The notes beneath the pieces are model-generated. The model was not told the origin of the DNA. It did no database searches and worked only from the letters and a program-made list of their open reading frames with translations. A stretch of DNA of 64,000 nt, from positions 1-64,000 of the forward strand of contig JAAWGR010000003.1 of assembly GCA_022795445.1 (NCBI GenBank), given 5' to 3'. Shown here one piece after another: positions 1-64,000 of the stretch. The first letter of the stretch is position 1, and every line of letters starts with the position of its first letter. The stretch is from Oscillibacter sp. GTDB taxonomy: Bacteria > Bacillota > Clostridia > Oscillospirales > Oscillospiraceae. The position numbers were made by a program, and so were the translations under genes.

Positions 1-1
1 G

Positions 2-223
2 CAGACGGGCAAGACCGTTCACCCGAAGGTGTATGTGGCTCTTGGCATTTCCGGCGCGATTCAGCACAAGGCCGGTATGCAGGACAGCGAGTGCATCATT
101 GCGGTGAACAAGAACGACACCGCGCCAATTTTCGAGATTGCCGACTATGGCATCTGCGGCGACCTGTTCAAGGTCACCCCCATGCTCACTGAGGCTATTC
201 GCGCTGCCAAGGCCGCGAAATAA
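2..223 (+). CDS. etfA: Electron transfer flavoprotein subunit alpha, C-terminal end (partial)
   Basis: Only the last 73 residues lie in the window; the gene starts upstream. The visible part carries [17 protein letters not shown] and the closing [13 protein letters not shown] block, which together are diagnostic for the FAD-binding C-terminal domain of EtfA. EtfA pairs with EtfB to carry electrons between flavin dehydrogenases such as butyryl-CoA dehydrogenase and the quinone or ferredoxin pool; in anaerobic Clostridia it usually belongs to a bifurcating complex. That role is inferred from the family. A strong intrinsic terminator follows 27 bases after the stop, so this is probably the last gene of its operon. 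Confidence 0.93.
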
Positions 224-250
224 TCTTAATTGCCTAATTACTTTTAAAAT

Positions 251-279
251 CCGAAGGGCTTTCGCCCTTCGGATTTTTT
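251..279 (+). terminator. Intrinsic terminator after etfA
   Basis: A perfect 9-bp stem (CCGAAGGGC at 251-259 with GCCCTTCGG at 264-272) has a 4-base loop and is followed by ATTTTTTC. Its place 27 bases behind the etfA stop makes it the operon terminator. The rest of the gap to trmB (280-454) shows no gene. Confidence 0.9.
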
Positions 280-454
280 CATCAACTAAAGAGCTGTTTG
301 CATTTTTTCTTGATAAATTCTTCCATATTGCTGGCACCTTTCTCCAATACCTTGCTCACCACTGATGCTTTCTAGTATATTCTATAATTACTTTTTCCTT
401 CTACCATTCAATGATAGCATATCAAATCACCAATTGGAATTGGAAAGAAAAAGA

Positions 455-483
455 TTTACAGAGTTTGCTTTCTGTGGTAAAAT
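455..483 (+). promoter_or_regulatory. Probable sigma-A promoter of trmB
   Basis: TTTACA (455-460) and TAAAAT (478-483) are separated by exactly 17 bases. They lie 66 bases before the trmB start, in a gap with no other gene on this strand. Confidence 0.6.
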
Positions 484-549
484 GTTCAGGAAACAGCCGC
501 CTTGCCTCGGAATCAGGGGCTTTTCCGGCGGTATATGGAGGATTTGCAT

Positions 550-1251
550 ATGCGGATGCGGAAAAAGAAAAATTTGATCCCTCGTATGGAGCGCTGCGGC
601 GACCGTTTGATTCAGGACCCTTATGACCGTTGTGGTCAGTGGCGGCAACTAATGCCGGAGGCTCGGGAACTTCGGGTAGAGTTAGGTTGTGGCAAGGGCC
701 GCTTTACTGCCGGAATTGCTAAAAAAGAGCCAGATGTGTTGTTCCTTGCCGTGGAACGGGTTCCAGACGCTATGGTGGTTGCTATGGAGCGTTGTGTAAA
801 GGAAGGGTTGACAAACGTCTTTTTTGTCAGTGCGGATGCAAACCAGCTTCCGTATTTCTTTGCTCCTAGCGAAGTAAACCGGATTTATGTCAACTTTTGT
901 GATCCCTGGCCTAGCAAGCGGCACGCGAAACGGCGCCTGATTCATGGTAACTTCCTTAAACTTTATCGGCAGGTTCTGAAACTTGGTGGAGAGATCCATT
1001 TTAAAACAGACAACCAAGGGCTGTTTGCCTTTGCTGTAGATGAATTCCCAAATTTTGGATTTACTCTGTCGGAAGTTACTTGGAATCTACACGAACATGG
1101 CCCTGTGGGTGTCATGACAGACTATGAAGCAAAATTCCATGACATGGGTCAGTCGATTCATCGTCTGGTTGCAACAATGATTGACTGGACACCGCCTGCC
1201 GAAGCGTCAGAGGATGATACTGTGAACAATCCACTGTTGGAAAACGATTGA
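550..1251 (+). CDS. trmB: tRNA (guanosine(46)-N7)-methyltransferase TrmB
   Basis: SAM-dependent enzyme that methylates G46 in the variable loop of tRNAs. The 233-residue product starts MRMRKKKNL, the usual Firmicutes N-terminus, and has the SAM loop ELGCGKGRF and the NFCDPWPSKRHAKRRL block that marks TrmB. The ATG at 550 is chosen over an upstream in-frame ATG at 502 because GGAGG (537-541) sits 8 bases before it. The gene is monocistronic as far as can be seen: a terminator closes the preceding gene, and it converges with the next gene with only one base between the stop codons. Confidence 0.95.
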   Translation: MRMRKKKNLIPRMERCGDRLIQDPYDRCGQWRQLMPEARELRVELGCGKGRFTAGIAKKEPDVLFLAVERVPDAMVVAMERCVKEGLTNVFFVSADANQLPYFFAPSEVNRIYVNFCDPWPSKRHAKRRLIHGNFLKLYRQVLKLGGEIHFKTDNQGLFAFAVDEFPNFGFTLSEVTWNLHEHGPVGVMTDYEAKFHDMGQSIHRLVATMIDWTPPAEASEDDTVNNPLLEND

Positions 1252-1252
1252 T

Positions 1253-2314
1253 TTATTTTAAATAACTTAATAACCGTCCCGCCTCAATGGCCGCAGTCGC
1301 CCGTACACCGTCAAAGTCCACATAAGGATTATAAACGGCTTCTAAAGCGTCGTGGTTCCGTTTGGCTTCCTTTAGCGCTCCAACGGCTTCCTCTCGCAGG
1401 AGTGCCGTCATGCGCGTCTGGAACCGTAGGCGGGCCTTGCTCTCTACCGCCGCCTCTAACCGGATACGGCGGTAGGGTTTTTTGCCGTAGTCCATTCCAG
1501 AACGAGATGTGATGAATGCAAGACCAAGACCTGGAATCAAGAGATGTTCTATGCGTCCCAAATCCTCTGGCGATGGGCAAATGATCGTATCCCAGCCATT
1601 TTCTGCCGCTGTGGTATGGAGCCGTTTCAAGGATATACCTGCCAACTCCCAATTATCTGCAAATTCATAGACCTTGGGACACAACACATCAATACTGTCA
1701 AAACGCCAAACGTATCCTTTATGGGTAATGCTTCCAAGAAAGCGCCGGGTGGTTTTGCCAGTTTCTCCTCCCTTGGCCCGCAGTTCCCTGGTGATAATAC
1801 CAGTAATCCGGCGTTCCATCCGTTCTGTATCAAAAGATTTTGCCGCAGCCGCTACAGTATCCAGTTCCACTTGCCGCGCAGCTTTCAAACAGTGGTATGC
1901 CCGGACATAGGCTGCTTTGTAGGCACGGGTACTGGCTTTGACCTCCTCTACCGCCGCCTTTGCCGCTGTGATATCGTAGAATTCACCAAGATTTACATAT
2001 CGGTCCACTGCTGCTGGATATTGGGGTTCTATGACGTGGGGCGATGTGCCATCTGCAACTGCACACTTCAACTCTGGCAACACTACACCGTCTAGTGAGT
2101 CTGGGTCGCCGGAACACCAAAGGTATTCAACGGTTGTCCCCGCTTGCTCCATCGTCCGGCCAATCTCCCGCATAAACGTATTTTTTCCGACACCAGGACC
2201 GCCCTTCAAAACGATCAAATCATATGTATCTTCCAAATCGACCATCTCCGGAAACAAATTCCGAAAGCCCTCGCCGCTATTTGCGCCAACAAAAAAATTC
2301 GTTGTTTGTGCCAT
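1253..2314 (-). CDS. PRK06851-like P-loop ATPase with altered Walker A
   Basis: A 353-residue soluble protein that resembles the PRK06851 group of clostridial and bacillar ATPases, whose function is not established. The N-terminus has a P-loop, GGPGVGKNTF, in which the usual Ser/Thr after GK is Asn (codon AAT). In the second half, around residues 185-260, the family normally repeats a nucleotide-binding core; here the stretch FLGSITHKGYV is kept but no second GKS/GKT is visible. The start is supported by AGGGAGG eight bases upstream. It ends one base from trmB, convergently. The family assignment is from memory of its motifs and is less certain than the coding call. Confidence 0.72.
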   Translation of the reverse strand: MAQTTNFFVGANSGEGFRNLFPEMVDLEDTYDLIVLKGGPGVGKNTFMREIGRTMEQAGTTVEYLWCSGDPDSLDGVVLPELKCAVADGTSPHVIEPQYPAAVDRYVNLGEFYDITAAKAAVEEVKASTRAYKAAYVRAYHCLKAARQVELDTVAAAAKSFDTERMERRITGIITRELRAKGGETGKTTRRFLGSITHKGYVWRFDSIDVLCPKVYEFADNWELAGISLKRLHTTAAENGWDTIICPSPEDLGRIEHLLIPGLGLAFITSRSGMDYGKKPYRRIRLEAAVESKARLRFQTRMTALLREEAVGALKEAKRNHDALEAVYNPYVDFDGVRATAAIEAGRLLSYLK

Positions 2315-2393
2315 ATGGTGACCTCCCTAAGTTTTTTCATTCTCAGGGTATGCAAAACCAGCTTGGTTTGACAGTCTTTGGAAATACTCTATC

Positions 2394-2430
2394 ACAAAAA
2401 AATGGAGTTTCCCCATAATAGGGAAACTCC
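2394..2430 (-). terminator. Intrinsic terminator after the Vat-like acetyltransferase
   Basis: Read on the minus strand, GGAGTTTCCC (2421-2430) pairs with GGGAAACTCC (2404-2413) across a short loop and runs into ATTTTTTTG. It separates the acetyltransferase from the ATPase gene downstream. Confidence 0.88.
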
Positions 2431-2455
2431 TCAAATTTGTCCTACAACTAAGAAA

Positions 2456-3091
2456 TTACGTTACAGCCTGGATCCTTGACAGGTCTCCAGAACAAAGTGC
2501 ATCCAAGTTCCGGAAAATTTTATCCGCCGGCCAGTCCCACCATTTCAGCTCCAAAAGGTATGCTGTTAAATCTTCATTAAAACGTTGCCGGATTACTCGA
2601 CTGGGATTCCCTCCTGCAACGCAGTAGGGTGGAACATCCTTCGCTACCACAGAATTGGCAGCAATGATCGCGCCATCACCTATGTGGATCCCCGGCAAAA
2701 CCGTAACGTTCTGCCCAAACCAAACATCATTCCCAACAACCGTATCACCTTTCAACGGCAAATCTTCTATAGCGGGCGTAGACTTCTCCCACCCGCCGCC
2801 CATAATATTGAACGGATACGTTGTAACACTGCACATCCGGTGATTTGCACCGTTCATGATAAACTCCACACCCTTGCCGATGGCGCAGAATTTTCCGATG
2901 ATCAGCCGGTCGCCGTTGAAGTCATAGTGGTGGGTAACATGCTTCTCAAAGCCTTCAGAATCTACCGGGTCGTCGTAGTAAGTGTACTCCCCCACCATAA
3001 TGGTAGGACGGGTAATCACGTTTTTGATATAACAGACACTGGGAATGGCTGGATTTGGATGGATTGCATCCGGATTTGGACCATATTGCAT
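2456..3091 (-). CDS. Vat-family (xenobiotic) O-acetyltransferase
   Basis: A 211-residue left-handed beta-helix (hexapeptide repeat) acetyltransferase, closest in layout to streptogramin A acetyltransferases VatA/VatD and to CatB-type chloramphenicol acetyltransferases. Matching blocks include MQYGPNP, VGEYTYYD, IGKFCAIG, the catalytic-His segment MNGANHRM (His84), YPFN, GWEKS, GNDVWFGQNVTVLPG, AANSVVAKD, AGGNPS and LKWWDWP. These enzymes acetylate a drug hydroxyl using acetyl-CoA. It lies 36 bases after ysxC on the same strand and may be read through from that operon. AAGGGGAG precedes the ATG. The natural substrate cannot be told from sequence; resistance is possible but unproven. Confidence 0.88.
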   Translation of the reverse strand: MQYGPNPDAIHPNPAIPSVCYIKNVITRPTIMVGEYTYYDDPVDSEGFEKHVTHHYDFNGDRLIIGKFCAIGKGVEFIMNGANHRMCSVTTYPFNIMGGGWEKSTPAIEDLPLKGDTVVGNDVWFGQNVTVLPGIHIGDGAIIAANSVVAKDVPPYCVAGGNPSRVIRQRFNEDLTAYLLELKWWDWPADKIFRNLDALCSGDLSRIQAVT

Positions 3092-3127
3092 AATATATCT
3101 CCCCTTTTCCGCCCCGCATAGGGCTGA

Positions 3128-3718
3128 TTATTCATCACAGGCGGCATTCAGCAGACGAAGCAATTCTTCCTTTCCGCTCCCCTTCTCTGCGGAAAAGGGA
3201 ACCAACACGTCCCCTTCCTCCAACTCCAAAGTCTCCTGAATCAAGGACAACGCCGGTTCTACCTGGCTCTTTTTCAGCTTATCCAGCTTGTTGGCCACTA
3301 TGATCTCCGGACAGCCCGTCTCCCGAAACCAGGAGTGCATTGTCACATCGTCCGCCGTGGGCTTGTGCCGAATATCGACAATCAACACCCCAGCAGTGAT
3401 ATGCGCCTCTTGGAAATAGCAATCCATCAAACGTCCCCAACGCTCTTTCTCCGCCTTGGAAACTTTGGCGTAACCATAACCCGGCAAATCTACCAGATAT
3501 GCGCGCCGATCAACCAGAAAATAGTTTACCTGGGTGGTCTTTCCTGGGGACGCGCCAACGTATGCCAAACTTTTCCGGTTCAACAGGCGGTTGATTACGG
3601 AGGATTTTCCCACATTCGACCGCCCTGCAAAGGCAAATTGTGGTAAACCATCCCACAAAAACTGATCCCTTGCAGCAGCAGAGCGTACAAACTCCGCCTT
3701 TCCAAAATTTAAAGACAT
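3128..3718 (-). CDS. ysxC: Ribosome-biogenesis GTPase YsxC/EngB
   Basis: Essential small GTPase that acts late in assembly of the 50S ribosomal subunit. The 196-residue protein shows the G1 P-loop GRSNVGKSS, the switch region GKTTQVNYF, G3 DLPGYGYA, and G4 NKLDK, all in TRAFAC order. The gene sits 12 bases behind lon on the same strand, which is the classical clpX-lon-ysxC order of Firmicutes, so cotranscription is likely. Confidence 0.97.
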   Translation of the reverse strand: MSLNFGKAEFVRSAAARDQFLWDGLPQFAFAGRSNVGKSSVINRLLNRKSLAYVGASPGKTTQVNYFLVDRRAYLVDLPGYGYAKVSKAEKERWGRLMDCYFQEAHITAGVLIVDIRHKPTADDVTMHSWFRETGCPEIIVANKLDKLKKSQVEPALSLIQETLELEEGDVLVPFSAEKGSGKEELLRLLNAACDE

Positions 3719-3730
3719 GCTTTTTCCCTT

Positions 3731-6148
3731 TCACTGTCGCAAAGCAGCATCGCTGACGCTGCTCTCGCAGCTGGGGAATACCGAAAGCGGCTCCCCTTTC
3801 TCCTCTTTATGAACCATAGGCGCAGCTGGACACAATGCTTCCGCGAACACCTGGTCAATCGTCTCTACTGGAATAAACTGTAGAGATATCCTTACTTTTT
3901 GATCAATTTCCTCTAAATCCCGCACATTATCCTTAGGGATCAGCACTGTGCCGATCCCGTGGCGTTTTGCCGCCATGGTTTTCTCTTTCAACCCACCAAT
4001 CGCCAGCACCCGGCCCCGCAGTGTTACTTCGCCAGTCATGGCAATACCTGCCCGCACTTTCCGTTCCGTCAAGGCGGAGAGCATAGCGGTTGATACTGCA
4101 ATCCCGGCAGAAGGACCGTCTTTCGGTACCGCACCCTCAGGGAAGTGTACATGGATGTCCTTTGTCTTATAAAAATCCTTCGGAATTCCCAGATCTGCTG
4201 CACGGCTCCGCAGACAGTCCAGAGCCGTTTGGGCTGACTCCTTCATCACATCGCCCAAATTGCCCGTCAATTCCAGCTTACCAGTGCCATCCATGACGCT
4301 GACTTCCACTTCCAGGATTTCACCGCCCGATTCCGTCCAGGCAAGGCCGTTCACAACTCCAACTTCCTCCCGTTCTGTATGGACAGTAGGAGGGTAAGGC
4401 TGACAATCCAACAGTTTGGGAAGGTCTTCTTCGTTCACCTGGATTCGCTTGAGTTCCTCTGACAGCAGCCGCATATCCGTCTTCCGACAAATTGCCGCAA
4501 GACGCCGCTCCAACTGCCGAACACCGGATTCTCGAGTGTAGTCCCGGATAATCACACGGTACACATCGTCGCTGATCCGCAGCATAGACTTTCGCAGACC
4601 ATGCTCTGCCAACTGCTTCGGCAGCAAATGCCGCTTGGCGATCTGCACCTTTTCTTCATCGGTGTAACTGGACAGCCGGATAACTTCCATACGGTCCAGC
4701 AGCGGGCGGGGAATGGTATCCGTCGTATTCGCGGTGGTAATAAACATTACATGGCTCAAATCCACAGGGATTTCCAGATAATGATCCCGGAAAGCATGGT
4801 TCTGCTCGCTATCCAGGACTTCCAGCAACGCCGCGGAGGGATCACCCCGATAATCGCTGCCCAGCTTGTCAATCTCATCCAGCAACAGCAGGGGATTCAT
4901 AGATCCGCCCCGATTGATGGCCTCAATTACACGCCCTGGCATGGACCCTATGTAGGTCCGGCGGTGGCCGCGGATGTCTGCCTCATCCCGTACCCCGCCC
5001 AAAGATAGGCGGGCCAATTTCCGGTTCAGCGCCTTGGCAACAGAAATAGCAATCGATGTCTTACCCACGCCTGGCGGGCCTACCAAGCACAAAATCTGTC
5101 CCCTCCCTTGGGGATTCATCTGCCGAACGGCAATGGTCTCCAAAATCCGCTCTTTGACCTTTTCCATCCCATAATGATCCCGCTCCAGTACCTTCCGTGC
5201 AGTGTCCACGCTGATCCGTTCCCGAGTCTCCGTGTTCCAGGGCAGCTCCAAACAAGTATCCAAGTAGTTCCGGATTACGGACGCCTCCGCGCTGCCATAG
5301 GGTTGGCGGGCCAGCTTTGACACCTCTTTCAGCAAGTGGTCCCGAGGCTCATCCGCCAACTTGAGAGCAAGGATTTTTTCACGATAATCCTGAACCTCAT
5401 CCTCCTCATCGCCTTCACCCAATTCGTTTTGCAGTACACGAATCTGTGTCCGCAGAATCTGGTCCCGTTGGGTGCGAACCAGCTGATCCCGGATCTTATC
5501 CTCCATCTCGTGTTCAAAGCCCAACACATTGCACTCCCGTGCCAGGAAGCTGATCAACTTCCGCAGTCGGGCAAAAGGGGCCATTTCATCCAAAATCTCC
5601 TGTTTATCCGTATGCCGCAGCGGGATATTCTGAGCAATGAAATCCGCCAAATATCCCACTTCCCGGCAGTCCATAACAGCACTGATCACTTCCTCCGGCA
5701 CACTGCCTGCCAGCTGGGCATAATCTGCAAACAGATTCCACGCCTGCCGCAGCAGCGCCTCTGTCCGGGGACTATGGAGCAAGTTCTCCGAAACCGTTTC
5801 CTCCTGTACCTCCTCCACATTTGCCTGAAGGTAGGGTACAGAGTGCCATAGGCGGCGCAAACGTGCCCGGCGCAAACCTTCTACAATAACTCGAACAGAG
5901 TTGGGCGAAAGTCGCAGGACTTGCCGGATATGCGCCACGGTGCCCATCTCAAAGAGATCTTCCTCTTCCGGCAGTTCTACGCCAATTTCCCGCTGGGTGA
6001 CCAGAAAAACATTCTGATCCGCCTCCATCGCCCGCTCCAAAGCTGTGATGGATATCCGACGCTCCACATCAAAAGTCAGGTTCATATGGGGGAACACCGT
6101 CAGGCCACGCAGGGCCAGAACGGGGATATTCATTGTCATCAATTCCAT
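3731..6148 (-). CDS. lon: ATP-dependent protease La (Lon)
   Basis: Cytosolic AAA+ serine protease of 805 residues that degrades misfolded and regulatory proteins. Order of parts: N-terminal substrate-binding domain (about 5-200) and coiled helical linker, AAA+ module with Walker A GPPGVGKTS and Walker B LLLLDEIDK, then a C-terminal S16 protease domain with the catalytic Ser in PKDGPSAGIA and a later catalytic Lys in GGLKEKTMAAKRHG. The ATG at 6148 follows GGAAAGGAAG. A hairpin terminator lies between clpX and this gene, so lon probably has some independent expression. Confidence 0.97.
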   Translation of the reverse strand: MELMTMNIPVLALRGLTVFPHMNLTFDVERRISITALERAMEADQNVFLVTQREIGVELPEEEDLFEMGTVAHIRQVLRLSPNSVRVIVEGLRRARLRRLWHSVPYLQANVEEVQEETVSENLLHSPRTEALLRQAWNLFADYAQLAGSVPEEVISAVMDCREVGYLADFIAQNIPLRHTDKQEILDEMAPFARLRKLISFLARECNVLGFEHEMEDKIRDQLVRTQRDQILRTQIRVLQNELGEGDEEDEVQDYREKILALKLADEPRDHLLKEVSKLARQPYGSAEASVIRNYLDTCLELPWNTETRERISVDTARKVLERDHYGMEKVKERILETIAVRQMNPQGRGQILCLVGPPGVGKTSIAISVAKALNRKLARLSLGGVRDEADIRGHRRTYIGSMPGRVIEAINRGGSMNPLLLLDEIDKLGSDYRGDPSAALLEVLDSEQNHAFRDHYLEIPVDLSHVMFITTANTTDTIPRPLLDRMEVIRLSSYTDEEKVQIAKRHLLPKQLAEHGLRKSMLRISDDVYRVIIRDYTRESGVRQLERRLAAICRKTDMRLLSEELKRIQVNEEDLPKLLDCQPYPPTVHTEREEVGVVNGLAWTESGGEILEVEVSVMDGTGKLELTGNLGDVMKESAQTALDCLRSRAADLGIPKDFYKTKDIHVHFPEGAVPKDGPSAGIAVSTAMLSALTERKVRAGIAMTGEVTLRGRVLAIGGLKEKTMAAKRHGIGTVLIPKDNVRDLEEIDQKVRISLQFIPVETIDQVFAEALCPAAPMVHKEEKGEPLSVFPSCESSVSDAALRQ

Positions 6149-6252
6149 AAGAATGCTTCCTTTCCGGGGGTCCCCAAGGGTGCGGATGGCTTACTGCCGC
6201 GCTATAAAGGGATCAATCACAGTCCGCACAACAATAGTAAAATCTTTTCATA

Positions 6253-6293
6253 GGGAAAAAATGGGCAGAGGAAGGGACCGGCGTCCCTTCCTC
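6253..6293 (-). terminator. Intrinsic terminator between clpX and lon
   Basis: On the minus strand an 11-bp GC-rich stem (6283-6293 with 6268-6278; GAGGAAGGGAC/GTCCCTTCCTC) with a 4-base loop is followed by TGCCCATTTTTTCCC. It directly follows the clpX stop codon. Confidence 0.85.
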
Positions 6294-6300
6294 CGATTTT

Positions 6301-7614
6301 TCACGACGCCGACTTCGGGGTAGATTTGCGGGTTTTCCCGCCCTTGCCGGTGTTCAGTTTCGCGGAATAGCTGACCTTATCCGGGTCTCGAACCAGCTCT
6401 GGCTGCTCCGTTCCCTCTACACAGTCCTTCTTCACGATGGCCTTTACGATCGTCCGGTCCGAAGGAATGTCGTACATAATCTGTGTCAACATCCCTTCCA
6501 TTACCGCCCGCAGGCCCCGGGCACCGATGTTGCGCTCGATGGCCTTATCCGCGATAGCGTCCAGAGCTTCCGGTTGGAATTCCAGTTCCACATCGTCATA
6601 TTCCAGCAGCTTCTTGTACTGTTTCACCAGGGCGTTTTTGGGTTCCTGCAAAATCCGCACCAGATCCTCCCGTTTCAGCGCGTTCAGCGGCGCAATGATG
6701 GGCAGACGGCCCACCAGCTCTGGAATGATGCCGAACTTCAGAAGGTCATGGGGCTGGACCTCATGCAGGATATGGCTGAGGTCCTTATCCTTTTTGCCCT
6801 GGACATCCGCTCCAAATCCGATGCTCTTCTTATCCAGGCGCTTTTCAATAATTTTTTCCAATCCGTCGAAAGCGCCGCCGCAGATAAACAGAATATTCTT
6901 CGTGTTAATCTGGATGAACTCCTGGTGGGGATGCTTCCGTCCGCCTTGAGGTGGAACATTGGCCACTGTACCCTCCACAATTTTCAGCAACGCCTGCTGC
7001 ACCCCCTCGCCGGACACATCCCGGGTGATCGAGGTGTTTTCACTCTTGCGGGCAATCTTATCGATTTCGTCCACATAGATGATGCCGTGTTCTGCCCGCT
7101 CCACATCGAAGTCCGCAGCTTGGAGCAGGCGCAGCAGAATGTTCTCCACATCGTCGCCCACATAGCCGGCTTCCGTCAGCGTAGTGGCATCGGCAATGGC
7201 AAAGGGTACCTGCAAAATCCGAGCCAGTGTTTGGGCAATCAGGGTCTTGCCGGAACCGGTGGGACCGAGCATCAGGATATTGCTCTTTTGCAGCTCCACA
7301 TCTTCATCGCCGCCGAAGAAAATGCGCTTATAGTGGTTGTACACCGCGACGGATAGGGATACCTTGGCTTCCTCCTGCCCGATCACGTATTGGTCCAGAA
7401 TGTCCCGGATCTCACGGGGCGTGGGAAGTTCATCCGGAATGTCCTCCAAAGGACTTGGACCCATCGGCTCAAAGCCGTCATTCAAAATACTCATACAAAG
7501 CTGGACGCACTCGTCACAAATGCGTACGCCTGGGCCTTGTATCATACGGTGGACCTGCTGCTCGTGCTTGCCGCAGAAGGAACACCGCAGTGGCTTCTTG
7601 CCTTCGTCATTCAT
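6301..7614 (-). CDS. clpX: ATP-dependent Clp protease ATP-binding subunit ClpX
   Basis: Unfoldase that feeds tagged proteins into ClpP. The 437-residue protein has the N-terminal C4 zinc-binding domain (Cys11, Cys14, Cys33, Cys36), Walker [10 protein letters not shown], Walker [10 protein letters not shown], the pore-loop region and the IGF loop (KKSIGFGAD) that docks on ClpP. The C-terminal tail ([15 protein letters not shown]) is short and basic. It lies 32 bases behind clpP, consistent with one tig-clpP-clpX transcript. Confidence 0.98.
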
Positions 7615-7646
7615 GGTACTACCTCAGTTCTTGCTTTCTGGCGGGC

Positions 7647-8249
7647 TTATTCCTCCGCCTTTTTCTCGCTCTTGTTGGTGAGGATCTTGTCAATCAAGCC
7701 GAATTCCAGCGCTTCCTCCGCGCTCATAAAGTTATCGCGCTCGCAGGCCTCGGTCACTGCCTCAATCGGGCGGCCAGTATTTTCCGCGAGGATTCGGTTC
7801 ATCCGCTTTTTAATGATTTCCAGACGCTTCAAGTGGATAGCCATATCGGTAATCTGGCCTTGGGTACCGGCGGAAGGCTGATGGATCATAATTTCCGCAT
7901 TCGGCAGCGCAATGCGCTTCCCCTTGGTCCCGGAGGAGAGCAGAAACGCACCCATGCTGGCAGCCATACCGACACAGATGGTGGATACGTCGCACTTAAC
8001 ATACTGCATTGTGTCGTAAATTGCCATTCCGTCCGTAACGGAACCGCCGGGGCTATTGATATACAGCTGGATATCCTTATCGGGGTCTTGGGCTTCCAGA
8101 TACAAAAGCTGTGCCACGATCAGGCTTGCGGTGGTCGCGTTGACTTCCTCACCCAGGAACACAATGCGGTCGTTCAGCAACCGGGAGAAAATGTCGTAAG
8201 AGCGTTCACCCCGGTTGGTCTGCTCTACTACATAAGGGACTAAACTCAA
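7647..8249 (-). CDS. clpP: ATP-dependent Clp protease proteolytic subunit ClpP (TTG start)
   Basis: Self-compartmentalised serine protease, working with ClpX. The start is placed at the TTG codon at 8249: GGAGG (8258-8262) sits 8 bases before it and the product then begins [20 protein letters not shown], the standard ClpP N-terminus of 200 residues. An upstream in-frame ATG at 8327 would add 26 unrelated residues. Catalytic triad residues are seen as Ser98 (GMAASMG), His123 (IMIHQPS) and an Asp near 172. The catalytic Ser loop and the SPGGSVTDG strand are intact. Confidence 0.97.
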
Positions 8250-8400
8250 TTTGAAAACCTCCAGTCTTTTGTAGGCGCGGCACTCGCCTCTTAGCGAACG
8301 CACGGCAACGGCGGCCCATGAAACCATTTATTTATGATAGCATACATGGCCACAGATAATATGTCGAATCTGTAAATTGTGCCGCCGAAATCCTTCGCGC

Positions 8401-9867
8401 TTATTCGTCAGACTTTTCTTCTCCCGCAGGCGCTCCGGCAGCCTCTTCGGACTTCTTTTTGCGGGGCTTACGGGCAGGCTTCTCACCCTCAGCGGCATCC
8501 GCCTTCTTTGCGGCGCTCTTACGAGGTTTGCGGGCGGGTTTTTCCTCACTCTCGGCAGGAGCTTCTTCCGCAGGCTTCTCTTTCTCCTCCGGCTTAGTAG
8601 CGATGGCATTTTCCACCACAACATCGATCGCCCGGCGGCTCTTTACCTGATCCCGAACCTGGTCATCCTTTATATATTTCTTCACCATCTCTAGGTCCAT
8701 GCCAAACTGGTCGGCCAACTTCTGATATTCGGACTCAACGTCCTCATCAGAGGCTTCAATATTTTCCTTCTTGATAATCGCCATCACAGCCAAATCCATC
8801 CGCACTTGGCGCATGGCGGGCTCTCTAGCATCTTCCAGCAGCTTGGCCTCGGTCATACCAGTCATCTGCATGTACTGATCATAGGGAATACCCTGCTGGG
8901 CAATCTGGGTGCGGAAATTCTCCACGAACTGCCGGGCCTGTCCATCCACCATCGCATCGGGAACCTCCGCGGTAATATTGGCGGCAACCTGCTCCATCAA
9001 GGCGTCCTCAAAAGCACGGGTCGTCTGCTTTTCCCGCTCTTCTGTGATCTGCTTTTTCAGGTCAGCCTTCAGCTCGTCCAATGTGTCAAACTCGGAAACA
9101 TCCTTTGCGAACTCATCATCCAAAGCGGGAACGTCCTTTTCCTTGACTTCATGGCATGTTACCTTAAAAACAACAGCCTTGCCAGCCAAATCCGCATGGT
9201 AGTCCTCGGGGAAGGTGATGTCAAGATCCTTCTCCTCGCCAGCTTTCATGCCGATAACCTGCTCTTCAAATCCAGGTACAAAGCTGTGAGAACCCAACTC
9301 CAAGCTATGATTCTCGCCCCTGCCGCCGTCGAAGGGTTCGCCGTTCAGATAGCCGTCGTAGTCGATAACGGCGATATCGCCCTCTTTCGCTTCGCGTTCC
9401 ACAGAGACCAGGCGGGTGTTCCGCTCTGTCAGAATCTGGAGGCGCTGCGCTACATCGTCTTCCGTCACAACGACTTCTTCCTTGGGAGCAGATAAGCCCT
9501 TGTACTCACCCAAGGTCACTTCCGGATACACCGGAGCGGTTGCTTTGAAGGTGAAGCCCTCCCGGGTGCACTCGCCGTCCAGCTCTACAGACGGGTAACC
9601 CACAACTTGCAGCTCTTTTTCCTTCACCGCCGCCTCGTAGGCGTCGGGAAATGCAATATTGATCGCCTCATCAAAGAACACCTCAACGCCGTACATTCCC
9701 TCCACGACTTTGCGGGGGGCCTTGCCAGGACGGAAGCCGGGCACTTTCATCTTACCGCGCATCTTCCGATAGGCCTTTTCCAGCGCCGCTTCAAACTCCG
9801 CCGCTTCGACCTCAATTGTCAATACAACCTGGCTCTTCTCAGCCGTTTCACAGCTTTTTACACGCAT
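8401..9867 (-). CDS. tig: Trigger factor with a basic AT-hook-like C-terminal tail
   Basis: Ribosome-bound peptidyl-prolyl isomerase and chaperone. Domains: ribosome-binding N-terminus with the signature PGFRPGKAPRKVVE (about 43-56), an FKBP-type PPIase domain (about 150-235) and the C-terminal chaperone arms. From about residue 425 to the end (488) the protein continues in a Lys/Ala/Glu/Pro-rich tail containing KPARKPRK twice, which typical trigger factors of about 430 residues lack. The start at 9867 is chosen because GGAGGAG lies 9 bases upstream; an in-frame ATG at 9912 has no SD. First gene of the tig-clpP-clpX set. Confidence 0.96.
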   Translation of the reverse strand: MRVKSCETAEKSQVVLTIEVEAAEFEAALEKAYRKMRGKMKVPGFRPGKAPRKVVEGMYGVEVFFDEAINIAFPDAYEAAVKEKELQVVGYPSVELDGECTREGFTFKATAPVYPEVTLGEYKGLSAPKEEVVVTEDDVAQRLQILTERNTRLVSVEREAKEGDIAVIDYDGYLNGEPFDGGRGENHSLELGSHSFVPGFEEQVIGMKAGEEKDLDITFPEDYHADLAGKAVVFKVTCHEVKEKDVPALDDEFAKDVSEFDTLDELKADLKKQITEEREKQTTRAFEDALMEQVAANITAEVPDAMVDGQARQFVENFRTQIAQQGIPYDQYMQMTGMTEAKLLEDAREPAMRQVRMDLAVMAIIKKENIEASDEDVESEYQKLADQFGMDLEMVKKYIKDDQVRDQVKSRRAIDVVVENAIATKPEEKEKPAEEAPAESEEKPARKPRKSAAKKADAAEGEKPARKPRKKKSEEAAGAPAGEEKSDE

Positions 9868-9959
9868 GATGTCAACTCCTCCGTTCATCACCGGCAATCC
9901 ATCCGGTGCCAAGATACGATTTTATCAGAAAAATCTGAAAAAAGCTAGTATTTTTTCCT

Positions 9960-10640
9960 TTATCCCCAAATTTTTTTTGGAACAAACCCTAAATAGTCCG
10001 CAGAAATCAAAGAAAATTCGATTTCACCCCGTTTCCCTTCCCATCGGCGGCGGATTGCGGGACCATGCAAATGGCCATAACAGCAGGCGGAAACCGGATA
10101 TTTTTCCAACACCGCCAGGATTTCCGGGCACTCATAGCCCTGGTACAAAGGCGGATAGTGGAGAAAACATAGACAACGACGGCCGTCTGCCGCTTTCAGG
10201 GACGCCTCTAGCCGCCCAACCTCCCGGTTCAGCACTTTAACGTTATGGGCGTCCTCCTCTAAAAACCATCCCCGGGTCCCGCAGATGGCCCAGTCCCCAT
10301 AAAACACACAGTTGTTATGCAGCATGTCCAAGGTGTGGATGCCCTTCTCATCAAAAAAGCGGTGAAGCTTGGCGGCAGTGGTCCACCAGTAATCATGGTT
10401 GCCCTTTACGAGGTATTTTTTGCAGGGAAATTGGTCTAAGAATTTGAAATCTGCCTCTGCTTCCTCCAAATCCATTCCCCAGGAGGTGTCCCCGGCGAGG
10501 ACAAGAACGTCTTCCGCCTGAAGCCGTTCCAAGGCGCAGGCAATCCGGTCTACATAACCCTTCCAGGCAGGGCCGAAGACCTCCATCGATTTGTCGGCAG
10601 TCAGGGAAAGATGCAGGTCTCCGATTGCATACAGCGCTAT
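9960..10640 (-). CDS. Metallophosphoesterase, probable ATA start codon
   Basis: Calcineurin-like phosphoesterase of COG1768 type, with metal motifs GDLHLS, GDTSWG, GNHDYWW, HYPP and GHLHG in order. The first in-frame ATG (10586) would cut off the first metal motif GDLH. The reading frame continues upstream through IALYAIGDLHLSLTADKS, and the expected start position holds ATA at 10640, 7 bases behind a strong SD AAGGAGGG (10648-10655). CTG at 10634 is the only other near-cognate choice but is 13 bases from the SD. Product would be 226 residues. The substrate is unknown. Expressed upstream of tig on the same strand. Confidence 0.85.
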   Translation of the reverse strand: MALYAIGDLHLSLTADKSMEVFGPAWKGYVDRIACALERLQAEDVLVLAGDTSWGMDLEEAEADFKFLDQFPCKKYLVKGNHDYWWTTAAKLHRFFDEKGIHTLDMLHNNCVFYGDWAICGTRGWFLEEDAHNVKVLNREVGRLEASLKAADGRRCLCFLHYPPLYQGYECPEILAVLEKYPVSACCYGHLHGPAIRRRWEGKRGEIEFSLISADYLGFVPKKIWG

Positions 10641-10675
10641 TGCATTTCCCTCCTTCTCTGGAATTTGTCAAAAAC

Positions 10676-10957
10676 TCAGATTTCGTCGTCAAAATATATC
10701 CGCTCATGGCACCTTGGGCAGCTCTGGTTCCAGCCTGGTCCCCAGTAGACGATTGCCGCGCTCTTGCCGCAGTTCGGACAGCGCAAAAACCGCCAGCGGA
10801 TAAATGCAATCAGCAGCACTGAGACCACCAGTACCACAATGGCAATGTGTAAAATCAACGGGGTTTTCCGGAACCCCAGTGCAAAGCCAATCGCCAGCAA
10901 GGCCAACATACTTAGCCAAACTACCATTTGGGCGTACTTCCGCTTCAATACCTTCAA
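10676..10957 (-). CDS. Small membrane protein with C-terminal zinc ribbon (copy 2)
   Basis: 93 residues: two transmembrane helices (about 12-30 and 35-52), a basic linker and a zinc ribbon with CPNCGKSA and CPRCHERIYFDDE. It overlaps the preceding, similar gene by 4 bases (ATGA), so the two are translationally coupled. The shared layout (two helices, CPNC near the membrane, a second CxxC, and a final F.DDE) shows tandem paralogs. No function is known to me; the zinc ribbon faces one side of the membrane and could bind protein or nucleic acid. Confidence 0.8.
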   Translation of the reverse strand: MKVLKRKYAQMVVWLSMLALLAIGFALGFRKTPLILHIAIVVLVVSVLLIAFIRWRFLRCPNCGKSAAIVYWGPGWNQSCPRCHERIYFDDEI

Positions 10958-11262
10958 GGCTCCTCCCCCTCCATTTCATCATCATAAACAAAGGGCTTCT
11001 TACAGTTGCTGCAATAGTCCGTGTGGAATATATTCCACCGTGGCCTTGCGTAACGCTTACCGCAGTTCGGGCAGCGGAGGCGGAAAGACAATACCAATCC
11101 CGCCAGCACCAGCGCCGTCACCGCGCCAACCAGCAGGCCATTCGCAAATCCAGCAAAAAATTCCGTATTTGCCAGTTGTTTCAAAATCTCACCTGCCAAC
11201 AGCAGCAGCACGCCGCAGTAGAAGAACGCCAAGCACAGCCGGGCGTCTCTGCGCTTCAGCAT
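10954..11262 (-). CDS. Small membrane protein with C-terminal zinc ribbon (copy 1)
   Basis: 102 residues with two hydrophobic helices (about 9-27 and 38-58), then CPNCGKRYARP and CSNCKKPFVYDDE, a four-cysteine zinc ribbon. It lies 13 bases behind thrC on the same strand and overlaps its paralog by 4 bases. Likely cotranscribed with both. Function not recognised. Confidence 0.8.
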   Translation of the reverse strand: MLKRRDARLCLAFFYCGVLLLLAGEILKQLANTEFFAGFANGLLVGAVTALVLAGLVLSFRLRCPNCGKRYARPRWNIFHTDYCSNCKKPFVYDDEMEGEEP

Positions 11263-11275
11263 CGCGTCTCCCCCC

Positions 11276-12763
11276 TTACTTCAAAAACGCTTGCACTGCG
11301 TTTTCCATCTCCGCCTTTTCCGCGGTCTGTTCAAACCGCCGTGCCTTACCCTTCAGGGCCGCAAGACGGCTGGGAACCGCAATGCCTGTCACAGCATAGA
11401 GCTGGTCCAACAGGTCGGTACCGTTTCCTTGCGGAACTTCTCCGATAGCGCGGAGTACATGGTCACAGAACTTATACGGCGATGCCGTAGATGCAAACAC
11501 CGTCAAGGTTTGGTCGCCAGTCTCCCGCCGGTACTGCTCCAAAACATTGGCTGCAACGGCGGTATGGGTATCAATCAGGTAACCGTACTCCTTATAATAG
11601 CGGGCAATCGTATCCAAGGTCTCCGGCTCGCCGCAGAAACCGCCCCAGAACTGGCCTTCAAGAGCCGCCTTGATTTCTTCCGAAACCTCATATTTACCAT
11701 CCGCTGCCAAAGCTTCCATGTAGCCGCGAACCTCCCGGTCATTCTCGCCGGAAAGATCAAACAGCAGCCGTTCCAAATTGCTGGACACCAAAATATCCAT
11801 GGATGGACTCATGGTCGTATGGAAGGGGCGGTTCCGGTCATAAACGCCAGTGCGCAGGAAATCCGTCAATACATCGTTACAGTTAGAGGCACAGATCAGC
11901 CGGTTAATGGGGAGCCCCATACGCTTGGCATAATACGCCGCTAGGATGTTGCCGAAATTGCCAGTGGGGACGCAGACATTCATCTTCTCCCCCAATTGCA
12001 GACAGTCCTGGTGCAGTAAATCACAGTAGGCAGAGACATAGTAGACTACCTGCGGCAGGATGCGGCCCCAGTTGATCGAGTTGGCGGAAGACAAAAAGTA
12101 CCCCCTGTCCGCCAAGCTCTTCCGCATGGACACATCCGAAAAAATCCGCTTGACGCCTGCCTGTGCGTCATCAAAGTTACCCACTACAGCGCAGACGTTG
12201 ACATTTTCGCCCTCCTGCGTAACCATCTGGGCCTCCTGCACGGCGGAAACCCCGTCCTTGGGATAAAAGACCATGATCTTCGTCTGCGGCACGTCTGCAA
12301 AGCCCTCCATCGCAGCCTTGCCAGTGTCGCCGGAGGTGGCAACAAGGATACAGGCCGTCTTTTCCTCTCCAGTTTTCCGCAAAGCGGCAGAAAGCAACTG
12401 GGGCAGCATTTGCAGCGCCATATCCTTAAAGGCAGAAGTTGGGCCATGCCACAACTCTAAGCAATAGGCGCCATCATTCACTTTCCAGAGGGGCGCGACA
12501 GCCGGGTTATCGAACTTATCTGGGCCATAAGCATTCTGGGCAAATTCCCGCAGTTCCTCCTCTGTGTAATCTGTCAAAAATAGCCCCATCACCTTCGCTG
12601 CCCGCTCTTGATAAGAAACCGTACTCAGCGCCTGCAAAAATTCCCCATCGATTTGAGGAATCATCTCCGGCGTCAGCAAACCGCCATCCCGGGAAAGGCC
12701 CTGCTTGACGGCCTCCGCGCTGGTAAGCCTTACAGAGGTGTCCCGTGTGCTGTAATATTTCAT
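11276..12763 (-). CDS. thrC: Threonine synthase
   Basis: PLP-dependent enzyme that turns O-phosphohomoserine into threonine. The 495-residue length and the motifs YSTRDTS at the N-terminus, WHGPTSAFKDMALQ (PLP-binding Lys in FKD), VATSGDTGKAAM and NSINWGRILPQ identify the longer (about 500-residue) threonine synthase class. GAGGAG precedes the ATG by 7 bases. It is 17 bases behind yraN on the same strand. No hom or thrB gene lies nearby, so the pathway genes are split in this genome. Confidence 0.97.
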   Translation of the reverse strand: MKYYSTRDTSVRLTSAEAVKQGLSRDGGLLTPEMIPQIDGEFLQALSTVSYQERAAKVMGLFLTDYTEEELREFAQNAYGPDKFDNPAVAPLWKVNDGAYCLELWHGPTSAFKDMALQMLPQLLSAALRKTGEEKTACILVATSGDTGKAAMEGFADVPQTKIMVFYPKDGVSAVQEAQMVTQEGENVNVCAVVGNFDDAQAGVKRIFSDVSMRKSLADRGYFLSSANSINWGRILPQVVYYVSAYCDLLHQDCLQLGEKMNVCVPTGNFGNILAAYYAKRMGLPINRLICASNCNDVLTDFLRTGVYDRNRPFHTTMSPSMDILVSSNLERLLFDLSGENDREVRGYMEALAADGKYEVSEEIKAALEGQFWGGFCGEPETLDTIARYYKEYGYLIDTHTAVAANVLEQYRRETGDQTLTVFASTASPYKFCDHVLRAIGEVPQGNGTDLLDQLYAVTGIAVPSRLAALKGKARRFEQTAEKAEMENAVQAFLK

Positions 12764-12780
12764 CTTCTTCTCCTCGCTCT

Positions 12781-13137
12781 TTACTCAAATGCGTTTTCTA
12801 AATATTCAATGCGAAACTGTCCGCACGCTTCTTCATAGACCTCCGCCACATCGAACCGGGCAGGGACATCAAGGTTGTGGGCCGCCAAATACGCGGCGGC
12901 GGTTTTGCGCAGCCGCTCCTGTTTCCGCCCATCTACAAACTCTCGGGGAAGTCCAATGGAATGCGGCCCCCGGCGCTTGACTTCTACAAAACAGATCATT
13001 CCGCCGTTCTGGACTACCAGATCCAGTTCACCATAGCGGCAGCGCCATTGACGCGCCAAAACAGTCCAGCCCTGCTGTTCCAAGAATTCCGCAACTTTGG
13101 CTTCGCCTTGGTCGCCAGCAGCTTTCGCAGTACTCAC
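12781..13137 (-). CDS. yraN: YraN family (UPF0102) endonuclease-like protein
   Basis: Small protein with a Holliday-junction-resolvase-like fold; the nuclease core is visible as GEAKVAEFLEQQGW, RYGELDLVVQNGGMICFVEVKRR (Glu, Asp, Glu-x-Lys). The exact role of the family is not established. The start is placed at GTG 13137, which overlaps the rnhB stop as GTGA and has GGGAGG about 10 bases upstream; that gives 118 residues, the normal size. The rnhB-yraN pairing is common in bacteria. Confidence 0.88.
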   Translation of the reverse strand: MSTAKAAGDQGEAKVAEFLEQQGWTVLARQWRCRYGELDLVVQNGGMICFVEVKRRGPHSIGLPREFVDGRKQERLRKTAAAYLAAHNLDVPARFDVAEVYEEACGQFRIEYLENAFE

Positions 13138-13757
13138 GACCGTTTCGCCTCCCATTTTTTCAGGAATGTTTTCCGGTGCGCTGGACAAGGGCCGTGGAGA
13201 TCCAGCATCTCATAGTGCAGCTTCGTACCATAGCCCTTATGCTTTGCAAAGCCGTATTGAGGATACTGCTTGTCCAACTCTTTCGATACAAACCGATCCC
13301 GGCTGACCTTCGCCAGAATCGATGCCGCCGCAATGGATGCGCTCTTGCCGTCCCCTTTTACAATGGTGCAGTGAGCAGTTGCAATCGCGTGACGGCTTCC
13401 GTGATCCCGATTTCCGTCAATGAGAGCAAACTCCGGATGGATGTTCAAGCCGTCGATGGCCCGCTGCATCGCCAGTATACGGGCGTTGAGAATGTCCATC
13501 TCATCGATCTCTGCTGTCTCCGCTCGGGCAACGCTCCAAGCCGTGGCCTTCGCTGTGATTGCTTTGTAAAGTTCTTCCCGCTTTTTTTCCGTTAGCTTTT
13601 TGGAGTCATCCAAGCCAGACAGTTCTACCTCCCGCGGCAGGATGACCGCAGCGGCGTACACCGGCCCTGCAAGAGGCCCTGCACCTGCTTCGTCCACGCC
13701 ACAGACGATCTGAACACCGTTATCCCATTGTTCCCGCTCATATGCCCAAAGGTCCAT
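13134..13757 (-). CDS. rnhB: Ribonuclease HII
   Basis: Removes RNA from RNA-DNA hybrids, including single misincorporated ribonucleotides. The 207-residue protein has the catalytic block VCGVDEAGAGPLAGPV (Asp-Glu), the LDDSKKLTEKKRE motif, and two later acidic residues in LIDGNRD and the SIAAASILAKVSRD block. Typical full length. It lies between rbgA and yraN on one strand; 65 bases separate it from rbgA. Confidence 0.97.
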   Translation of the reverse strand: MDLWAYEREQWDNGVQIVCGVDEAGAGPLAGPVYAAAVILPREVELSGLDDSKKLTEKKREELYKAITAKATAWSVARAETAEIDEMDILNARILAMQRAIDGLNIHPEFALIDGNRDHGSRHAIATAHCTIVKGDGKSASIAAASILAKVSRDRFVSKELDKQYPQYGFAKHKGYGTKLHYEMLDLHGPCPAHRKTFLKKWEAKRS

Positions 13758-13822
13758 GATGTTTCCCCGTTTCTGTCATTTTAAAGCGGCGGTTTGGGCA
13801 GTAATGTCCGCTTTTTCAGCCA

Positions 13823-14698
13823 TCATTCCTCTGGTGACTCCAACGTAAACCGCCCCAGTTTGCCGGAACGAAATTCATCCAGTAAAATGTTGGCCATCCG
13901 CTCCGTGTCCACCTCGCCGCCAGAAATCAAAAATCCCCGCTTTCGTCCTGCTGTCTGCAAGAGACGATAGCCATAGGTGACATCATTTTCCTCCTCCCGC
14001 TCTGGCAGGGTGGAGAGTTTATAGCCCGCTAAAAGCGCTTGCGGGTACTCTGCCGCCAGATATGACATCAAGTGGCAGCCCAACGTCTCCGTGTCCAGCA
14101 CTTCGCTTTTGACTGCGCCGGTATAGGCAAGGTTCATCCCTACACGCTCATCCTCAAACTTTGGCCACAGAATGCCTGGCGTGTCCAGCAAATCCATTGT
14201 CGCATCCACGTTTACCCACTGTTTTCCGCGGGTGACGCCGGGGCGATCCCCTGCTTTGGCAGATTTCTTCTTGGCCACCTTATTGATAAATGTAGACTTA
14301 CCTACATTCGGCACACCAACTACCATCGCCCGGATAGGACGGCCTACCTGCCCCTTCTCCTGCCACTTGGCGATTTGCTCCTTTAAGACCTTCCGCGCCG
14401 TCCCAGTCATCCGGCTCACGCCGTCGCCGGAACGGGAATCCGACGCAATGGCGGTAATCCCCTGTTTTGCCGCGAAATAATTACACCAAACTTGGTTCAT
14501 CTTTGGATCCGCCTGATCGGCGCGGTTCAGGATGATCATGCGGGGCTTTCCAGCGCATATCGTGTCCAGATCTGGATTACGGCTGGATATCGGAATCCGG
14601 GCGTCCACAATCTCCACCACAATGTCGACGTTCTTCAAATCACCCTCGATCTGCCGGCGCGTCTTGGTCATATGCCCCGGATACCATTGTATCTGCAT
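13823..14698 (-). CDS. rbgA: Ribosome-biogenesis GTPase RbgA/YlqF
   Basis: Circularly permuted GTPase needed for late 50S assembly (uL16 incorporation). G motifs occur in permuted order: NRAD (G4), then GVPNVGKST (G1) and DTPGI (G3). The start is the ATG at 14698, giving MQIQWYPGHMTKTRRQI, the standard N-terminus, with GGAGGG 10 bases upstream; that SD lies inside the last codons of the signal peptidase gene, so the two are coupled. Product 291 residues. The rbgA-rnhB order is conserved in Firmicutes. Confidence 0.96.
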   Translation of the reverse strand: MQIQWYPGHMTKTRRQIEGDLKNVDIVVEIVDARIPISSRNPDLDTICAGKPRMIILNRADQADPKMNQVWCNYFAAKQGITAIASDSRSGDGVSRMTGTARKVLKEQIAKWQEKGQVGRPIRAMVVGVPNVGKSTFINKVAKKKSAKAGDRPGVTRGKQWVNVDATMDLLDTPGILWPKFEDERVGMNLAYTGAVKSEVLDTETLGCHLMSYLAAEYPQALLAGYKLSTLPEREEENDVTYGYRLLQTAGRKRGFLISGGEVDTERMANILLDEFRSGKLGRFTLESPEE

Positions 14699-14699
14699 C

Positions 14700-15272
14700 T
14701 TATCCAATCCCTCCGATCCGCTTAAATTCCCGCTGGCCTGTCGAAACATCCGGCCCCGGGAAAATCAGGAATACTGCCCGGCCAATCACATACCGCACAT
14801 CCACCGTTCCCAGGTGAGCATCCCGGCTGTCATTGCTGTGGTTGCGGTTGTCGCCCATGACAAAAATGCTGCCTTCCGGCACCCGCAGGGGGAACTCTGT
14901 GCCGTCGTTTTTGTAGGTCAGTTCATTGATATAACCCTCATGAAGCTGCACGCCGTCTACAAACACCGAACCGCTGGTGAAATCAATATCCACCACCTGG
15001 CCCTCTGTGGCAATAACCCGCTTGACAATCGGTTCTTCCATAAACGATTCCTTCCGCAGGACCACAATGTCTCCCCACTGATATTCGCCGCAGAGCATAG
15101 CATTCAGCACCAGCAGACGATCACCGTGCTGGAGGGTTGGGACCATTGAGTGGCCATCCACGCCGATCAAGCGGATGACAAACGTAAACACAACCACCAC
15201 TGTCAGCATAGAACCAATCAATGTCTGCGTCCACTCATAAAGCTCCCGCCCCTTGCTTTTTTCAGGTTTCAT
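14700..15272 (-). CDS. lepB: Signal peptidase I (copy 1)
   Basis: Membrane-anchored serine protease that removes signal peptides. One N-terminal transmembrane helix (about 15-37) is followed by the catalytic Ser in GHSMVPTL, the catalytic Lys in VKRVIA, and the box-E segment VMGDNRNHSNDSR. 190 residues. It is a tandem paralog of the gene just upstream, which has identical length and order of motifs. The signal peptidase-rbgA-rnhB order is common in low-GC Gram-positives. Confidence 0.95.
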   Translation of the reverse strand: MKPEKSKGRELYEWTQTLIGSMLTVVVVFTFVIRLIGVDGHSMVPTLQHGDRLLVLNAMLCGEYQWGDIVVLRKESFMEEPIVKRVIATEGQVVDIDFTSGSVFVDGVQLHEGYINELTYKNDGTEFPLRVPEGSIFVMGDNRNHSNDSRDAHLGTVDVRYVIGRAVFLIFPGPDVSTGQREFKRIGGIG

Positions 15273-15291
15273 CTCTATCTCCCGGTTTTTC

Positions 15292-15864
15292 TCAATTCAG
15301 CTTTCCAGTACGGCTCCACTCCCGCTGTCCTTTCTCAGCCGTCTCACCCGGCAGCAGCAAAAACACTGCCCGGCCAATCACATACCGCGTATCTACAACA
15401 CCCAGGTCAGGGTCACGGCTGTCGCGGCTGTTGTTGCGGTTGTCGCCCATGATGAACACACAGCCCTCCGGCACTGTCAAGGGAAACTCTGTTCCCTCGG
15501 CCAAATGCGTAGCCTCCCGGATATACGGCTCATTCAAAGGCATACCATCCACATAGACCGCTCCGGCATTAAAATCGATATCCACCGTCTGGCCTTCCGT
15601 AGCAATGACCCGCTTGACAATTGGTTCACCGCTCTCAAAGGCTGGCTTCGCCGCGATGACAATATCGCCTTGGTGGTATGTGCCGCACAGCAAATTGTTT
15701 ACTACCAACAACATATCACCGTTTTGCAGGGTGTTGCGCATAGAGTCGCCTGATACGCCAACCACCCGCACGCCAAATGTAAACAGCAGTACCGCCGTCA
15801 ATACAGAACAAACCAGCGCTTGCACCCATTCATAAAGCCCATTGTTTTTCTTCTCCTCGGCCAA
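15292..15864 (-). CDS. lepB: Signal peptidase I (copy 2)
   Basis: 190-residue type I signal peptidase with an N-terminal membrane helix (about 13-32), catalytic Ser in GDSMRNTL, Lys in VKRVIATEG and the GDNRNNSRDSRD box. About 20 bases before copy 1, same strand. The Ser loop differs (DSMRNTL against HSMVPTL), which may shift substrate choice; that is inference. Confidence 0.95.
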   Translation of the reverse strand: MAEEKKNNGLYEWVQALVCSVLTAVLLFTFGVRVVGVSGDSMRNTLQNGDMLLVVNNLLCGTYHQGDIVIAAKPAFESGEPIVKRVIATEGQTVDIDFNAGAVYVDGMPLNEPYIREATHLAEGTEFPLTVPEGCVFIMGDNRNNSRDSRDPDLGVVDTRYVIGRAVFLLLPGETAEKGQREWSRTGKLN

Positions 15865-15957
15865 TGTCCTGCCTCCTTTTCTGCAATTGCAACCTAGTAT
15901 AACAAAAACAATCCAGAATCACAAGGGATTTTTCGCTGCACCATGCTCGCTGTCGAA

Positions 15958-16170
15958 TTACGGATCGAACTTTTCCTCAATTAAGCAGACAGCAAGTTCA
16001 AACGCTTTGATCCTCCGCTTTATTAAGGTAACTTGTGATTTGTACCGTTCTACATTCTCTTTTGCCTCAATGGTCTCAAGAGATTCCCGCAATTTATGCA
16101 GCGTTGAATCGATTTGCCGTTTTGACTCCGCTAGATCATTTTTAGAAAATTCCATATTTTCCTGCGCCAT
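15958..16170 (-). CDS. Small conserved coiled-coil protein
   Basis: 70 residues, charged and helical throughout, with regular heptads around NDLAESKRQIDSTLHKL and a following RYKSQVTLIKRRIKAFE helix. It looks like a small hypothetical protein common in Clostridia; no function known to me. The upstream frame is closed by a TGA just before the ATG at 16170. An internal ATG at 16155 (MEFSKNDL) with AGGAA close by is an equally possible start. It lies between recN and the signal peptidases on the same strand. Confidence 0.68.
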   Translation of the reverse strand: MAQENMEFSKNDLAESKRQIDSTLHKLRESLETIEAKENVERYKSQVTLIKRRIKAFELAVCLIEEKFDP

Positions 16171-16230
16171 CCTATCTCACAAATCCAGCTTACTCCTACA
16201 TTCCATGCAGAACCCTGGTATACCATTTTA

Positions 16231-17928
16231 TTAAGCCTTTGCGCTGTCAAGGGTTTCCCGGTATGTTGTTGCTGCGTCCAACAGTTCCCCAGCGCTCTCC
16301 AACAGGGCCTCTGTAACCTTGGAGCCGCCGGTGATCCGTGCCAGTTCTTCTTTCCGGCGTTCCCGGTCCAGAAGGACAACCTGGGTAAATGTCCGTCCTT
16401 TACGCTCCCCCTTCTCAACAGAAAAATGCGTGTCCGCCATAGCCGCCAGCTGCGGAAGATGGGTGACGCAAAGCACCTGCTTCCGACGGCTCACCTGCGC
16501 CAGCTTTTCTGCAACCTTTTGGGCCGCCCGGCCAGATACGCCCGTATCCACTTCGTCAAACACCAGCGTGCCAATGGCCTCCTGCTCCGCTAGAACATTT
16601 TTTAATGCCAGCATAATCCGCGCCAGCTCGCCGCCAGAAGCGATTTTGGCAATCGGTTTCAGATCCTCTCCTGCATTAGCGGACATCAAAAACCGTACAA
16701 TGTCGCAGCCGTCAGGAGAGGGCTCTTTTTCCGTAAATTCGATCGCAAACCGAACACGGTTCATATCCAAATCCCGCAATTCCTTCTGAATCCGTGCTTC
16801 CAGTTCCTGTGCCGCTTTCCTGCGGGCTTCGGTCAGCTCCTTGCCGACAGTAAGGACTTCTTTTTGCACCTTCTTCAGTTTCTGCTCCAAACGGATCAGC
16901 GTATCATCTGCTGTTTCGATAGCGTCCAGTTCTTTTTGACACTTGTCCAGATAGTCCAACATATCCTGTACGGTTGCGCCGTACTTCTTTTTCAGCCGAT
17001 ACAACTGGTCTGTACGGCTCTCTGCCGCATCCAACTCCTCCGGGGAAAAGTCAAACGAACTCCGCAAATCCCGCACAGTTTCCGCCAGATCGTAAGCTTC
17101 GCTTTGCAATGCGCCTAAACGGTTGTATACATCTAAAACCGCGTCATCCAGCGTCCGGATGCTGGACAGCGCCGCTTCTGCATCTCCCAATTGGCCTACC
17201 GCTCCAACGCTGTCATCATCTCCGTTAAGGCAGTAATCCGCGCCTGTAAGGGCCGTAAGATATTTTTCACCGTTCCGCAAAAGATTTCGGCGGGCCTCCA
17301 GTTCTTCTTCCTCACCCGGCTGCAGTTCCGCCCGCTCCAACTCGTCGATCTGAAACCGTAAGCTGTCCACCCGGCGAGCCTTCTCTGCCTCATCCATTTG
17401 CAGGGCGTTGATCTGGCTCCGCAGCTCCGCCATGGAAGCGTACACCCTTCGGTACGCCTCCAAGGGAGCGTCTGTCCGCCCGAAACGGTCCAAGTAAGCG
17501 CCATGTTGTTCCTCGTCCAAAAGCTGAGTTCCATCGTGCTGGCCGTGTATATTCAGAAGTTCTCCGCCGATTTGCCGCAGCTGGGCTACGGTCAACGGCC
17601 GTCCATTCACCCGGCAGGCGTTTTTTCCATCGCCGGAAATTTCCCGCTGCAACAGCAAATTCCCATCCTCGTCAGGAGCAAAACCATTTTCCGCCAATCC
17701 AGGCAAATCTTCTGGAACGCCGGAAAATTCCGCGCTAACAAAGGCCTTCACCGCACCGGTACGGATCAAATCCCTGGAAGTGCGTCCACCCAAGACGGCG
17801 CCCATAGCGTCGATGACGATGGATTTGCCTGCGCCAGTCTCACCAGTGAGGGCGTTAAAGCCTGGGTGAAATTGGATATCTGCCTCTTCGATGACCGCAA
17901 TATTTTCAATGTGCAGCAATTCCAGCAT
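16231..17928 (-). CDS. recN: DNA repair protein RecN
   Basis: SMC-like ATPase acting early in double-strand break repair. 565 residues: N-terminal MLELLHIENIAVIEEADI and Walker A GETGAGKSI, long coiled-coil arms (about 150-360), the ABC signature region (IASGGELARIMLALK), Walker B (LVFDEVDTGVSG) and the H-loop VTHLPQLAA. The start at 17928 is set by the conserved N-terminus and GGAGAG upstream; the frame is open further up for 50 codons without family similarity. Last gene of the dxs-tlyA-nadK-argR-recN order. Confidence 0.96.
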   Translation of the reverse strand: MLELLHIENIAVIEEADIQFHPGFNALTGETGAGKSIVIDAMGAVLGGRTSRDLIRTGAVKAFVSAEFSGVPEDLPGLAENGFAPDEDGNLLLQREISGDGKNACRVNGRPLTVAQLRQIGGELLNIHGQHDGTQLLDEEQHGAYLDRFGRTDAPLEAYRRVYASMAELRSQINALQMDEAEKARRVDSLRFQIDELERAELQPGEEEELEARRNLLRNGEKYLTALTGADYCLNGDDDSVGAVGQLGDAEAALSSIRTLDDAVLDVYNRLGALQSEAYDLAETVRDLRSSFDFSPEELDAAESRTDQLYRLKKKYGATVQDMLDYLDKCQKELDAIETADDTLIRLEQKLKKVQKEVLTVGKELTEARRKAAQELEARIQKELRDLDMNRVRFAIEFTEKEPSPDGCDIVRFLMSANAGEDLKPIAKIASGGELARIMLALKNVLAEQEAIGTLVFDEVDTGVSGRAAQKVAEKLAQVSRRKQVLCVTHLPQLAAMADTHFSVEKGERKGRTFTQVVLLDRERRKEELARITGGSKVTEALLESAGELLDAATTYRETLDSAKA

Positions 17929-18255
17929 CCCGATCTCTCCTCTCCCCGTCCTGCGGGGAATATTTCGCAAAAAGAATAAATATATCCTATCAACAGAAGC
18001 AAAAATCTTCAAATTACAAAGCGCAAACACGCTATGCCGCAGCCTTCGCAGCAGTATAGTATCAACTACAAAGGGCACCGCAGCAGCGACAGCGGAAATA
18101 AACGCAGCGTCAAATCAGAGTGGTCTTCCCATTTGCAGGAGTAGAAGCCAATCACCATCACCGAACTCAAGCCCCTATAAACCTTCGTCTTTTTTCTTTT
18201 GGAAGAAAAAAGAAAACGGGGAATTCAAATCTGCCAGCCATTGCAAAATGGCGAA
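17929..18255. other. Gene-free stretch between argR and recN
   Basis: 327 bases with no convincing gene on either strand. It contains an AT-rich perfect inverted repeat, TCTTTTTTCTT/AAGAAAAAAGA (18188-18198 and 18203-18213, 4-base loop). No T-run follows the hairpin on the minus strand, so it is not a standard terminator. In many Firmicutes argR and recN are much closer, so this gap is longer than usual. Confidence 0.6.
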
Positions 18256-18705
18256 TCAAAGCATCGCTTTTAGTTCCTCGCAGAAATCGGAGGCAGTTTC
18301 GGTGTCCTTCATCAGCAAAAACGCTGTGTCGTCCCCGGCCAAGGAGCCAACCATATAGGGAAGCTCCATATGATCCAACGCAGAACACGCCGCACTCGCC
18401 AGCCCCGGCATCGTCTTGATTACAACCATGTTTTGGGCACAGGCAATGCTCAAAATGCTCTCACGAAAAATCGTTTGCAGCTTCTCAGCAACATTCAGCT
18501 TCGTCCGGTTGCCGGACACCGCATATTTGTACATTCCCTGACCTACCGGCTCCTTAATCAAATGCAGCTGCTTAATATCCCGGGAAATCGTTGCCTGGGT
18601 ACTGTGGATACCCCGCTCCTGAAGGCGGACAAGAAGCTGTTCCTGCGTCTCAATATTCTCCTGGGCAATAATCTCTAAAATCATAGTTTGACGGTCATTT
18701 TTCAT
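18256..18705 (-). CDS. argR: Arginine repressor ArgR
   Basis: Arginine-sensing transcription regulator. The 149-residue protein has a winged-helix N-terminus with the family signature HSTQATISRDIKQL and a C-terminal oligomerisation/arginine-binding domain containing GDDTAFL. The start at 18705 overlaps the nadK stop as ATGA (4 bases), with GGAAGG upstream. The tlyA-nadK-argR-recN order is conserved across Firmicutes and suggests one transcript. Confidence 0.97.
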   Translation of the reverse strand: MKNDRQTMILEIIAQENIETQEQLLVRLQERGIHSTQATISRDIKQLHLIKEPVGQGMYKYAVSGNRTKLNVAEKLQTIFRESILSIACAQNMVVIKTMPGLASAACSALDHMELPYMVGSLAGDDTAFLLMKDTETASDFCEELKAML

Positions 18706-19580
18706 CCTTCCAGCCCCCCTGGCAGCATTTTTCGGGCAAAAATCTCGCAAAAACTCCGCTCCGACAGGCGCACCAGCCGCGTCACATACTTCGACCGCCG
18801 CACCTGTATCTTGTCATCAGCCCGGAGAGCAAAGGCCCGGCTCTCATCCACAAATAAATATACTGGCTTCCGCCCATTCCGCTCCAGTTCCACCGTCAGC
18901 GTATGTTCCGGCGAAAGGACATACGACGAAAAACGCATGTTGTGGATGCAGATCGGGCAGACAACCATCGTCTGCGCCACCGGCTCTACTACCGGTCCGC
19001 CTGCCGACAAAGAGTAAGCCGTGGAACCTGTAGGCGTGGCAACAATCACGCCATCCCCGGCGATGTCGGCCAGGTGCCGCCCATCCGAAGAAATTTTCAG
19101 ATGGATAACATGCGAGATCGGACCCTCCCGGATGACCGCATCGTTTAATCCCAAATTTGTATAAATCTGCCGTCCGTCCCGGAACACCGACACATCCAGC
19201 ATCATCCTCTGCTCCAGCTCAAAATTCCAATCCTTCAGTTTCCGCAGCGCTCCCAGCTCCCCGGCTTCCAGCTCTGCCACAAACCCGAGGCCGCCCATAT
19301 TTACGCCTAAAACCGGCATCTTATGCAGCGCCGCCAGCTTCGCAAGATGCAAGATCGTACCGTCGCCGCCGAAGGTAATCAGCAAATCCGCCCCCTTCAG
19401 CTCCTGGGGCAAAGGCTGTACGTCATAACCGGCAAAGGCCCCTTCCTTCCGGTCCCGGAAGGGGGAACAAACCACAATCTGAAACCCCAGCTCCCGCAGG
19501 ATGCCCTCCGCTGCGCGGGTTGCTTTCATACCCTGGTCCCGGTTAGGATTGGGACACAGGATAATTTTTTTTGGATTCAT
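18702..19580 (-). CDS. nadK: NAD kinase
   Basis: Makes NADP from NAD and ATP. The 292-residue protein carries the GGDGTILHLAKL nucleotide motif, LGVNMGGLGF, and the GDGVIVATPTGSTAYSLSAGGP block of the family. The stop of tlyA and the start of nadK share one base (TGATG), and argR overlaps its end by 4 bases. Confidence 0.98.
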   Translation of the reverse strand: MNPKKIILCPNPNRDQGMKATRAAEGILRELGFQIVVCSPFRDRKEGAFAGYDVQPLPQELKGADLLITFGGDGTILHLAKLAALHKMPVLGVNMGGLGFVAELEAGELGALRKLKDWNFELEQRMMLDVSVFRDGRQIYTNLGLNDAVIREGPISHVIHLKISSDGRHLADIAGDGVIVATPTGSTAYSLSAGGPVVEPVAQTMVVCPICIHNMRFSSYVLSPEHTLTVELERNGRKPVYLFVDESRAFALRADDKIQVRRSKYVTRLVRLSERSFCEIFARKMLPGGLEG

Positions 19581-20398
19581 CAGGCGTTCTCCTCTCCGTG
19601 TTCCGTCAACATCACATGAGATTCCCGTACCAAAGCTTCCAGCTCAAAGTGTCCAGATTCTCTCTTGCTTTTTTCCAAAAATCCAAGATATTCGATATTC
19701 CCCTCCGGGCCGCGGATTGGCGAATACGTCAGCCCACAAACAGCAAACCCAGCCTCTGCCGTATGGGTTTGGAAGTTCTCTAAAACCTCCAAGTGTACTG
19801 CCGGGTCCCGGACAACGCCCTTCTTCCCGACCTTCTCCCGGCCCGCCTCAAACTGCGGCTTCACCAGCGACACCACATGTCCGCCCTCCCGCAGCAGCGC
19901 TGCCAGAGGCGGCAGGATCAATTTCAAGGATATAAAACTCACGTCTACTGACGCAAAATCCAGCGGTTCCGGAATCTGCTCCCGACTGAGGTACCGGGCG
20001 TTCGTCCGCTCCAAGCAGACCACCCGCGGGTCCGTCCGCAGCTTCCAGGCTAGCTGCCCCCGTCCTACATCCACAGCATACACCTTTGCCGCACCGTTTT
20101 GCAGCATGCAATCTGTAAAACCGCCGGTAGATGCGCCAATATCACCGCAGGTTGTTTCTTTCAGATCAATCGGGAAAACCGTCATAGCCTTCTCCAGCTT
20201 CAAGCCGCCCCGGCTCACGTACCGCAGGCCACCCCGCACTTCGATTTCCGCTTCGGTGGGAACTGCTGTGCCAGGCTTGTCCACCCGGCGGCCAGCTACA
20301 TACACCTGACCGCTCATAATCACTGCTTGGGCCCGCTGGCGGGTTTCTTCCAGGCCCCGCTCTACCAGCAGAACATCCAACCGCATTTTACTGCTCAT
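19580..20398 (-). CDS. tlyA: TlyA family rRNA 2'-O-methyltransferase
   Basis: 272-residue protein with an N-terminal S4 RNA-binding domain (MRLDVLLVERGLEETRQRAQ) and an FtsJ-like SAM-binding methyltransferase domain (CGDIGASTGGFTDCML, AVDVGRGQL). In other bacteria TlyA 2'-O-methylates 16S and 23S rRNA. The start at 20398 has GGAGG 9 bases upstream and overlaps the end of dxs by 11 bases, giving coupled translation. A second Met four codons later is possible. Confidence 0.94.
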   Translation of the reverse strand: MSSKMRLDVLLVERGLEETRQRAQAVIMSGQVYVAGRRVDKPGTAVPTEAEIEVRGGLRYVSRGGLKLEKAMTVFPIDLKETTCGDIGASTGGFTDCMLQNGAAKVYAVDVGRGQLAWKLRTDPRVVCLERTNARYLSREQIPEPLDFASVDVSFISLKLILPPLAALLREGGHVVSLVKPQFEAGREKVGKKGVVRDPAVHLEVLENFQTHTAEAGFAVCGLTYSPIRGPEGNIEYLGFLEKSKRESGHFELEALVRESHVMLTEHGEENA

Positions 20399-22244
20399 GC
20401 ACTTTCGCCTCCCGCACGGCTCCAGCAATACCAGCGGCGTCCAGCTTGAACCGGTGCTCCAGCTGAGACACGCTGCCCTCCGAGGCAAACACGCCGCCCA
20501 GATTTTGTAAAATCAAACGCTTGGGGGAGCATCCCCCCTCCGCCAGCGCCGAAGCTGCCCGCTGACCCACGCATCCCTCGCCAAAGGAATCCTCTATCAC
20601 CAGCAGAAGCTCCGTTTTGCAGAACTCGCACAAAGACGCAGCGTCCAATGGCGCAATCCGGTTCAGCTTGACTACTTCTGCTTCGACGCCCTCTTTTGCC
20701 AACCGTTCCGCCGCTTCTAACGCATGGTTGATCAGCACGCCATAAGTCAGCAGTGTCACATCCCCACCTTCCCGCAGGCGTACCGCCGCTTGTGCCGATG
20801 TGTTCTTCTGAAAAGCGCCCTCGCTTCCCCGCGGATAACGTACCGCTACTGGACCAGAAATCTCAAATAATGCCTGACGCAGCATCTGCCGCAGTTCCGC
20901 AAAATTCGCCGGGCACAACACCGTAAAACCAGGAATTCCCGGCAGAAACAACGAATCGAAACAGCCATGGTGGGTTTCGCCATCAGCACCCACCAGCCCT
21001 GCGCGGTCGACGCCTAACACAACGTGCAGATTCTCCAAAGCAACATCATGGATCAGCATATCATAGCCTCGCTGCAAAAACGTCGAGTATACCGCAAAAA
21101 CTGGGATCATCCCTTGCGCCGCAAGACCCGCCGACATGGAAACGCCATGCCCTTCCGCAATGCCAACATCGAAAAAACGGCCTGGAAAACGCTGCGCAAA
21201 GTCGGTCAAACCAGTGCCGTCCGCCATCGCCGCCGTAATCGCACATATGCGGCTGTCATGCTGTGCACAGTCCGCCAAGGTTTGACCAAACACGCTGGAA
21301 AAACTCTCGCCTGACGGCTTTTTCACAAGCCCTGTCGCCGGATCAAAGGGGCTGACGCCATGGAATTTATCCGGGTTCTTTTCCGCATACGGATACCCCT
21401 TACCCTTGACCGTATTCACATGGACCAATACCGGACAATGCAGCTCCCGCGCCCAGGTCAGCACGTCGCAAAGACGCGGCAGATCATGGCCGTCGATTGG
21501 GCCAAGGTAGGTAAAGCCCATATCCTCGAACAGTGTGCTCCCAGGCCACAGTGTCCGTTTCAGCCAAGTCTTTACACCGTGGTTGAAACGGTAGAGACGT
21601 TTTTTCGCCGGTTCCCGCCCAAATAGGCTCCGGTACCATTTTTTTAAATGATAATAGGCCGGTTTCGACCGCAGCTTTGCCAAATGTCGCGGAATTGCGC
21701 CTACATTACAGTTGATAGACATCCCATTATCGTTTAAGATCACAATGAGAGGTTCACCGGAGGCCCCAGCGTTATTCAAACCCTCGTATGCAAGACCGCC
21801 CGTTAACGCTCCGTCACCAATCAACGCCAGCACGCTGTAATTTTCTTTTTGCAGTGTCCGTGCCCGGGCTATACCCAGGGCCACGGACACCGAGTTGGAT
21901 GCATGGCCTGCAACAAACGCGTCGTGAATGCTCTCCCGAGGCTTTGGAAATCCCGACAAACCGTTGTACTGCCGGAGTTCGCCAAACTGCTCCCGCCGTC
22001 CTGTCAGGATTTTATGCACATAGCATTGGTGGCCCACATCAAAGACAAGCCGATCCTGTTCTGTGTCAAACACCCGGTGAATGGCCACAGTCAGCTCTAC
22101 CGCCCCCAGATTGGAGGCCAGATGCCCACCGGTTTCCGAGACACTTTTCACAAGAAATTCCCGCAGCTCTTCACAGAGCTGGGGAAGCTGGTCCGCAGGC
22201 AGTTTGCGCACGCCCGCAGGGGAATGAATCGTTTCCAGCAGCAT
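20388..22244 (-). CDS. dxs: 1-deoxy-D-xylulose-5-phosphate synthase
   Basis: TPP-dependent first enzyme of the MEP isoprenoid pathway, joining pyruvate and glyceraldehyde 3-phosphate. 618 residues with the LASNLGAVELTVAIHRVFD N-terminal block, the TPP motif GDGALTGG...NDN, the central GTGLTDFAQRFPGRFFDVGIAEGH region and the C-terminal transketolase domain. AGAAGGAGG precedes the ATG. It lies 14 bases behind the OLE-associated membrane protein, as in other OLE RNA loci. Confidence 0.98.
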   Translation of the reverse strand: MLLETIHSPAGVRKLPADQLPQLCEELREFLVKSVSETGGHLASNLGAVELTVAIHRVFDTEQDRLVFDVGHQCYVHKILTGRREQFGELRQYNGLSGFPKPRESIHDAFVAGHASNSVSVALGIARARTLQKENYSVLALIGDGALTGGLAYEGLNNAGASGEPLIVILNDNGMSINCNVGAIPRHLAKLRSKPAYYHLKKWYRSLFGREPAKKRLYRFNHGVKTWLKRTLWPGSTLFEDMGFTYLGPIDGHDLPRLCDVLTWARELHCPVLVHVNTVKGKGYPYAEKNPDKFHGVSPFDPATGLVKKPSGESFSSVFGQTLADCAQHDSRICAITAAMADGTGLTDFAQRFPGRFFDVGIAEGHGVSMSAGLAAQGMIPVFAVYSTFLQRGYDMLIHDVALENLHVVLGVDRAGLVGADGETHHGCFDSLFLPGIPGFTVLCPANFAELRQMLRQALFEISGPVAVRYPRGSEGAFQKNTSAQAAVRLREGGDVTLLTYGVLINHALEAAERLAKEGVEAEVVKLNRIAPLDAASLCEFCKTELLLVIEDSFGEGCVGQRAASALAEGGCSPKRLILQNLGGVFASEGSVSQLEHRFKLDAAGIAGAVREAKVHEQ

Positions 22245-22258
22245 GACCAGCCTCCTTC

Positions 22259-22801
22259 TCAGCGATGGAATATGTGCAGGACTCGCCCGGCACAGTAAAC
22301 CACCTTTGTGCTCCGCTGGATGGCAAAAGCCTTACCCAGAGCTTTACCGCCAATAGTCAAACCAGAGATCAACGCCGTTACGCCAACAGAGAGCAGCACC
22401 GTCCGCAGGTTCAACGCCCGCTGGAGCTGCGTGACAATCACCGCCCCTGTAGCGCCGCTGACTATGCCGCAGATGTCACCCACCACATCATTGCACACGC
22501 TGGACACCCGGCTGGCGTTCCGCAGCAGGAGCAGGGCTTCCTTCGCGCCCTTCTCCTTGTGGGCGGCCATGGCGTGGAAGGGTTTTGCGTCCGCCGATGT
22601 CACCGCCACGCCAATCACATCGAATAGAATGCCAAGGCCGATAAATAGCGCAAGCATCAAAAGAGCGGCCGCCATGCCCGCGCCGTCCAGCATCGATTCC
22701 GAAGCCAGACTCAGCGCGGCCGATAGGGCCACCGCCATAAAAAAGACTGTAAAGGCCCAACGGTATTGGGCGGACGCTCCGTTTTTCTTTTTCTTGCTCA
22801 A
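22259..22801 (-). CDS. oapA: OLE-associated protein OapA (DUF21-like membrane protein)
   Basis: 180-residue integral membrane protein with a basic N-terminus (MSKKKKNG) and about four hydrophobic segments (roughly 15-35, 41-66, 108-128, 132-152). The core FIGLGILFDVIGVAVTSADAKPFHAMAAHKEKGAKEAL followed by NDVVGDICGIVSG is DUF21-like; the latter holds the D-x3-D pair known as conserved in the OLE RNA partner. It sits between a 650-nt structured RNA locus and dxs, exactly the published position of OapA in Firmicutes. OapA dimers bind OLE RNA and anchor it at the membrane. Automated annotation often calls this protein a CorB-like transporter. Function by family and position. Confidence 0.87.
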   Translation of the reverse strand: MSKKKKNGASAQYRWAFTVFFMAVALSAALSLASESMLDGAGMAAALLMLALFIGLGILFDVIGVAVTSADAKPFHAMAAHKEKGAKEALLLLRNASRVSSVCNDVVGDICGIVSGATGAVIVTQLQRALNLRTVLLSVGVTALISGLTIGGKALGKAFAIQRSTKVVYCAGRVLHIFHR

Positions 22802-22863
22802 AGAGAAACCTCCATCGAAATCCTCCGCCCTTTTCCCAGAACGGAAGCCAAAAACAAGGAAAG

Positions 22864-23516
22864 CGCTAAGCAGCGGCGGCAGAAAAAGTAAATCTTACGG
22901 CTTAGGTACGGGCTGGATTTCCCCACAGCGCACCTCTCGTTGCCGATGGAGGCGGTTTCCCTTTCAGCGCTGCGGCGCGGCGTCGCCTGTCCGCGCTGCC
23001 CGACTGCCACTTAGTCCGCACTGCAATCCTTTTTCTGCCCCATTCAGACAGCCTAGGTGATTTCCACCACAGTCTATCCGTTTCTTTAGCCTCTTTTGCA
23101 GAACGGGTTTCAAAGGGCGATCACGGAACCGCCCTGGCCGGGGCGAAGCCGCGTAGTTCCCAAATCCACCCGCCCCACTCAAGGCAGGCTACGGCTGCAC
23201 ACAGCGTTACGGCCCATAAGACCGATGCACCGCATTGCAGGTTCACAATCTGCTTCGTACACGGGCCGGAAATACCACAATGGGAGTACGTCCATGCACA
23301 AGAACAGGTCTCCACGAAAACAGGGTCGGATTGACCATGCCATTGGAAAGCGCCCTGAATCCGCAAGCGCACATTGTGCGCTTCCCCCCAGCACCCACCC
23401 AAAACTGGGCGTATCAAGCAGGCACCATGGGTTTCATCGATGTGCCCTTTAGAGGATTTTTAGGCCCTCCTTAGGAAACGGCAGATCTGACTAGAATACT
23501 GCGCCGCCGCTTAGCA
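22864..23516 (-). ncRNA. ole: OLE RNA (ornate, large, extremophilic RNA)
   Basis: About 650 bases without a gene, upstream of oapA on the same strand. The two ends pair: GCTAAGC then GGCGGC at the 5' end (23515-23509, 23508-23503) match GCCGCC and GCTTAGC at the 3' end (22880-22875, 22871-22865) with one 3-base bulge. An alternative or internal 11-bp stem joins 22878-22888 and 23029-23039, and a hairpin stem AAGCGCA/TGCGCTT lies at 23375-23393. A sigma-A promoter ends 7 bases before the inferred 5' end. OLE RNAs average about 610 nt and occur between ispA/other genes and oapA-dxs in spore-forming Firmicutes. I could not align it to the OLE covariance model, so identity rests on context, length and structure. 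Confidence 0.85.
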
Positions 23517-23522
23517 TTTCTT

Positions 23523-23551
23523 AGTATAGCACAGAATTGATAAATATACAA
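23523..23551 (-). promoter_or_regulatory. Promoter of the OLE RNA operon
   Basis: On the minus strand TTGTAT (23551-23546) and TATACT (23528-23523) are 17 bases apart. The predicted start near 23516 falls on the first base pair of the OLE terminal stem, so transcription start and RNA structure agree. Confidence 0.65.
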
Positions 23552-23570
23552 TATATACCGTATACAAATT

Positions 23571-23602
23571 TTCGGAGTGTGAACGCCGATGTTTCACACT
23601 CC
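23571..23602 (-). terminator. Hairpin after rluB, probable weak terminator
   Basis: Directly behind the rluB stop the minus strand reads CGGAGTGTGAA, a 9-base loop, TTCACACTCCG, then AAAATTTG. The 11-bp stem is strong but the T-run is short, so some readthrough into the OLE operon is possible. Confidence 0.6.
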
Positions 23603-23604
23603 GA

Positions 23605-24321
23605 TCAATTTTCTGCTTTCAATGCCTGGATTTCCGCCGGAAATAAGTACCGCCATTGGCCGCTCCGCAGGCGGCCCAAGGACAGGGTGTGTTCCCTGAC
23701 GCGCCGCAGCCGCGCCACCTCCAGCCCACAGGCGGCGCACATTCGGCGGACCTGCCGGTTTTTGCCCTCGTGGATGGTAATCGAGAGTTTTAACAACGCT
23801 TCCTTCGTTTCCCAGTGCAGAAATTTGACTTGCGCGGGACGGATCGGTTCGCCGTTCAAGTCGGTGACCTGGGCAAGACGCTCCACTGCGTCCTCCACTT
23901 CACCGCGCACCCAGACATGGTAAACCTTGGGCGTTTCATAACGGGGATGCAGCAGGCGTTGGGCAAGATCGCCATCATTCGTCAACAGCAGCAGCCCCTC
24001 GGAATCCAGGTCCAGCCGTCCAACTGGGTAAACCCTTGTCCCACAGTCTTTCACCAAATCTGCAACCGTCCTTCGCCCCTTTTCATCAGAGAGCGTCGTC
24101 ACATAGCCTCGGGGCTTGTTCAACAGAATATAAACTGGCTCTGCCTTTGAAGCCAAGGGCTTGCCGTCCAGACGAACGTCGTCCTGCTCCAGGTCGGCCC
24201 GTTGGCCAAGGAGGGCTGTCTGGCCATTTACGGTCACACGACCAGCGGTAATGTACATTTCCGCCGTCCTCCGAGAACACACCCCTGCTGCCGACAGCAA
24301 TTTTTGCAGCCGTTCCTCCAT
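23605..24321 (-). CDS. rluB: Pseudouridine synthase, RluB/RsuA family
   Basis: rRNA pseudouridine synthase of 238 residues. An N-terminal S4 domain (ERLQKLLSAAGVCSRRTAEMYI) is followed by the catalytic core NKPRGYVTT and VGRLDLDSEGLLLLTNDG with the active-site Asp in GRLD, and the HEGKNRQVRRM motif. The position at the end of the scpA-scpB operon is the common place of rluB in Firmicutes; the exact rRNA target (23S U2605 in the family) is inferred. Confidence 0.92.
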   Translation of the reverse strand: MEERLQKLLSAAGVCSRRTAEMYITAGRVTVNGQTALLGQRADLEQDDVRLDGKPLASKAEPVYILLNKPRGYVTTLSDEKGRRTVADLVKDCGTRVYPVGRLDLDSEGLLLLTNDGDLAQRLLHPRYETPKVYHVWVRGEVEDAVERLAQVTDLNGEPIRPAQVKFLHWETKEALLKLSITIHEGKNRQVRRMCAACGLEVARLRRVREHTLSLGRLRSGQWRYLFPAEIQALKAEN

Positions 24322-24363
24322 CCAAAATACCCCCGTAGGGGCCGGGTTTCACCCCGGCCCGTT

Positions 24364-25455
24364 TTACCGCCTTCTCTGCCGTTTCAGTACACTCAGAGCA
24401 GATTCCACCTTCGGCAAAACCGTCTCACTGCATAGCAGGTTCACTTGTCCAATTTCCCTGCCGTCCAAACGGAACACCATCTGTCCCACTTGCGTCCCAG
24501 CTGCTACCGGCGCCGTCAGCGGCTGGTCTAGCCGAACTTCCGATTCGATCTGTTCTCCTTCCGCCAGAGGCCACGCAAAACTATTCGCCGCCACTAGGCG
24601 CACTGTGGCGCTCATGCCATCCTGTACCGGGACTTCGCCCACCTCATGGCCAAGAATAGCAGGCCGCACTGCAGGATACGCTGCAAATCCGTACTCAAAA
24701 AGGCTCTGATGGTCCGCCCAATCGTTGCCGTCCTGAAGTGTCACCGCAACCAAGCGTTGGCCGTTCCGTTCTGCGCAGCTCACCAGCGTCCGGCCCGCTG
24801 CGCGGGTATAACCGGTTTTCAGGCCGATACACCCATCCACGTAGCTGAGCAGCTTGTTATGGTTCGTCATCGTCCGCCCGCCAGTGGTAACGCTTCGGGT
24901 GGACGCAATCCGCACCAGCGTTTCGTTCTCCACCGCTACGCACGCCAGAAGCGCCATATCCCGGGCGGTGGAATAGTGCTGTTCATGATCCAATCCGTTA
25001 GGGTTCGCAAAGGACGAATTTTCCATGCCGATTTCCTGGGCCGTCTCGTTCATCATTTGGGCAAAGCCTTCCTGGCTGCCACCGATATGGTCCGCTATCG
25101 CGACAGCAGCGTCGTTGCCGGAACACAGGAGCAAGCCATACAGCAGTGTTTCCAGCGTCAGCTTTTCCCCTGCCTCCAAATACATGGAGGAGCCTTCCGT
25201 CGCCGCCGCTTCTTGCGTTACCGTCACGATGTCCGACAAGTTCCCCTCCCGGATCGCCACCAGCGCCGTTAATATCTTCGTCGTACTGGCAATCAGCATC
25301 TGGGCGTCGGCGTTTTGCTCGTACAGCACCCGGCCGCTCTCCACATCCATCAAAATCGCAGATGTTGCAGATGTCCCTATCGCCTCCGCCCGTCCCGGCA
25401 ACAGGCATACCGCCAACAGCAGCGCCCCTGCCAGACGCTGAATTCCTCTCGACAA
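24364..25455 (-). CDS. D-alanyl-D-alanine carboxypeptidase (penicillin-binding, S11)
   Basis: Exported enzyme that trims the last D-Ala from peptidoglycan stem peptides. The 363-residue precursor has a signal peptide (about 1-26, ending RAEA), catalytic Ser57-x-x-Lys60 in ASTTK, SGN in LLCSGNDAAVA and KTG in GLKTGYT, and a C-terminal beta-rich domain. Its position next to gerW and scpAB matches sporulation-linked carboxypeptidases (DacB/DacF type) in other spore formers; that assignment is by context. Confidence 0.93.
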   Translation of the reverse strand: MSRGIQRLAGALLLAVCLLPGRAEAIGTSATSAILMDVESGRVLYEQNADAQMLIASTTKILTALVAIREGNLSDIVTVTQEAAATEGSSMYLEAGEKLTLETLLYGLLLCSGNDAAVAIADHIGGSQEGFAQMMNETAQEIGMENSSFANPNGLDHEQHYSTARDMALLACVAVENETLVRIASTRSVTTGGRTMTNHNKLLSYVDGCIGLKTGYTRAAGRTLVSCAERNGQRLVAVTLQDGNDWADHQSLFEYGFAAYPAVRPAILGHEVGEVPVQDGMSATVRLVAANSFAWPLAEGEQIESEVRLDQPLTAPVAAGTQVGQMVFRLDGREIGQVNLLCSETVLPKVESALSVLKRQRRR

Positions 25456-25500
25456 GCATCATCACCTCAATTTGTCAGCAATGATGCTAGTATACCCACT

Positions 25501-25914
25501 TTACAGCGTTTCCGCCTCTTTTTTCTTGTCAAAATATTTTTCCACTTTATCCATGATGTCCGGAGCCGTCTCTACAATCCGGTCCACCGTAGACGCCGGA
25601 GGCACGGCCACTGGCAGCACACGCGTAATGCCGTCCTTGATTACCAGAAAGGCCACCGGGTCGATCTTCACGCCCGCTGCGCCGCCGCCGCCAAAACCGT
25701 TTTTCGCCGGCTTGTCAGCCTTGCCGTAATCTGCACCGCCGCTGCCGCCGCCAAAGCCGAAACTCACCTTAGAAATTGGGATCAGCGTCACGCCGTCGGG
25801 GGTGGTGATGGGCTGGCCTACAATCGTGTTGGTGTCTGCCATCTCGCGAATTTTGTCCATAGCCGTGTGCATCAGGCTGCTGACTGTGTTCTTGCTGTCC
25901 ATCGTATTCTCCAT
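25501..25914 (-). CDS. gerW: GerW family sporulation protein (YtfJ)
   Basis: 137-residue soluble spore protein; in Bacillus the homolog is needed for proper germination. The family block TIVGQPITTPDGVTLIPISK, the glycine-rich FGFGGGSGG..GFGGGGAAG linker and the end VKIDPVAFLVIK are present. The start at 25914 is favoured because AGGAAAGGA lies 8 bases before it; an ATG at 25923 is too close to that SD. It lies between the DUF2953 gene and the carboxypeptidase, as in most Firmicutes. Confidence 0.92.
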   Translation of the reverse strand: MENTMDSKNTVSSLMHTAMDKIREMADTNTIVGQPITTPDGVTLIPISKVSFGFGGGSGGADYGKADKPAKNGFGGGGAAGVKIDPVAFLVIKDGITRVLPVAVPPASTVDRIVETAPDIMDKVEKYFDKKKEAETL

Positions 25915-25963
25915 CTTGTACATCCTTTCCTGTGTTTGTATTTTAATTTGTCATTAAAACGTA

Positions 25964-26689
25964 TCAGGCTGGTCTTGCCTGGTTATCCTCCGATGCTTGC
26001 CGAGCAGCTTCTTTTGCTGCCAATTCTGTACGCCTTTTACACGTTTTCCGAAACCGCAGGAACCATCGCAGCGCCGGGAACCCAATCCCCAGGCCAAAGC
26101 CCAGCAGCGTTCCAATGCGGATGCTGATTCCGAATTCCCCCTCCACCGCCAAGGCGGACGCTTCAAAGTCCACGCCGGTGTGTATGTAGGGTTTCCGGAT
26201 GTCCAACAGTTTTTCCAAGACAGGCATTCCCGTCCAAACGGCAGTTTGCAGATAACCATATTGCTCCGCCGCTGCTGGCGGGTCGTCCAGCCCGCCCAGT
26301 GTCAGCGACAGCCGCAGCGGGTCGACGCGGATGCTCCGGCGTGTGCGGCCCAGGGCCCGTTTCAAAGGAGGCCAGAGCGTATGCACAGCGTCCTTGATAT
26401 CTTCAAATTTTACCGGCGGCAAAGACTTCTTCGGTTTTTCTTTCGGTCTATCTGCCGATACTTTCTCGGGTTTTGGTTTCTTTTTCCTTTTGGGCTTTTT
26501 CGATTTTTTTTTCTTTTCCGCCCTCTCTTTCACCGGCAGGACGTGCAGTGTCAGCAGGCCGATTTTTGCTTCCAACTCCATCACAGTGCCATCGTAAGCT
26601 ACGCGAACGCCCACCCGTGTTAGGCAAAATAAAATGATCAGCAGAACCAGCACAAATACAATCCCCAGCAGAATTTTGAGCCACAACAA
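25964..26689 (-). CDS. DUF2953 membrane protein (YtfI-like)
   Basis: 241 residues: an N-terminal membrane helix (about 4-24), a very basic Lys/Pro-rich linker (about 56-90, runs such as KKKKSKKPKRKKKPKPEK), then a soluble domain with the segment DPLRLSLTLGGLDDPPAAAEQYG typical of DUF2953, and a weaker hydrophobic segment at about 185-205. Function unknown; the gene is a standing neighbour of gerW in spore formers, which suggests a sporulation or germination role. Confidence 0.85.
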   Translation of the reverse strand: MLWLKILLGIVFVLVLLIILFCLTRVGVRVAYDGTVMELEAKIGLLTLHVLPVKERAEKKKKSKKPKRKKKPKPEKVSADRPKEKPKKSLPPVKFEDIKDAVHTLWPPLKRALGRTRRSIRVDPLRLSLTLGGLDDPPAAAEQYGYLQTAVWTGMPVLEKLLDIRKPYIHTGVDFEASALAVEGEFGISIRIGTLLGFGLGIGFPALRWFLRFRKTCKRRTELAAKEAARQASEDNQARPA

Positions 26690-26752
26690 TGCGTTCGCCT
26701 CCTTCGACAGCGTTTCCTATCTTATAGAAAGCCTATGGTACGCTGTATATTC

Positions 26753-27373
26753 TTATGAAGGACGGATTTGTCCGTTTGCCGCCTGACCTTTCAATGGGAC
26801 AGCTATCGGTTGGCCATCGTCCTGTATTTCCCTTTTCTCCATACGCAGTTGGATTTCTTCATTCAATTCCGGCAAATCCGGCAGGTCGTCCAGACTGGTG
26901 AGGTGGAACGCCCGCAGAAACTGTTTTGTCGTCCGGTACAGCCGGGGACGCCCCGGCACTTGCAGCTTTCCGCATTCCTCAATCAGCTTTCTCTGAAGCA
27001 GCAGGCTTACGGTGTACGAGCTGTCTACCCCCCGAATCTGGTCCACAAAGGCGCGGGTAGTGGGTTGGTAATATGCGATAATAGTCAGCGCTTCCATAGC
27101 GGGTTGGCTGAGCTTGGCGGGCTTGCGGATCTCAAACGCTTTGCGCACCACATCGGCGCAGTCTGGCGCAGAACACAACTGCCAAGTATCCTCTACATGC
27201 AGAAGACGGATGCCCCGCCGTTCATAGGCGTAATAATCCCCCAGCGTTTGCAGAACTTTCTCCGCCGCTTTGCGGTCCACATCCAGCGCCGTGCAAATCC
27301 GCTCCACCTGCACCGGCTCGCCAGAAGCAAACAAAATCGCTTCAACCGCCCTCTCAATCTCCTTCATAACCAC
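26753..27373 (-). CDS. scpB: Segregation and condensation protein B
   Basis: 206-residue winged-helix kleisin partner that works with ScpA and SMC in chromosome condensation and segregation. The order AVEAILFASGEPVQVERI, ALTIIAYYQPTTRAFVDQIRGVDS and LEECGKLQVPGRPRLYRTTKQFLRAF is the full ScpB layout. It starts 11 bases behind scpA, so both are cotranscribed. Confidence 0.96.
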   Translation of the reverse strand: MVMKEIERAVEAILFASGEPVQVERICTALDVDRKAAEKVLQTLGDYYAYERRGIRLLHVEDTWQLCSAPDCADVVRKAFEIRKPAKLSQPAMEALTIIAYYQPTTRAFVDQIRGVDSSYTVSLLLQRKLIEECGKLQVPGRPRLYRTTKQFLRAFHLTSLDDLPDLPELNEEIQLRMEKREIQDDGQPIAVPLKGQAANGQIRPS

Positions 27374-27384
27374 TCTCCCTCATC

Positions 27385-28176
27385 TTAGTCGGCCTCCGCC
27401 ATACAACTGCCAGCTCTCTCATCCATACGCTCAATTTCACAATCGCCTTCCGTCCCTGCCAGCCAGAGCATGTGCGATCGGCACAGCTCCAGCACCGCCA
27501 AAAATGTTGCCACAATCTCACTACGGCTGCGGTTTCCCTGGAACAACTGCCGGAACCGGGTCACACCATGCTCTGCCAATCGCCGGAGAATTTCTCCCGC
27601 CTTGCGCTCCACCGGATACGGCTCATGCTGTACAATCTCCTGAAAAGCCGTCTTCGGCGGCGGAAGGGCACGCTCCATACGGCTTTGCAGTTCCGCCGCC
27701 ACAAGCGCCAAATCGCCCGCCTCATGATCATACTCAAAAATCTTACCGCGTTCTCCAGGCTCTGGGGCACGGGTTACTATGTTCCGCCCGAATTCACTCA
27801 AAGGCTCCAGCTGCTCCGCCGCCGCCTTTACAATAGAATAATACTCGCTGCGGCGCCGCTCCTCCAAGGACTGGATCAAGGCTTCCATCTCGCTCTTGGC
27901 CTCCTCGTCCTCTATCGACAGAAGCATCCGAGTCTTGATGTACACCAGATGGGACGCCATTGTTACAAATTCGCTGGCAACTTCTAAATCCATTTTCTGC
28001 CGCTGCTCTAGCCACTCCAGATACTGCCCGCAGATCAAGGCAATGGAGATGTCCTGAATCTCCATCTTGTTCTTGCCCAGCAGGAACAAGATCAAATCCA
28101 AAGGTCCTTCAAAATCCTGTAGTTCCTCCGAACGGGAATGGACTACTTTTTCCAGTTTAAATACGGGGTTTTCCAA
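27385..28176 (-). CDS. scpA: Segregation and condensation protein A
   Basis: Kleisin subunit of the bacterial SMC condensin. 263 residues beginning with the N-terminal block VVHSRSEELQDFEGPLDLILFLLGKNKMEIQDI, which binds the SMC neck, and ending with a winged helix that binds the SMC head (VATFLAVLELCRSHML). The gene lies directly upstream of scpB. Confidence 0.96.
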   Translation of the reverse strand: MENPVFKLEKVVHSRSEELQDFEGPLDLILFLLGKNKMEIQDISIALICGQYLEWLEQRQKMDLEVASEFVTMASHLVYIKTRMLLSIEDEEAKSEMEALIQSLEERRRSEYYSIVKAAAEQLEPLSEFGRNIVTRAPEPGERGKIFEYDHEAGDLALVAAELQSRMERALPPPKTAFQEIVQHEPYPVERKAGEILRRLAEHGVTRFRQLFQGNRSRSEIVATFLAVLELCRSHMLWLAGTEGDCEIERMDERAGSCMAEAD

Positions 28177-28216
28177 AAAAAGCCTCCTCTGCCGCCGGGA
28201 GCACCCGGCAGGCCGC

Positions 28217-28879
28217 TCAGAAAATCAGATGGAACATCAAGCTGTATACATTATAAATACAATTACCAACCAGACGGCTGGTCAATCCAATGTATGCCAA
28301 AAACAGTAGCAACAGCATCCCATACCGTTCATAGCGCATAATCTTAAAATAGGATGCGTCCGGCAGAAATCCGCCCAGGACCTTTGCGCCATCTAGGGGC
28401 GGGATGGGGATCAGGTTGAACAAACCCAGGCCAATGGACAACGGCGCCAGATTATACAGGAAAAATTCAAACAGCAAATTCCAACCAGCGTGATAGGGCG
28501 CATATAAGTAAACAACTTTTGCCAGCAAAAGCGCCAGGAATGCCAAAACAAAATTAGAGACCGGCCCCGCCAGAGCGGTCAGAGCCATCCCCTGCTTCGG
28601 CTTACGAAAATAACGCGGGTCTACTGGCACTGGCTTGGCCCAGCCGAAACCTACCAGGAACATCATGGCAAGCCCCAGCCAATCAATGTGGCGTAAGGGA
28701 TTCAAGCTCAAACGATGCAGAGATCTCGCAGTAGGGTCTCCCAAGGCGTAGGCCGCCAGGCCATGGCAGGTTTCATGAACTGTCAGGCAAAGCAGCACCG
28801 CAAACACCCGGAGCGCCGCATCCTGTATGGAGCTGAAATCCAGGGCATGGAAAAGAGTTTGCAGATAGTGAAAAAGCAT
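28217..28879 (-). CDS. Site-2 protease-like M50 zinc metalloprotease
   Basis: 220-residue membrane protease with several helices. The metal motif is HETCH (HExxH), followed by GNPTAR-like DPTARSLHRLSLNP and a later NLIPIPPLDGAKVL motif that supplies the third zinc ligand. This short type lacks a PDZ domain. The start at 28879 (MLFHYL) follows GGGAGA; a longer frame to 28918 has no SD. The scpA-scpB genes follow 40 bases on. Substrates unknown. Confidence 0.92.
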   Translation of the reverse strand: MLFHYLQTLFHALDFSSIQDAALRVFAVLLCLTVHETCHGLAAYALGDPTARSLHRLSLNPLRHIDWLGLAMMFLVGFGWAKPVPVDPRYFRKPKQGMALTALAGPVSNFVLAFLALLLAKVVYLYAPYHAGWNLLFEFFLYNLAPLSIGLGLFNLIPIPPLDGAKVLGGFLPDASYFKIMRYERYGMLLLLFLAYIGLTSRLVGNCIYNVYSLMFHLIF

Positions 28880-29008
28880 GATGTTTCTCCCAGAACAAAA
28901 GAGCGTCTTTGCAAGCATTATATCAGCTCACACTGTCAAATACAAGAAAAATCCCTAAAATATAAGAAACCGCCCATGCCATGCAGCACAGGCAGTCCCT
29001 CCGCGCCT

Positions 29009-29206
29009 TTAAACATCCAGGCCCAGTTTTTCCGCAATCTCCTCAGGCGACAGGCCAGCCTCTTTCGCCTTTGTCAGCACTGTCCGCATATTTATAGGGT
29101 GCAGCAGTCTCTGTTTTTGGGCCTCCAGGCTCTCAATCTCCGCCTTCTTTTTCGCAATTTTTTCATCAATCAGAGCAATTCGCTCCTCTTTGTTCTTCTT
29201 TGCCAT
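29009..29206 (-). CDS. Small charged coiled-coil protein
   Basis: 65 residues starting MAKKNKEERI; residues 8-32 form a charged coiled coil and the end (TKAKEAGLSPEEIAEKLGLDV) looks like a helix-turn-helix-type segment. TTGGAGG lies before the ATG and a consensus promoter (TTGACA-17-TATAGT) is directly upstream, so it is very likely expressed. Function not recognised. Confidence 0.78.
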   Translation of the reverse strand: MAKKNKEERIALIDEKIAKKKAEIESLEAQKQRLLHPINMRTVLTKAKEAGLSPEEIAEKLGLDV

Positions 29207-29234
29207 ACATACCTCCAATAGCAGTATTGCACTT

Positions 29235-29263
29235 ACTATACAAGAAACGGTTCTTCTTGTCAA
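29235..29263 (-). promoter_or_regulatory. Sigma-A promoter of the 65-aa protein
   Basis: Minus strand TTGACA (29263-29258), 17-base spacer, TATAGT (29240-29235), about 30 bases before the start codon. Confidence 0.82.
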
Positions 29264-29465
29264 TCAAATAATGTGTATTTTTCTCCATTTTACCAAGTTG
29301 AAAATTGTCTCTTTTTTCAGATAAATCTTTGCTTTTTTCTTCGCTCTGTTCCTCCATCCACACTACCCTCTTTCCACTATGCAGCGTCTTCACCCTCAAG
29401 ACGCACAAAAAGATTTCTGCAAATCTACTTTTTGGGGAAGTTTTCAGGAAACGTCGGAAAATTGA

Positions 29466-29494
29466 TTGACGTGGCAGGTTCAATGTGTTAAAAT
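29466..29494 (+). promoter_or_regulatory. Sigma-A promoter of nfnAB
   Basis: TTGACG (29466-29471) and TAAAAT (29489-29494) are 17 bases apart, 76 bases upstream of nfnA. The rest of the 300-base gap between the two divergent genes shows no further gene. Confidence 0.78.
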
Positions 29495-29570
29495 GCAAAC
29501 AATGTGTCATATGGCAGGATACAGATTGGTTGTCTACCCCAAAATCAATGTTCGGGAAAGAAGGAAGCAT

Positions 29571-30413
29571 ATGTACAAAATCGTTAGAAAAGAGGCGCTG
29601 CGGCCTACAGTTACACTGTATGAAATCGAAGCGCCCCTCATTGCTAAGAAGGCCCAGCCGGGTCAGTTCATCATCCTCCGGGTGGATGAAAAAGGCGAAC
29701 GTATCCCTATCACCATCAATGCCTATGACCCTGAAAAGGGGACTGTTACGATTATCGTCCAGACTATCGGCGCAACGACCGAAAAGCTTACCCATCTCAA
29801 CGAGGGCGACTGCCTCCAGGATTTCGTAGGCCCCCTGGGCAAGGCTACCGAAACCGAGGGTAAGAAAAAAGTGTGCGTGGTCGGCGGCGGCGTGGGCTGC
29901 GCCATTGCGTATCCGGTGCTGAAAAAATTCCACGACGACGGCGCGGAAGTCCATGCTGTCGTTGGTTTCAAAAACCAAGACCTTGTAATCCTTGAAGAAG
30001 ATTTCAAAAAGTCCAGCGATAAGCTGATTGTCTGCACCGACGACGGTTCCTATGGCAAGAAGGGCCTCGTCACCGACGCCCTGAAGGAACTGATCGAAGC
30101 GGGTAACCAGTATGACGAAGTGTTCGCCATCGGCCCCATGATCATGATGAAATTCGTCTCCAAAACCACCGAGCCTTACGGCATACCTACCACCGTTTCC
30201 ATGAGCCCTATCATGATCGATGGCACCGGCATGTGCGGCGGCTGCCGTTTGAGCGTGGGCGGCGAAATGAAGTTTGCCTGCGTGGACGGCCCTGATTTTG
30301 ACGGCCACAAGGTCGACTGGGATCTCGCTGTCAAACGGAACCAGATGTATACGGGATTTGAGAAGCACAAATACGAGGAAGCCTGCAACCTGCTCAAAAA
30401 GGAGGCCGAATAA
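29571..30413 (+). CDS. nfnA: NADH-dependent ferredoxin:NADP+ oxidoreductase, small subunit
   Basis: 280-residue FAD/[2Fe-2S] subunit of the electron-bifurcating NfnAB complex (also annotated as SudB or a dihydroorotate-dehydrogenase electron-transfer-like protein). It shows an N-terminal FAD-binding barrel with QPGQFIILRV, an NAD-binding half with VVGGGVGCAIAYPV, and the C-terminal iron-sulfur cysteines in MCGGCR and FAC. The start at 29571 has AAGGAAG in front of it and matches the family N-terminus MYKIV. The larger subunit follows after 2 bases. Confidence 0.93.
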   Translation: MYKIVRKEALRPTVTLYEIEAPLIAKKAQPGQFIILRVDEKGERIPITINAYDPEKGTVTIIVQTIGATTEKLTHLNEGDCLQDFVGPLGKATETEGKKKVCVVGGGVGCAIAYPVLKKFHDDGAEVHAVVGFKNQDLVILEEDFKKSSDKLIVCTDDGSYGKKGLVTDALKELIEAGNQYDEVFAIGPMIMMKFVSKTTEPYGIPTTVSMSPIMIDGTGMCGGCRLSVGGEMKFACVDGPDFDGHKVDWDLAVKRNQMYTGFEKHKYEEACNLLKKEAE

Positions 30414-30415
30414 TC

Positions 30416-31798
30416 ATGGCCAATATGTCTTTACAGAAAAACCCGATGCCCTCCCAGGACCCGAATGTCCGGAATAAAAACTTTGAGGAAGTCGCCCTGG
30501 GCTACACTGAGGCACAGGCCCTGGATGAGGCTCAGCGCTGCTTGAACTGCAAAGCAAAGCCTTGTATGCAGGGCTGCCCCGTCATGGTACACATTCCCGA
30601 ATTCATCCAGAAGGTTGCCGCCGGCGAATTCGAGGAAGCTTATCAGATCATCTCTAATACCTCCGCCCTCCCTGCCGTCTGCGGCCGTGTCTGCCCTCAG
30701 GAAAGTCAGTGTGAGAAGTACTGCGTTCGCGGCAAGAAGGGCGACCCTGTGGGCATTGGCCGTCTGGAACGCTTCGTTGCCGACTGGCATAACGCCCATA
30801 ACCAGGAAACCGCCGAAAAGCCTGCTTCAAATGGCCACCGCGTTGCTGTCGTCGGTTCTGGCCCTGCTGGCCTGACCTGCGCAGGCGACTTGGCCCGGAA
30901 GGGTTATGAAGTCACCGTGTTTGAGGCCCTGCACCTGGCGGGCGGCGTGCTGGTCTACGGTATCCCTGAGTTCCGTCTGCCCAAGGCCATCGTACAGAAG
31001 GAAGTCGATGGCCTGAAGGCTATGGGCGTAACCATCGCCACAGACACGGTTATCGGCCGCACCATCTCCATCGATGAACTGATGGAAGAACAAGGCTTTG
31101 AGGCTGTGTTCATCGGCTCTGGCGCGGGCCTGCCCATGTTTATGGACATTCCCGGCGTGAACTACCGCGGCGTATACTCCGCCAACGAGTTCCTGACTCG
31201 TATCAACCTTATGAAAGCGTATCTGCCGGATTCTGACACCCCCATCCAGCACCCGAAGAAGGTCGCCGTTGTGGGCGGCGGCAACGTCGCTATGGACGCA
31301 GCCCGCTGCGCCAAACGCCTGGGGGCGGAAGTGTACATCGTTTACCGCCGCGGCATGGAGGAACTGCCTGCCCGTAAGGAAGAAGTCGAGCACGCCGAGG
31401 AAGAAGGCATCATCTTCAAGACGCTGTGCAACCCCGTAGAGATTTTTGCAGACGAAAACGACGACGTGAACAAGATTCGCTGCATCCAGATGGAACTGGG
31501 CGAGCCGGACGCCTCTGGACGCCGCCGCCCGATCGAAAAGCCGGGCAGTGAGTTTGAGATTGATGTGGACTGTGTAATCATGTCCCTGGGCACCAGCCCC
31601 AATCCGTTGATTAAGTCTACCACCAAGGGTCTGGAAATCAACAAAAAGGGCGGTATCGTCGTCAACGAAGACGGCCTGACTTCCCGTGAAAAGGTCTACG
31701 CCGGTGGCGATGCCGTGACCGGAGCGGCAACTGTCATCCTCGCTATGGGAGCGGGCAAGACCGCCGCTAAAGCCATTGATGAGGCGCTGCGTAAATAA
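30416..31798 (+). CDS. nfnB: NfnB / glutamate synthase-like NADPH oxidoreductase, large subunit
   Basis: 460-residue flavoprotein. N-terminal cysteine-rich region (CLNCKAKPCMQGCP, CGRVCPQESQCEKYC) binds two [4Fe-4S] clusters, followed by two Rossmann folds, VAVVGSGPAGLTCAG for FAD and VAVVGGGNVAMDAAR for NADPH. Paired with nfnA it couples NADH plus reduced ferredoxin to NADPH formation. The protein alone would be called the glutamate synthase small subunit (GltA), but the nfnA partner and the absence of a large GltB subunit favour Nfn. Confidence 0.92.
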   Translation: MANMSLQKNPMPSQDPNVRNKNFEEVALGYTEAQALDEAQRCLNCKAKPCMQGCPVMVHIPEFIQKVAAGEFEEAYQIISNTSALPAVCGRVCPQESQCEKYCVRGKKGDPVGIGRLERFVADWHNAHNQETAEKPASNGHRVAVVGSGPAGLTCAGDLARKGYEVTVFEALHLAGGVLVYGIPEFRLPKAIVQKEVDGLKAMGVTIATDTVIGRTISIDELMEEQGFEAVFIGSGAGLPMFMDIPGVNYRGVYSANEFLTRINLMKAYLPDSDTPIQHPKKVAVVGGGNVAMDAARCAKRLGAEVYIVYRRGMEELPARKEEVEHAEEEGIIFKTLCNPVEIFADENDDVNKIRCIQMELGEPDASGRRRPIEKPGSEFEIDVDCVIMSLGTSPNPLIKSTTKGLEINKKGGIVVNEDGLTSREKVYAGGDAVTGAATVILAMGAGKTAAKAIDEALRK

Positions 31799-31817
31799 AA
31801 CCATAACACCAATCGAA

Positions 31818-31856
31818 ATTGGAGGATTGCCAAACATGGCAATCCTCCAATTTTTT
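31818..31856 (+). terminator. Bidirectional terminator after nfnB and alpha-galactosidase
   Basis: A perfect 14-bp stem (ATTGGAGGATTGCC at 31818-31831 with its complement at 31838-31851, loop AAACAT) is followed by TTTTT on the plus strand. The alpha-galactosidase stop lies at its right edge, so it may end both transcripts. Confidence 0.92.
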
Positions 31857-34071
31857 AGGCTTTCAATACATAAATGTGAGAATCAAAATCAAAGCTGGAA
31901 CAATGTCCAATATCTGCCTCCTCGGAAATGTGGTCGCTTGTCGCCATTCCTATGCGCATCAGCTCGTCGCCAAAGTGCTGGGAGCCGCCGTTTACCGTGT
32001 AGCAAAGGTCTGGGTCAAGCCCTTGGAGTTTGACACGGTGGAAGGGTGCATTGACCTCGTTCAAAACCTTGTACCAGCCTACCAGCGCGGTCTTCTTATC
32101 TGGACTGACGGACATCCAGGCGGTAAAGTTGCCGTCAAAGGGGGACAGCAAACGGTAGAAGTCGCCAAACTGAAGGACTTCCCGGTATTCCTTCACAAAC
32201 GCGATCTGCCGCCGCACCTCCTTCCGCTCCTCAGGTGTAAGGCGATTCAAATCCAACTCGTAGCCGAATGCGCCAAAACAGGCGACATTGCCGCGGGTTG
32301 CAAGGGGCGTTTGACGCTGGATTTGATGGTTCGGAACTGCCGAGACATGCGCACCAATGGAGCTGATTGGATAACAGAAGGAGGTGCCGTACTGAATTTT
32401 CAACCGCTCCACCGCGTCGGAGTCGTCGGACGCCCAGCCCTGGGGTGCATAGTACAGGATGCCTGGGTCAAAACGTGCGCCGCCGGAGGCGCAGGACTCA
32501 AAGAGAATATGTGGAAAATTTGTATTCAGCCGCTCATAAAGAGCATAAACCCCAAGGATATACCGGTGGCACACCTCACCCTGCCGGTCCGCCGGGAGAG
32601 TGGCAGAATACGCTTCCGAAATGCTGCGGTTCATGTCCCATTTAATATAGGAAACCTTAGCTTCCGTGAGAATTTTCGCCATCATATCGTATATATGATC
32701 CACTACTTCTGGACGGGAGAAGTCCAACACAAACTGGTTTCTTCCATGGGAGGCCCGGCGGCCTGGCGTCTGGAGTATCCAATCCGGATGGGCACGGTAG
32801 AGATCAGAATCCTTGTTGACCATCTCCGGTTCAAACCAGAGGCCGAATTTCATACCAAGGGCCTCAATCCGCTGGGCAAGACGGGAAATACCGCCTGGAA
32901 GACGTTCCAGGTTCGCCTCCCAATCACCCAAACCCGCGTAATCGTTGGAACGTGCGCCAAACCAGCCATCGTCAAGGACGAAAAGCTCTACGCCGTCATT
33001 GCGGGCAGCTTCCGCGATGGATACCAACTTGTCTTCCGTGAAATCGAAATAGGTAGCTTCCCAGTTGTTGATCAGGACAGGCCGCGCCTTGTCCCTCCAC
33101 TCTCCCCGGGCAAGGCGAGTGCGGTAAAGATTGTGGAAGGTGCGGCTCATATCCCCCATCCCCTGGTTAGAGTATACCATAACAGCCTCAGGGGTCTGGA
33201 ACGCCTCGCCGGGTGCAAGCCTCCAATCAAAGCCGAAAGGATTGATGCCCAGCATAACGCGGGAAACATCCCAGTTGTCAACCTCGACTTGGGCAAGGAA
33301 ATTGCCGGAATATACCAGAGAGAAACCTATCACCTCACCACTGTCCTCACTGGCACCAGGACGGCGGATCATGATGAATGGATTGTGGTTGTGGGACGAG
33401 TGACCGCGGGTGGATTCCACAGATTGGATACCCTGTTCCAAATGGCGCACTTTCATCCAGCATTCCCGCCCCCAAGCACCAGAAAAATGGATGAATTCAT
33501 AATCTTTATCCGGCAAATCTAAAGAGAGACTCATAGCAGCGGTAAGATGCAGGGGTTGCCTGCCATGATTCTCCAAACGGGCTGAACGGGTCAGGACGGG
33601 TCGTCCGGCAAACAACGTATAAGCCAAGTCCAGCCTCACGCCCAGCAGCTCATCCTTCAGATGGACGATCAGCGTCTCCGCCTCGGAATCCGCTTCACAA
33701 TAAGTAGCGGGCAAACCATCCAGCTTGGGCTTACCGGGCATGACGGTGTAAGATTGATAGACAAAATCCGTAATACGGCTGCCATTGGACTGGCACAGCT
33801 CCACTGCCGGATGACGGTAGTCACCAGTACCATAGACAGGATACTCCTGGCGACAATGCTCCAGGGAGAAACAGCGGTCCCCCTCAAAAGTGCAAGTGGC
33901 CATGGAGCGGCTGCACGATTCCAACAGGTGGTCGAAAGATTCGCGGTCGCGAACCGCCTGGCCGAAGTAAAGCTGCCCCAACGCACCGTTGGGAAGCACC
34001 TTCATCACATAGCTGATCAATCCGTTGGTCAGATGGAATGTTTTTGTGTTTTCATGGTAGAAAATGCTCAT
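31855..34071 (-). CDS. Alpha-galactosidase, GH36 family
   Basis: 738-residue cytosolic glycoside hydrolase removing terminal alpha-1,6-galactose from melibiose, raffinose and related sugars. The GH36 order is visible: N-terminal beta-supersandwich, the barrel core with FVLDDGWFG, the nucleophile Asp in YIKWDMNRSISE, the ESCASGGARFD block, and SDDSDAVERLKIQ with the acid/base Asp. No signal peptide. A YczE-like membrane protein gene lies 24 bases upstream on the same strand. No dedicated sugar transporter is seen next to it. Confidence 0.95.
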   Translation of the reverse strand: MSIFYHENTKTFHLTNGLISYVMKVLPNGALGQLYFGQAVRDRESFDHLLESCSRSMATCTFEGDRCFSLEHCRQEYPVYGTGDYRHPAVELCQSNGSRITDFVYQSYTVMPGKPKLDGLPATYCEADSEAETLIVHLKDELLGVRLDLAYTLFAGRPVLTRSARLENHGRQPLHLTAAMSLSLDLPDKDYEFIHFSGAWGRECWMKVRHLEQGIQSVESTRGHSSHNHNPFIMIRRPGASEDSGEVIGFSLVYSGNFLAQVEVDNWDVSRVMLGINPFGFDWRLAPGEAFQTPEAVMVYSNQGMGDMSRTFHNLYRTRLARGEWRDKARPVLINNWEATYFDFTEDKLVSIAEAARNDGVELFVLDDGWFGARSNDYAGLGDWEANLERLPGGISRLAQRIEALGMKFGLWFEPEMVNKDSDLYRAHPDWILQTPGRRASHGRNQFVLDFSRPEVVDHIYDMMAKILTEAKVSYIKWDMNRSISEAYSATLPADRQGEVCHRYILGVYALYERLNTNFPHILFESCASGGARFDPGILYYAPQGWASDDSDAVERLKIQYGTSFCYPISSIGAHVSAVPNHQIQRQTPLATRGNVACFGAFGYELDLNRLTPEERKEVRRQIAFVKEYREVLQFGDFYRLLSPFDGNFTAWMSVSPDKKTALVGWYKVLNEVNAPFHRVKLQGLDPDLCYTVNGGSQHFGDELMRIGMATSDHISEEADIGHCSSFDFDSHIYVLKA

Positions 34072-34095
34072 AACATATCCTCCTCGAAAGTATGG

Positions 34096-34749
34096 TTATC
34101 CGTTCTTAATCATAGGGTCAGCGACATAGGTTCTGAAAAATTGGATTAGCGGGCCATTGAACAACGCATTGCAGACAGTACCAATCCCAATAATCTGCCA
34201 GAGACTTCCGCCGCTTAAAAGGCAAAACGCAACGCCGACGATCACAACGGTGACATCGCTTAAAATCCGCGCCTGCTGGAAGGGAATTTTCTTTCTGGTT
34301 ACCTGCTCAATAATAACCGCAACACTGTCATATGGTGCAATTCCCAACTCGGCCGCCATGTAAAACGCAACCCCCAGTCCAGCAAATAAACCGCCCAGTA
34401 TCAATGCTCCAATCCGCAGCGGCAGGGTCATCGGCATCTGTAAAGCATCCTGCACAAGCCAGCAAATCAAGTCGGCCAAATAACCTACACATGTCATGTT
34501 CACAAGCGTCCCCAGGCCAATCAACTGCCGGGCTTGAAAGAACATCACAACCAGAATTGCGGCGTTCATAATCAGCTGCCAGTTTCCGAAAGACATATGC
34601 AGGAAACCGCTGATGCCAAGATTCATGCATGTGAAGGCATCGGTTCCAAATGCGCTGAGGCGGTATGCGCCAACACAGATGCCAATAAACAGAATCCCTG
34701 TTACCATCATTACACAGCGTTTCAAAGAGGGCAGACTTTTCCCAAACAT
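34096..34749 (-). CDS. YczE/YyaS-like membrane protein
   Basis: 217-residue protein with five to six transmembrane helices, matching the COG2364 layout: ILFIGICVGAYRLSAFGTDAFTCMNLGIS, GYLADLICW, GLGVAFYMAAELGIAPYDSVAVII. Function unproven in this family (linked to secondary metabolite export in Bacillus). The start at 34749 (MFGKSL) is about 9 bases behind AAAGGG. Twenty-four bases before the alpha-galactosidase, so the two are probably cotranscribed, but a functional link is not shown. Confidence 0.8.
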   Translation of the reverse strand: MFGKSLPSLKRCVMMVTGILFIGICVGAYRLSAFGTDAFTCMNLGISGFLHMSFGNWQLIMNAAILVVMFFQARQLIGLGTLVNMTCVGYLADLICWLVQDALQMPMTLPLRIGALILGGLFAGLGVAFYMAAELGIAPYDSVAVIIEQVTRKKIPFQQARILSDVTVVIVGVAFCLLSGGSLWQIIGIGTVCNALFNGPLIQFFRTYVADPMIKNG

Positions 34750-34903
34750 AGACCCCATCCCTTTCCTGACAAAATGGAACATCCCAGGGGAAATGTGCCT
34801 CTATTGTAATGGCACTGCGGGAAAGAGGTAAGAGAAAAATGTTGCAAAAAACAGTGAAAATGTTATTCAGAGAAGAGGCAGCTTCGTTCGGCCAAAGCTG
34901 CTT

Positions 34904-36229
34904 TTACATTTCCGGAAGAATGCCTTCCGCAAATTTCAGCAATGCTTCACGCTCATTGGGAAGCTCGCCATCTACCACGTGATCCAGCAGACAGTTCAGC
35001 ATTCGCCCTATGGCAGGGCCGGACAGTCCCATCGCCACCAGGTCGCCACCGCGCACAGCCAGTTGCTTGAGGGAAAAACAGGCCTCCTGTTCCAGCACCT
35101 CCTCCAAAATCCGTTCCGCTTGGTCAAGCTCCTGCTGTCGGCTCCAAAACTCTGGTGCCTGGGCCAGATTATCGGCCCGTTTTACGGCCAACAACCGCCG
35201 TAGGTTCTCTTCCCCTAAGCCCCGCAGTGTACGCCGTAACCCTTTATGTGTCCGGGTGATCAGGCGGTCATGCCAGTCTACCAACAGCACAACCGTTTCC
35301 CGGAAAGCAGTTTCACACTTCAGCCGCCGGAGCATCTCGTCCGCCAGCTCCCGGCTGACAGCAGGATGACCGTAAAAATGGCCGTTTCCATAGCCGTCTA
35401 TGCTAAAACATTTGGGCTTCCCAATATCATGCAGCAAAAGAGTACACCGCAAAATCAAATCTCCCGGCACTTCCGCAAGCGCATGGAGAGTATGTTCCCA
35501 TACATCGTAACAATGATGGCGGTTCTGCTGGTTAAATCCTACCATCGGCAAAATTTCCGGCCAGAAAACACCCAAAACATCCGGATATTCCCGCAGGACT
35601 TCCGCTGCCCGCTTCCCTTTCAGCAGTTTAAAAAATTCTGCCTGAATACGCTCAACCGCAATCGCTGATAGAAGCTCCCGGTTTCGGTGGATCGCGGCGG
35701 AAGTCTCCTCCTCAATGGCAAAACCCAGAGCCGCCGAAAAACGCATCCCGCGCAGAATCCGCAGGGCGTCCTCTTGAAAACGCCGGTCCGGTTCGCCAAC
35801 ACAGCGTAAAATCCCTTTTGTCAAATCCGCCCGTCCGCCAAAAGGGTCCTGCAACCCGCCCCGCAGGTCCGCCGCCATAGCGTTGACTGTAAAATCCCGC
35901 CGCGCAAGATCTTCCTCAATGGAGCGGGTAAAGGTGACCGTTTCCGGCCTCCGATGGTCAAGGTACACGCCATCCATACGGTAGGTCGTAACCTCCACTG
36001 GTCCGCCTGCGGTTTTCACCGTCACTGTGCCATGCTTCAGCCCAGTTGGAAACGCGCATGTCCCAAAAACTTCCAGAACCTCCTCTGGAAGAGCATCGGT
36101 GGTAACATCCCAATCTTCAGGGACGCAGCCTAGAAAGCTGTCCCGTACACAGCCTCCTACACACCAAGCCTCATGGCCCGCCGCCTCCAAAGTTTTCAGC
36201 ACGGTTTGAACCGTTTTCGGTATATCCAT
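34904..36229 (-). CDS. cca: CCA tRNA nucleotidyltransferase (HD domain)
   Basis: Adds or repairs the 3' CCA end of tRNAs. The 441-residue enzyme has the nucleotidyltransferase motif GGCVRDSFLG, the metal-binding EDWDVTTDA, the RRDFTVNAMA and EDALRILRGMRFSAAL blocks, and an HD phosphohydrolase-like domain (LLLHDIGKP) that some CCA enzymes carry. Its promoter overlaps that of murC, transcribed the other way. Confidence 0.95.
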   Translation of the reverse strand: MDIPKTVQTVLKTLEAAGHEAWCVGGCVRDSFLGCVPEDWDVTTDALPEEVLEVFGTCAFPTGLKHGTVTVKTAGGPVEVTTYRMDGVYLDHRRPETVTFTRSIEEDLARRDFTVNAMAADLRGGLQDPFGGRADLTKGILRCVGEPDRRFQEDALRILRGMRFSAALGFAIEEETSAAIHRNRELLSAIAVERIQAEFFKLLKGKRAAEVLREYPDVLGVFWPEILPMVGFNQQNRHHCYDVWEHTLHALAEVPGDLILRCTLLLHDIGKPKCFSIDGYGNGHFYGHPAVSRELADEMLRRLKCETAFRETVVLLVDWHDRLITRTHKGLRRTLRGLGEENLRRLLAVKRADNLAQAPEFWSRQQELDQAERILEEVLEQEACFSLKQLAVRGGDLVAMGLSGPAIGRMLNCLLDHVVDGELPNEREALLKFAEGILPEM

Positions 36230-36252
36230 CTTGATTTTGCCCCCTTTCGCCG

Positions 36253-36281
36253 TTGCATTTTCGCTTTTCTTGTATTATAAT
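36253..36281 (+). promoter_or_regulatory. Sigma-A promoter of murC
   Basis: TTGCAT (36253-36258) and a perfect TATAAT (36276-36281) are 17 bases apart, 62 bases before murC. Confidence 0.82.
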
Positions 36282-36302
36282 AAAATATCTGTGATGTTAC
36301 AA
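36274..36302 (-). promoter_or_regulatory. Sigma-A promoter of cca, overlapping the murC promoter
   Basis: On the minus strand TTGTAA (36302-36297) and TATAAT (36279-36274) are 17 bases apart. Its -10 box shares six bases with the murC -10 box because the core ATTATAAT (36274-36281) is nearly symmetric. Confidence 0.75.
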
Positions 36303-36342
36303 TGCTTTTATTATCCTTTTTTGGAAAGGAAGTTTTTCTGTG

Positions 36343-37716
36343 ATGAATAACGCCGTTTCGATCAGTGAATATCTCCTCCCTGGCAAACGCGTCCATCTGG
36401 TTGGCATCGGAGGCGTCTCAATGTGCCCGCTGGCAGAGGTCCTGCGGACGATGGGCCTTACCGTACAAGGTTCTGACGCTACAGAAGGTGATGCAGTCAA
36501 GCACCTCCGCTCCTTGGGGATTTCCGTAGCCATTGGACACAACGCTGAAAACCTGGGCGACTGCGACCTGGTTATCCGCACCGCCGCTGTTCATGACAAT
36601 AACCCGGAGATTGCCGGAGCAATCGCCCGGGGCATCCCCGTTTATGAACGAGCCCAAGCGTGGGGTGCGCTGATGCGGCAGTATCCAAATGCGCTCTGCG
36701 TCGCGGGTACCCATGGAAAAACTACCACTACCTCCATGTGTACGCACATTTTTATGGCTGCGGAGGCTGATCCCACGGTCATGATTGGCGGTACCCTTCC
36801 CCTGCTCCGCTCCGGATACCGGGTGGGAAAAGGCGATATCATTATTATGGAATCCTGTGAATACTGCAATAGCTTTCTTAGTTTCTTCCCCACGGTGGCT
36901 GTTATCTTGAACGTCGAAGCGGACCATCTGGACTTCTTTAAAGATCTGAACGACATCAAATGCTCCTTCCGCCGCTTTGCAGAGCTGGTCCCTTCCAACG
37001 GCAGCGTCATCGTTAATGCAGACAATGCCGGTGCCCGAGATGTAGCCTGCGGTCTGGACGCTTTCACTTTCGGCTTGGAAGCCGAGGCGGAATGCACCGC
37101 CATAAACATCCATGAGGAGAACGGACGCACGGTTTTCGACATCCTGGTCCACGATGAACCTTATGCTCACGTAACCCTCCAGGTTTACGGCAAACACAAC
37201 ATTCTAAATGCCTTAGCCGCCGCCTCTGCGGCCTATGTGCTGGGCTTGCCGGGGGAAGCCGTGGAAAAAGGTCTTGCTTCCTTCTCCGGCGCAGGACGGC
37301 GCTTTGAACACAAGGGAACATTCAACGGCGCAGAAGTCTATGACGACTATGCCCATCATCCTGATGAACTCCACGCCCTTCTGACAACTGCAAAAACCCT
37401 TCCTTACAAACGCTTGATCGTTGCTTTCCAGCCCCACACATACTCCCGTACTGCAAAGCTGTTTGACCGTTTTGTAGAAGAATTGAAGCTGGCCGACGTG
37501 GCCGTCCTGGCGGAAATATACGCCGCACGGGAGCAGAACACAGAGGGGATCTCTTCGGCCAACTTGTGTGCCAAGCTGCCTGGCTCCATCTATTGCTCCA
37601 CACTGGAAAAAGTAACGAACCATCTGCGGGAGCTGGCCCAGCCTGGTGATTTGATTTTAACCGTCGGTGCGGGCGATATCTACCGCGCCGGGGAAAAATT
37701 GCTGCAAAAGGATTGA
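36343..37716 (+). CDS. murC: UDP-N-acetylmuramate--L-alanine ligase
   Basis: Adds the first amino acid to the peptidoglycan stem. 457 residues with the N-terminal Rossmann motif HLVGIGGVSMCPLAE, Mur-ligase P-loop GTHGKTTTTSM, the ESCEYCNSFL segment and the C-terminal domain motif YDDYAHHPDE. The start is either GTG 36340 or ATG 36343; the ATG is chosen because GGAAAGGAAG is about 10 bases upstream. A prolyl-tRNA editing gene follows after 7 bases. Confidence 0.96.
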   Translation: MNNAVSISEYLLPGKRVHLVGIGGVSMCPLAEVLRTMGLTVQGSDATEGDAVKHLRSLGISVAIGHNAENLGDCDLVIRTAAVHDNNPEIAGAIARGIPVYERAQAWGALMRQYPNALCVAGTHGKTTTTSMCTHIFMAAEADPTVMIGGTLPLLRSGYRVGKGDIIIMESCEYCNSFLSFFPTVAVILNVEADHLDFFKDLNDIKCSFRRFAELVPSNGSVIVNADNAGARDVACGLDAFTFGLEAEAECTAINIHEENGRTVFDILVHDEPYAHVTLQVYGKHNILNALAAASAAYVLGLPGEAVEKGLASFSGAGRRFEHKGTFNGAEVYDDYAHHPDELHALLTTAKTLPYKRLIVAFQPHTYSRTAKLFDRFVEELKLADVAVLAEIYAAREQNTEGISSANLCAKLPGSIYCSTLEKVTNHLRELAQPGDLILTVGAGDIYRAGEKLLQKD

Positions 37717-37723
37717 TTCCCCC

Positions 37724-38263
37724 ATGGAGATTTCCACATTATATCACAATTCCCGTCCGGAAGGCGAGCTGCCGCCCCAGGAAGCAGCAGCCTTCGACCT
37801 GCTGGAAAGCCTTGGCATTGCTTATGACCGTGTATCCAGCGACCCTGCTGACAATATGGAAAAATGCGCCGCTGTCAGCGCGGTACTGGGCGTACCAATC
37901 TGCAAAAACCTGTTCCTCTGCAACCGGCAAAAGACCCAGTTTTACCTGCTGGCTATGGGAGCGGATAAACCCTTCCACACAAAGGATTTATCCCATCAGA
38001 TCGCTTCTGCCCGCCTGTCGTTCGCGCCGGAGGATGACCTATGGGAGCTCCTGCACTGTGCTCCCGGCTCCGCAACCATCCTGGGGCTTATGAACGATAC
38101 AGGACATCGTGTCCGTCTCCTGATGGAACGGGAAGTTTATGAGGCGGAATATCTGAGCTGCCATCCATGCGACTGTACCAGCAGCTTGAAGCTGAAAACA
38201 GCAGATGTTCTGCAAAAACTCCTGCCCCACACGGGTCACGGGGTAACAGTGGTCGATCTGTAA
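37724..38263 (+). CDS. Prolyl-tRNA editing protein (ProX/YbaK family)
   Basis: 179-residue free-standing editing domain that hydrolyses mischarged tRNA-Pro (alanyl-tRNA-Pro in this branch). The YbaK fold motifs ICKNLFLCNRQKTQFYLLAM, the conserved Lys in FHTKDLS and the PGSATILGLMNDTGHRV block are present. It lies seven bases behind murC and 1.2 kb before proS, whose product lacks the built-in INS editing domain of standard bacterial enzymes. That pairing suggests trans-editing. The exact misacylated substrate is inferred from family. Confidence 0.9.
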   Translation: MEISTLYHNSRPEGELPPQEAAAFDLLESLGIAYDRVSSDPADNMEKCAAVSAVLGVPICKNLFLCNRQKTQFYLLAMGADKPFHTKDLSHQIASARLSFAPEDDLWELLHCAPGSATILGLMNDTGHRVRLLMEREVYEAEYLSCHPCDCTSSLKLKTADVLQKLLPHTGHGVTVVDL

Positions 38264-38329
38264 CCCCTCTTTGTAACACCTATTTATAAAAAGAAATACC
38301 GCCGAATATTGGGAAGCAGCAGGCCGCCC

Positions 38330-39232
38330 CTAATGGGACGGCCTGCCGTCTTTTTCTGTGGATAAATACTGTTCCAGGTTCCGCTTGGCGGTTTCCCGAT
38401 CCTGGCTGCGGTATTTCGCTGGTGTCAAACCAAATAACTGCTTGAACGCCTTGGAAAACACCTGCGAATCTTGATAGCCGCAGCTCGCTGCAATACTGGC
38501 GATTGATGCATCTGTCAGCGTCAGCTGCTCCCGTGCGCGGGTTAGACGGAAGCGCGTCAGGTATTCCCGTGGAGAGATGTCCAGCACACGCTGAAAGAGC
38601 GTAAACAAATAGCTCCGATTCAAGGCTACATAGTTCGCAACATCACTAACGGTAATGCCATCTGCATAATTATTGCGTATGTATTCCAACGCTTGGTGTA
38701 CATATAAATTTTCCCGCTCGGTCTTCGATAGAAAGGTTTCGCTGCTTGGGGAAATTTCCCGAGTCAGGCAAGCGAAAAACTGACACAGCAGAGATTGCAG
38801 TACAAAATCCCGCTCACTGGTGGGTTTGTTCTGGCTCAGCATCGCCTCTACCAATTGCCATAGCTCCTCCCCTCCCCCGCACCGGAATGTCAACCGCCCA
38901 TTTCCCAGCCCCGCCGCCCGCAGGCAGCTTTCACAGCTGCTTCCGTCAAAGCCAATCCAAAGGTATGTCCAAGGATGCTCTCTGTCCGCTTGGTAAAACG
39001 TCTGCTTGTTGGGCGTAATGAGAAACCCCTCCCCCTTACCTAAATGGTACTCCTGACCCTCCGCCTGAAATCTGCCGCAGCCATCTAATATATAATGCAG
39101 CAGGTAATTCGGCCGCACCGCCGGGCCGTAGCTGTGCAAAGGTTCACAGCGAGCCTCACCGCAGCAGCAGAGGTAAAAATCGCTGAATTTCTGGTACTGC
39201 TGCTGCATATGCAGGACATAACTTTCTTCCAC
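38330..39232 (-). CDS. AraC family transcriptional regulator
   Basis: 300 residues: N-terminal cupin-type sensor domain (about 25-140; NYLLHYILDGCGRFQAEGQEYHL) and two C-terminal helix-turn-helix motifs (about 195-290; VSDVANYVALNRSYLFTLFQ, SIASIAASCGYQDSQVFSKAFKQLFGLTPAKYR). This class typically activates sugar-utilisation genes. The alpha-galactosidase lies 4 kb away on the same strand, so a link is possible but not shown. An alternative start at residue 9 (MQQQYQ) exists. Confidence 0.92.
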   Translation of the reverse strand: MEESYVLHMQQQYQKFSDFYLCCCGEARCEPLHSYGPAVRPNYLLHYILDGCGRFQAEGQEYHLGKGEGFLITPNKQTFYQADREHPWTYLWIGFDGSSCESCLRAAGLGNGRLTFRCGGGEELWQLVEAMLSQNKPTSERDFVLQSLLCQFFACLTREISPSSETFLSKTERENLYVHQALEYIRNNYADGITVSDVANYVALNRSYLFTLFQRVLDISPREYLTRFRLTRAREQLTLTDASIASIAASCGYQDSQVFSKAFKQLFGLTPAKYRSQDRETAKRNLEQYLSTEKDGRPSH

Positions 39233-39384
39233 TGCGTCCTCCTCCCGCCCCTTCCCCCAGGCAATGCCGCCAGGAGGATTTTTGCCTATCGACAGGATAT
39301 CATATCAAATTGAAATTTCAAGATGTTTTTTAGGCAATCCTCCAATTCTATTCCAGGCAGCCAAAAGACCTTCTGCCAGAATAG

Positions 39385-39413
39385 TTGACAATTTCCCTCG
39401 AAATCGCTACAAT
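39385..39413 (+). promoter_or_regulatory. Sigma-A promoter of proS
   Basis: Consensus TTGACA (39385-39390) and TACAAT (39408-39413), 17-base spacer, 73 bases before proS. The leader contains a GC-rich hairpin around 39429-39448 (GCGCC with GGGCGC arms). It is far too short for a T-box. Confidence 0.85.
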
Positions 39414-39485
39414 AAAGGTTCATGTAAACCGCGCCGTTCGCGGGCGCGCAAACAATAATGAATTCGATGTAAAGGATGGAGACTT

Positions 39486-40925
39486 ATGGCACAGGACAAG
39501 AGACAAGTGGACGCCATTACCCCACGGGACGCCGACTTTACCCAATGGTACACCGATGTGTGCAAGAAAGCGGAGCTGATCGACTATACCTCTGTAAAAG
39601 GTATGTTTATTTACCGCCCCTATGGCTACGCAATCTGGGAAAACATCCAAGCAGAAATGGACCGGCGTTTCAAAGAAACCGGCCATGAAAACGTATACCT
39701 GCCCGTTTTGATCCCTGAATCCCTCCTGCAAAAAGAGAAAGACCATGTGGAAGGTTTCGCTCCTGAGTGCGCCTGGATTACCATGGGCGGCAGCGAGAAG
39801 CTGGAAGACCGCCTCTGTGTGCGTCCCACCAGTGAGACGCTGTTCTGTGAACATTACGCCAACATCATCCACTCTTGGCGGGATCTGCCAAAGCTATATA
39901 ACCAATGGTGCAGCGTGCTGCGGTGGGAAAAGACCTCCCGCCCCTTCCTCCGTCACCGGGAGTTTCTGTGGCAGGAGGGCCACACCATGCACGCGGATGA
40001 AGCTGAGGCCCGGGCGGAAACCATGCAGATGCTGAACATCTATGCGGACTTTATGGAGAATTTCCTGGCTATGCCGGTCATTCGCGGCCGCAAAACTGAG
40101 AAGGAAAAGTTCAAAGGCGCGGAAGAAACCTATACCGTGGAGTGTATGATGCACGATCATAAAGCCCTTCAGGCCGGCACCAGCCACTACTTCGGCGACG
40201 GATTTGCCAAGGCTTTCGATATCACTTATGCCGGTAAAGACAACCAGCCCCATTATCCTCACCAGACCAGCTGGGGCGTTTCTACCCGTATGATCGGCGG
40301 CATCATCATGACCCATGGAGATGACAACGGCCTCGTTCTGCCGCCCCGGGTGGCTCCCATCCAAGCAGTGGTTATCCCTATCGCCCAGCACAAGCCTGGC
40401 GTTTTGGACGCCGCCGCTGCCCTGCGGGACCGGCTGAAAAACGCAGGCGTACGCTCAAAAATGGACGATTCCGATAACAGCCCTGGTTGGAAGTTCGCTG
40501 AATATGAGATGAAGGGTGTGCCCCTGCGCGTAGAAATCGGCCCAAAGGATATGGAGAAGGGACAGTGTGTCATCGCCCGGCGAGATACCGGTGAAAAGGC
40601 CTTTGTGCCTTTGGCGGAACTGGAGGAGACGGTAAAGAAGCTGCTGGACGCTGTTCACGACAATATGTTCGCCATTGCCCTGAAGAACAGGGAGGATCAC
40701 ACCTTTGATATTAAAACCCCCGAGGAAGCCAAGGCAATCGCTGAAAGCAAGGGCGGGTTCCTGCGCTCTAAGTGGTGCGGCGAGCTGTCTTGCGAACTGG
40801 CGATGAAAGAACGGGCCGGGGTTACCTCCCGCTGCATGCCTCTGGCCCAGAGCGGCACAGAAGGGACTTGCCCAGTATGTGGTAAGGTTTGTAAGACCGA
40901 TATTTACTGGGGTGTTGCTTATTAA
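39486..40925 (+). CDS. proS: Prolyl-tRNA synthetase, eukaryote/archaeal-like type
   Basis: Class II synthetase of 479 residues. It begins ITPRDADFTQWYTDVCKKAELIDYTSVKGMFIYRPYGYAIWENI and has motif 2 WEKTSRPFLRHREFLWQEGHT and motif 3 GVSTRMIGGIIMTHGDD. There is no INS editing insertion between motifs 2 and 3, and a C-terminal zinc-binding-type domain ends in CPVCGKVCKTDIYWGVAY. This is the ProS type 3 layout shared with archaea and eukaryotes. A free-standing editing protein lies nearby. Confidence 0.96.
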   Translation: MAQDKRQVDAITPRDADFTQWYTDVCKKAELIDYTSVKGMFIYRPYGYAIWENIQAEMDRRFKETGHENVYLPVLIPESLLQKEKDHVEGFAPECAWITMGGSEKLEDRLCVRPTSETLFCEHYANIIHSWRDLPKLYNQWCSVLRWEKTSRPFLRHREFLWQEGHTMHADEAEARAETMQMLNIYADFMENFLAMPVIRGRKTEKEKFKGAEETYTVECMMHDHKALQAGTSHYFGDGFAKAFDITYAGKDNQPHYPHQTSWGVSTRMIGGIIMTHGDDNGLVLPPRVAPIQAVVIPIAQHKPGVLDAAAALRDRLKNAGVRSKMDDSDNSPGWKFAEYEMKGVPLRVEIGPKDMEKGQCVIARRDTGEKAFVPLAELEETVKKLLDAVHDNMFAIALKNREDHTFDIKTPEEAKAIAESKGGFLRSKWCGELSCELAMKERAGVTSRCMPLAQSGTEGTCPVCGKVCKTDIYWGVAY

Positions 40926-40982
40926 GCGCCTCACACACTTGTAAACAGGGCCTACGATCAAACGTTTTGAATCTGTAACGCA

Positions 40983-41020
40983 AAAACTGGCAATTCGACC
41001 GGAATTGCCAGTTTTCATTT
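40983..41020 (+). terminator. Intrinsic terminator after proS
   Basis: A 13-bp stem (AAAACTGGCAATT at 40983-40995 with its complement at 41003-41015, 7-base loop) ends in TTTTCATTTT. Confidence 0.88.
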
Positions 41021-41208
41021 TACAATTCTGGTTGTAGATGGAAAAAAACTGTAGGATGATTCTTCACTTTTATTAGGAAAATGTGGTTCTTTTCCCCAGA
41101 ATCCCCGAAAAAGAACACCCTCTTCCGAATGGGCCGACAAAATTCGGCAAACATCTGGAAAATTATGTTTGATTCAAAATTCTTAGAACACTTGTGTCCC
41201 AATGAATT

Positions 41209-41239
41209 CGTCGAAAAAGGCGATGAAAAATTTGTCGAA
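41209..41239. promoter_or_regulatory. Two candidate Spo0A boxes upstream of spo0A
   Basis: TGTCGAA (41233-41239) is a perfect 0A box (consensus TGNCGAA); CGTCGAA (41209-41215) differs at one base. Both are in the same orientation, 24 bases apart. They suggest autoregulation. The rest of the 445-base gap before spo0A (41021-41208) shows no gene. Confidence 0.55.
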
Positions 41240-41269
41240 TGATTTTTCCTATGATTTTACAAAGATGAC

Positions 41270-41298
41270 TTGAAAATGCTGTAATTTTATGCTACTTT
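41270..41298 (+). promoter_or_regulatory. Candidate promoter of spo0A
   Basis: TTGAAA (41270-41275) and TACTTT (41293-41298) with a 17-base spacer. The -10 box is weak (3 of 6), which would fit an activated promoter. No clear sigma-H promoter could be seen. Confidence 0.4.
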
Positions 41299-41370
41299 AT
41301 AGAAAAGCAGACGGGATGTCTTGCAAATCCGTCGTAACTTCCAAATTTATGATAAAGGAATCTGAGTTTT

Positions 41371-42159
41371 ATGATGAACAAAAAATCAGTATTTTTGGCA
41401 GATCCCAATGAAGAATTCCGCACAATGCTGCGACAGATGATAGAAAAAGCAGATGAGTTTGCCATGGCAGGCGAAGCCGGGAATGGTATCGAGGCTTTGG
41501 AACGCACCCGTCAGCTGCACCCTGACCTGCTGCTCATGGATGTGGCCCTCCCTGGGCTGGACGGCATCGGCCTGCTGCAGGCGCTCAAAGCAGAGGACAG
41601 CTTCTCGCCAAAGGTTATCATTGCCTCCGCCTTCTGCGGGAACCAAGTGCTGGCCGATGCGGAACGCTTGGGCGCAAGCTACTTCCTCCCTAAGCCCTGT
41701 ACGCCGGATTCCATTATTGACCGTATGCACAGCCTCTTTACACAGCCTGCCCCAGAGCCCGAGGATTATTCTGCATCTTTGAAAAATATGGTCACCGCTG
41801 TGATCCATGAGATCGGCGTCCCTGCCCACATCAAAGGCTACCAGTACCTGCGGGAGGCCATTATGATCGCTGTAGAAGACATGGAAGTCATCAACGCTGT
41901 TACCAAGGTCCTCTACCCCGCCGTGGCAAAGCGCTTTAACACCACCCCCTCCCGCGTGGAACGGGCTATCCGGCACGCCATTGAAGTCGCCTGGGACCGG
42001 GGCGATTTGGAAACGCTGCAAAAGTATTTCGGCTACACGGTCTCCAACACCAAGGGCAAACCTACAAATTCCGAGTTCATTGCCATGATCGCTGACCGCC
42101 TCGTTTTGGAGGAGAAAAAGCATAAGCATAAGCAAGATCAAAACCGTTCCAGCCATTGA
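41371..42159 (+). CDS. spo0A: Sporulation master regulator Spo0A
   Basis: Response regulator that commits the cell to sporulation. The 262-residue protein has a receiver domain with the phosphoacceptor Asp57 ([13 protein letters not shown]), Ser86 and Lys108, and the strongly conserved C-terminal DNA-binding domain [21 protein letters not shown] and [19 protein letters not shown]. Unusually the acidic pocket reads ADPN instead of ADDN, so one of the two Mg-binding acids is Pro. The C-terminal tail [13 protein letters not shown] is short and polar. Two 0A-type boxes and a weak promoter lie upstream; a terminator follows 10 bases after the stop. Confidence 0.97.
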
Positions 42160-42168
42160 GCAATGCAA

Positions 42169-42199
42169 GGGAGAGGCTTTCGCCTCTCCCTCTCTTTTA
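42169..42199 (+). terminator. Intrinsic terminator after spo0A
   Basis: GGGAGAGGC (42169-42177) pairs with GCCTCTCCC (42182-42190); TCTCTTTTA follows. It overlaps the end of the convergent DUF2812 gene. Confidence 0.82.
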
Positions 42200-43558
42200 T
42201 ATGCTTGGAGCCAACGCCCGCCCAATAACTGCCATCTGTACGGCGGTCAGCGGAATGTCGAATTTGGTGAAAGTCAGTTCTACCAAACGGCCCGGAAAAC
42301 AGAGCAGATAAGAATCAACCGCCTCGCCGCTGAGATAACTGCGATAGACCCGTTCCGCCTCCCACGGGGCAGCATCCTGCATTTCCCATGCCTGATCCCG
42401 GTCCTCTTTCGGCTCCAAATACTGCGCTAACACTTTGCCGTACAGCCAATCTGTTTTTACATCCTTAATTGTATAATAAAAGGATTCTTCAATCTTTACA
42501 CCTTCTGAAGTCATTCGGGTTCCCTGGTCGGCGTATAAATGCTGGGTCAGCATAAACGAACCGATACCAAGGGGAATCACGCTTCGATCGGAATCCTCAT
42601 GGGATACACCGGTCAGCATTTCCAAGGTTAAAGGTAGGCCGTTGGTATCCTCCGCGTAGCGGACGGCTTGGTTGTCTCCTAAGATGCCGAATATCACTGT
42701 TGCTGCAACAATCATATAGATTATTGGCAGCACTACAAAGCAGACAACGATATTGGTCCCCCTTGAAACCCTCAGTTTTCGTAAAAGACGCGGTGCCTGA
42801 TTGATTAGAATAAGGAATACAGTATACAACGTAATGTGAACCACCCAAACAACAGTCACACCAGTCCGCGTAAACTTCAGCATCCTCACCAAAAAGATGG
42901 CAAGTAAGGCATACGTCAACACAAAAAACACCCAATCCACAAGCTGGTATGGCTTAACCTCCGCACAAGGGCCGCCGTGAGCGGTCGACTGGAGGGATCT
43001 TCGGTACCAACGGTAATAATGACACATGTGAAAACCATGGTATACGATCATCAGCGTCCATAGAAGGATTGCCCATAAATAGCCTTCATTTTCAAAAAAG
43101 CGGACAGGATTCCAAATAAGCGACGTGATGGGTATGGAGAATTGGAACACTGCAATCACTCCAAGCAGGATCGCCGCAGGAATCAGGCGGCGCTCCATCA
43201 CTTTGTGGATGACCTCCAGCCGCATAGCCTCATCGGTTTCCAGCGGAACGGGGGTTTCCTGTTCTGAGACAAAGATCTGCATTTTCATCCAATCACAGAC
43301 CTTCTGCCAGCCAGCCTCAGCGCAGAGTTCTTCCAGCGATAACTGTCCTTCCGTAGGGCTGGGGTTGAACTCGGAGGCATCCAAACTGTAGGTCACAGCG
43401 TAGTGTACTCTTGCCGGTTCCGTCCGGCGATACTTCCAAAGGAAGCGCCCTGTCTCCTCCAGCCGCCAGCCATCAGCGGCCATGTCCTCAAGATGCTCCT
43501 CCATACCTTTGAAATCGAACAGCTGCAAGGTTTCCATGCGGTATTTTGTGTTCCTCAT
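42197..43558 (-). CDS. DUF2812 domain-containing membrane protein
   Basis: 453 residues: an N-terminal soluble DUF2812 domain (about 1-110; LQLFDFKGMEEHLEDMAADGWRLEE, RRTEPARVHYAVTYSLDASEF) and four to five transmembrane helices (about 125-300), then a C-terminal soluble part. The family is almost always paired with a PadR regulator, as here. The start at 43558 overlaps the padR stop as ATGA (4 bases); a longer open frame upstream overlaps padR entirely and is not used. Function unknown; membrane stress sensing or transport is guesswork. Confidence 0.86.
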   Translation of the reverse strand: MRNTKYRMETLQLFDFKGMEEHLEDMAADGWRLEETGRFLWKYRRTEPARVHYAVTYSLDASEFNPSPTEGQLSLEELCAEAGWQKVCDWMKMQIFVSEQETPVPLETDEAMRLEVIHKVMERRLIPAAILLGVIAVFQFSIPITSLIWNPVRFFENEGYLWAILLWTLMIVYHGFHMCHYYRWYRRSLQSTAHGGPCAEVKPYQLVDWVFFVLTYALLAIFLVRMLKFTRTGVTVVWVVHITLYTVFLILINQAPRLLRKLRVSRGTNIVVCFVVLPIIYMIVAATVIFGILGDNQAVRYAEDTNGLPLTLEMLTGVSHEDSDRSVIPLGIGSFMLTQHLYADQGTRMTSEGVKIEESFYYTIKDVKTDWLYGKVLAQYLEPKEDRDQAWEMQDAAPWEAERVYRSYLSGEAVDSYLLCFPGRLVELTFTKFDIPLTAVQMAVIGRALAPSI

Positions 43559-43878
43559 GTACCCTCCTCCTCTCTTATACAATCCTGGTAATCCTTCGTC
43601 AGGGTCAGCAGGCGGCGGTATTCTGCCTCCAGCATCTCCCGGCCCTTCCGTGTGATCAAATAACTGCGTCTCCGTCCCTCCACTTTGGTTTCCACGATCA
43701 TTTCGGCTTGTACGAAACTGTCCAGCACATTGTACAGCGTCCCAGGGCCGACGATCACCCGGCTTTTCGTCATGGTCTGGATTTGTGCAGCGATATCTGC
43801 ACCGCAGAACTCCTGCCGCAGGCAAAGGAGAATATAAAACATCTGCTCTGTCAAGGACTGGAATTTTTCTCTCGCCAT
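43555..43878 (-). CDS. PadR family transcriptional regulator
   Basis: 107 residues with the PadR winged helix: LTEQMFYILLCLRQEFCGADIAAQI, the recognition-helix region VGPGTLYNVLDSFVQAEMI and the wing EGRRRSYLITRKG, then a dimerisation helix. It is the first gene of a two-gene operon with the DUF2812 protein. Its promoter lies inside a large palindrome, so self-repression is likely. Confidence 0.93.
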   Translation of the reverse strand: MAREKFQSLTEQMFYILLCLRQEFCGADIAAQIQTMTKSRVIVGPGTLYNVLDSFVQAEMIVETKVEGRRRSYLITRKGREMLEAEYRRLLTLTKDYQDCIREEEGT

Positions 43879-43911
43879 ACGTTCTTCTCTCCCCGATCAA
43901 ATATCGATTAT

Positions 43912-43964
43912 CAATATCGAATATCGATGTTCTGTTTTTAGTGTAACATCGATATTCGATATTG
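43912..43964. promoter_or_regulatory. Palindromic operator in front of the padR operon
   Basis: A perfect 20-bp inverted repeat: left arm 43912-43931 and right arm 43945-43964, 13 bases apart, with cores AATATCGATGTT-like built from repeated ATATCGA(A/T) units. A further ATATCGAT copy lies at 43901-43908. The inner arm ends ATGTT...AACAT resemble the known PadR target ATGT-N8-ACAT in symmetry though with a different spacing. Confidence 0.75.
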
Positions 43965-43968
43965 TCAA
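43940..43968 (-). promoter_or_regulatory. Sigma-A promoter of padR, within the operator
   Basis: Minus strand TTGACA (43968-43963), 17-base spacer, TACACT (43945-43940). The spacer is formed by the right operator arm, so bound repressor would block polymerase. Confidence 0.85.
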
Positions 43969-43989
43969 GCACATTTTTCCATACGGATG

Positions 43990-44018
43990 TGGACAACCTT
44001 GCTGGGATATGGTATAAT
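43990..44018 (+). promoter_or_regulatory. Sigma-A promoter of the SUKH protein
   Basis: TGGACA (43990-43995), 17-base spacer, TATAAT (44013-44018), 25 bases before the start codon. It faces away from the padR promoter 22 bases to its left. Confidence 0.78.
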
Positions 44019-44042
44019 GGTCGAAAAAAGGAGGGTTTCTGT

Positions 44043-44822
44043 ATGAAAATTCAGTATAATCTGCTTCCCGGAGAACTATTGGAGCATTTTGAGCCGGTGT
44101 ATGGAAAAATGGTTGAGGGCTTCTCTGAAACCGAACTTGCTGACGCTGAGGAACGTCTCGGCATCCGGATTCCGGCCTCCTATCGCAGCTTCCTCCTCCA
44201 GTACGGTAAATGCTCCTTAAACTCTATACAAAACTATTTGATTGCTCCGGACAGCCTGCAACTGGCCTATGATTGCTATCGCGAGACACGGGATGAGGAT
44301 TATGACCCCGACGACCCGGAGTGGGCGGTTGACAAATGGTGGTCTGAAGGCCAGGGTTGGGTGGAAACTGTCAATCCGCTGGCAGAATTGTTCCAGCATC
44401 CTGAGGATGAATGGAACCGCTTTGTAAAAGACCATTTGATCATTTGGCATGAAAATCAGGGCTGTTGGATCGCAGGGATCCGGACGGAGGATTTTGAAAA
44501 GGAAACCATCCCTGTTTACATTCCAGATGAGCTCTACTCCTACACCTGGGAGATGGAATTCCCCAGCCTGGAAGAATTTTTAACACGCATGATTTTTGCC
44601 GCTATTGAATACAAAAACCCACAAATTATTACCGGAAATACAGATATCCAGGACTTCTTTGACACAAATCAAATAGATCGCGAACTTCTCTGTCCGCCGG
44701 AAAAATCGAGTCCTTCCGGTCACTGCCGGAGTTTCTACCTGCCAGAGAAACACCTCGCTGGCTTCTTCCTCTACGATGTACGCGGCGAAAACGACACCCT
44801 GTCCATTTACCAGCTCCCCTGA
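44043..44822 (+). CDS. SMI1/KNR4 (SUKH) family protein
   Basis: 259-residue soluble acidic protein. The SUKH core is seen as VEGFSETELADAEERLGIRIPASYRSFLLQYGKCSL (about 25-60), then WIAGIRTEDFEKETIPVYI and a terminal FPSLEEFLTRMI. SUKH proteins often serve as immunity proteins against polymorphic toxins, but many stand alone with unknown roles. No toxin gene is next to it. The start has AAAAGGAGGG 7 bases upstream. Confidence 0.82.
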   Translation: MKIQYNLLPGELLEHFEPVYGKMVEGFSETELADAEERLGIRIPASYRSFLLQYGKCSLNSIQNYLIAPDSLQLAYDCYRETRDEDYDPDDPEWAVDKWWSEGQGWVETVNPLAELFQHPEDEWNRFVKDHLIIWHENQGCWIAGIRTEDFEKETIPVYIPDELYSYTWEMEFPSLEEFLTRMIFAAIEYKNPQIITGNTDIQDFFDTNQIDRELLCPPEKSSPSGHCRSFYLPEKHLAGFFLYDVRGENDTLSIYQLP

Positions 44823-44891
44823 TTTATCAAGAAGCAAAGAACGGTTTTTGAAATCTCTGTAAAAAACCTGTAAATATCGTGTTTATCTGTC

Positions 44892-44920
44892 TGGACAAAA
44901 GCACGGAACTTTGATAGGAT
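44892..44920 (+). promoter_or_regulatory. Candidate promoter of the fructokinase-amylosucrase operon
   Basis: TGGACA (44892-44897) and TAGGAT (44915-44920), 17-base spacer, 80 bases before the fructokinase. A moderate match. Confidence 0.5.
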
Positions 44921-44999
44921 ATGGGGTGGATTATTCTGGTTCCCGGAGTTTACTACTGCCGAGCTTCAACTGGTAAAAATTTTTGTGTAGGAGGCTACC

Positions 45000-45959
45000 A
45001 TGACAGATATCACAGCCATCGGCGAGATTTTGATTGATTTGACCCAGATGGGATATAATGAGGCAGGAGTGCCTCTTTTCGCGGCAAATCCCGGCGGCGC
45101 ACCGGCAAACGTGGCTGTAGCGGCCTCCCGTCTTGGCGCTAAGACCGCTTTCATCGGCAAAGTCGGCAGCGACGGTTTTGGTACATACCTTCGCACGGTA
45201 TTGGAAAAGGACCGGGTGGATTGCTCTTGTCTGCTTACCGACAGCCGTCCTACTACCATGGCCATCGTCTCTGTGGATGCCTTGGGCGAACGGGACTTTC
45301 GATTTGTCCGCGGCGCGGACAGCGAATTGACCCCAAAAGAGATCGACGAGGGGTTTATCCAACAGAGTAAAATTCTGCACTTCGGTTCCGTGAGCCTTAC
45401 GCCGGGACTGGCCCGTAACGCTACCATCTTCGCTGCCCGTGCCGCCCATGAGGCTGGAGTGCTCGTGAGCTATGACCCCAACTACCGTCCTGCCCTTTGG
45501 AACACGGAAGCAGACGCTGTGGAATGGATGCGAATCCCCCTCCCCCTAGTGGATGTCATCAAGCTGGCGGAAGAAGAGCTTGCCCTTGTAACCGGCACTT
45601 CCGATTTGGAGGAAGGAAGCCGGATTTTGGAGGAGCAAGGGGTAAAACTGGTCCTGGTGACGTTGGGCGGTGACGGCGTGTTCTGCCGCTGGCAGGGCCA
45701 AACCTGGCGTCAGCCTGGCATTCCGGCCAAGGTCGCCGATACCAACGGCGCGGGCGATACCTTCTTGGGCGCCGTCCTCAGCCGCCTCTGTAAGCGGGAG
45801 GGAAAACCGCTGTTGGACTTGGAGAGGGCCGAATTGAAGGATATCCTGGCTTTTGCAAATCGGGCGGCGGCATTCACCTGCTCCCGCAGCGGAGCCATCC
45901 CTGCTATGCCCACACTGGCGGAACTCTTTGACGAACAAGGAGGCGCAAAGCTGCCATGA
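45000..45959 (+). CDS. scrK: Fructokinase, PfkB family
   Basis: Phosphorylates fructose to fructose 6-phosphate. The 319-residue protein has the ribokinase-fold signatures GGAPANVAVAASRLGAKTAFIGKVGSDGFG and DTNGAGDTFLGAVL with the catalytic Asp in NGAGD. Its stop overlaps the start of the amylosucrase-like gene by 4 bases (ATGA). Since that enzyme releases fructose from sucrose, the kinase fits as its downstream partner. Confidence 0.93.
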   Translation: MTDITAIGEILIDLTQMGYNEAGVPLFAANPGGAPANVAVAASRLGAKTAFIGKVGSDGFGTYLRTVLEKDRVDCSCLLTDSRPTTMAIVSVDALGERDFRFVRGADSELTPKEIDEGFIQQSKILHFGSVSLTPGLARNATIFAARAAHEAGVLVSYDPNYRPALWNTEADAVEWMRIPLPLVDVIKLAEEELALVTGTSDLEEGSRILEEQGVKLVLVTLGGDGVFCRWQGQTWRQPGIPAKVADTNGAGDTFLGAVLSRLCKREGKPLLDLERAELKDILAFANRAAAFTCSRSGAIPAMPTLAELFDEQGGAKLP

Positions 45960-47818
45960 AACTCCCAGTTACAGAATTTACCCATCGGCTCGCAAAACAC
46001 CACGACGAGCTGAAATGGCTTTATATGGAACTGTACCACAACGATGAGGAAGCGTTTGACTATTTTGTACAAATGCTAAAGAACGGTTGGGATGAGCGGA
46101 AAATCTCCCTCCGGAACCAGGACAAGAAACGCGAGTCTGACCCAGACTGGTACCGCCGCCGGGATCTGCTGGGCATGATGTTGTACGTCAATGCTTTTGC
46201 GGGCGACCTCAACGGCGTGAAAAAGAAACTGAAATACATCAAAGAGTGCGGTGTGAATTACTTGCACCTCATGCCTCTGCTGGAAACCCCAAAGGGCCGC
46301 AGCGACGGCGGTTATGCCGTCTCCAACTTCCGCACCGTCCAGCCGGAGCTGGGGACTATGGAGGACCTGGAATCCCTGGCAGACGCTTGCCGGCAGGCAA
46401 GGATCTGTTTGTGCTTGGATTTCGTTATGAACCACACCAGCGAAGAACACGAATGGGCCAAATGCGCCTGCGCCGGAGAACCGGGCTATCGGGAGCGCTA
46501 TTTCTTTTACGACAACTGGGACATTCCCCGGGAATTTGAAAAAACCGTTCCCCAGGTGTTTCCTACCACTGCGCCGGGAAGCTTTACCCAACTGGATAAC
46601 GGCCAGATTGTAATGACAAATTTCTATCCCTACCAGTGGGATTTGAATTACGCCAATCCTGTCGTATTCAATGATATGACCGAAAATCTCCTCTACCTCG
46701 CAAACCGCGGCATTGACGTCATCCGCCTGGACGCTATTCCCTACATCTGGAAGGAGCTAGGCACCAACTGCCGCAACCTCCCCCAGGTCCATACCCTGGC
46801 CCGGATGCTCCGTATTGTCTGCGAGATTGTCTGCCCAAGCGTGCTGCTGCTGGGCGAGGTCGTTATGGAGCCGTCTAAGGTCGCGCCTTACTTCGGCACG
46901 CCCGAAAAGCCTGAGTGCCACATGCTCTATAACGTCACCACCATGGCCTCCACTTGGCATACCGTCGCCACTGGGGACGTCTCTCTCTTGAAACGCCAAA
47001 TGGAGATTATCAGCAGTCTGCCGAAGGATTTCCTGTTCCTGAACTATCTCCGCTGCCATGACGACATTGGCTGGGGCTTGGACTATCCCTGGCTGGCACA
47101 ACACTTCGGTTCCAACGAGGTAGCCCACAAAAAATACCTCAACGACTGGTTTACCGGCAAATTCCCTGGCAGCGACAGCCGGGGCGAGCTCTACAACGAC
47201 GATCCCCGGCTCGGTGACGCTCGTCTCTGTGGTACGACGGCATCCCTCTGCGGTGTGGAAGCGGCGGAGTATGAGAATGATGCCGCCAAGCTGGAACGAG
47301 CCATTGCCAGAGATTTGATGCTCCACGCCTGGATGTTGTCCCAGAGCGGAATCCCGGTGATTTACAGCGGCGACGAAATCGGCCAACTTAACGATTACAC
47401 CTATCACAACGACTCGGAGAAGCAAGATGATAGCCGGTATATCCATCGCGGAGACCTGCCTTGGGATCTTGCCAGGTTGCGGAGTGACCCGAAAACCCGT
47501 CAGGGTAAGCAGTTTTACGGCCTGCGCCGGATGGAGGCTATTCGGGCAGAGGAACCCTGTTTCGATGCCTCTGCCGATCTATGGGTTGAGGACAGCGGCA
47601 GTCCCCATGTCCTGGCCCTCTGCCGCCGAAAGGACGGGCGGGAACTGATTTGCTTGTTCAACTTCAGCCGTGAATTTGTCCACGCTGGTGTAAACCGGGA
47701 TGGCGGCTACACAGAGTTAATGTACGGCCTGCATTATGACGACATTCACAGTATCGAGATGTACCCAGACAGCTTCGCTTGGCTGCTGCGGGATTCCGCC
47801 GCTCATGTCTGTACATAA
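45956..47818 (+). CDS. Amylosucrase-like GH13 enzyme
   Basis: 620-residue cytosolic GH13 protein without signal peptide. Long N-terminal helical domain (about 1-75), then GMMLYVNAFAGDLNGVKKKLKYIKE.GVNYLHLMPLLETPKGRSDGGYAVSNF, DFVMNHTSEEHEWAKCA, nucleophile Asp in DVIRLDAIPYIWKELGT, acid/base Glu in LLLGEVV, and the third acid in CHDDIGW, in the layout of amylosucrase (GH13_4). Amylosucrase builds alpha-1,4-glucan from sucrose and frees fructose; sucrose hydrolysis or phosphorolysis by a relative is a less likely alternative. Coupled by 4-base overlap to fructokinase. Confidence 0.88.
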   Translation: MKLPVTEFTHRLAKHHDELKWLYMELYHNDEEAFDYFVQMLKNGWDERKISLRNQDKKRESDPDWYRRRDLLGMMLYVNAFAGDLNGVKKKLKYIKECGVNYLHLMPLLETPKGRSDGGYAVSNFRTVQPELGTMEDLESLADACRQARICLCLDFVMNHTSEEHEWAKCACAGEPGYRERYFFYDNWDIPREFEKTVPQVFPTTAPGSFTQLDNGQIVMTNFYPYQWDLNYANPVVFNDMTENLLYLANRGIDVIRLDAIPYIWKELGTNCRNLPQVHTLARMLRIVCEIVCPSVLLLGEVVMEPSKVAPYFGTPEKPECHMLYNVTTMASTWHTVATGDVSLLKRQMEIISSLPKDFLFLNYLRCHDDIGWGLDYPWLAQHFGSNEVAHKKYLNDWFTGKFPGSDSRGELYNDDPRLGDARLCGTTASLCGVEAAEYENDAAKLERAIARDLMLHAWMLSQSGIPVIYSGDEIGQLNDYTYHNDSEKQDDSRYIHRGDLPWDLARLRSDPKTRQGKQFYGLRRMEAIRAEEPCFDASADLWVEDSGSPHVLALCRRKDGRELICLFNFSREFVHAGVNRDGGYTELMYGLHYDDIHSIEMYPDSFAWLLRDSAAHVCT

Positions 47819-47822
47819 ATGA

Positions 47823-47860
47823 AAACAGCCTGCCTTATGTAAGGCAGGCTGTTTCTTTTT
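47823..47860. terminator. Bidirectional terminator between amylosucrase and chemoreceptor genes
   Basis: A perfect 15-bp stem (AAACAGCCTGCCTTA at 47823-47837 with its complement at 47840-47854) with a tiny loop, followed by CTTTTTC on the plus strand and preceded by an A-rich stretch that serves the minus strand. Confidence 0.9.
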
Positions 47861-48804
47861 CACTTGCCGCGCTCAGCTTCCTTAACCAACGGCGGAATCT
47901 GGGAAATCATATTGTCCATGTCCTCAAACATGGCGCTCTTTGTGGTACCCAAGCAGCTGGCGCTGTTGATATGCTTCATAACCTCCTGATATTGGCCCTT
48001 GATCTTGTCAAAAAACTGCCGAATGGACTCCAGCTCCGTCTCAGACACTTGGATAACATCGGAAATCTCCGCCTGTACAGAGGATGCGCCTTCTGCCGCG
48101 GATGTGATCTTCCGAAAACTTTCGTCTGTCTGAACTACGATGTTCACACCCTGCCCCAAGGTTTGCTGGGAAGTCTGGATGCTGTTGCTGAGATGCCCAG
48201 CCCGCTCTTCCACCTCGCACACACCGGTATCAACTTCACCTGCCAGCACCTTGATCTCCTCCGCCAACTTCTTCACCTGCTGAGCAACCACCGCAAATCC
48301 ACGGCCCTCATCTCCGGCACGGGCAGCTTCAATGGAAGCATTGATCGCAAGGATGTTGGTCTGGTCCGCAATGGAAACGATCTTGCCCATACACTGCTGG
48401 ATGTTCCGGATTGCAGCTTCCAACTGCGTAAACGTATCCTCCATCTCCTCGTAAGACTTCTGCACGTTTGCCGAAGTGTTCTCCAGCTCCACTATCTGGT
48501 CTTGGGCCTCTGTCACTGTCTGTGCAATGTCGCTGCGCACCTGGTCAAACTGTTCTGCTGCCTTGTCGATGTTAGAAAAGGACTGTCCCAACTCTTGGAG
48601 CTTTACCTGGAAACTATCCGCTTCCTTCATCACGCCAGAAAATGACGCTCCAATCATGCTTATCTCCCAAAGGGACGCGACTTCTTTATGTACCACATCT
48701 TTTTGATAAGCCTTCAAACTCTCCGCCACATGCATCACCGGATAAAGACCCTGGCTTTCCTGCGGCTGGGCCGACTTTTCTCGCTTTTTTCCATCAAACA
48801 ACAC
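47860..48804 (-). CDS. Soluble methyl-accepting chemotaxis-type signalling protein
   Basis: 314 residues with no transmembrane helix. After a variable N-terminal stretch, a long coiled coil leads to the chemoreceptor tip [39 protein letters not shown] that docks on CheA/CheW. It has no extracellular sensor, so input probably comes from a partner in the cytosol. The FIST-domain gene 14 bases upstream in the same operon is the likely sensor. No other chemotaxis gene is in the window. Confidence 0.9.
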
Positions 48805-48818
48805 GCCGTATCCCTCCC

Positions 48819-49874
48819 TTACTCAAATACCACACAGGTCATGGATTGGTTGACAAACCGATTGTTATAATGCTCACCATAACCCACAAATCCAGCATGG
48901 GAACCAAGCGCCGCCATCTCCTGCAAGTAACGCTGCATGTAGTTTCGTTCGGAAAACAGCTTGTACCGAAACAGGCAATTCACAGAGAAGATCGCTGAAC
49001 GGTGGGGAAACTCCTGACAAATTTTCTGGATAGTATTCCGGGTAATGGCCTCATAATCTCCCAGCTCCAGGAGGATCAAAACATCAGAATCGTTCACCTG
49101 TCGGAAGCAGGCCAAGGCGTTGCCGTTGACCTCTTTGATGGAAATAATGCAGATATCGTCACCATTGATTTTGCCAAACGGGTTCTGGAATGTCCGAGTC
49201 AAGATTTGCTGGTCCGTCACATGCAGAATGCTTTGATAAACCTGCTTGGCTGGTTTCCCGTTCAGCGAACCTAAAATATAATTGGAACGGTCCGTATTTG
49301 AGGCAATAAAACGGTAATTCCCCAATTGATGGTAAATATTTTCCTTATAAGTCTTAACACGCCCGTTCCGATTTTTAATCAATGCATAGGCAACCGCGTC
49401 AGGATACACCCGCCCATTGGCAGAAACCCGTCCTGCGTCGCCAGTACCGCCCACCAGGGAGATTTTTCTGCTTTTTAGAACAGTATTGATTGTCGTCAGA
49501 ACGCAAGCATCGTTTCCAGAGCAAAAATCGATGCACACAGTATCTTGGCTAGAGGCGCTGAGCATCTGCAAATCCTTCTCCAAGCGCTGGATGTACTTTA
49601 CCGGCATGGTGGACACTTCTTCCAAGACGTTAGCAACGGCACTCACGCCGTCCAAGAACGCAATCACGCCAACTCCCTGCTCCACAATCTTCGTCTGATA
49701 GCTCATCCCGATGCAGCCGATGCTGGGGACACCGGGGAAACACTTTTCCAGTGCTTTTACATGCGCTTCAAACTGAGCATCGTTGGACATCAGCATCAAA
49801 AACTGTGGCCCTTGCAGTCCACGCAATGCCTCATCCAGATTTCCGCTTTGGCTCATTCCAAAAAACTGCCTCAC
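48819..49874 (-). CDS. FIST-domain sensory protein
   Basis: 351-residue cytosolic protein of the FIST (F-box and intracellular signal transduction) type: N-terminal half with [29 protein letters not shown] and C-terminal FIST_C half with FGYGE-like [28 protein letters not shown] domains are thought to bind small ligands such as amino acids and to feed histidine kinases or chemoreceptors. A perfect-consensus promoter lies upstream. Confidence 0.87.
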
Positions 49875-49914
49875 GTTGTCTTCCTCCCGTGATCATAACA
49901 TTACAAGCGGCTTC

Positions 49915-49943
49915 ATTATACTGGAAACTTTTGAGTGTGTCAA
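49915..49943 (-). promoter_or_regulatory. Sigma-A promoter of the FIST-chemoreceptor operon
   Basis: Minus strand TTGACA (49943-49938), 17-base spacer, TATAAT (49920-49915), both perfect consensus. An imperfect inverted repeat AGTGTGT/ACACACT flanks the -35 box. Confidence 0.87.
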
Positions 49944-49985
49944 CACACACTTTTTTCAAAATGTTCATCATTGGAAACAATATCC

Positions 49986-50026
49986 AAAAATTGAGGCTGT
50001 GCGATGCCGCAGCACTGCACAGCCTC
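49986..50026 (-). terminator. Intrinsic terminator after lysS
   Basis: Minus strand GAGGCTGTGC (50026-50017) pairs with GCACAGCCTC (50002-49993) and is followed by AATTTTTGG. Confidence 0.85.
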
Positions 50027-50051
50027 CTATGAACTCTTTCTAAATTTTCAA

Positions 50052-51542
50052 TCAATCCAGCGGCTTCATCGTGGGGAACAAAATTACGTCGCGGATAGAA
50101 TCGGAATTTGTCAGCAGCATCACGCAGCGATCAATGCCAATGCCCATACCGCCTGTGGGAGGCAAACCATATTCCAGCGCCGTGATGAAGTCCTCATCCA
50201 TCATACCAGCTTCATCGTTGCCCATATCCCGCAAGGCCAATTCATGCTCGAAGCGGCCTCTTTGGTCGATTGGGTCATTCAGCTCCGAGAATGCGTTGGC
50301 AAACTCCGCATGGTTAATAAACAACTCAAAGCGCTCCGTCAAACGTGGGTCTGCCGGGGACCGCTTTGTAAGCGGCGAAACCTCCACCGGATACATCGTG
50401 ATAAACGTAGGCTGGATCAGTTTTTCCTCCACACGCTGGTCGAACGCCTCATAGAGTGCGGTGCCCCAGGTACGCTCGCAGCCTTCCATATCAATACCTT
50501 TGGCTTTTGCGGCCTTGCAGGCTTCCTCATCATCAGAAATTGCATGAAAGTCGATGCCTACATACTCTTTTACCGCGTCAATCATTGTCAAACGCTTCCA
50601 GCCAGGGGTCAGGTCGATGGTTTCGCCCAACCATTCGATCTGGTAAGAACCCAGCAGGTCCTTCGCGGCGGTGGACAAGATCCCCTCTGCAATGTCCATC
50701 ATATCACGGAAATCCGCATAGGCCTCATACAGCTCAATGGTCGTAAACTCTGGATTATGCTTGGGGTCCATACCTTCGTTGCGGAAGATGCGGCCGATCT
50801 CATATACCCGCTCAAAACCGCCAACGGTCAGGCGCTTCAAGGGCAGCTCTGTAGCAATACGCATATACATATCAATGCCCAAAGTGTTATGATGGGTGAT
50901 GAAGGGCCGAGCCGTCGCGCCGCCGGAAATCGTATTCAGGACCGGCGTCTCCACTTCCAGGTAATCCCGCTGGTCCAGGTACGCCCGCACATGCTTGATG
51001 AATGCTGTACGCAGCTGGAAAGTTCGGCGGACATCTTCATTCATAATCAAGTCAACGTAGCGTTGACGATAGCGCAGCTCCTTATCTTGGAGACCATGAA
51101 ATTTTTCCGGCAGCGGCAGGAGGGACTTGCTCAGGAGTGTAATGTTCTTCGCCCGCACACTCATCTCTCCACGCTGAGTGCGGAACACTTCTCCCTCCAC
51201 TCCAACGATGTCGCCAATATCAAACTTTTTGAACTTCTTATATACAGTCTCGTCCATCTCGTCCTGACGAGCATACAACTGGATTCGGCCATCTTTATCC
51301 TGCAAATCGCAAAAGCTCACCTTCCCCATGCCGCGCTTGCTCATCAAACGGCCAGCTACCTTCACAGGTTTGCCTTCCATCTCATCGAAATGCTCCTTAA
51401 TCTCCTGGGAAGTGGCCGTACGCTGGAAACGGGTAATCTGGAATGGGTCCTGCCCCGCCTTTTGCAGCTCCGCCAGCTTCTCCCGGCGGACTCTCCTCTG
51501 TTCAGACAGCTCCTGCTCTTGGTTCCTCATTTGTTCAGCCAT
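50052..51542 (-). CDS. lysS: Lysyl-tRNA synthetase, class II
   Basis: 496 residues with the N-terminal OB-fold anticodon-binding domain (VKVAGRLMSKRGMGKVSFCDLQD), motif 1, motif 2 (RIFRNEGMDPKHNPEFTTIELYEAY) and motif 3 (GLPPTGGMGIGIDRCVML). It lies 31 bases behind greA on the same strand, the usual greA-lysS pair of Firmicutes. Confidence 0.98.
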   Translation of the reverse strand: MAEQMRNQEQELSEQRRVRREKLAELQKAGQDPFQITRFQRTATSQEIKEHFDEMEGKPVKVAGRLMSKRGMGKVSFCDLQDKDGRIQLYARQDEMDETVYKKFKKFDIGDIVGVEGEVFRTQRGEMSVRAKNITLLSKSLLPLPEKFHGLQDKELRYRQRYVDLIMNEDVRRTFQLRTAFIKHVRAYLDQRDYLEVETPVLNTISGGATARPFITHHNTLGIDMYMRIATELPLKRLTVGGFERVYEIGRIFRNEGMDPKHNPEFTTIELYEAYADFRDMMDIAEGILSTAAKDLLGSYQIEWLGETIDLTPGWKRLTMIDAVKEYVGIDFHAISDDEEACKAAKAKGIDMEGCERTWGTALYEAFDQRVEEKLIQPTFITMYPVEVSPLTKRSPADPRLTERFELFINHAEFANAFSELNDPIDQRGRFEHELALRDMGNDEAGMMDEDFITALEYGLPPTGGMGIGIDRCVMLLTNSDSIRDVILFPTMKPLD

Positions 51543-51573
51543 GTTTTCTAACTCCTCACTATCGATTCTCTCG

Positions 51574-52047
51574 TTACCGTTCGATTTTCAAGACTGTGTA
51601 TTTAATTGCGCCGCGGGGAGCTTCTACCGTAACAACATCTCCCTCTTTCGCACCCAGAAGCGCTTTGCCGAAGGGGGATTCTTCCGAAATAATACCGTTC
51701 ATTGGATCGGACTCCTGAGAGCCAACGATGGAATACTCTGACTCTGCCTTGCTGTCCGTCTTGGCTACCGTTACACGGCAACCAATCGCCACCACGTCTG
51801 TTGCCAAGTTGCTCTCGTCCACAATCACGCGATGCTGCAAAACCTCTTCCAGCTCCGCAATGCGGGAATACAGTTTTCCTTGTTCATTTTTCGCTTCGTC
51901 ATACTCACTGTTTTCGCTCAAGTCGCCAAAACCGCGGGCAACCTTGATCTGCTCTGCCACCTCATCGGAACGGGTGGTTTTCAAATAATTTAGTTCCTCC
52001 TCCAGTTCTTTAGCACGGGCCGCACTCATTTTATATTCTTTTTCCAT
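51574..52047 (-). CDS. greA: Transcription elongation factor GreA
   Basis: Rescues backtracked RNA polymerase by stimulating transcript cleavage. 157 residues: N-terminal coiled coil (about 5-75, with the acidic tip GDLSENSEYDEAKNEQ) and C-terminal FKBP-like domain (SPFGKALLGAKEGDVVTVEAP). The ATG at 52047 is favoured by GGAAGGGA upstream and by the usual family length; an ATG at 52071 lacks an SD. Confidence 0.97.
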   Translation of the reverse strand: MEKEYKMSAARAKELEEELNYLKTTRSDEVAEQIKVARGFGDLSENSEYDEAKNEQGKLYSRIAELEEVLQHRVIVDESNLATDVVAIGCRVTVAKTDSKAESEYSIVGSQESDPMNGIISEESPFGKALLGAKEGDVVTVEAPRGAIKYTVLKIER

Positions 52048-52141
52048 GTCGCTCAAGTCCCTTCCTTTCATTTATCTTCGTCGGAAAAGGGAAAAACCCC
52101 CTACCGGCTTGTTTTTAAATACCATTTATTTATGAATTCTC

Positions 52142-52170
52142 ATTATATAAGGACGTCTTCAGAATGTCAA
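52142..52170 (-). promoter_or_regulatory. Consensus promoter of greA-lysS
   Basis: Minus strand TTGACA (52170-52165), 17-base spacer, TATAAT (52147-52142), all perfect. The -35 box overlaps the stop codon of the preceding gene. Confidence 0.88.
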
Positions 52171-52913
52171 GTGTCAGATATTCGCCCAGCACTAATTGAA
52201 ATCTGTCCCGCCTGAAGGGCGCCCGCCTCTCGTAATGCCGCCAGCATCTGACCGCGATGCACACCCTCTGGCAGACGTTCCTCCAAAACCGGCGGCAGCG
52301 TCAGCAGCGGCAGAGGAAATTTTTCATCATACAGCCGCAGGGCCACTGGATTTCGGCAAGATAGATCCTGCCGGGCATCGAACAAAATCAGTGCCTCCGC
52401 CTCCTCCAACTGCTCCCGGGACGGCCCCAGGACCAACGATACACCGTATTCACGCCGCAACTGGCGGCACAGCTCCTCCCCGCCGTATGTAAGATCCAGC
52501 AACACGTACCGATGCCGGAGAGCTAATTCCGTCACTGTCCGAACAACTTCTCCTGTAAGGCCTGCCGCCGCTATAGCGACCCGTGATCCGGCCACCGGCA
52601 GCCCCTGCTCCGCAAGGCCTGTCTGCACCCAATCCGCTGCCAGAGCCCGTCGCAGGGCCAAGGTAGAAACCGGCCGCAGACCACATTTTTCAAGTTGTTC
52701 ACCATAAGCGAAATCCTCCGGCAGGACTACCTGCACCACGCCGCGTTTCCGCAGTTTCTTTCCAGCCGCCAGCACACGGCGGCGCATAACCGCTGTATGG
52801 GGACTGCGGCTGATTTCCGCACCTAGAAACCGCATATGCAAAAATGCCTGCTCCCGCACATCCACCCGTTTCCGCCCCTTCTGCGGGGCCGTCCATAAAA
52901 TTAAGCCAACCAT
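52167..52913 (-). CDS. Conserved hypothetical protein with a Rossmann-like central part
   Basis: 248 residues, not recognised. Basic N-terminal half (RMRRRVLAAGKKLRKRGVVQVVLPEDF-type segment), then SRVAIAAAGLTGEVVRTVTELALRHRYVLLDLTYGGEELCRQLRREYGV, which reads like a beta-alpha-beta dinucleotide fold, and a final acidic segment LILFDARQD. No membrane helix. The SD GGGAGG lies 8 bases before the ATG at 52913 but is the 3' arm of a perfect 13-bp hairpin. An in-frame ATG at 52934 lies inside the hairpin. Follows the M23 hydrolase gene on the same strand. Confidence 0.75.
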   Translation of the reverse strand: MVGLILWTAPQKGRKRVDVREQAFLHMRFLGAEISRSPHTAVMRRRVLAAGKKLRKRGVVQVVLPEDFAYGEQLEKCGLRPVSTLALRRALAADWVQTGLAEQGLPVAGSRVAIAAAGLTGEVVRTVTELALRHRYVLLDLTYGGEELCRQLRREYGVSLVLGPSREQLEEAEALILFDARQDLSCRNPVALRLYDEKFPLPLLTLPPVLEERLPEGVHRGQMLAALREAGALQAGQISISAGRISDT

Positions 52914-52921
52914 GCAAACTA

Positions 52922-52950
52922 CCTCCCGCTCCATGGTATGGAGCGGGAGG
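52922..52950 (-). promoter_or_regulatory. Hairpin covering the SD of the 248-aa protein
   Basis: Minus strand CCTCCCGCTCCAT (52950-52938), loop ACC, ATGGAGCGGGAGG (52934-52922): 13 perfect base pairs. The 3' arm contains the SD GGGAGG. No T-run follows, so it is not a normal terminator. Confidence 0.7.
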
Positions 52951-52974
52951 CCGGAATATGTGTGCGTTTAGAGT

Positions 52975-54258
52975 TTATTTGGAAAGCGTGTAACCGGTGA
53001 GATATCCTTTCTTTGGCTCTGCGCCATCGTTCAGCGGGTTGACACGTACGCCGTTCTCCGTAACTTCAAAGTGGAGGTGGGGCCCAGTGGAATTGCCGGT
53101 GGAGCCGGTGATTCCGAGCACATCGCCCTGCTTCACGGTCTGCCCCACGTTGACCTTGCGGCTGCTCATATGGGCATACAGGGTCGTATTGCCGCTGCCA
53201 TGGCTGACGACGACATAATTGCCATAGGATTTGCTATAGGTCGATACGATCACTGTACCCGCCTTAGCGGCGTAGATGGAACTGGTATAACCCACCCGGC
53301 CGATGTCGGTACCCTGGTGGTTTGTTGAGCCAATGCCGCCGGGGGAGGCCCGTCCGCCCATGGTGGAAGTAATATAGCGGCTGCTCACCGGCCAAATGTA
53401 TCCACCTGGGTTGGATTGTACGGAGGGTGATGGTGTGACGGTAGAACTACCGCCGTTTGCAGCAGCTGCAGCCGCCGCAGCTGCCCGTGCCGCTGCTTCT
53501 TCTGCGGCCAGCTGCTTACTCAGCTGCATAATCTTTGCTTGGATAGCATCCGCCTCGTCGGAGAGATCGTCCATCGCGTCCTCTTGATCTGCCTGTTGGG
53601 CACGCAGCTGAACAATGAGCTTATTGGCATCTTCCCTCTGCTTATCCAGTTCGGACTTCTTGACTTCCAACTCCGCTTTTGCCGCTTCAGACTCGGATTT
53701 TTGAGTTTCCAGCTCATTTTTCTTCTCAAGCACTTCTGCTTGGATCTTTTGCAGATCATCAATCACCCTCTGGTCATACTCCATAATCTCATTGACCGCA
53801 TCCAGCCGTCCCAGCAGGTCAGAAAAGTTGGTTGCCCGGAACAGTACCGACCAATAGTCTACCTTACCTTGTTCCTCCATCGCCCGAACACGTTTACAGA
53901 ACAGTTCATACTGTGCCTCCTCCCGCGCTTGTGCGACCTCCAGTTCTCCTTGGGTCTGGACAATCAGATCCGCATAGGTGTTGATCTCATCTTCTTTGTT
54001 GGAAATTTCGTTTTCTGTCAGGCTAATCTGCTGGTCAAGCAGTTCCTTGCGTGCCAGATTGTCAGAAATCTCCGTTGAAAGCGCGTCCAGTTTCGCCTGA
54101 AGCTCTTTTTTCTCCTGGGCAATGGTCTGGGCATCGCCCTTGAGTGCGTCGATGTCCGCCTTTGTTACCGCTGCCGCTGGAAGAAGGTTCACCGCCAGAA
54201 GCGTTGCAGCCAGAAATGCCGCACATACACAGCGTATCCAATTCTTCTTTTGTTTCAT
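52975..54258 (-). CDS. M23 peptidoglycan hydrolase with coiled coil (EnvC/PcsB-like)
   Basis: Exported cell-wall hydrolase, 427 residues as precursor. Signal peptide (about 1-31, ending AAA), a long coiled coil (about 35-265), an Ala-rich and Ser/Pro linker, and a LytM/M23 domain (about 305-425) with NHQGTDIG and GPHLHFEV holding the zinc ligands. Such coiled-coil hydrolases are switched on by FtsEX during division; its gene lies 10 bases behind ftsX. The start at 54258 is set by GGGAGG. All three zinc-site motifs are intact. Confidence 0.92.
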   Translation of the reverse strand: MKQKKNWIRCVCAAFLAATLLAVNLLPAAAVTKADIDALKGDAQTIAQEKKELQAKLDALSTEISDNLARKELLDQQISLTENEISNKEDEINTYADLIVQTQGELEVAQAREEAQYELFCKRVRAMEEQGKVDYWSVLFRATNFSDLLGRLDAVNEIMEYDQRVIDDLQKIQAEVLEKKNELETQKSESEAAKAELEVKKSELDKQREDANKLIVQLRAQQADQEDAMDDLSDEADAIQAKIMQLSKQLAAEEAAARAAAAAAAAANGGSSTVTPSPSVQSNPGGYIWPVSSRYITSTMGGRASPGGIGSTNHQGTDIGRVGYTSSIYAAKAGTVIVSTYSKSYGNYVVVSHGSGNTTLYAHMSSRKVNVGQTVKQGDVLGITGSTGNSTGPHLHFEVTENGVRVNPLNDGAEPKKGYLTGYTLSK

Positions 54259-54268
54259 GGCTGCCTCC

Positions 54269-55156
54269 CTATACCTGCAAAAACCTCCGGATGGCAGACA
54301 GGCTGCCGCCCACACCAATCAGAATGCCTGCGACAGTAAATGTTGCCGCCACTGGAATCCTCAGTTCCTGGAAAGAAATGATATCAATGAGCTGCAAAGC
54401 GTCATTGGTATTCACGCCCTGGGCCACTGCTTCGTAAAGTCCCCATTGAAGCAGGAAAGCAATCGCCGCGCCCAACAGGCCCAGCATGAATCCCTCATAC
54501 ACAAACGGCCAGCGAATAAACCCGTTTGTTGCACCCACCATACGCATAATGGCGATTTCCTCCCTCCGGTCGAAGGTGGTCAAGCGGATCGTGTTAGAGA
54601 TGATGAATACCGACACTACAAACAAAACTGCAATCAAGGCAATACAGACCACAGAGGCCACGTTTCGGACGGTAATGAAGCCGCCGGCTACCGCCTCATA
54701 AGCGTTCACCTTAGCGATTCCCTCTACATTATCTACGGCCTCTTTGGTTTGGGAAATCTGGTTCAAATCCTGGATTTTCAAGGAATATCGGTCACGCAGA
54801 ATCTCCGGATCCAAATCCTTGAACATATCCTCGTCCGGATAATCCTCAAGAAAGTTCTCCATTGCCTCCTGACGGCTGATATACGTGACGGAAACCACAT
54901 TCGGGATGGCCTCCAGCTCCGTCTGCAAGGCCCTGGCCTGGTTTTCGCTGTAACTCTCTTCCACATAGGCCAAAATCTCGTTTTCCTGTTCCAAATCTTT
55001 TAAAAGGCTGTTGGCGTTCACCGCCACTAAGCTGAACGTACCCATAATCAGCAGACAGGCCACCGTAATGCCGATGGCTGCGAAGGTCATGAAGCCATGG
55101 CTGAACATGTTCGAGAGGCCCTCATGGAAAAAATATCCGAAATTGTGTCTACCCAT
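54269..55156 (-). CDS. ftsX: Cell-division ABC-type permease subunit FtsX
   Basis: Membrane partner of FtsE that passes a conformational signal to the peptidoglycan hydrolase outside. 295 residues, an N-terminal helix (about 25-50), a large extracellular loop (about 55-155) that contacts the hydrolase, and three further helices with the FDRREEIAIMRMVGATNGFIRWPFVYEG motif. The start at 55156 follows GGGAGG and overlaps ftsE by 8 bases. Confidence 0.95.
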   Translation of the reverse strand: MGRHNFGYFFHEGLSNMFSHGFMTFAAIGITVACLLIMGTFSLVAVNANSLLKDLEQENEILAYVEESYSENQARALQTELEAIPNVVSVTYISRQEAMENFLEDYPDEDMFKDLDPEILRDRYSLKIQDLNQISQTKEAVDNVEGIAKVNAYEAVAGGFITVRNVASVVCIALIAVLFVVSVFIISNTIRLTTFDRREEIAIMRMVGATNGFIRWPFVYEGFMLGLLGAAIAFLLQWGLYEAVAQGVNTNDALQLIDIISFQELRIPVAATFTVAGILIGVGGSLSAIRRFLQV

Positions 55157-55841
55157 GAATATGTCCTCCCACATAACCGCCCACGCTGTCGTTGATCACA
55201 TGGCCGGAATCGATGGTAACAACCCGCTTTCCAAAGCGGTCCACCAAATTTTTCTCGTGGGTCACTACCACCATGGTCGTACCCAACGCATTGATTTTTA
55301 CCAACAAGTCCATCAGTTCCAAGGACCGCTCCGGATCCAGGTTGCCAGTAGGCTCGTCGGCGATGACCGTATTGGGGTTATTCACCAGCGCCCGGGCAAT
55401 GGCAACACGCTGCTGTTCACCACCAGAAAGCTCCGTCGGGTAGCTATACGCCTTATTCTCCAAGCCCACCAGCTCCAAGACATACGGAATCCGCTGGCGG
55501 CTCTCCTTGGCCGACGCGCCTACCGCCCGCATGACAAATGCCAGATTGTCATAAACGGTCTTCTTCTCGATCAAACGGAAATCCTGGAAAATGACCCCCA
55601 GCGTCCGGCGCATCAGCGGAATTTGACGCTCGGAAATATTGCTGGTGGAAAAACCGTTGATCATGATCCGCCCGGCGCAGGGTTCCACTTCGCCCGTCAG
55701 CAGTTTGATGATGGTAGACTTGCCAGAACCGGACGGACCAACCAGGAACACAAACTCCCCATCCTCAATGGTCAGTGTGATACCCTGAATGGCCTTGGTC
55801 CCGTTCTCGTAGACCATTTCCACGTCTTTTAATCGTATCAT
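55149..55841 (-). CDS. ftsE: Cell-division ATP-binding protein FtsE
   Basis: 230-residue ABC ATPase: Walker A GPSGSGKST, signature LSGGEQQRVAIARALV, Walker B VIADEPTG and H-loop VVTHEK. FtsE with FtsX regulates cell-wall hydrolysis at the division site. The operon ftsE-ftsX-M23 hydrolase-unknown gene runs on the minus strand from a promoter at 55908-55936. Confidence 0.97.
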   Translation of the reverse strand: MIRLKDVEMVYENGTKAIQGITLTIEDGEFVFLVGPSGSGKSTIIKLLTGEVEPCAGRIMINGFSTSNISERQIPLMRRTLGVIFQDFRLIEKKTVYDNLAFVMRAVGASAKESRQRIPYVLELVGLENKAYSYPTELSGGEQQRVAIARALVNNPNTVIADEPTGNLDPERSLELMDLLVKINALGTTMVVVTHEKNLVDRFGKRVVTIDSGHVINDSVGGYVGGHIHG

Positions 55842-55907
55842 AAAGGCCCCCTAAATGGTGTCGGAAACTGGGACGTGCCTCCGGCGGCCGACAAAATTAC
55901 ACAAGAT

Positions 55908-55936
55908 ATTATAACATAAATACATTTTCGCGTCAA
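55908..55936 (-). promoter_or_regulatory. Sigma-A promoter of ftsEX
   Basis: Minus strand TTGACG (55936-55931), 17-base spacer, TATAAT (55913-55908), 67 bases before the ftsE start. Confidence 0.83.
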
Positions 55937-56063
55937 TGTTCCAAATTTGGATTCCTTTTGTCTTTTATGCCACGCGGCCGGTTCTTTTGAAATATTTATC
56001 CCTTTTATCCTTTGTGTTGATAAGTGTCTATAAAACTTTCCATTCGTCGAAATGACGAGAAGT

Positions 56064-56555
56064 TTATCTATGCAAAAAATACAATACTTCTCTTACATCT
56101 TTTCCACCGATAATGGCATCCATAGATACGCCCGAATAGATAAATCCGTATTTTTCATAGAATTTTCTTGCTCTGTGATTATCCTCTAAAACCTATAAAA
56201 GCACTTTATTAAATCCGGATTGCTTTATTTCTTCAATACATTTGCCAAGCAATCACCTGCCATATCCTTTTCCAATGTAATCAGGCAGGAACTATATGGA
56301 GACAACTTCTCCATAATCGCTATATGTTTCCCATCTCGATTTGCAAAAACTTGCAGTACCGTTCATTCTCCCATGGTCTATCCAAACAAGACTATTCAAA
56401 TCGGCCCTATTGATACTGTCAACCCATTGTCCCTTTGGAATACGATCAAGATAATCTTGAGGAAAAATGCCCTTATATGCGTATTTCCAACTGCTTTCAT
56501 ATAGTTTGCCTATTTCAGGCAGGTTTTCGTTTTTAGTGATGTATCTAATCTCCAT
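56064..56555 (-). pseudogene. Decayed GNAT family N-acetyltransferase
   Basis: One reading frame of 164 codons reads as a complete GNAT acetyltransferase but is cut by three stop codons. From MEIRYITKNENLPEIGKLY and YKGIFPQDYLDRI it continues through VSI, TAG (56294-56292), FLPDYIGKGYGR, TGA (56255-56253), LLGKCIEEIK..., TAG (56195-56193), then VLEDNHRARKFYEKYGFIYSG to a final TAA. The acetyl-CoA motif Q/R-x-x-G-x-G/A is seen as DYIGKGYGR, and NHRARKFYEKYGF is the typical motif B. No frameshift is needed. The region is AT-rich compared with its neighbours, pointing to transfer and later decay. Confidence 0.85.
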
Positions 56556-56711
56556 TACAATACTCCCACAAACTCCGATTTTCTTTCTGCGCATATCATG
56601 GCTCTTTTTCAGCATCAAGCTGCGATTCGCGAAATCGCCAATGCCTCATCTCATCAACACATAAAGTAAAAGGGAAAAATATTTCGTCATTGCAACGAAA
56701 TTATGTAGAAT

Positions 56712-57113
56712 TTACTGCAAATCAGAAATCCAATACACATATTCTGCTCCGCTTTTGTAAGTTTCTTTACTCCTTACCAGTTTTATCAACCATTGTACTT
56801 TGGGATATTGTCTAAGAAAATTCTGTATGATAACACCATCTGCTAAAAGGGCGTTTGGTCGGTCTGATGAATCAAAATCATCATCAAATACATTTACTTT
56901 CATTCCATTCCATAGCTCAACATCTTTTCCATCTGAATCATTTACAATATCCGCTTGTGAAAACAAGTAAATGGGGGCGCCATCTTGATCAACGGCGCAA
57001 AATTCGTTAAAATCCAGCCAGATCCTAGTCCTGTCCAGCGGCATGGCAGACCTGCTTTTCTCTTGCTTAGTCCTCATTTTTCCTTTATATCGATACGGAT
57101 AGACTTGCGCCAT
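56712..57113 (-). CDS. Hypothetical protein, AT-rich orphan
   Basis: 133 residues beginning MAQVYPYRYKGKMRTKQEKSR, with a basic N-terminus and an acidic centre (NDSDGKDVELWNGMKVNVFDDDFDSSD). No motif recognised. ACGAGGTGATAAAA lies before the ATG at 57113, which supports that start over an upstream one. It shares the AT-rich composition of the neighbouring acetyltransferase relic, so it may belong to the same acquired islet. Confidence 0.65.
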   Translation of the reverse strand: MAQVYPYRYKGKMRTKQEKSRSAMPLDRTRIWLDFNEFCAVDQDGAPIYLFSQADIVNDSDGKDVELWNGMKVNVFDDDFDSSDRPNALLADGVIIQNFLRQYPKVQWLIKLVRSKETYKSGAEYVYWISDLQ

Positions 57114-57238
57114 TTTTATCACCTCGTTTGCTCTCAGCGGTTCGACGCACTGGATAGGATGCTTACGCAAATCGGCAGAAGGTTCTCCAGCAGGCTAATC
57201 CCTTTAGATTTTATACAGCACAATGATAAATATAACCT

Positions 57239-57271
57239 GAAAAACGGAAGCGGCGAACGAAAGTCCGCCGC
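57239..57271 (-). terminator. Intrinsic terminator after the CdaR-like regulator
   Basis: Minus strand GCGGCGGAC pairs with GTTCGCCGC (57271-57250) across a 4-base loop and runs into TTCCGTTTTTC. Confidence 0.78.
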
Positions 57272-57278
57272 TCTATCA

Positions 57279-58370
57279 TCACGAATCAATCCCTCTGGAA
57301 GTTAGATATTTCTTGACCATCAATGCCACCTTAAAAGTGATTGCATCATCAAATTCCCGCAGGTCTAAACCTGTCAACTTCTTAATCTTCTCCAAACGGT
57401 ACACCAGCGTATTCCGGTGAACGAACAGCTTTCGGGCTGTCTCCGAAACATTCAGGTTGTTCTCAAAAAACCGGTGAATTGTAAAAAGTGTTTCCTTGTC
57501 CAGTGCATCGATGGGATTCTTCTTGAAAACTTCCTGGAGGAACATCTCGCACAAGGTCGTCGGCAACTGGTAAATCAGTCGGCCAATGCCCAGGTTTTCA
57601 TAATTGATTACATACTTCTCTGTATCAAAAACCTTGCCAACATCAATCGAAATCTGTGCCTCTTTATAGGACTTCGCCAAGTCCCGCAGGTGCATAGCAA
57701 TCGTGCCAATACCCACCACAACGGTACTTTCACTGCCAGAGCGCAGGCTCTCCTCAATGGAAGCGGCAATCTTGTTCAGTTCCTTGAACCCCGCCCCATC
57801 CGGCATTTGACGGACCAGGACAACATCCCCTTCGCCAACATTCAAAACGAAATCATTCTGCCGGTCAGGGTACATAGACTGGATCACATCCGTCGGTACA
57901 GATTCCCCTTTCCGCAGGGAACGCACCACAAAAACACCACGGGGCAAATCGGCGGTCACCCGCAGTTCTTTTGCCCGCATGTAGATATCGCCCAACATGA
58001 TATTGTCTGAAATGATATCTTTAATGAAAGACCCACGGTCGTGTTTTTCCTCATAATAGGATTTCGCAGCGTTGAGGGCCACCGTAGCCACGGAACAAAC
58101 CGCTTTGCTCACATCGTTCTCCCCAAAGGCAAAGGCTGCATAATCGAACTGGTTGCCCCAGCCGTTGAGGGCTTTGAAGGTCTTTCCATCGTAGGAGATC
58201 AGCGCGCCGGCGGCATTATTGACGACCAAAACATACTCCGTCCACCGTTGCCCGATCAGGGACAGCTCGCTGCACGCGATCACGATTCCCTCTCCGTCAA
58301 TCACGCCGATGGTTCGGTCCGTATTTTCTTTTAGCTGCAGCACCACATTTTGATAAATTCTCCCAGACAT
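57279..58370 (-). CDS. CdaR/PucR-type transcriptional regulator
   Basis: 363 residues: an N-terminal putative ligand-binding domain starting MSGRIYQNVVLQLKENTDRTIGVIDGEG (sugar-diacid recognition type), a central GAF-like segment, and a C-terminal PucR helix-turn-helix (FFENNLNVSETARKLFVHRNTLVYRLEKIKKLTGLDLR). The family controls sugar acid or purine use, but no such genes are nearby. A promoter with perfect TATAAT is upstream. Confidence 0.9.
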   Translation of the reverse strand: MSGRIYQNVVLQLKENTDRTIGVIDGEGIVIACSELSLIGQRWTEYVLVVNNAAGALISYDGKTFKALNGWGNQFDYAAFAFGENDVSKAVCSVATVALNAAKSYYEEKHDRGSFIKDIISDNIMLGDIYMRAKELRVTADLPRGVFVVRSLRKGESVPTDVIQSMYPDRQNDFVLNVGEGDVVLVRQMPDGAGFKELNKIAASIEESLRSGSESTVVVGIGTIAMHLRDLAKSYKEAQISIDVGKVFDTEKYVINYENLGIGRLIYQLPTTLCEMFLQEVFKKNPIDALDKETLFTIHRFFENNLNVSETARKLFVHRNTLVYRLEKIKKLTGLDLREFDDAITFKVALMVKKYLTSRGIDS

Positions 58371-58429
58371 GGGCCGTCCTCCTCACCTAAAATCATCGGG
58401 GAAGCATTGTGCAATTTGCCAACAATCAC

Positions 58430-58458
58430 ATTATATCGTCATTTTCGCCAAAAAGCAA
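58430..58458 (-). promoter_or_regulatory. Sigma-A promoter of the CdaR-like regulator
   Basis: Minus strand TTGCTT (58458-58453), 17-base spacer, TATAAT (58435-58430), about 60 bases upstream of the start. Confidence 0.7.
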
Positions 58459-58525
58459 GATGTTTTTTCTTTTTTCCACAAAAAAGCTCTTTCCTTTTTG
58501 GTGAGAATTCGTTTTTTTCTGCGAA

Positions 58526-59248
58526 CTATACAAGTTTCCTCAGGTTTTCTACCTCTTTCCCTGTTAAAAAACGGAAACTCCCGCGAGACAGTGTACGATC
58601 CAGCTCCAAACCCGCCATCTGTATGCGTTCTAAATACAGCACCGGCTTCCCCCGCGCTGCCAGCATTCTCTTTATCTGATGAAACTTCCCTTCCCGTAAG
58701 GTCACGAGGGCCTCGCTCTCCTCCCCTGCCTTGAGGATTTCCAGCCCAGCGGGTTGACATTGCAGTCCGTCTGCCAAAGACATCCCCTCTGCAAAAGCTG
58801 CACAATCCACCGCATCCAGCCGGCCCGCCACCCGAGTGTAGTACACTTTATCCACATGCCGCCGTGGCGAAAGCAGCGCATGGGCCAGAATGCCCTCGTT
58901 CGTAAGCAAGAGCAGTCCTTCTGTGTCCTTATCCAGCCGTCCAACTGGAAACAGGTTCCGACGCTGTAATTCCTCGGGCAAAAGATCCAGGACCGTTGCA
59001 TCCCTGCCATCCTCTGTGGCAGAGAGGTATCCAGCGGGTTTGTTCAGCATCACCCATATAAACGCTTGGTATTCTAGCCGCTCACCCTTTACGATAATCT
59101 TAGCGGTATCCGGGTCCGCTTTTTCATCAGCAGAACGGACCAAGACACCATCTACCACAATCTGTCCATGCCGGGCCAATTCTCCCGCCTCCCGACGGGA
59201 CCACTTGCCTGTAGACGCGAGAATCTTGTCCAAACGCTGCTTCGCCAT
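58526..59248 (-). CDS. rsuA: Pseudouridine synthase, RsuA family
   Basis: 240 residues: S4 domain MAKQRLDKILASTGKWSRREAGELAR, catalytic core NKPAGYLSATED and VGRLDKDTEGLLLLTNEG with the active Asp in GRLD, and EGKFHQIKRM. RsuA modifies U516 of 16S rRNA in the family. A second member, rluB, lies at 23.6 kb and has Arg in the equivalent Q/R-VRRM position. Confidence 0.92.
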   Translation of the reverse strand: MAKQRLDKILASTGKWSRREAGELARHGQIVVDGVLVRSADEKADPDTAKIIVKGERLEYQAFIWVMLNKPAGYLSATEDGRDATVLDLLPEELQRRNLFPVGRLDKDTEGLLLLTNEGILAHALLSPRRHVDKVYYTRVAGRLDAVDCAAFAEGMSLADGLQCQPAGLEILKAGEESEALVTLREGKFHQIKRMLAARGKPVLYLERIQMAGLELDRTLSRGSFRFLTGKEVENLRKLV

Positions 59249-59345
59249 ATTTCAGCGCCTCCCTCTCCATTAAAACATGTGCTTCTTAGTAATTTTATCA
59301 TAAATCTCCTGAAAAATGAATAGGAACTGTCAGGAGGGATTTGTT

Positions 59346-59813
59346 ATGATGATTTGGACAGCCAAGTTTTCAAGGAAAAAAGCCGTTGCCGCCGTGATCT
59401 TCATGGGCGTCGTTATGGCAGCACTGATCATTCTCATGGGGCGCACGCCAACCGAAGAAGAGCCTGCACTTCCACAGCTTACCACCAATGCCGAACGGGT
59501 CGCCTACCTTCAGTCGCTGGGATGGAACATCGCCCCAGAACCTATTGAAACCCTGCAATTTCTTCTTCCAGACACACTTGAGGAGCCCTATCTCACTTAT
59601 AACGCTTTGCAGCTTGACCAGGGCTTCGACCTCTCTGTCTGCTGTGGAAAGCAAGTCTCCCGTTATACCTATGCTGTCACAAATTACCCAAACCGCAGCG
59701 ACGGCATCCAGGCAAATCTTTATATCTGCGAAGACTACCCTGTCGCAGGCGATATCTTCTGCACGGGTGTTGACGGTTTTCAGGACACACTGGCATTTCC
59801 TGTGCAAGAATAA
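59346..59813 (+). CDS. DUF4830 domain-containing lipoprotein-like or membrane-anchored protein
   Basis: 155 residues: a short basic N-terminus, one hydrophobic helix (about 13-32), then an extracellular domain with ERVAYLQSLGWNIAPEPIETLQFLLPD, the DUF4830 pattern, and three cysteines in the second half. It is anchored by an uncleaved helix. Function unknown; common in Oscillospiraceae-type bacteria. AGGAGGG lies 7 bases upstream of the start. Confidence 0.8.
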   Translation: MMIWTAKFSRKKAVAAVIFMGVVMAALIILMGRTPTEEEPALPQLTTNAERVAYLQSLGWNIAPEPIETLQFLLPDTLEEPYLTYNALQLDQGFDLSVCCGKQVSRYTYAVTNYPNRSDGIQANLYICEDYPVAGDIFCTGVDGFQDTLAFPVQE

Positions 59814-59824
59814 TCTCAGGTATA

Positions 59825-59862
59825 ACAAAAAAGGACTGCCGCAAAAGCGGCAGCCCTTTTTT
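59825..59862. terminator. Bidirectional terminator between the DUF4830 gene and tuf
   Basis: AAAAAAGGACTGCCGC/GCGGCAGCCCTTTTTT hairpin with an AAAA loop and T-runs on both strands. It ends tuf on the minus strand and the DUF4830 gene on the plus strand. Confidence 0.92.
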
Positions 59863-59868
59863 AGCGAA

Positions 59869-61071
<1,203 letters not shown>

Positions 61072-61137
61072 TTGAAAATCCTCCTACAAATTCAGAAAAT
61101 CCATTTGCAGCAACGTGAAATCCTTCAGCATTGCTTT

Positions 61138-61166
61138 ATTCTACCGTATATCGCCTGGAAAATCAA
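61138..61166 (-). promoter_or_regulatory. Promoter of tuf in the fusA-tuf gap
   Basis: Minus strand TTGATT (61166-61161), 17-base spacer, TAGAAT (61143-61138), 67 bases before the tuf start. Confidence 0.7.
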
Positions 61167-61197
61167 TCCCTTTTTGGATTTTTCCACAGCTGTATTT

Positions 61198-63303
61198 TTA
61201 GTTTTGGGACTTAACCCGCGTTTCTACGATCTTTTCCGCGATGCTCTTGGGAATCTCCTCATAGCTGTGAGGCTCCATAGAGTACTGGCCGCGACCTTGT
61301 GTGCTGGAACGCAGGTCAGTGGCATAGCCAAACATACTGGCAAGCGGCACCAACGCGTCTACCTGCTGAGCGCCAGGACGAGCCTCCTGACCCTGGATCT
61401 GGCCGCGGCGGGCAGTCAGGTCGCCGATAACGGTACCCAAGTATTCATCCGGAACGATGACGGAAACCTTCATGATTGGCTCCAGGAGGGTTGCGCCAGC
61501 TTTACGGCAGGCATCCTTGAAAGCCATAGAACCGGCAATCTTGAACGCCATTTCCGAAGAGTCAACCTCATGATAAGAACCGTCGTACAACGTAACCTTT
61601 ACATCCACCACAGGGAAACCAGCCATAACGCCAGCGTTCATCGCGCCCTGAATACCCGCGTCGACCGCAGGAATATACTCCTTGGGAATCGCGCCGCCCA
61701 CAATGGCGTTAACAAACTCGTAGCCCTTGCCGGACTCGTTGGGCTCCACACGGATCTTGACGTGGCCATACTGGCCCTTGCCGCCGGACTGGCGGGCATA
61801 TTTGGTATCCTGCTCCACCTGCTTTTTGATGGTCTCCTTATAGGCAACCTGCGGGGCGCCTACGTTGGCTTCCACCTTGAACTCACGAAGCAGACGGTCG
61901 ACGATAATCTCCAGATGCAGCTCGCCCATGCCAGCAATGATGGTCTGGCCGGTTTCCTCGTCGGTATAGGTCTTGAAGGTGGGGTCTTCCTCAGCCAGCT
62001 TGATCAAGCCCATGGTCATCTTTTCCTGGCCGGCCTTCGTCTTCGGCTCGATGGCCACACGGATAACTGGGTCCGGGAATTCCATGGATTCCAGGATGAT
62101 CGGGGCTTTTTCATCGCAGAGGGTATCGCCGGTAGTGGTATTCTTCAGGCCGACAGCGGCTTCGATGTCGCCGGAATAGACCTCTTCAATATCCTCGCGG
62201 TGGTTGGCGTGCATCTGCAAAATACGGCCCACACGTTCTTTGACGCCCTTGGTGCTGTTCAGCACAGTGGAGCCGGTTTTGAGGTGGCCGGAATAAACCC
62301 GGAAGAAGCTCAAGCGGCCCACATAGGGGTCGGTCATGATCTTGAACGCCAGGGCAGAGAACGGCGCATTGTCGTCCGCAGGACGCTCGTCCTCCTCGTC
62401 CGTCTTGGGATTCACGCCTTTGATGGCGGGAATGTCCAAAGGAGAAGGCATATAGTCTACAATGGCGTCCAGCATCTTCTGCACGCCCTTATTCTTGTAG
62501 GACGTACCGCAGGTGATCGGGACCATCTCGTTAGCGATGGTTGCCTTACGGATAGCGGCACGGATTTTCTCCTGGGGCACTTCCTCGCCCTCCAGATACA
62601 GCTCGGCGATCTCGTCATCGAACATGGACACCGCATCCATCAGCTTCTCATGATACTCATTCGCGAGGTCCGCCATGTCGGCAGGAATCTCCTCCACACG
62701 CATATCCTTGCCCAAGTCATCATAATAGATGTCCGCATTCATCTCAATCAAGTCGACGATGCCCTTGAAGGTATCCTCGCTGCCAATTGGGAGCTGGATG
62801 GGCACAGCGTTGCACTTGAGGCGCTCCTCCACCATACGGAGGACGTTGTAGAAATCCGCGCCCATGATGTCCATCTTATTGACGTAAATCATGCGGGGGA
62901 CCTTGTAGTTATCGGCCTGGCGCCAGACCGTCTCGGACTGGGGCTCCACGCCGCCCTTGGCGCACAGAACGGTTACCGAACCGTCCAGCACACGGAGGGA
63001 ACGTTCGACTTCCACGGTAAAATCCACGTGGCCCGGGGTGTCGATGATGTTAATACGGGTGGGCTTGAACTGATTCTTGGAACCAGACCAGTAACACGTT
63101 GTGGCGGCGGACGTAATGGTGATGCCCCGTTCCTGTTCCTGGGCCATCCAGTCCATGGTGGCGGTACCGTCGTGGGTCTCGCCAATCTTATAGTTCACGC
63201 CGGTGTAGAACAAAATACGTTCCGTAGTCGTTGTCTTGCCTGCATCGATGTGAGCCATAATGCCGATGTTTCTGGTGTTTTCAAGCGAAGTTTTTCTCGG
63301 CAT
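61198..63303 (-). CDS. fusA: Elongation factor G
   Basis: 701-residue ribosomal translocase. G1 [14 protein letters not shown]3 DTPGHVDF and G4 NKMDIMGAD, then domains II-V ending in [27 protein letters not shown]. Second gene after rpsG in the str operon, 15 bases behind it. Confidence 0.99.
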
Positions 63304-63318
63304 ACTTGTTCTCCTAAC

Positions 63319-63789
63319 TTACCAGCGGAAATGCGCGAAGGCTTTGTTGGCTTCCGCCTGCTTGTGCACGTCCTCGCGCTTTTTCACCGCAGCGCCGGTG
63401 TTGTTGGCGGCGTCCATGATCTCGCTGGCAAGGCGTTCAGCCATGGTACGCTCGCCCCGGGCACGGGAATAGTTGGTCAGCCAGCGCAGGCCGAGGGTCG
63501 TGCGGCGGGCGGGGCGGACCTCCATGGGGACTTGATAGTTGGCGCCGCCCACACGGCGGGCCTTGACTTCCAGGGTAGGCATAATATTTTCCATTGCCTG
63601 GGTGAAAACCTCGACGGGGTCCTTGCCGGTCTTCTCTTTGATCTGGTCAAAGGCGCCGTAGACCACCTTCTGTGCCACGCCCTTCTTGCCGTCCAGCATG
63701 ACGTTGTTGATCAGCCGGGTCACCAGGACGGAACCGTACATAGGGTCGGGCAGGATTTCTCTTTTGGGAACATTACCTCTTCTGGGCAC
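63319..63789 (-). CDS. rpsG: 30S ribosomal protein S7
   Basis: 156 residues starting at GTG 63789 ([23 protein letters not shown]), six bases behind GGAGGG; the ATG 18 bases further up would add six unlike residues. The DPMYGS and [19 protein letters not shown] blocks are standard S7. S7 nucleates the 30S head and in some bacteria represses the str operon by binding its mRNA. Confidence 0.98.
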
Positions 63790-63986
63790 TATGCTTCCCT
63801 CCTTCATAATTACTCTATGATCTCATAGGTACTCGAAAGGCACAATCCGCCTTCCGTGGATGCCTGCCGAAGGGGTAAACGCTCACGCACCTCCCCGCAC
63901 GGGGGATGCGGCGTCCGCAAGCGGCGAAACCGTTCGCGGACATTTATATATAAACCTGTTCGGCAAAGCGTTCGGGGAATTGGTTT
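63790..63986. other. rpsL-rpsG intergenic region with hairpins
   Basis: About 200 bases without a gene. On the minus strand it holds two GC-rich helices, GTCCGC/GCGGAC (63939-63911 region) and CCCC/GGGG around 63893-63907, with no clear T-run. In some bacteria S7 binds the rpsL-rpsG gap; whether these hairpins serve that is unknown. Confidence 0.5.
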
Positions 63987-64000
63987 TTACTTGGACTTCG
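63987..64000 (-). CDS. rpsL: Probable end of 30S ribosomal protein S12 (partial)
   Basis: Only the last codons are in the window: Lys-Ser-Lys-stop on the minus strand, in keeping with a short basic S12 C-terminus. The call rests mainly on the fixed order rpsL-rpsG-fusA-tuf and is tentative. Confidence 0.45.

Follow-up and report, generated by a model that had tools for sequence, protein, structure and literature searches.

OLE RNA is known as an abundant transcript of ~600 nucleotides that localizes to the membrane and is linked to stress phenotypes, and to our knowledge it ranks with the largest structured RNAs of bacteria for which no biochemical activity is known. For the RNAs of Halalkalibacterium halodurans and clostridia, published text describes membrane binding, dimerization and a role in stress and Mg2+ balance (PMC12265935). 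The partner protein OapB is described as having a KOW-type fold, and its companion OapC as binding a kink-turn, k-turn 1a, formed by J4a/5 with J5/6 and the left shoulder of P6 (Lyon et al. 2022, PMC9723947), whereas a cryo-EM study of 2025 pairs J4a/5 with J6/7 in a different k-turn, 1b (PMC12286853). According to the text of Wencker et al. 2025, both k-turns are possible and mutually exclusive, covariation is found for both, and in-line probing results from H. halodurans speak for k-turn 1a together with bS21 (PMC12054373).

The OLE locus of an Oscillibacter genome

The window analysed here is a stretch of 64,000 nucleotides from an Oscillibacter sp. (GCA_022795445.1, contig JAAWGR010000003.1, positions 1 to 64,000 of the forward strand). 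A sequence-only reading had proposed that it carries an OLE RNA locus and had suggested a scan of the minus strand with the Rfam OLE covariance model as a check. Scanning the whole window (cmscan) returned OLE (RF01071) as the sole match at Rfam gathering thresholds, at 22857..23523 on the minus strand, with 405.2 bits (gathering score 50 bits), an E-value of 1.5e-115 and a match to model positions 1-616 of 616. The expectation that automatic annotation would probably miss the RNA did not hold, as the curated model finds it at once. The gene (ole) is the single OLE in the assembly (3.24 Mb, 151 contigs, rated 92.9% complete). The gene-free stretch before oapA is there as described, although not with the 650 bases given to it: the gap between the oapA start (22801) and the end of the upstream pseudouridine synthase gene (23605) is 803 bases, of which the Rfam match fills 667. 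Strong structure had also been claimed, and the folding of the 667-nt RNA indeed beats 20 of 20 dinucleotide shuffles (z -5.25).

Helices and junctions are numbered here following the text of the published papers, a numbering that we fitted onto the Rfam alignment. The ole sequence contains the loops CUAAAAA, GCCCA, CAAUGGCAUG and GGCC, which were sought as the A-rich L4, the L5/L6 kissing loops and the symmetric L9 (dimer contacts). With its whole-model match and conserved core strands, the window OLE is of the full-length type represented by RF01071, and it exceeds the Rfam consensus by 16 and 17 nt in the presumed P7 and P8 loops. Lineage-specific changes of architecture are also described for OLE variants 1 and 2 of the TANB77 and RF39 clades, which, in the published text, have either a shortened P7-P9 region or no P7 and P8, the OapB site often being absent from variant 1 (PMC11332333). 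Unlike these variants, the window OLE matches the whole model and has gained a helix, at J5/6.

The surroundings resemble those of known OLE loci. All genes named here are on the minus strand. The oapA gene (22259..22801) lies immediately downstream of ole and is followed by dxs (1-deoxy-D-xylulose-5-phosphate synthase, 20388..22244; PF13292, 375 bits), a tlyA-type S4/FtsJ methyltransferase gene (19580..20488; PF01728, PF01479; ORF as listed, its true start maybe further in), nadK (NAD kinase, 18702..19580; PF20143, PF01513), argR (arginine repressor, 18256..18750; PF02863, PF01316) and recN (16231..18078; ORF as listed, PF02463 over 52-558). These Pfam matches bear out the gene order read from the sequence. 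The upstream neighbour of ole encodes a pseudouridine synthase (S4 and PseudoU_synth_2 domains; 23605..24321; PF00849, PF01479). Just past that gene is an inverted repeat, GGAGTGTGAA...TTCACACTCC (23574-23602, minus strand), perhaps its terminator, which a generic terminator scan left unreported. Other genes of the window include two tandem signal peptidase genes (14700-15272 and 15292-15864; PF10502) and, near ole, a gene for the sporulation protein YtfJ (25501-25923; PF09579), which fits published links between OLE and sporulation. With relatives of OapB, OapC and bS21 encoded in the same genome, this is an OLE ribonucleoprotein locus of an already known kind.

The RNA gene is predicted to be transcribed from its own promoter. 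A predicted -35 element, TTGTAT (23546..23551, minus strand), is separated by a 17-nt spacer from a predicted extended -10 element, TGCTATACT (23523..23531, minus strand); both follow a pattern shared with relatives, TTGYAT - 17 nt - TGNTATACT, that recurs upstream of their OLE genes. Among 119 distinct regions upstream of OLE loci, the extended -10 element is found in 81 (5.4 expected from mononucleotide shuffles) and the -35/-10 pair in 62 (0.2 expected likewise), with patterns that were defined post hoc, after inspection of the relatives. The distance from the end of the -10 element to the conserved GCAGUAU is 20 nt in 49 of the 81 cases. Because the predicted -10 element ends at 23523, the 5' end of ole is probably at about 23516, a little inside the boundary that Rfam gives. 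A generic scan for sigma-70 promoters and terminators reported no ole promoter.

Protein partners and their distribution

The oapA gene has a TTG start and encodes a CNNM-like membrane protein of 180 amino acids, assigned by PF01595, alignment and AlphaFold2/Foldseek. The sequence-only description of a DUF21-like protein with a D-x3-D motif agrees with these results, although the PF01595 score of 25 bits is below the cut-off of 28.4. D105 and D109 of the motif are invariant in 23 of 23 aligned rows, and W15, C103-I113 and T149-A154 are among the other positions invariant in all of them; the aspartate pair is presumably the one changed in the PM1 mutant. Archaeal and bacterial CNNM/CorB/CorC chains fill the first six places among the PDB matches of the AlphaFold2 model (mean pLDDT 80.3), with Foldseek probabilities of 0.99-1.00 and TMq values of 0.47-0.59; the best E-value is 0.021, and no PDB match falls below 0.001. 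By prediction, OapA thus shares the membrane fold of CNNM proteins, to which the Mg2+ exporters MpfA/CorB/CorC belong. Unlike MpfA, it consists of the CNNM part only, without a CBS or CorC domain, so that the CNNM, CBS and CorC architecture is not found in it. Of 539 confirmed OapA matches in named genomes, 80 were retained; the first ten of these are 79-87% identical, and seven of the ten are labelled Oscillibacter. NCBIfam names neither OapA nor OapB. One OLE-bearing genome encodes a second OapA-like protein apart from ole (G041:C94:6635-7135).

A search for oapB elsewhere in the genome, proposed with the sequence-only reading, located it on another contig (C95), where a 92-amino-acid protein is encoded between map (M24 peptidase) and infA. 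Its best PDB match is OLE-associated protein B (7k9b, E 5.4e-7); NCBIfam offers no model for it, and Pfam no family above cut-off. The OapC relative, an L7Ae-type protein (G000:C105:64485-64730), is encoded 41 kb from ole, just outside the window, adjoining rpsL (S12) and rpsG (S7); we take adjacency to rpsL as a marker of ybxF (OapC). Its best PDB matches are the YbxF-type proteins 3v7e and 4lck (E 6.5e-7 and 7.2e-7), and it scores above the PF01248 cut-off without reaching the NCBIfam equivalog cut-offs. A bS21 gene is present at C122:17497-17658. The covariance match, the OapA profile, the CNNM-like predicted fold and the OapB and OapC relatives together support the identification of the locus as OLE.

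We surveyed 60 related genomes, including the one of the window, and detected OLE in 45 and OapA in 47, among them all 45 with OLE. In the two genomes with OapA and without OLE (G002 and G020), the contig ends close to OapA, at distances of 150 and 173 bases. OapB is found in 36 of the 45 OLE-bearing genomes (in G034 as a 27-residue piece) and in seven of the 15 OLE-less ones, bS21 in 55 of 60 and L7Ae-family proteins, which include OapC, in 48 of 60. CNNM proteins scoring above 130 bits, which we class as MpfA type on this score, CBS and CorC domains having been checked in the G013 protein only, occur in six of the 45 OLE-bearing genomes versus 11 of the 15 OLE-less ones (Fisher p 3e-5, kinship not corrected for). 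These counts from one order agree with the MpfA-OLE anticorrelation described for Bacillota in published text (PMC11332333). No MpfA was detected in the genome of the window, where OapA is the sole CNNM match; as the assembly is rated 92.9% complete, a missed MpfA is possible. Among the six OLE-bearing relatives with MpfA-type proteins, G013 has the gene right beside ole although the two usually exclude each other: a 409-amino-acid CNNM-CBS-CorC protein is encoded divergently (L204:3487-4716), ~340 bases upstream of ole (L204:2475-3146), and a polyprenyl synthetase gene comes next. In the wider sample, OLE is found in 81 of 245 genomes of the order and 151 of 391 of the class.

An additional hairpin in J5/6

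The sequence-only reading recognized the locus correctly and passed over its unusual part, an extra hairpin in J5/6 (AAGCGCAC-AAU-GUGCGCUU, 23365..23383, minus strand). Aligned to Rfam, the window OLE carries 18 inserted nt between P5 and P6. Together with the preceding base, these make a perfect 8-bp hairpin with a 3-nt loop (19 nt), which is also part of the minimum-free-energy fold of the whole 667-nt RNA.

The segment between P5 and P6 could be cut from 187 of 194 scanned sequences of the order, counting the window and its copy L001 as well as two copies of the G013 sequence; the seven others are L050, L062, L067 and L110, with short upstream flanks, and L078, L096 and L099. Segment lengths are bimodal, at 14-19 nt or 28-140 nt; the value of 19 is the canonical 15 misread. 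Inserts are present in 36 of 37 genomes of family f1, eight of 12 of f10 and all three of f8, and in none of 60 genomes from 13 other families of the order. All 73 named relatives that were cut, which overlap with the genomes just counted, have one too. The distribution over three families suggests that inserts were gained at least three times. Outside the order, we took 130 of the 148 OLE-bearing genomes of the class, read all 130 over two scripts and found no insert, the J5/6 strand being short and mostly (G)UUAAGG or GUAAGG. The distance from J4a/5 to the P6 loop is 68-71 nt in 127 of these RNAs, and the other three (L316, L336 and L337) are short by J5/6 extraction; readings of 20-26 nt for J5/6 outside the order are an anchor effect and do not represent inserts.

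Judged by its pairing in aligned segments, the hairpin covaries across relatives. Pairs 1-4 are standard in all 78 distinct f1-type segments, with exchanges of A-U to G-C at pair 2 and of C-G to U-A at pair 4, in a register fitted row by row (72 segments at one offset, six at the next). Under one fixed register, 98.1% of the cells in the eight pairs are standard in the 46 segments of the AAG...CUU type; sliding by 1-3 leaves at most 54.6%, and none of 1000 shuffles reaches 98.1%. In 27 other segments, a fixed 8-pair register gives 74.1% standard cells versus at most 51.4% when slid.

Some inserts are much longer. Four genomes of the genus (G003, G026, G019 and G009; L198-L201) share a related insert of 116-117 nt, in a single copy per genome. 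We considered a mobile element and rejected it, as each of the four genomes has a single match and the genome of the window has none; in G025, the match is confined to the flanking OLE core. The OLE of G025 (L203) has a 126-nt insert of other sequence and reaches only 157 bits, and may be divergent, decaying or misassembled. Seven f10 RNAs (L168-L171 and L173-L175) have a hairpin of 29-30 nt with the same CCUCAA loop in all seven, which resembles a possible binding or docking site. The OLE literature contains, in its running text, no mention of inserts in J5/6 that we could find, although figures or supplements may hold an earlier notice: the text of the mSphere paper on OLE has no insertion, expansion or hairpin, and the RNA Biology paper uses insertion only in a methods passage and the strain list. 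A literature search found no paper joining OLE RNA and Oscillibacter. As far as could be seen, the hairpin is new to OLE.

Changes in the J4a/5 loop tend to accompany the inserts. The loop is GAU in all 56 distinct insert-free RNAs of the order and differs from GAU in 39 of 93 distinct insert-bearing ones (two more are unreadable), with the window among those that keep it. In f10, all eight insert-bearing RNAs have UGU and all four insert-free ones GAU; the insert-bearing RNAs of f8 keep GAU, and f1 shows both states. Outside the order, five of the 130 insert-free RNAs depart from GAU (UGU in L337; GUU in L335, L338, L339 and L340), in genomes of 1.2-2.0 Mb, so that the linkage is not a strict one. 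On a tree of 142 RNAs, built from the sequence downstream of the P6 loop only and excluding duplicates and 22 rows without a recognized 3' end, the inserts need at least five changes, best read as gains in f1, f8 and f10 (once or twice there) plus a single loss (or misplacement) at L147. For the loop the minimum is nine changes, none of them in the 46 insert-free rows. Insert-bearing branches make up 41% of the tree length, and nine changes proportional to length would all fall on them with a chance of ~0.0003, a rough estimate. An independent-pairs test has three supported pairs (two agree, none opposes, one is equal), too few to reach significance.

The OapC site and competing readings of the insert

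The strand common to both published k-turns, CACAUCGAUGA in J4a/5, was read off the sequence at 23434..23444 (minus strand) and is conserved in relatives. At the sequence level, the window keeps both strands of k-turn 1b: the J4a/5 strand, with its conserved C and GA, and its J6/7 partner GUGGAGA (23309..23315, minus strand). In contrast, the J5/6 strand of k-turn 1a (UUAAGG type) is broken, the hairpin replacing UUAA and being followed by GCGG. The GG that opens P6 does remain after the hairpin in most f1-type rows, which still allows k-turn 1a to be drawn in part. The 3' end of J6/7 is GAGA in all 95 distinct insert-bearing RNAs; in 54 insert-free rows of the order the same positions have G in 54, A in 46, G in 51 and A in 38, so that three of the four vary. 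Because the search for this strand used resemblance to GUGGAGA, it is biased towards such matches in insert-bearing and insert-free RNAs alike. We discarded J4a/5 position 84 as covariation evidence for either k-turn, because its variation among insert-bearing RNAs is matched neither in J6/7 nor in the bases that follow the hairpin.

The hairpin, common to the bacterial family, likely removes one of the two proposed OapC-binding shapes, and we infer from the retained strands that insert-bearing organisms use k-turn 1b only. A broader proposal is that J5/6 is an expansion-segment site, where at least three gains of a helix within the order, of up to 126 nt, destroyed k-turn 1a, freed the J4a/5 loop to change and locked these RNAs in k-turn 1b; on this proposal we are evenly divided. 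It is also possible, if rather doubtful, that the hairpin is a neutral lineage-specific outgrowth and that OapC binds a modified k-turn 1a, with the hairpin stacked on P5 and the GG paired with the conserved C of J4a/5. That C is kept in all 93 distinct insert-bearing rows in which the strand was found, the GG follows the hairpin in 93 of 108 f1-type rows, GAU is retained in 54 of the 93 insert-bearing RNAs, and the inserts vary freely in length and sequence past their first pairs, all of which would suit such an outgrowth. However, the bases right before the GG, on which the sheared pairs depend, are missing, and J4a/5 loop changes accompany the inserts in f1 and f10 while GAGA in J6/7 stays fixed. 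Alternatively, J5/6 could be where a further lineage-specific partner docks, the inserts of up to 126 nt being functional expansion segments comparable to those in ribosomal RNA. We regard this as unlikely: gains in three families, the near-constant presence in f1, the structured 116-117-nt form at one copy in each of its four genomes and the invariant CCUCAA loop of the long f10 inserts point to it, but no partner is known and the loops of Oscillibacter are short and unconserved.

Another reading concerns the RNA as a whole, which might be a cis-acting leader regulating oapA instead of a trans-acting RNA. In the window the arrangement fits a leader, ole ending 55 bases short of the oapA start on the same strand. 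Relatives argue against this. In three genomes (G654-G656), whose oapA loci L078, L096 and L099 were examined as cases of OapA without OLE and rejected as such, the RNA (L341-L343) turned up further upstream, at a distance of 2.4 to about 5 kb, and OLE therefore need not be an oapA leader; in L078 the two genes are separated by a 781-codon ORF with no Pfam match, located just before oapA. In G037, OLE (C53:9830-10464) and OapA (C30:24954-25466) seem unlinked, because they are on separate contigs and the 9.8 kb downstream of OLE do not contain oapA. G025 was dropped as a further such case, its OLE ending at a contig end. Together with the trans binding and membrane recruitment described in published text (PMC12265935), these arrangements make the leader reading highly improbable.

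We therefore consider it quite probable that the window encodes an OLE RNA upstream of oapA that has its own promoter, joins its partners in a membrane particle and offers OapC k-turn 1b only. The RNA would start from its predicted promoter, directly upstream of oapA, and likely assemble with OapA and the relatives of OapB, OapC and bS21 into a particle at the membrane that would aid stress endurance and Mg2+ balance in a genome where no MpfA exporter was detected. For its transcription, assembly, membrane binding and stress role, we infer what is described for Halalkalibacterium halodurans (PMC11332333, PMC12265935). Because the hairpin would remove the strand required by k-turn 1a, OapC would bind here only through J4a/5 with J6/7, and the switch between P6 and k-turn 1a proposed for H. 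halodurans would not operate.

The two published structures of the OapC site, one from biochemistry and the other from cryo-EM, are described as mutually exclusive (PMC12054373), and a helix within the strand of one of them makes the question testable. If the reading is true, the insert-bearing RNAs would be a natural experiment deciding between the two sites, and the proposed P6/k-turn switch would be dispensable for OLE function.
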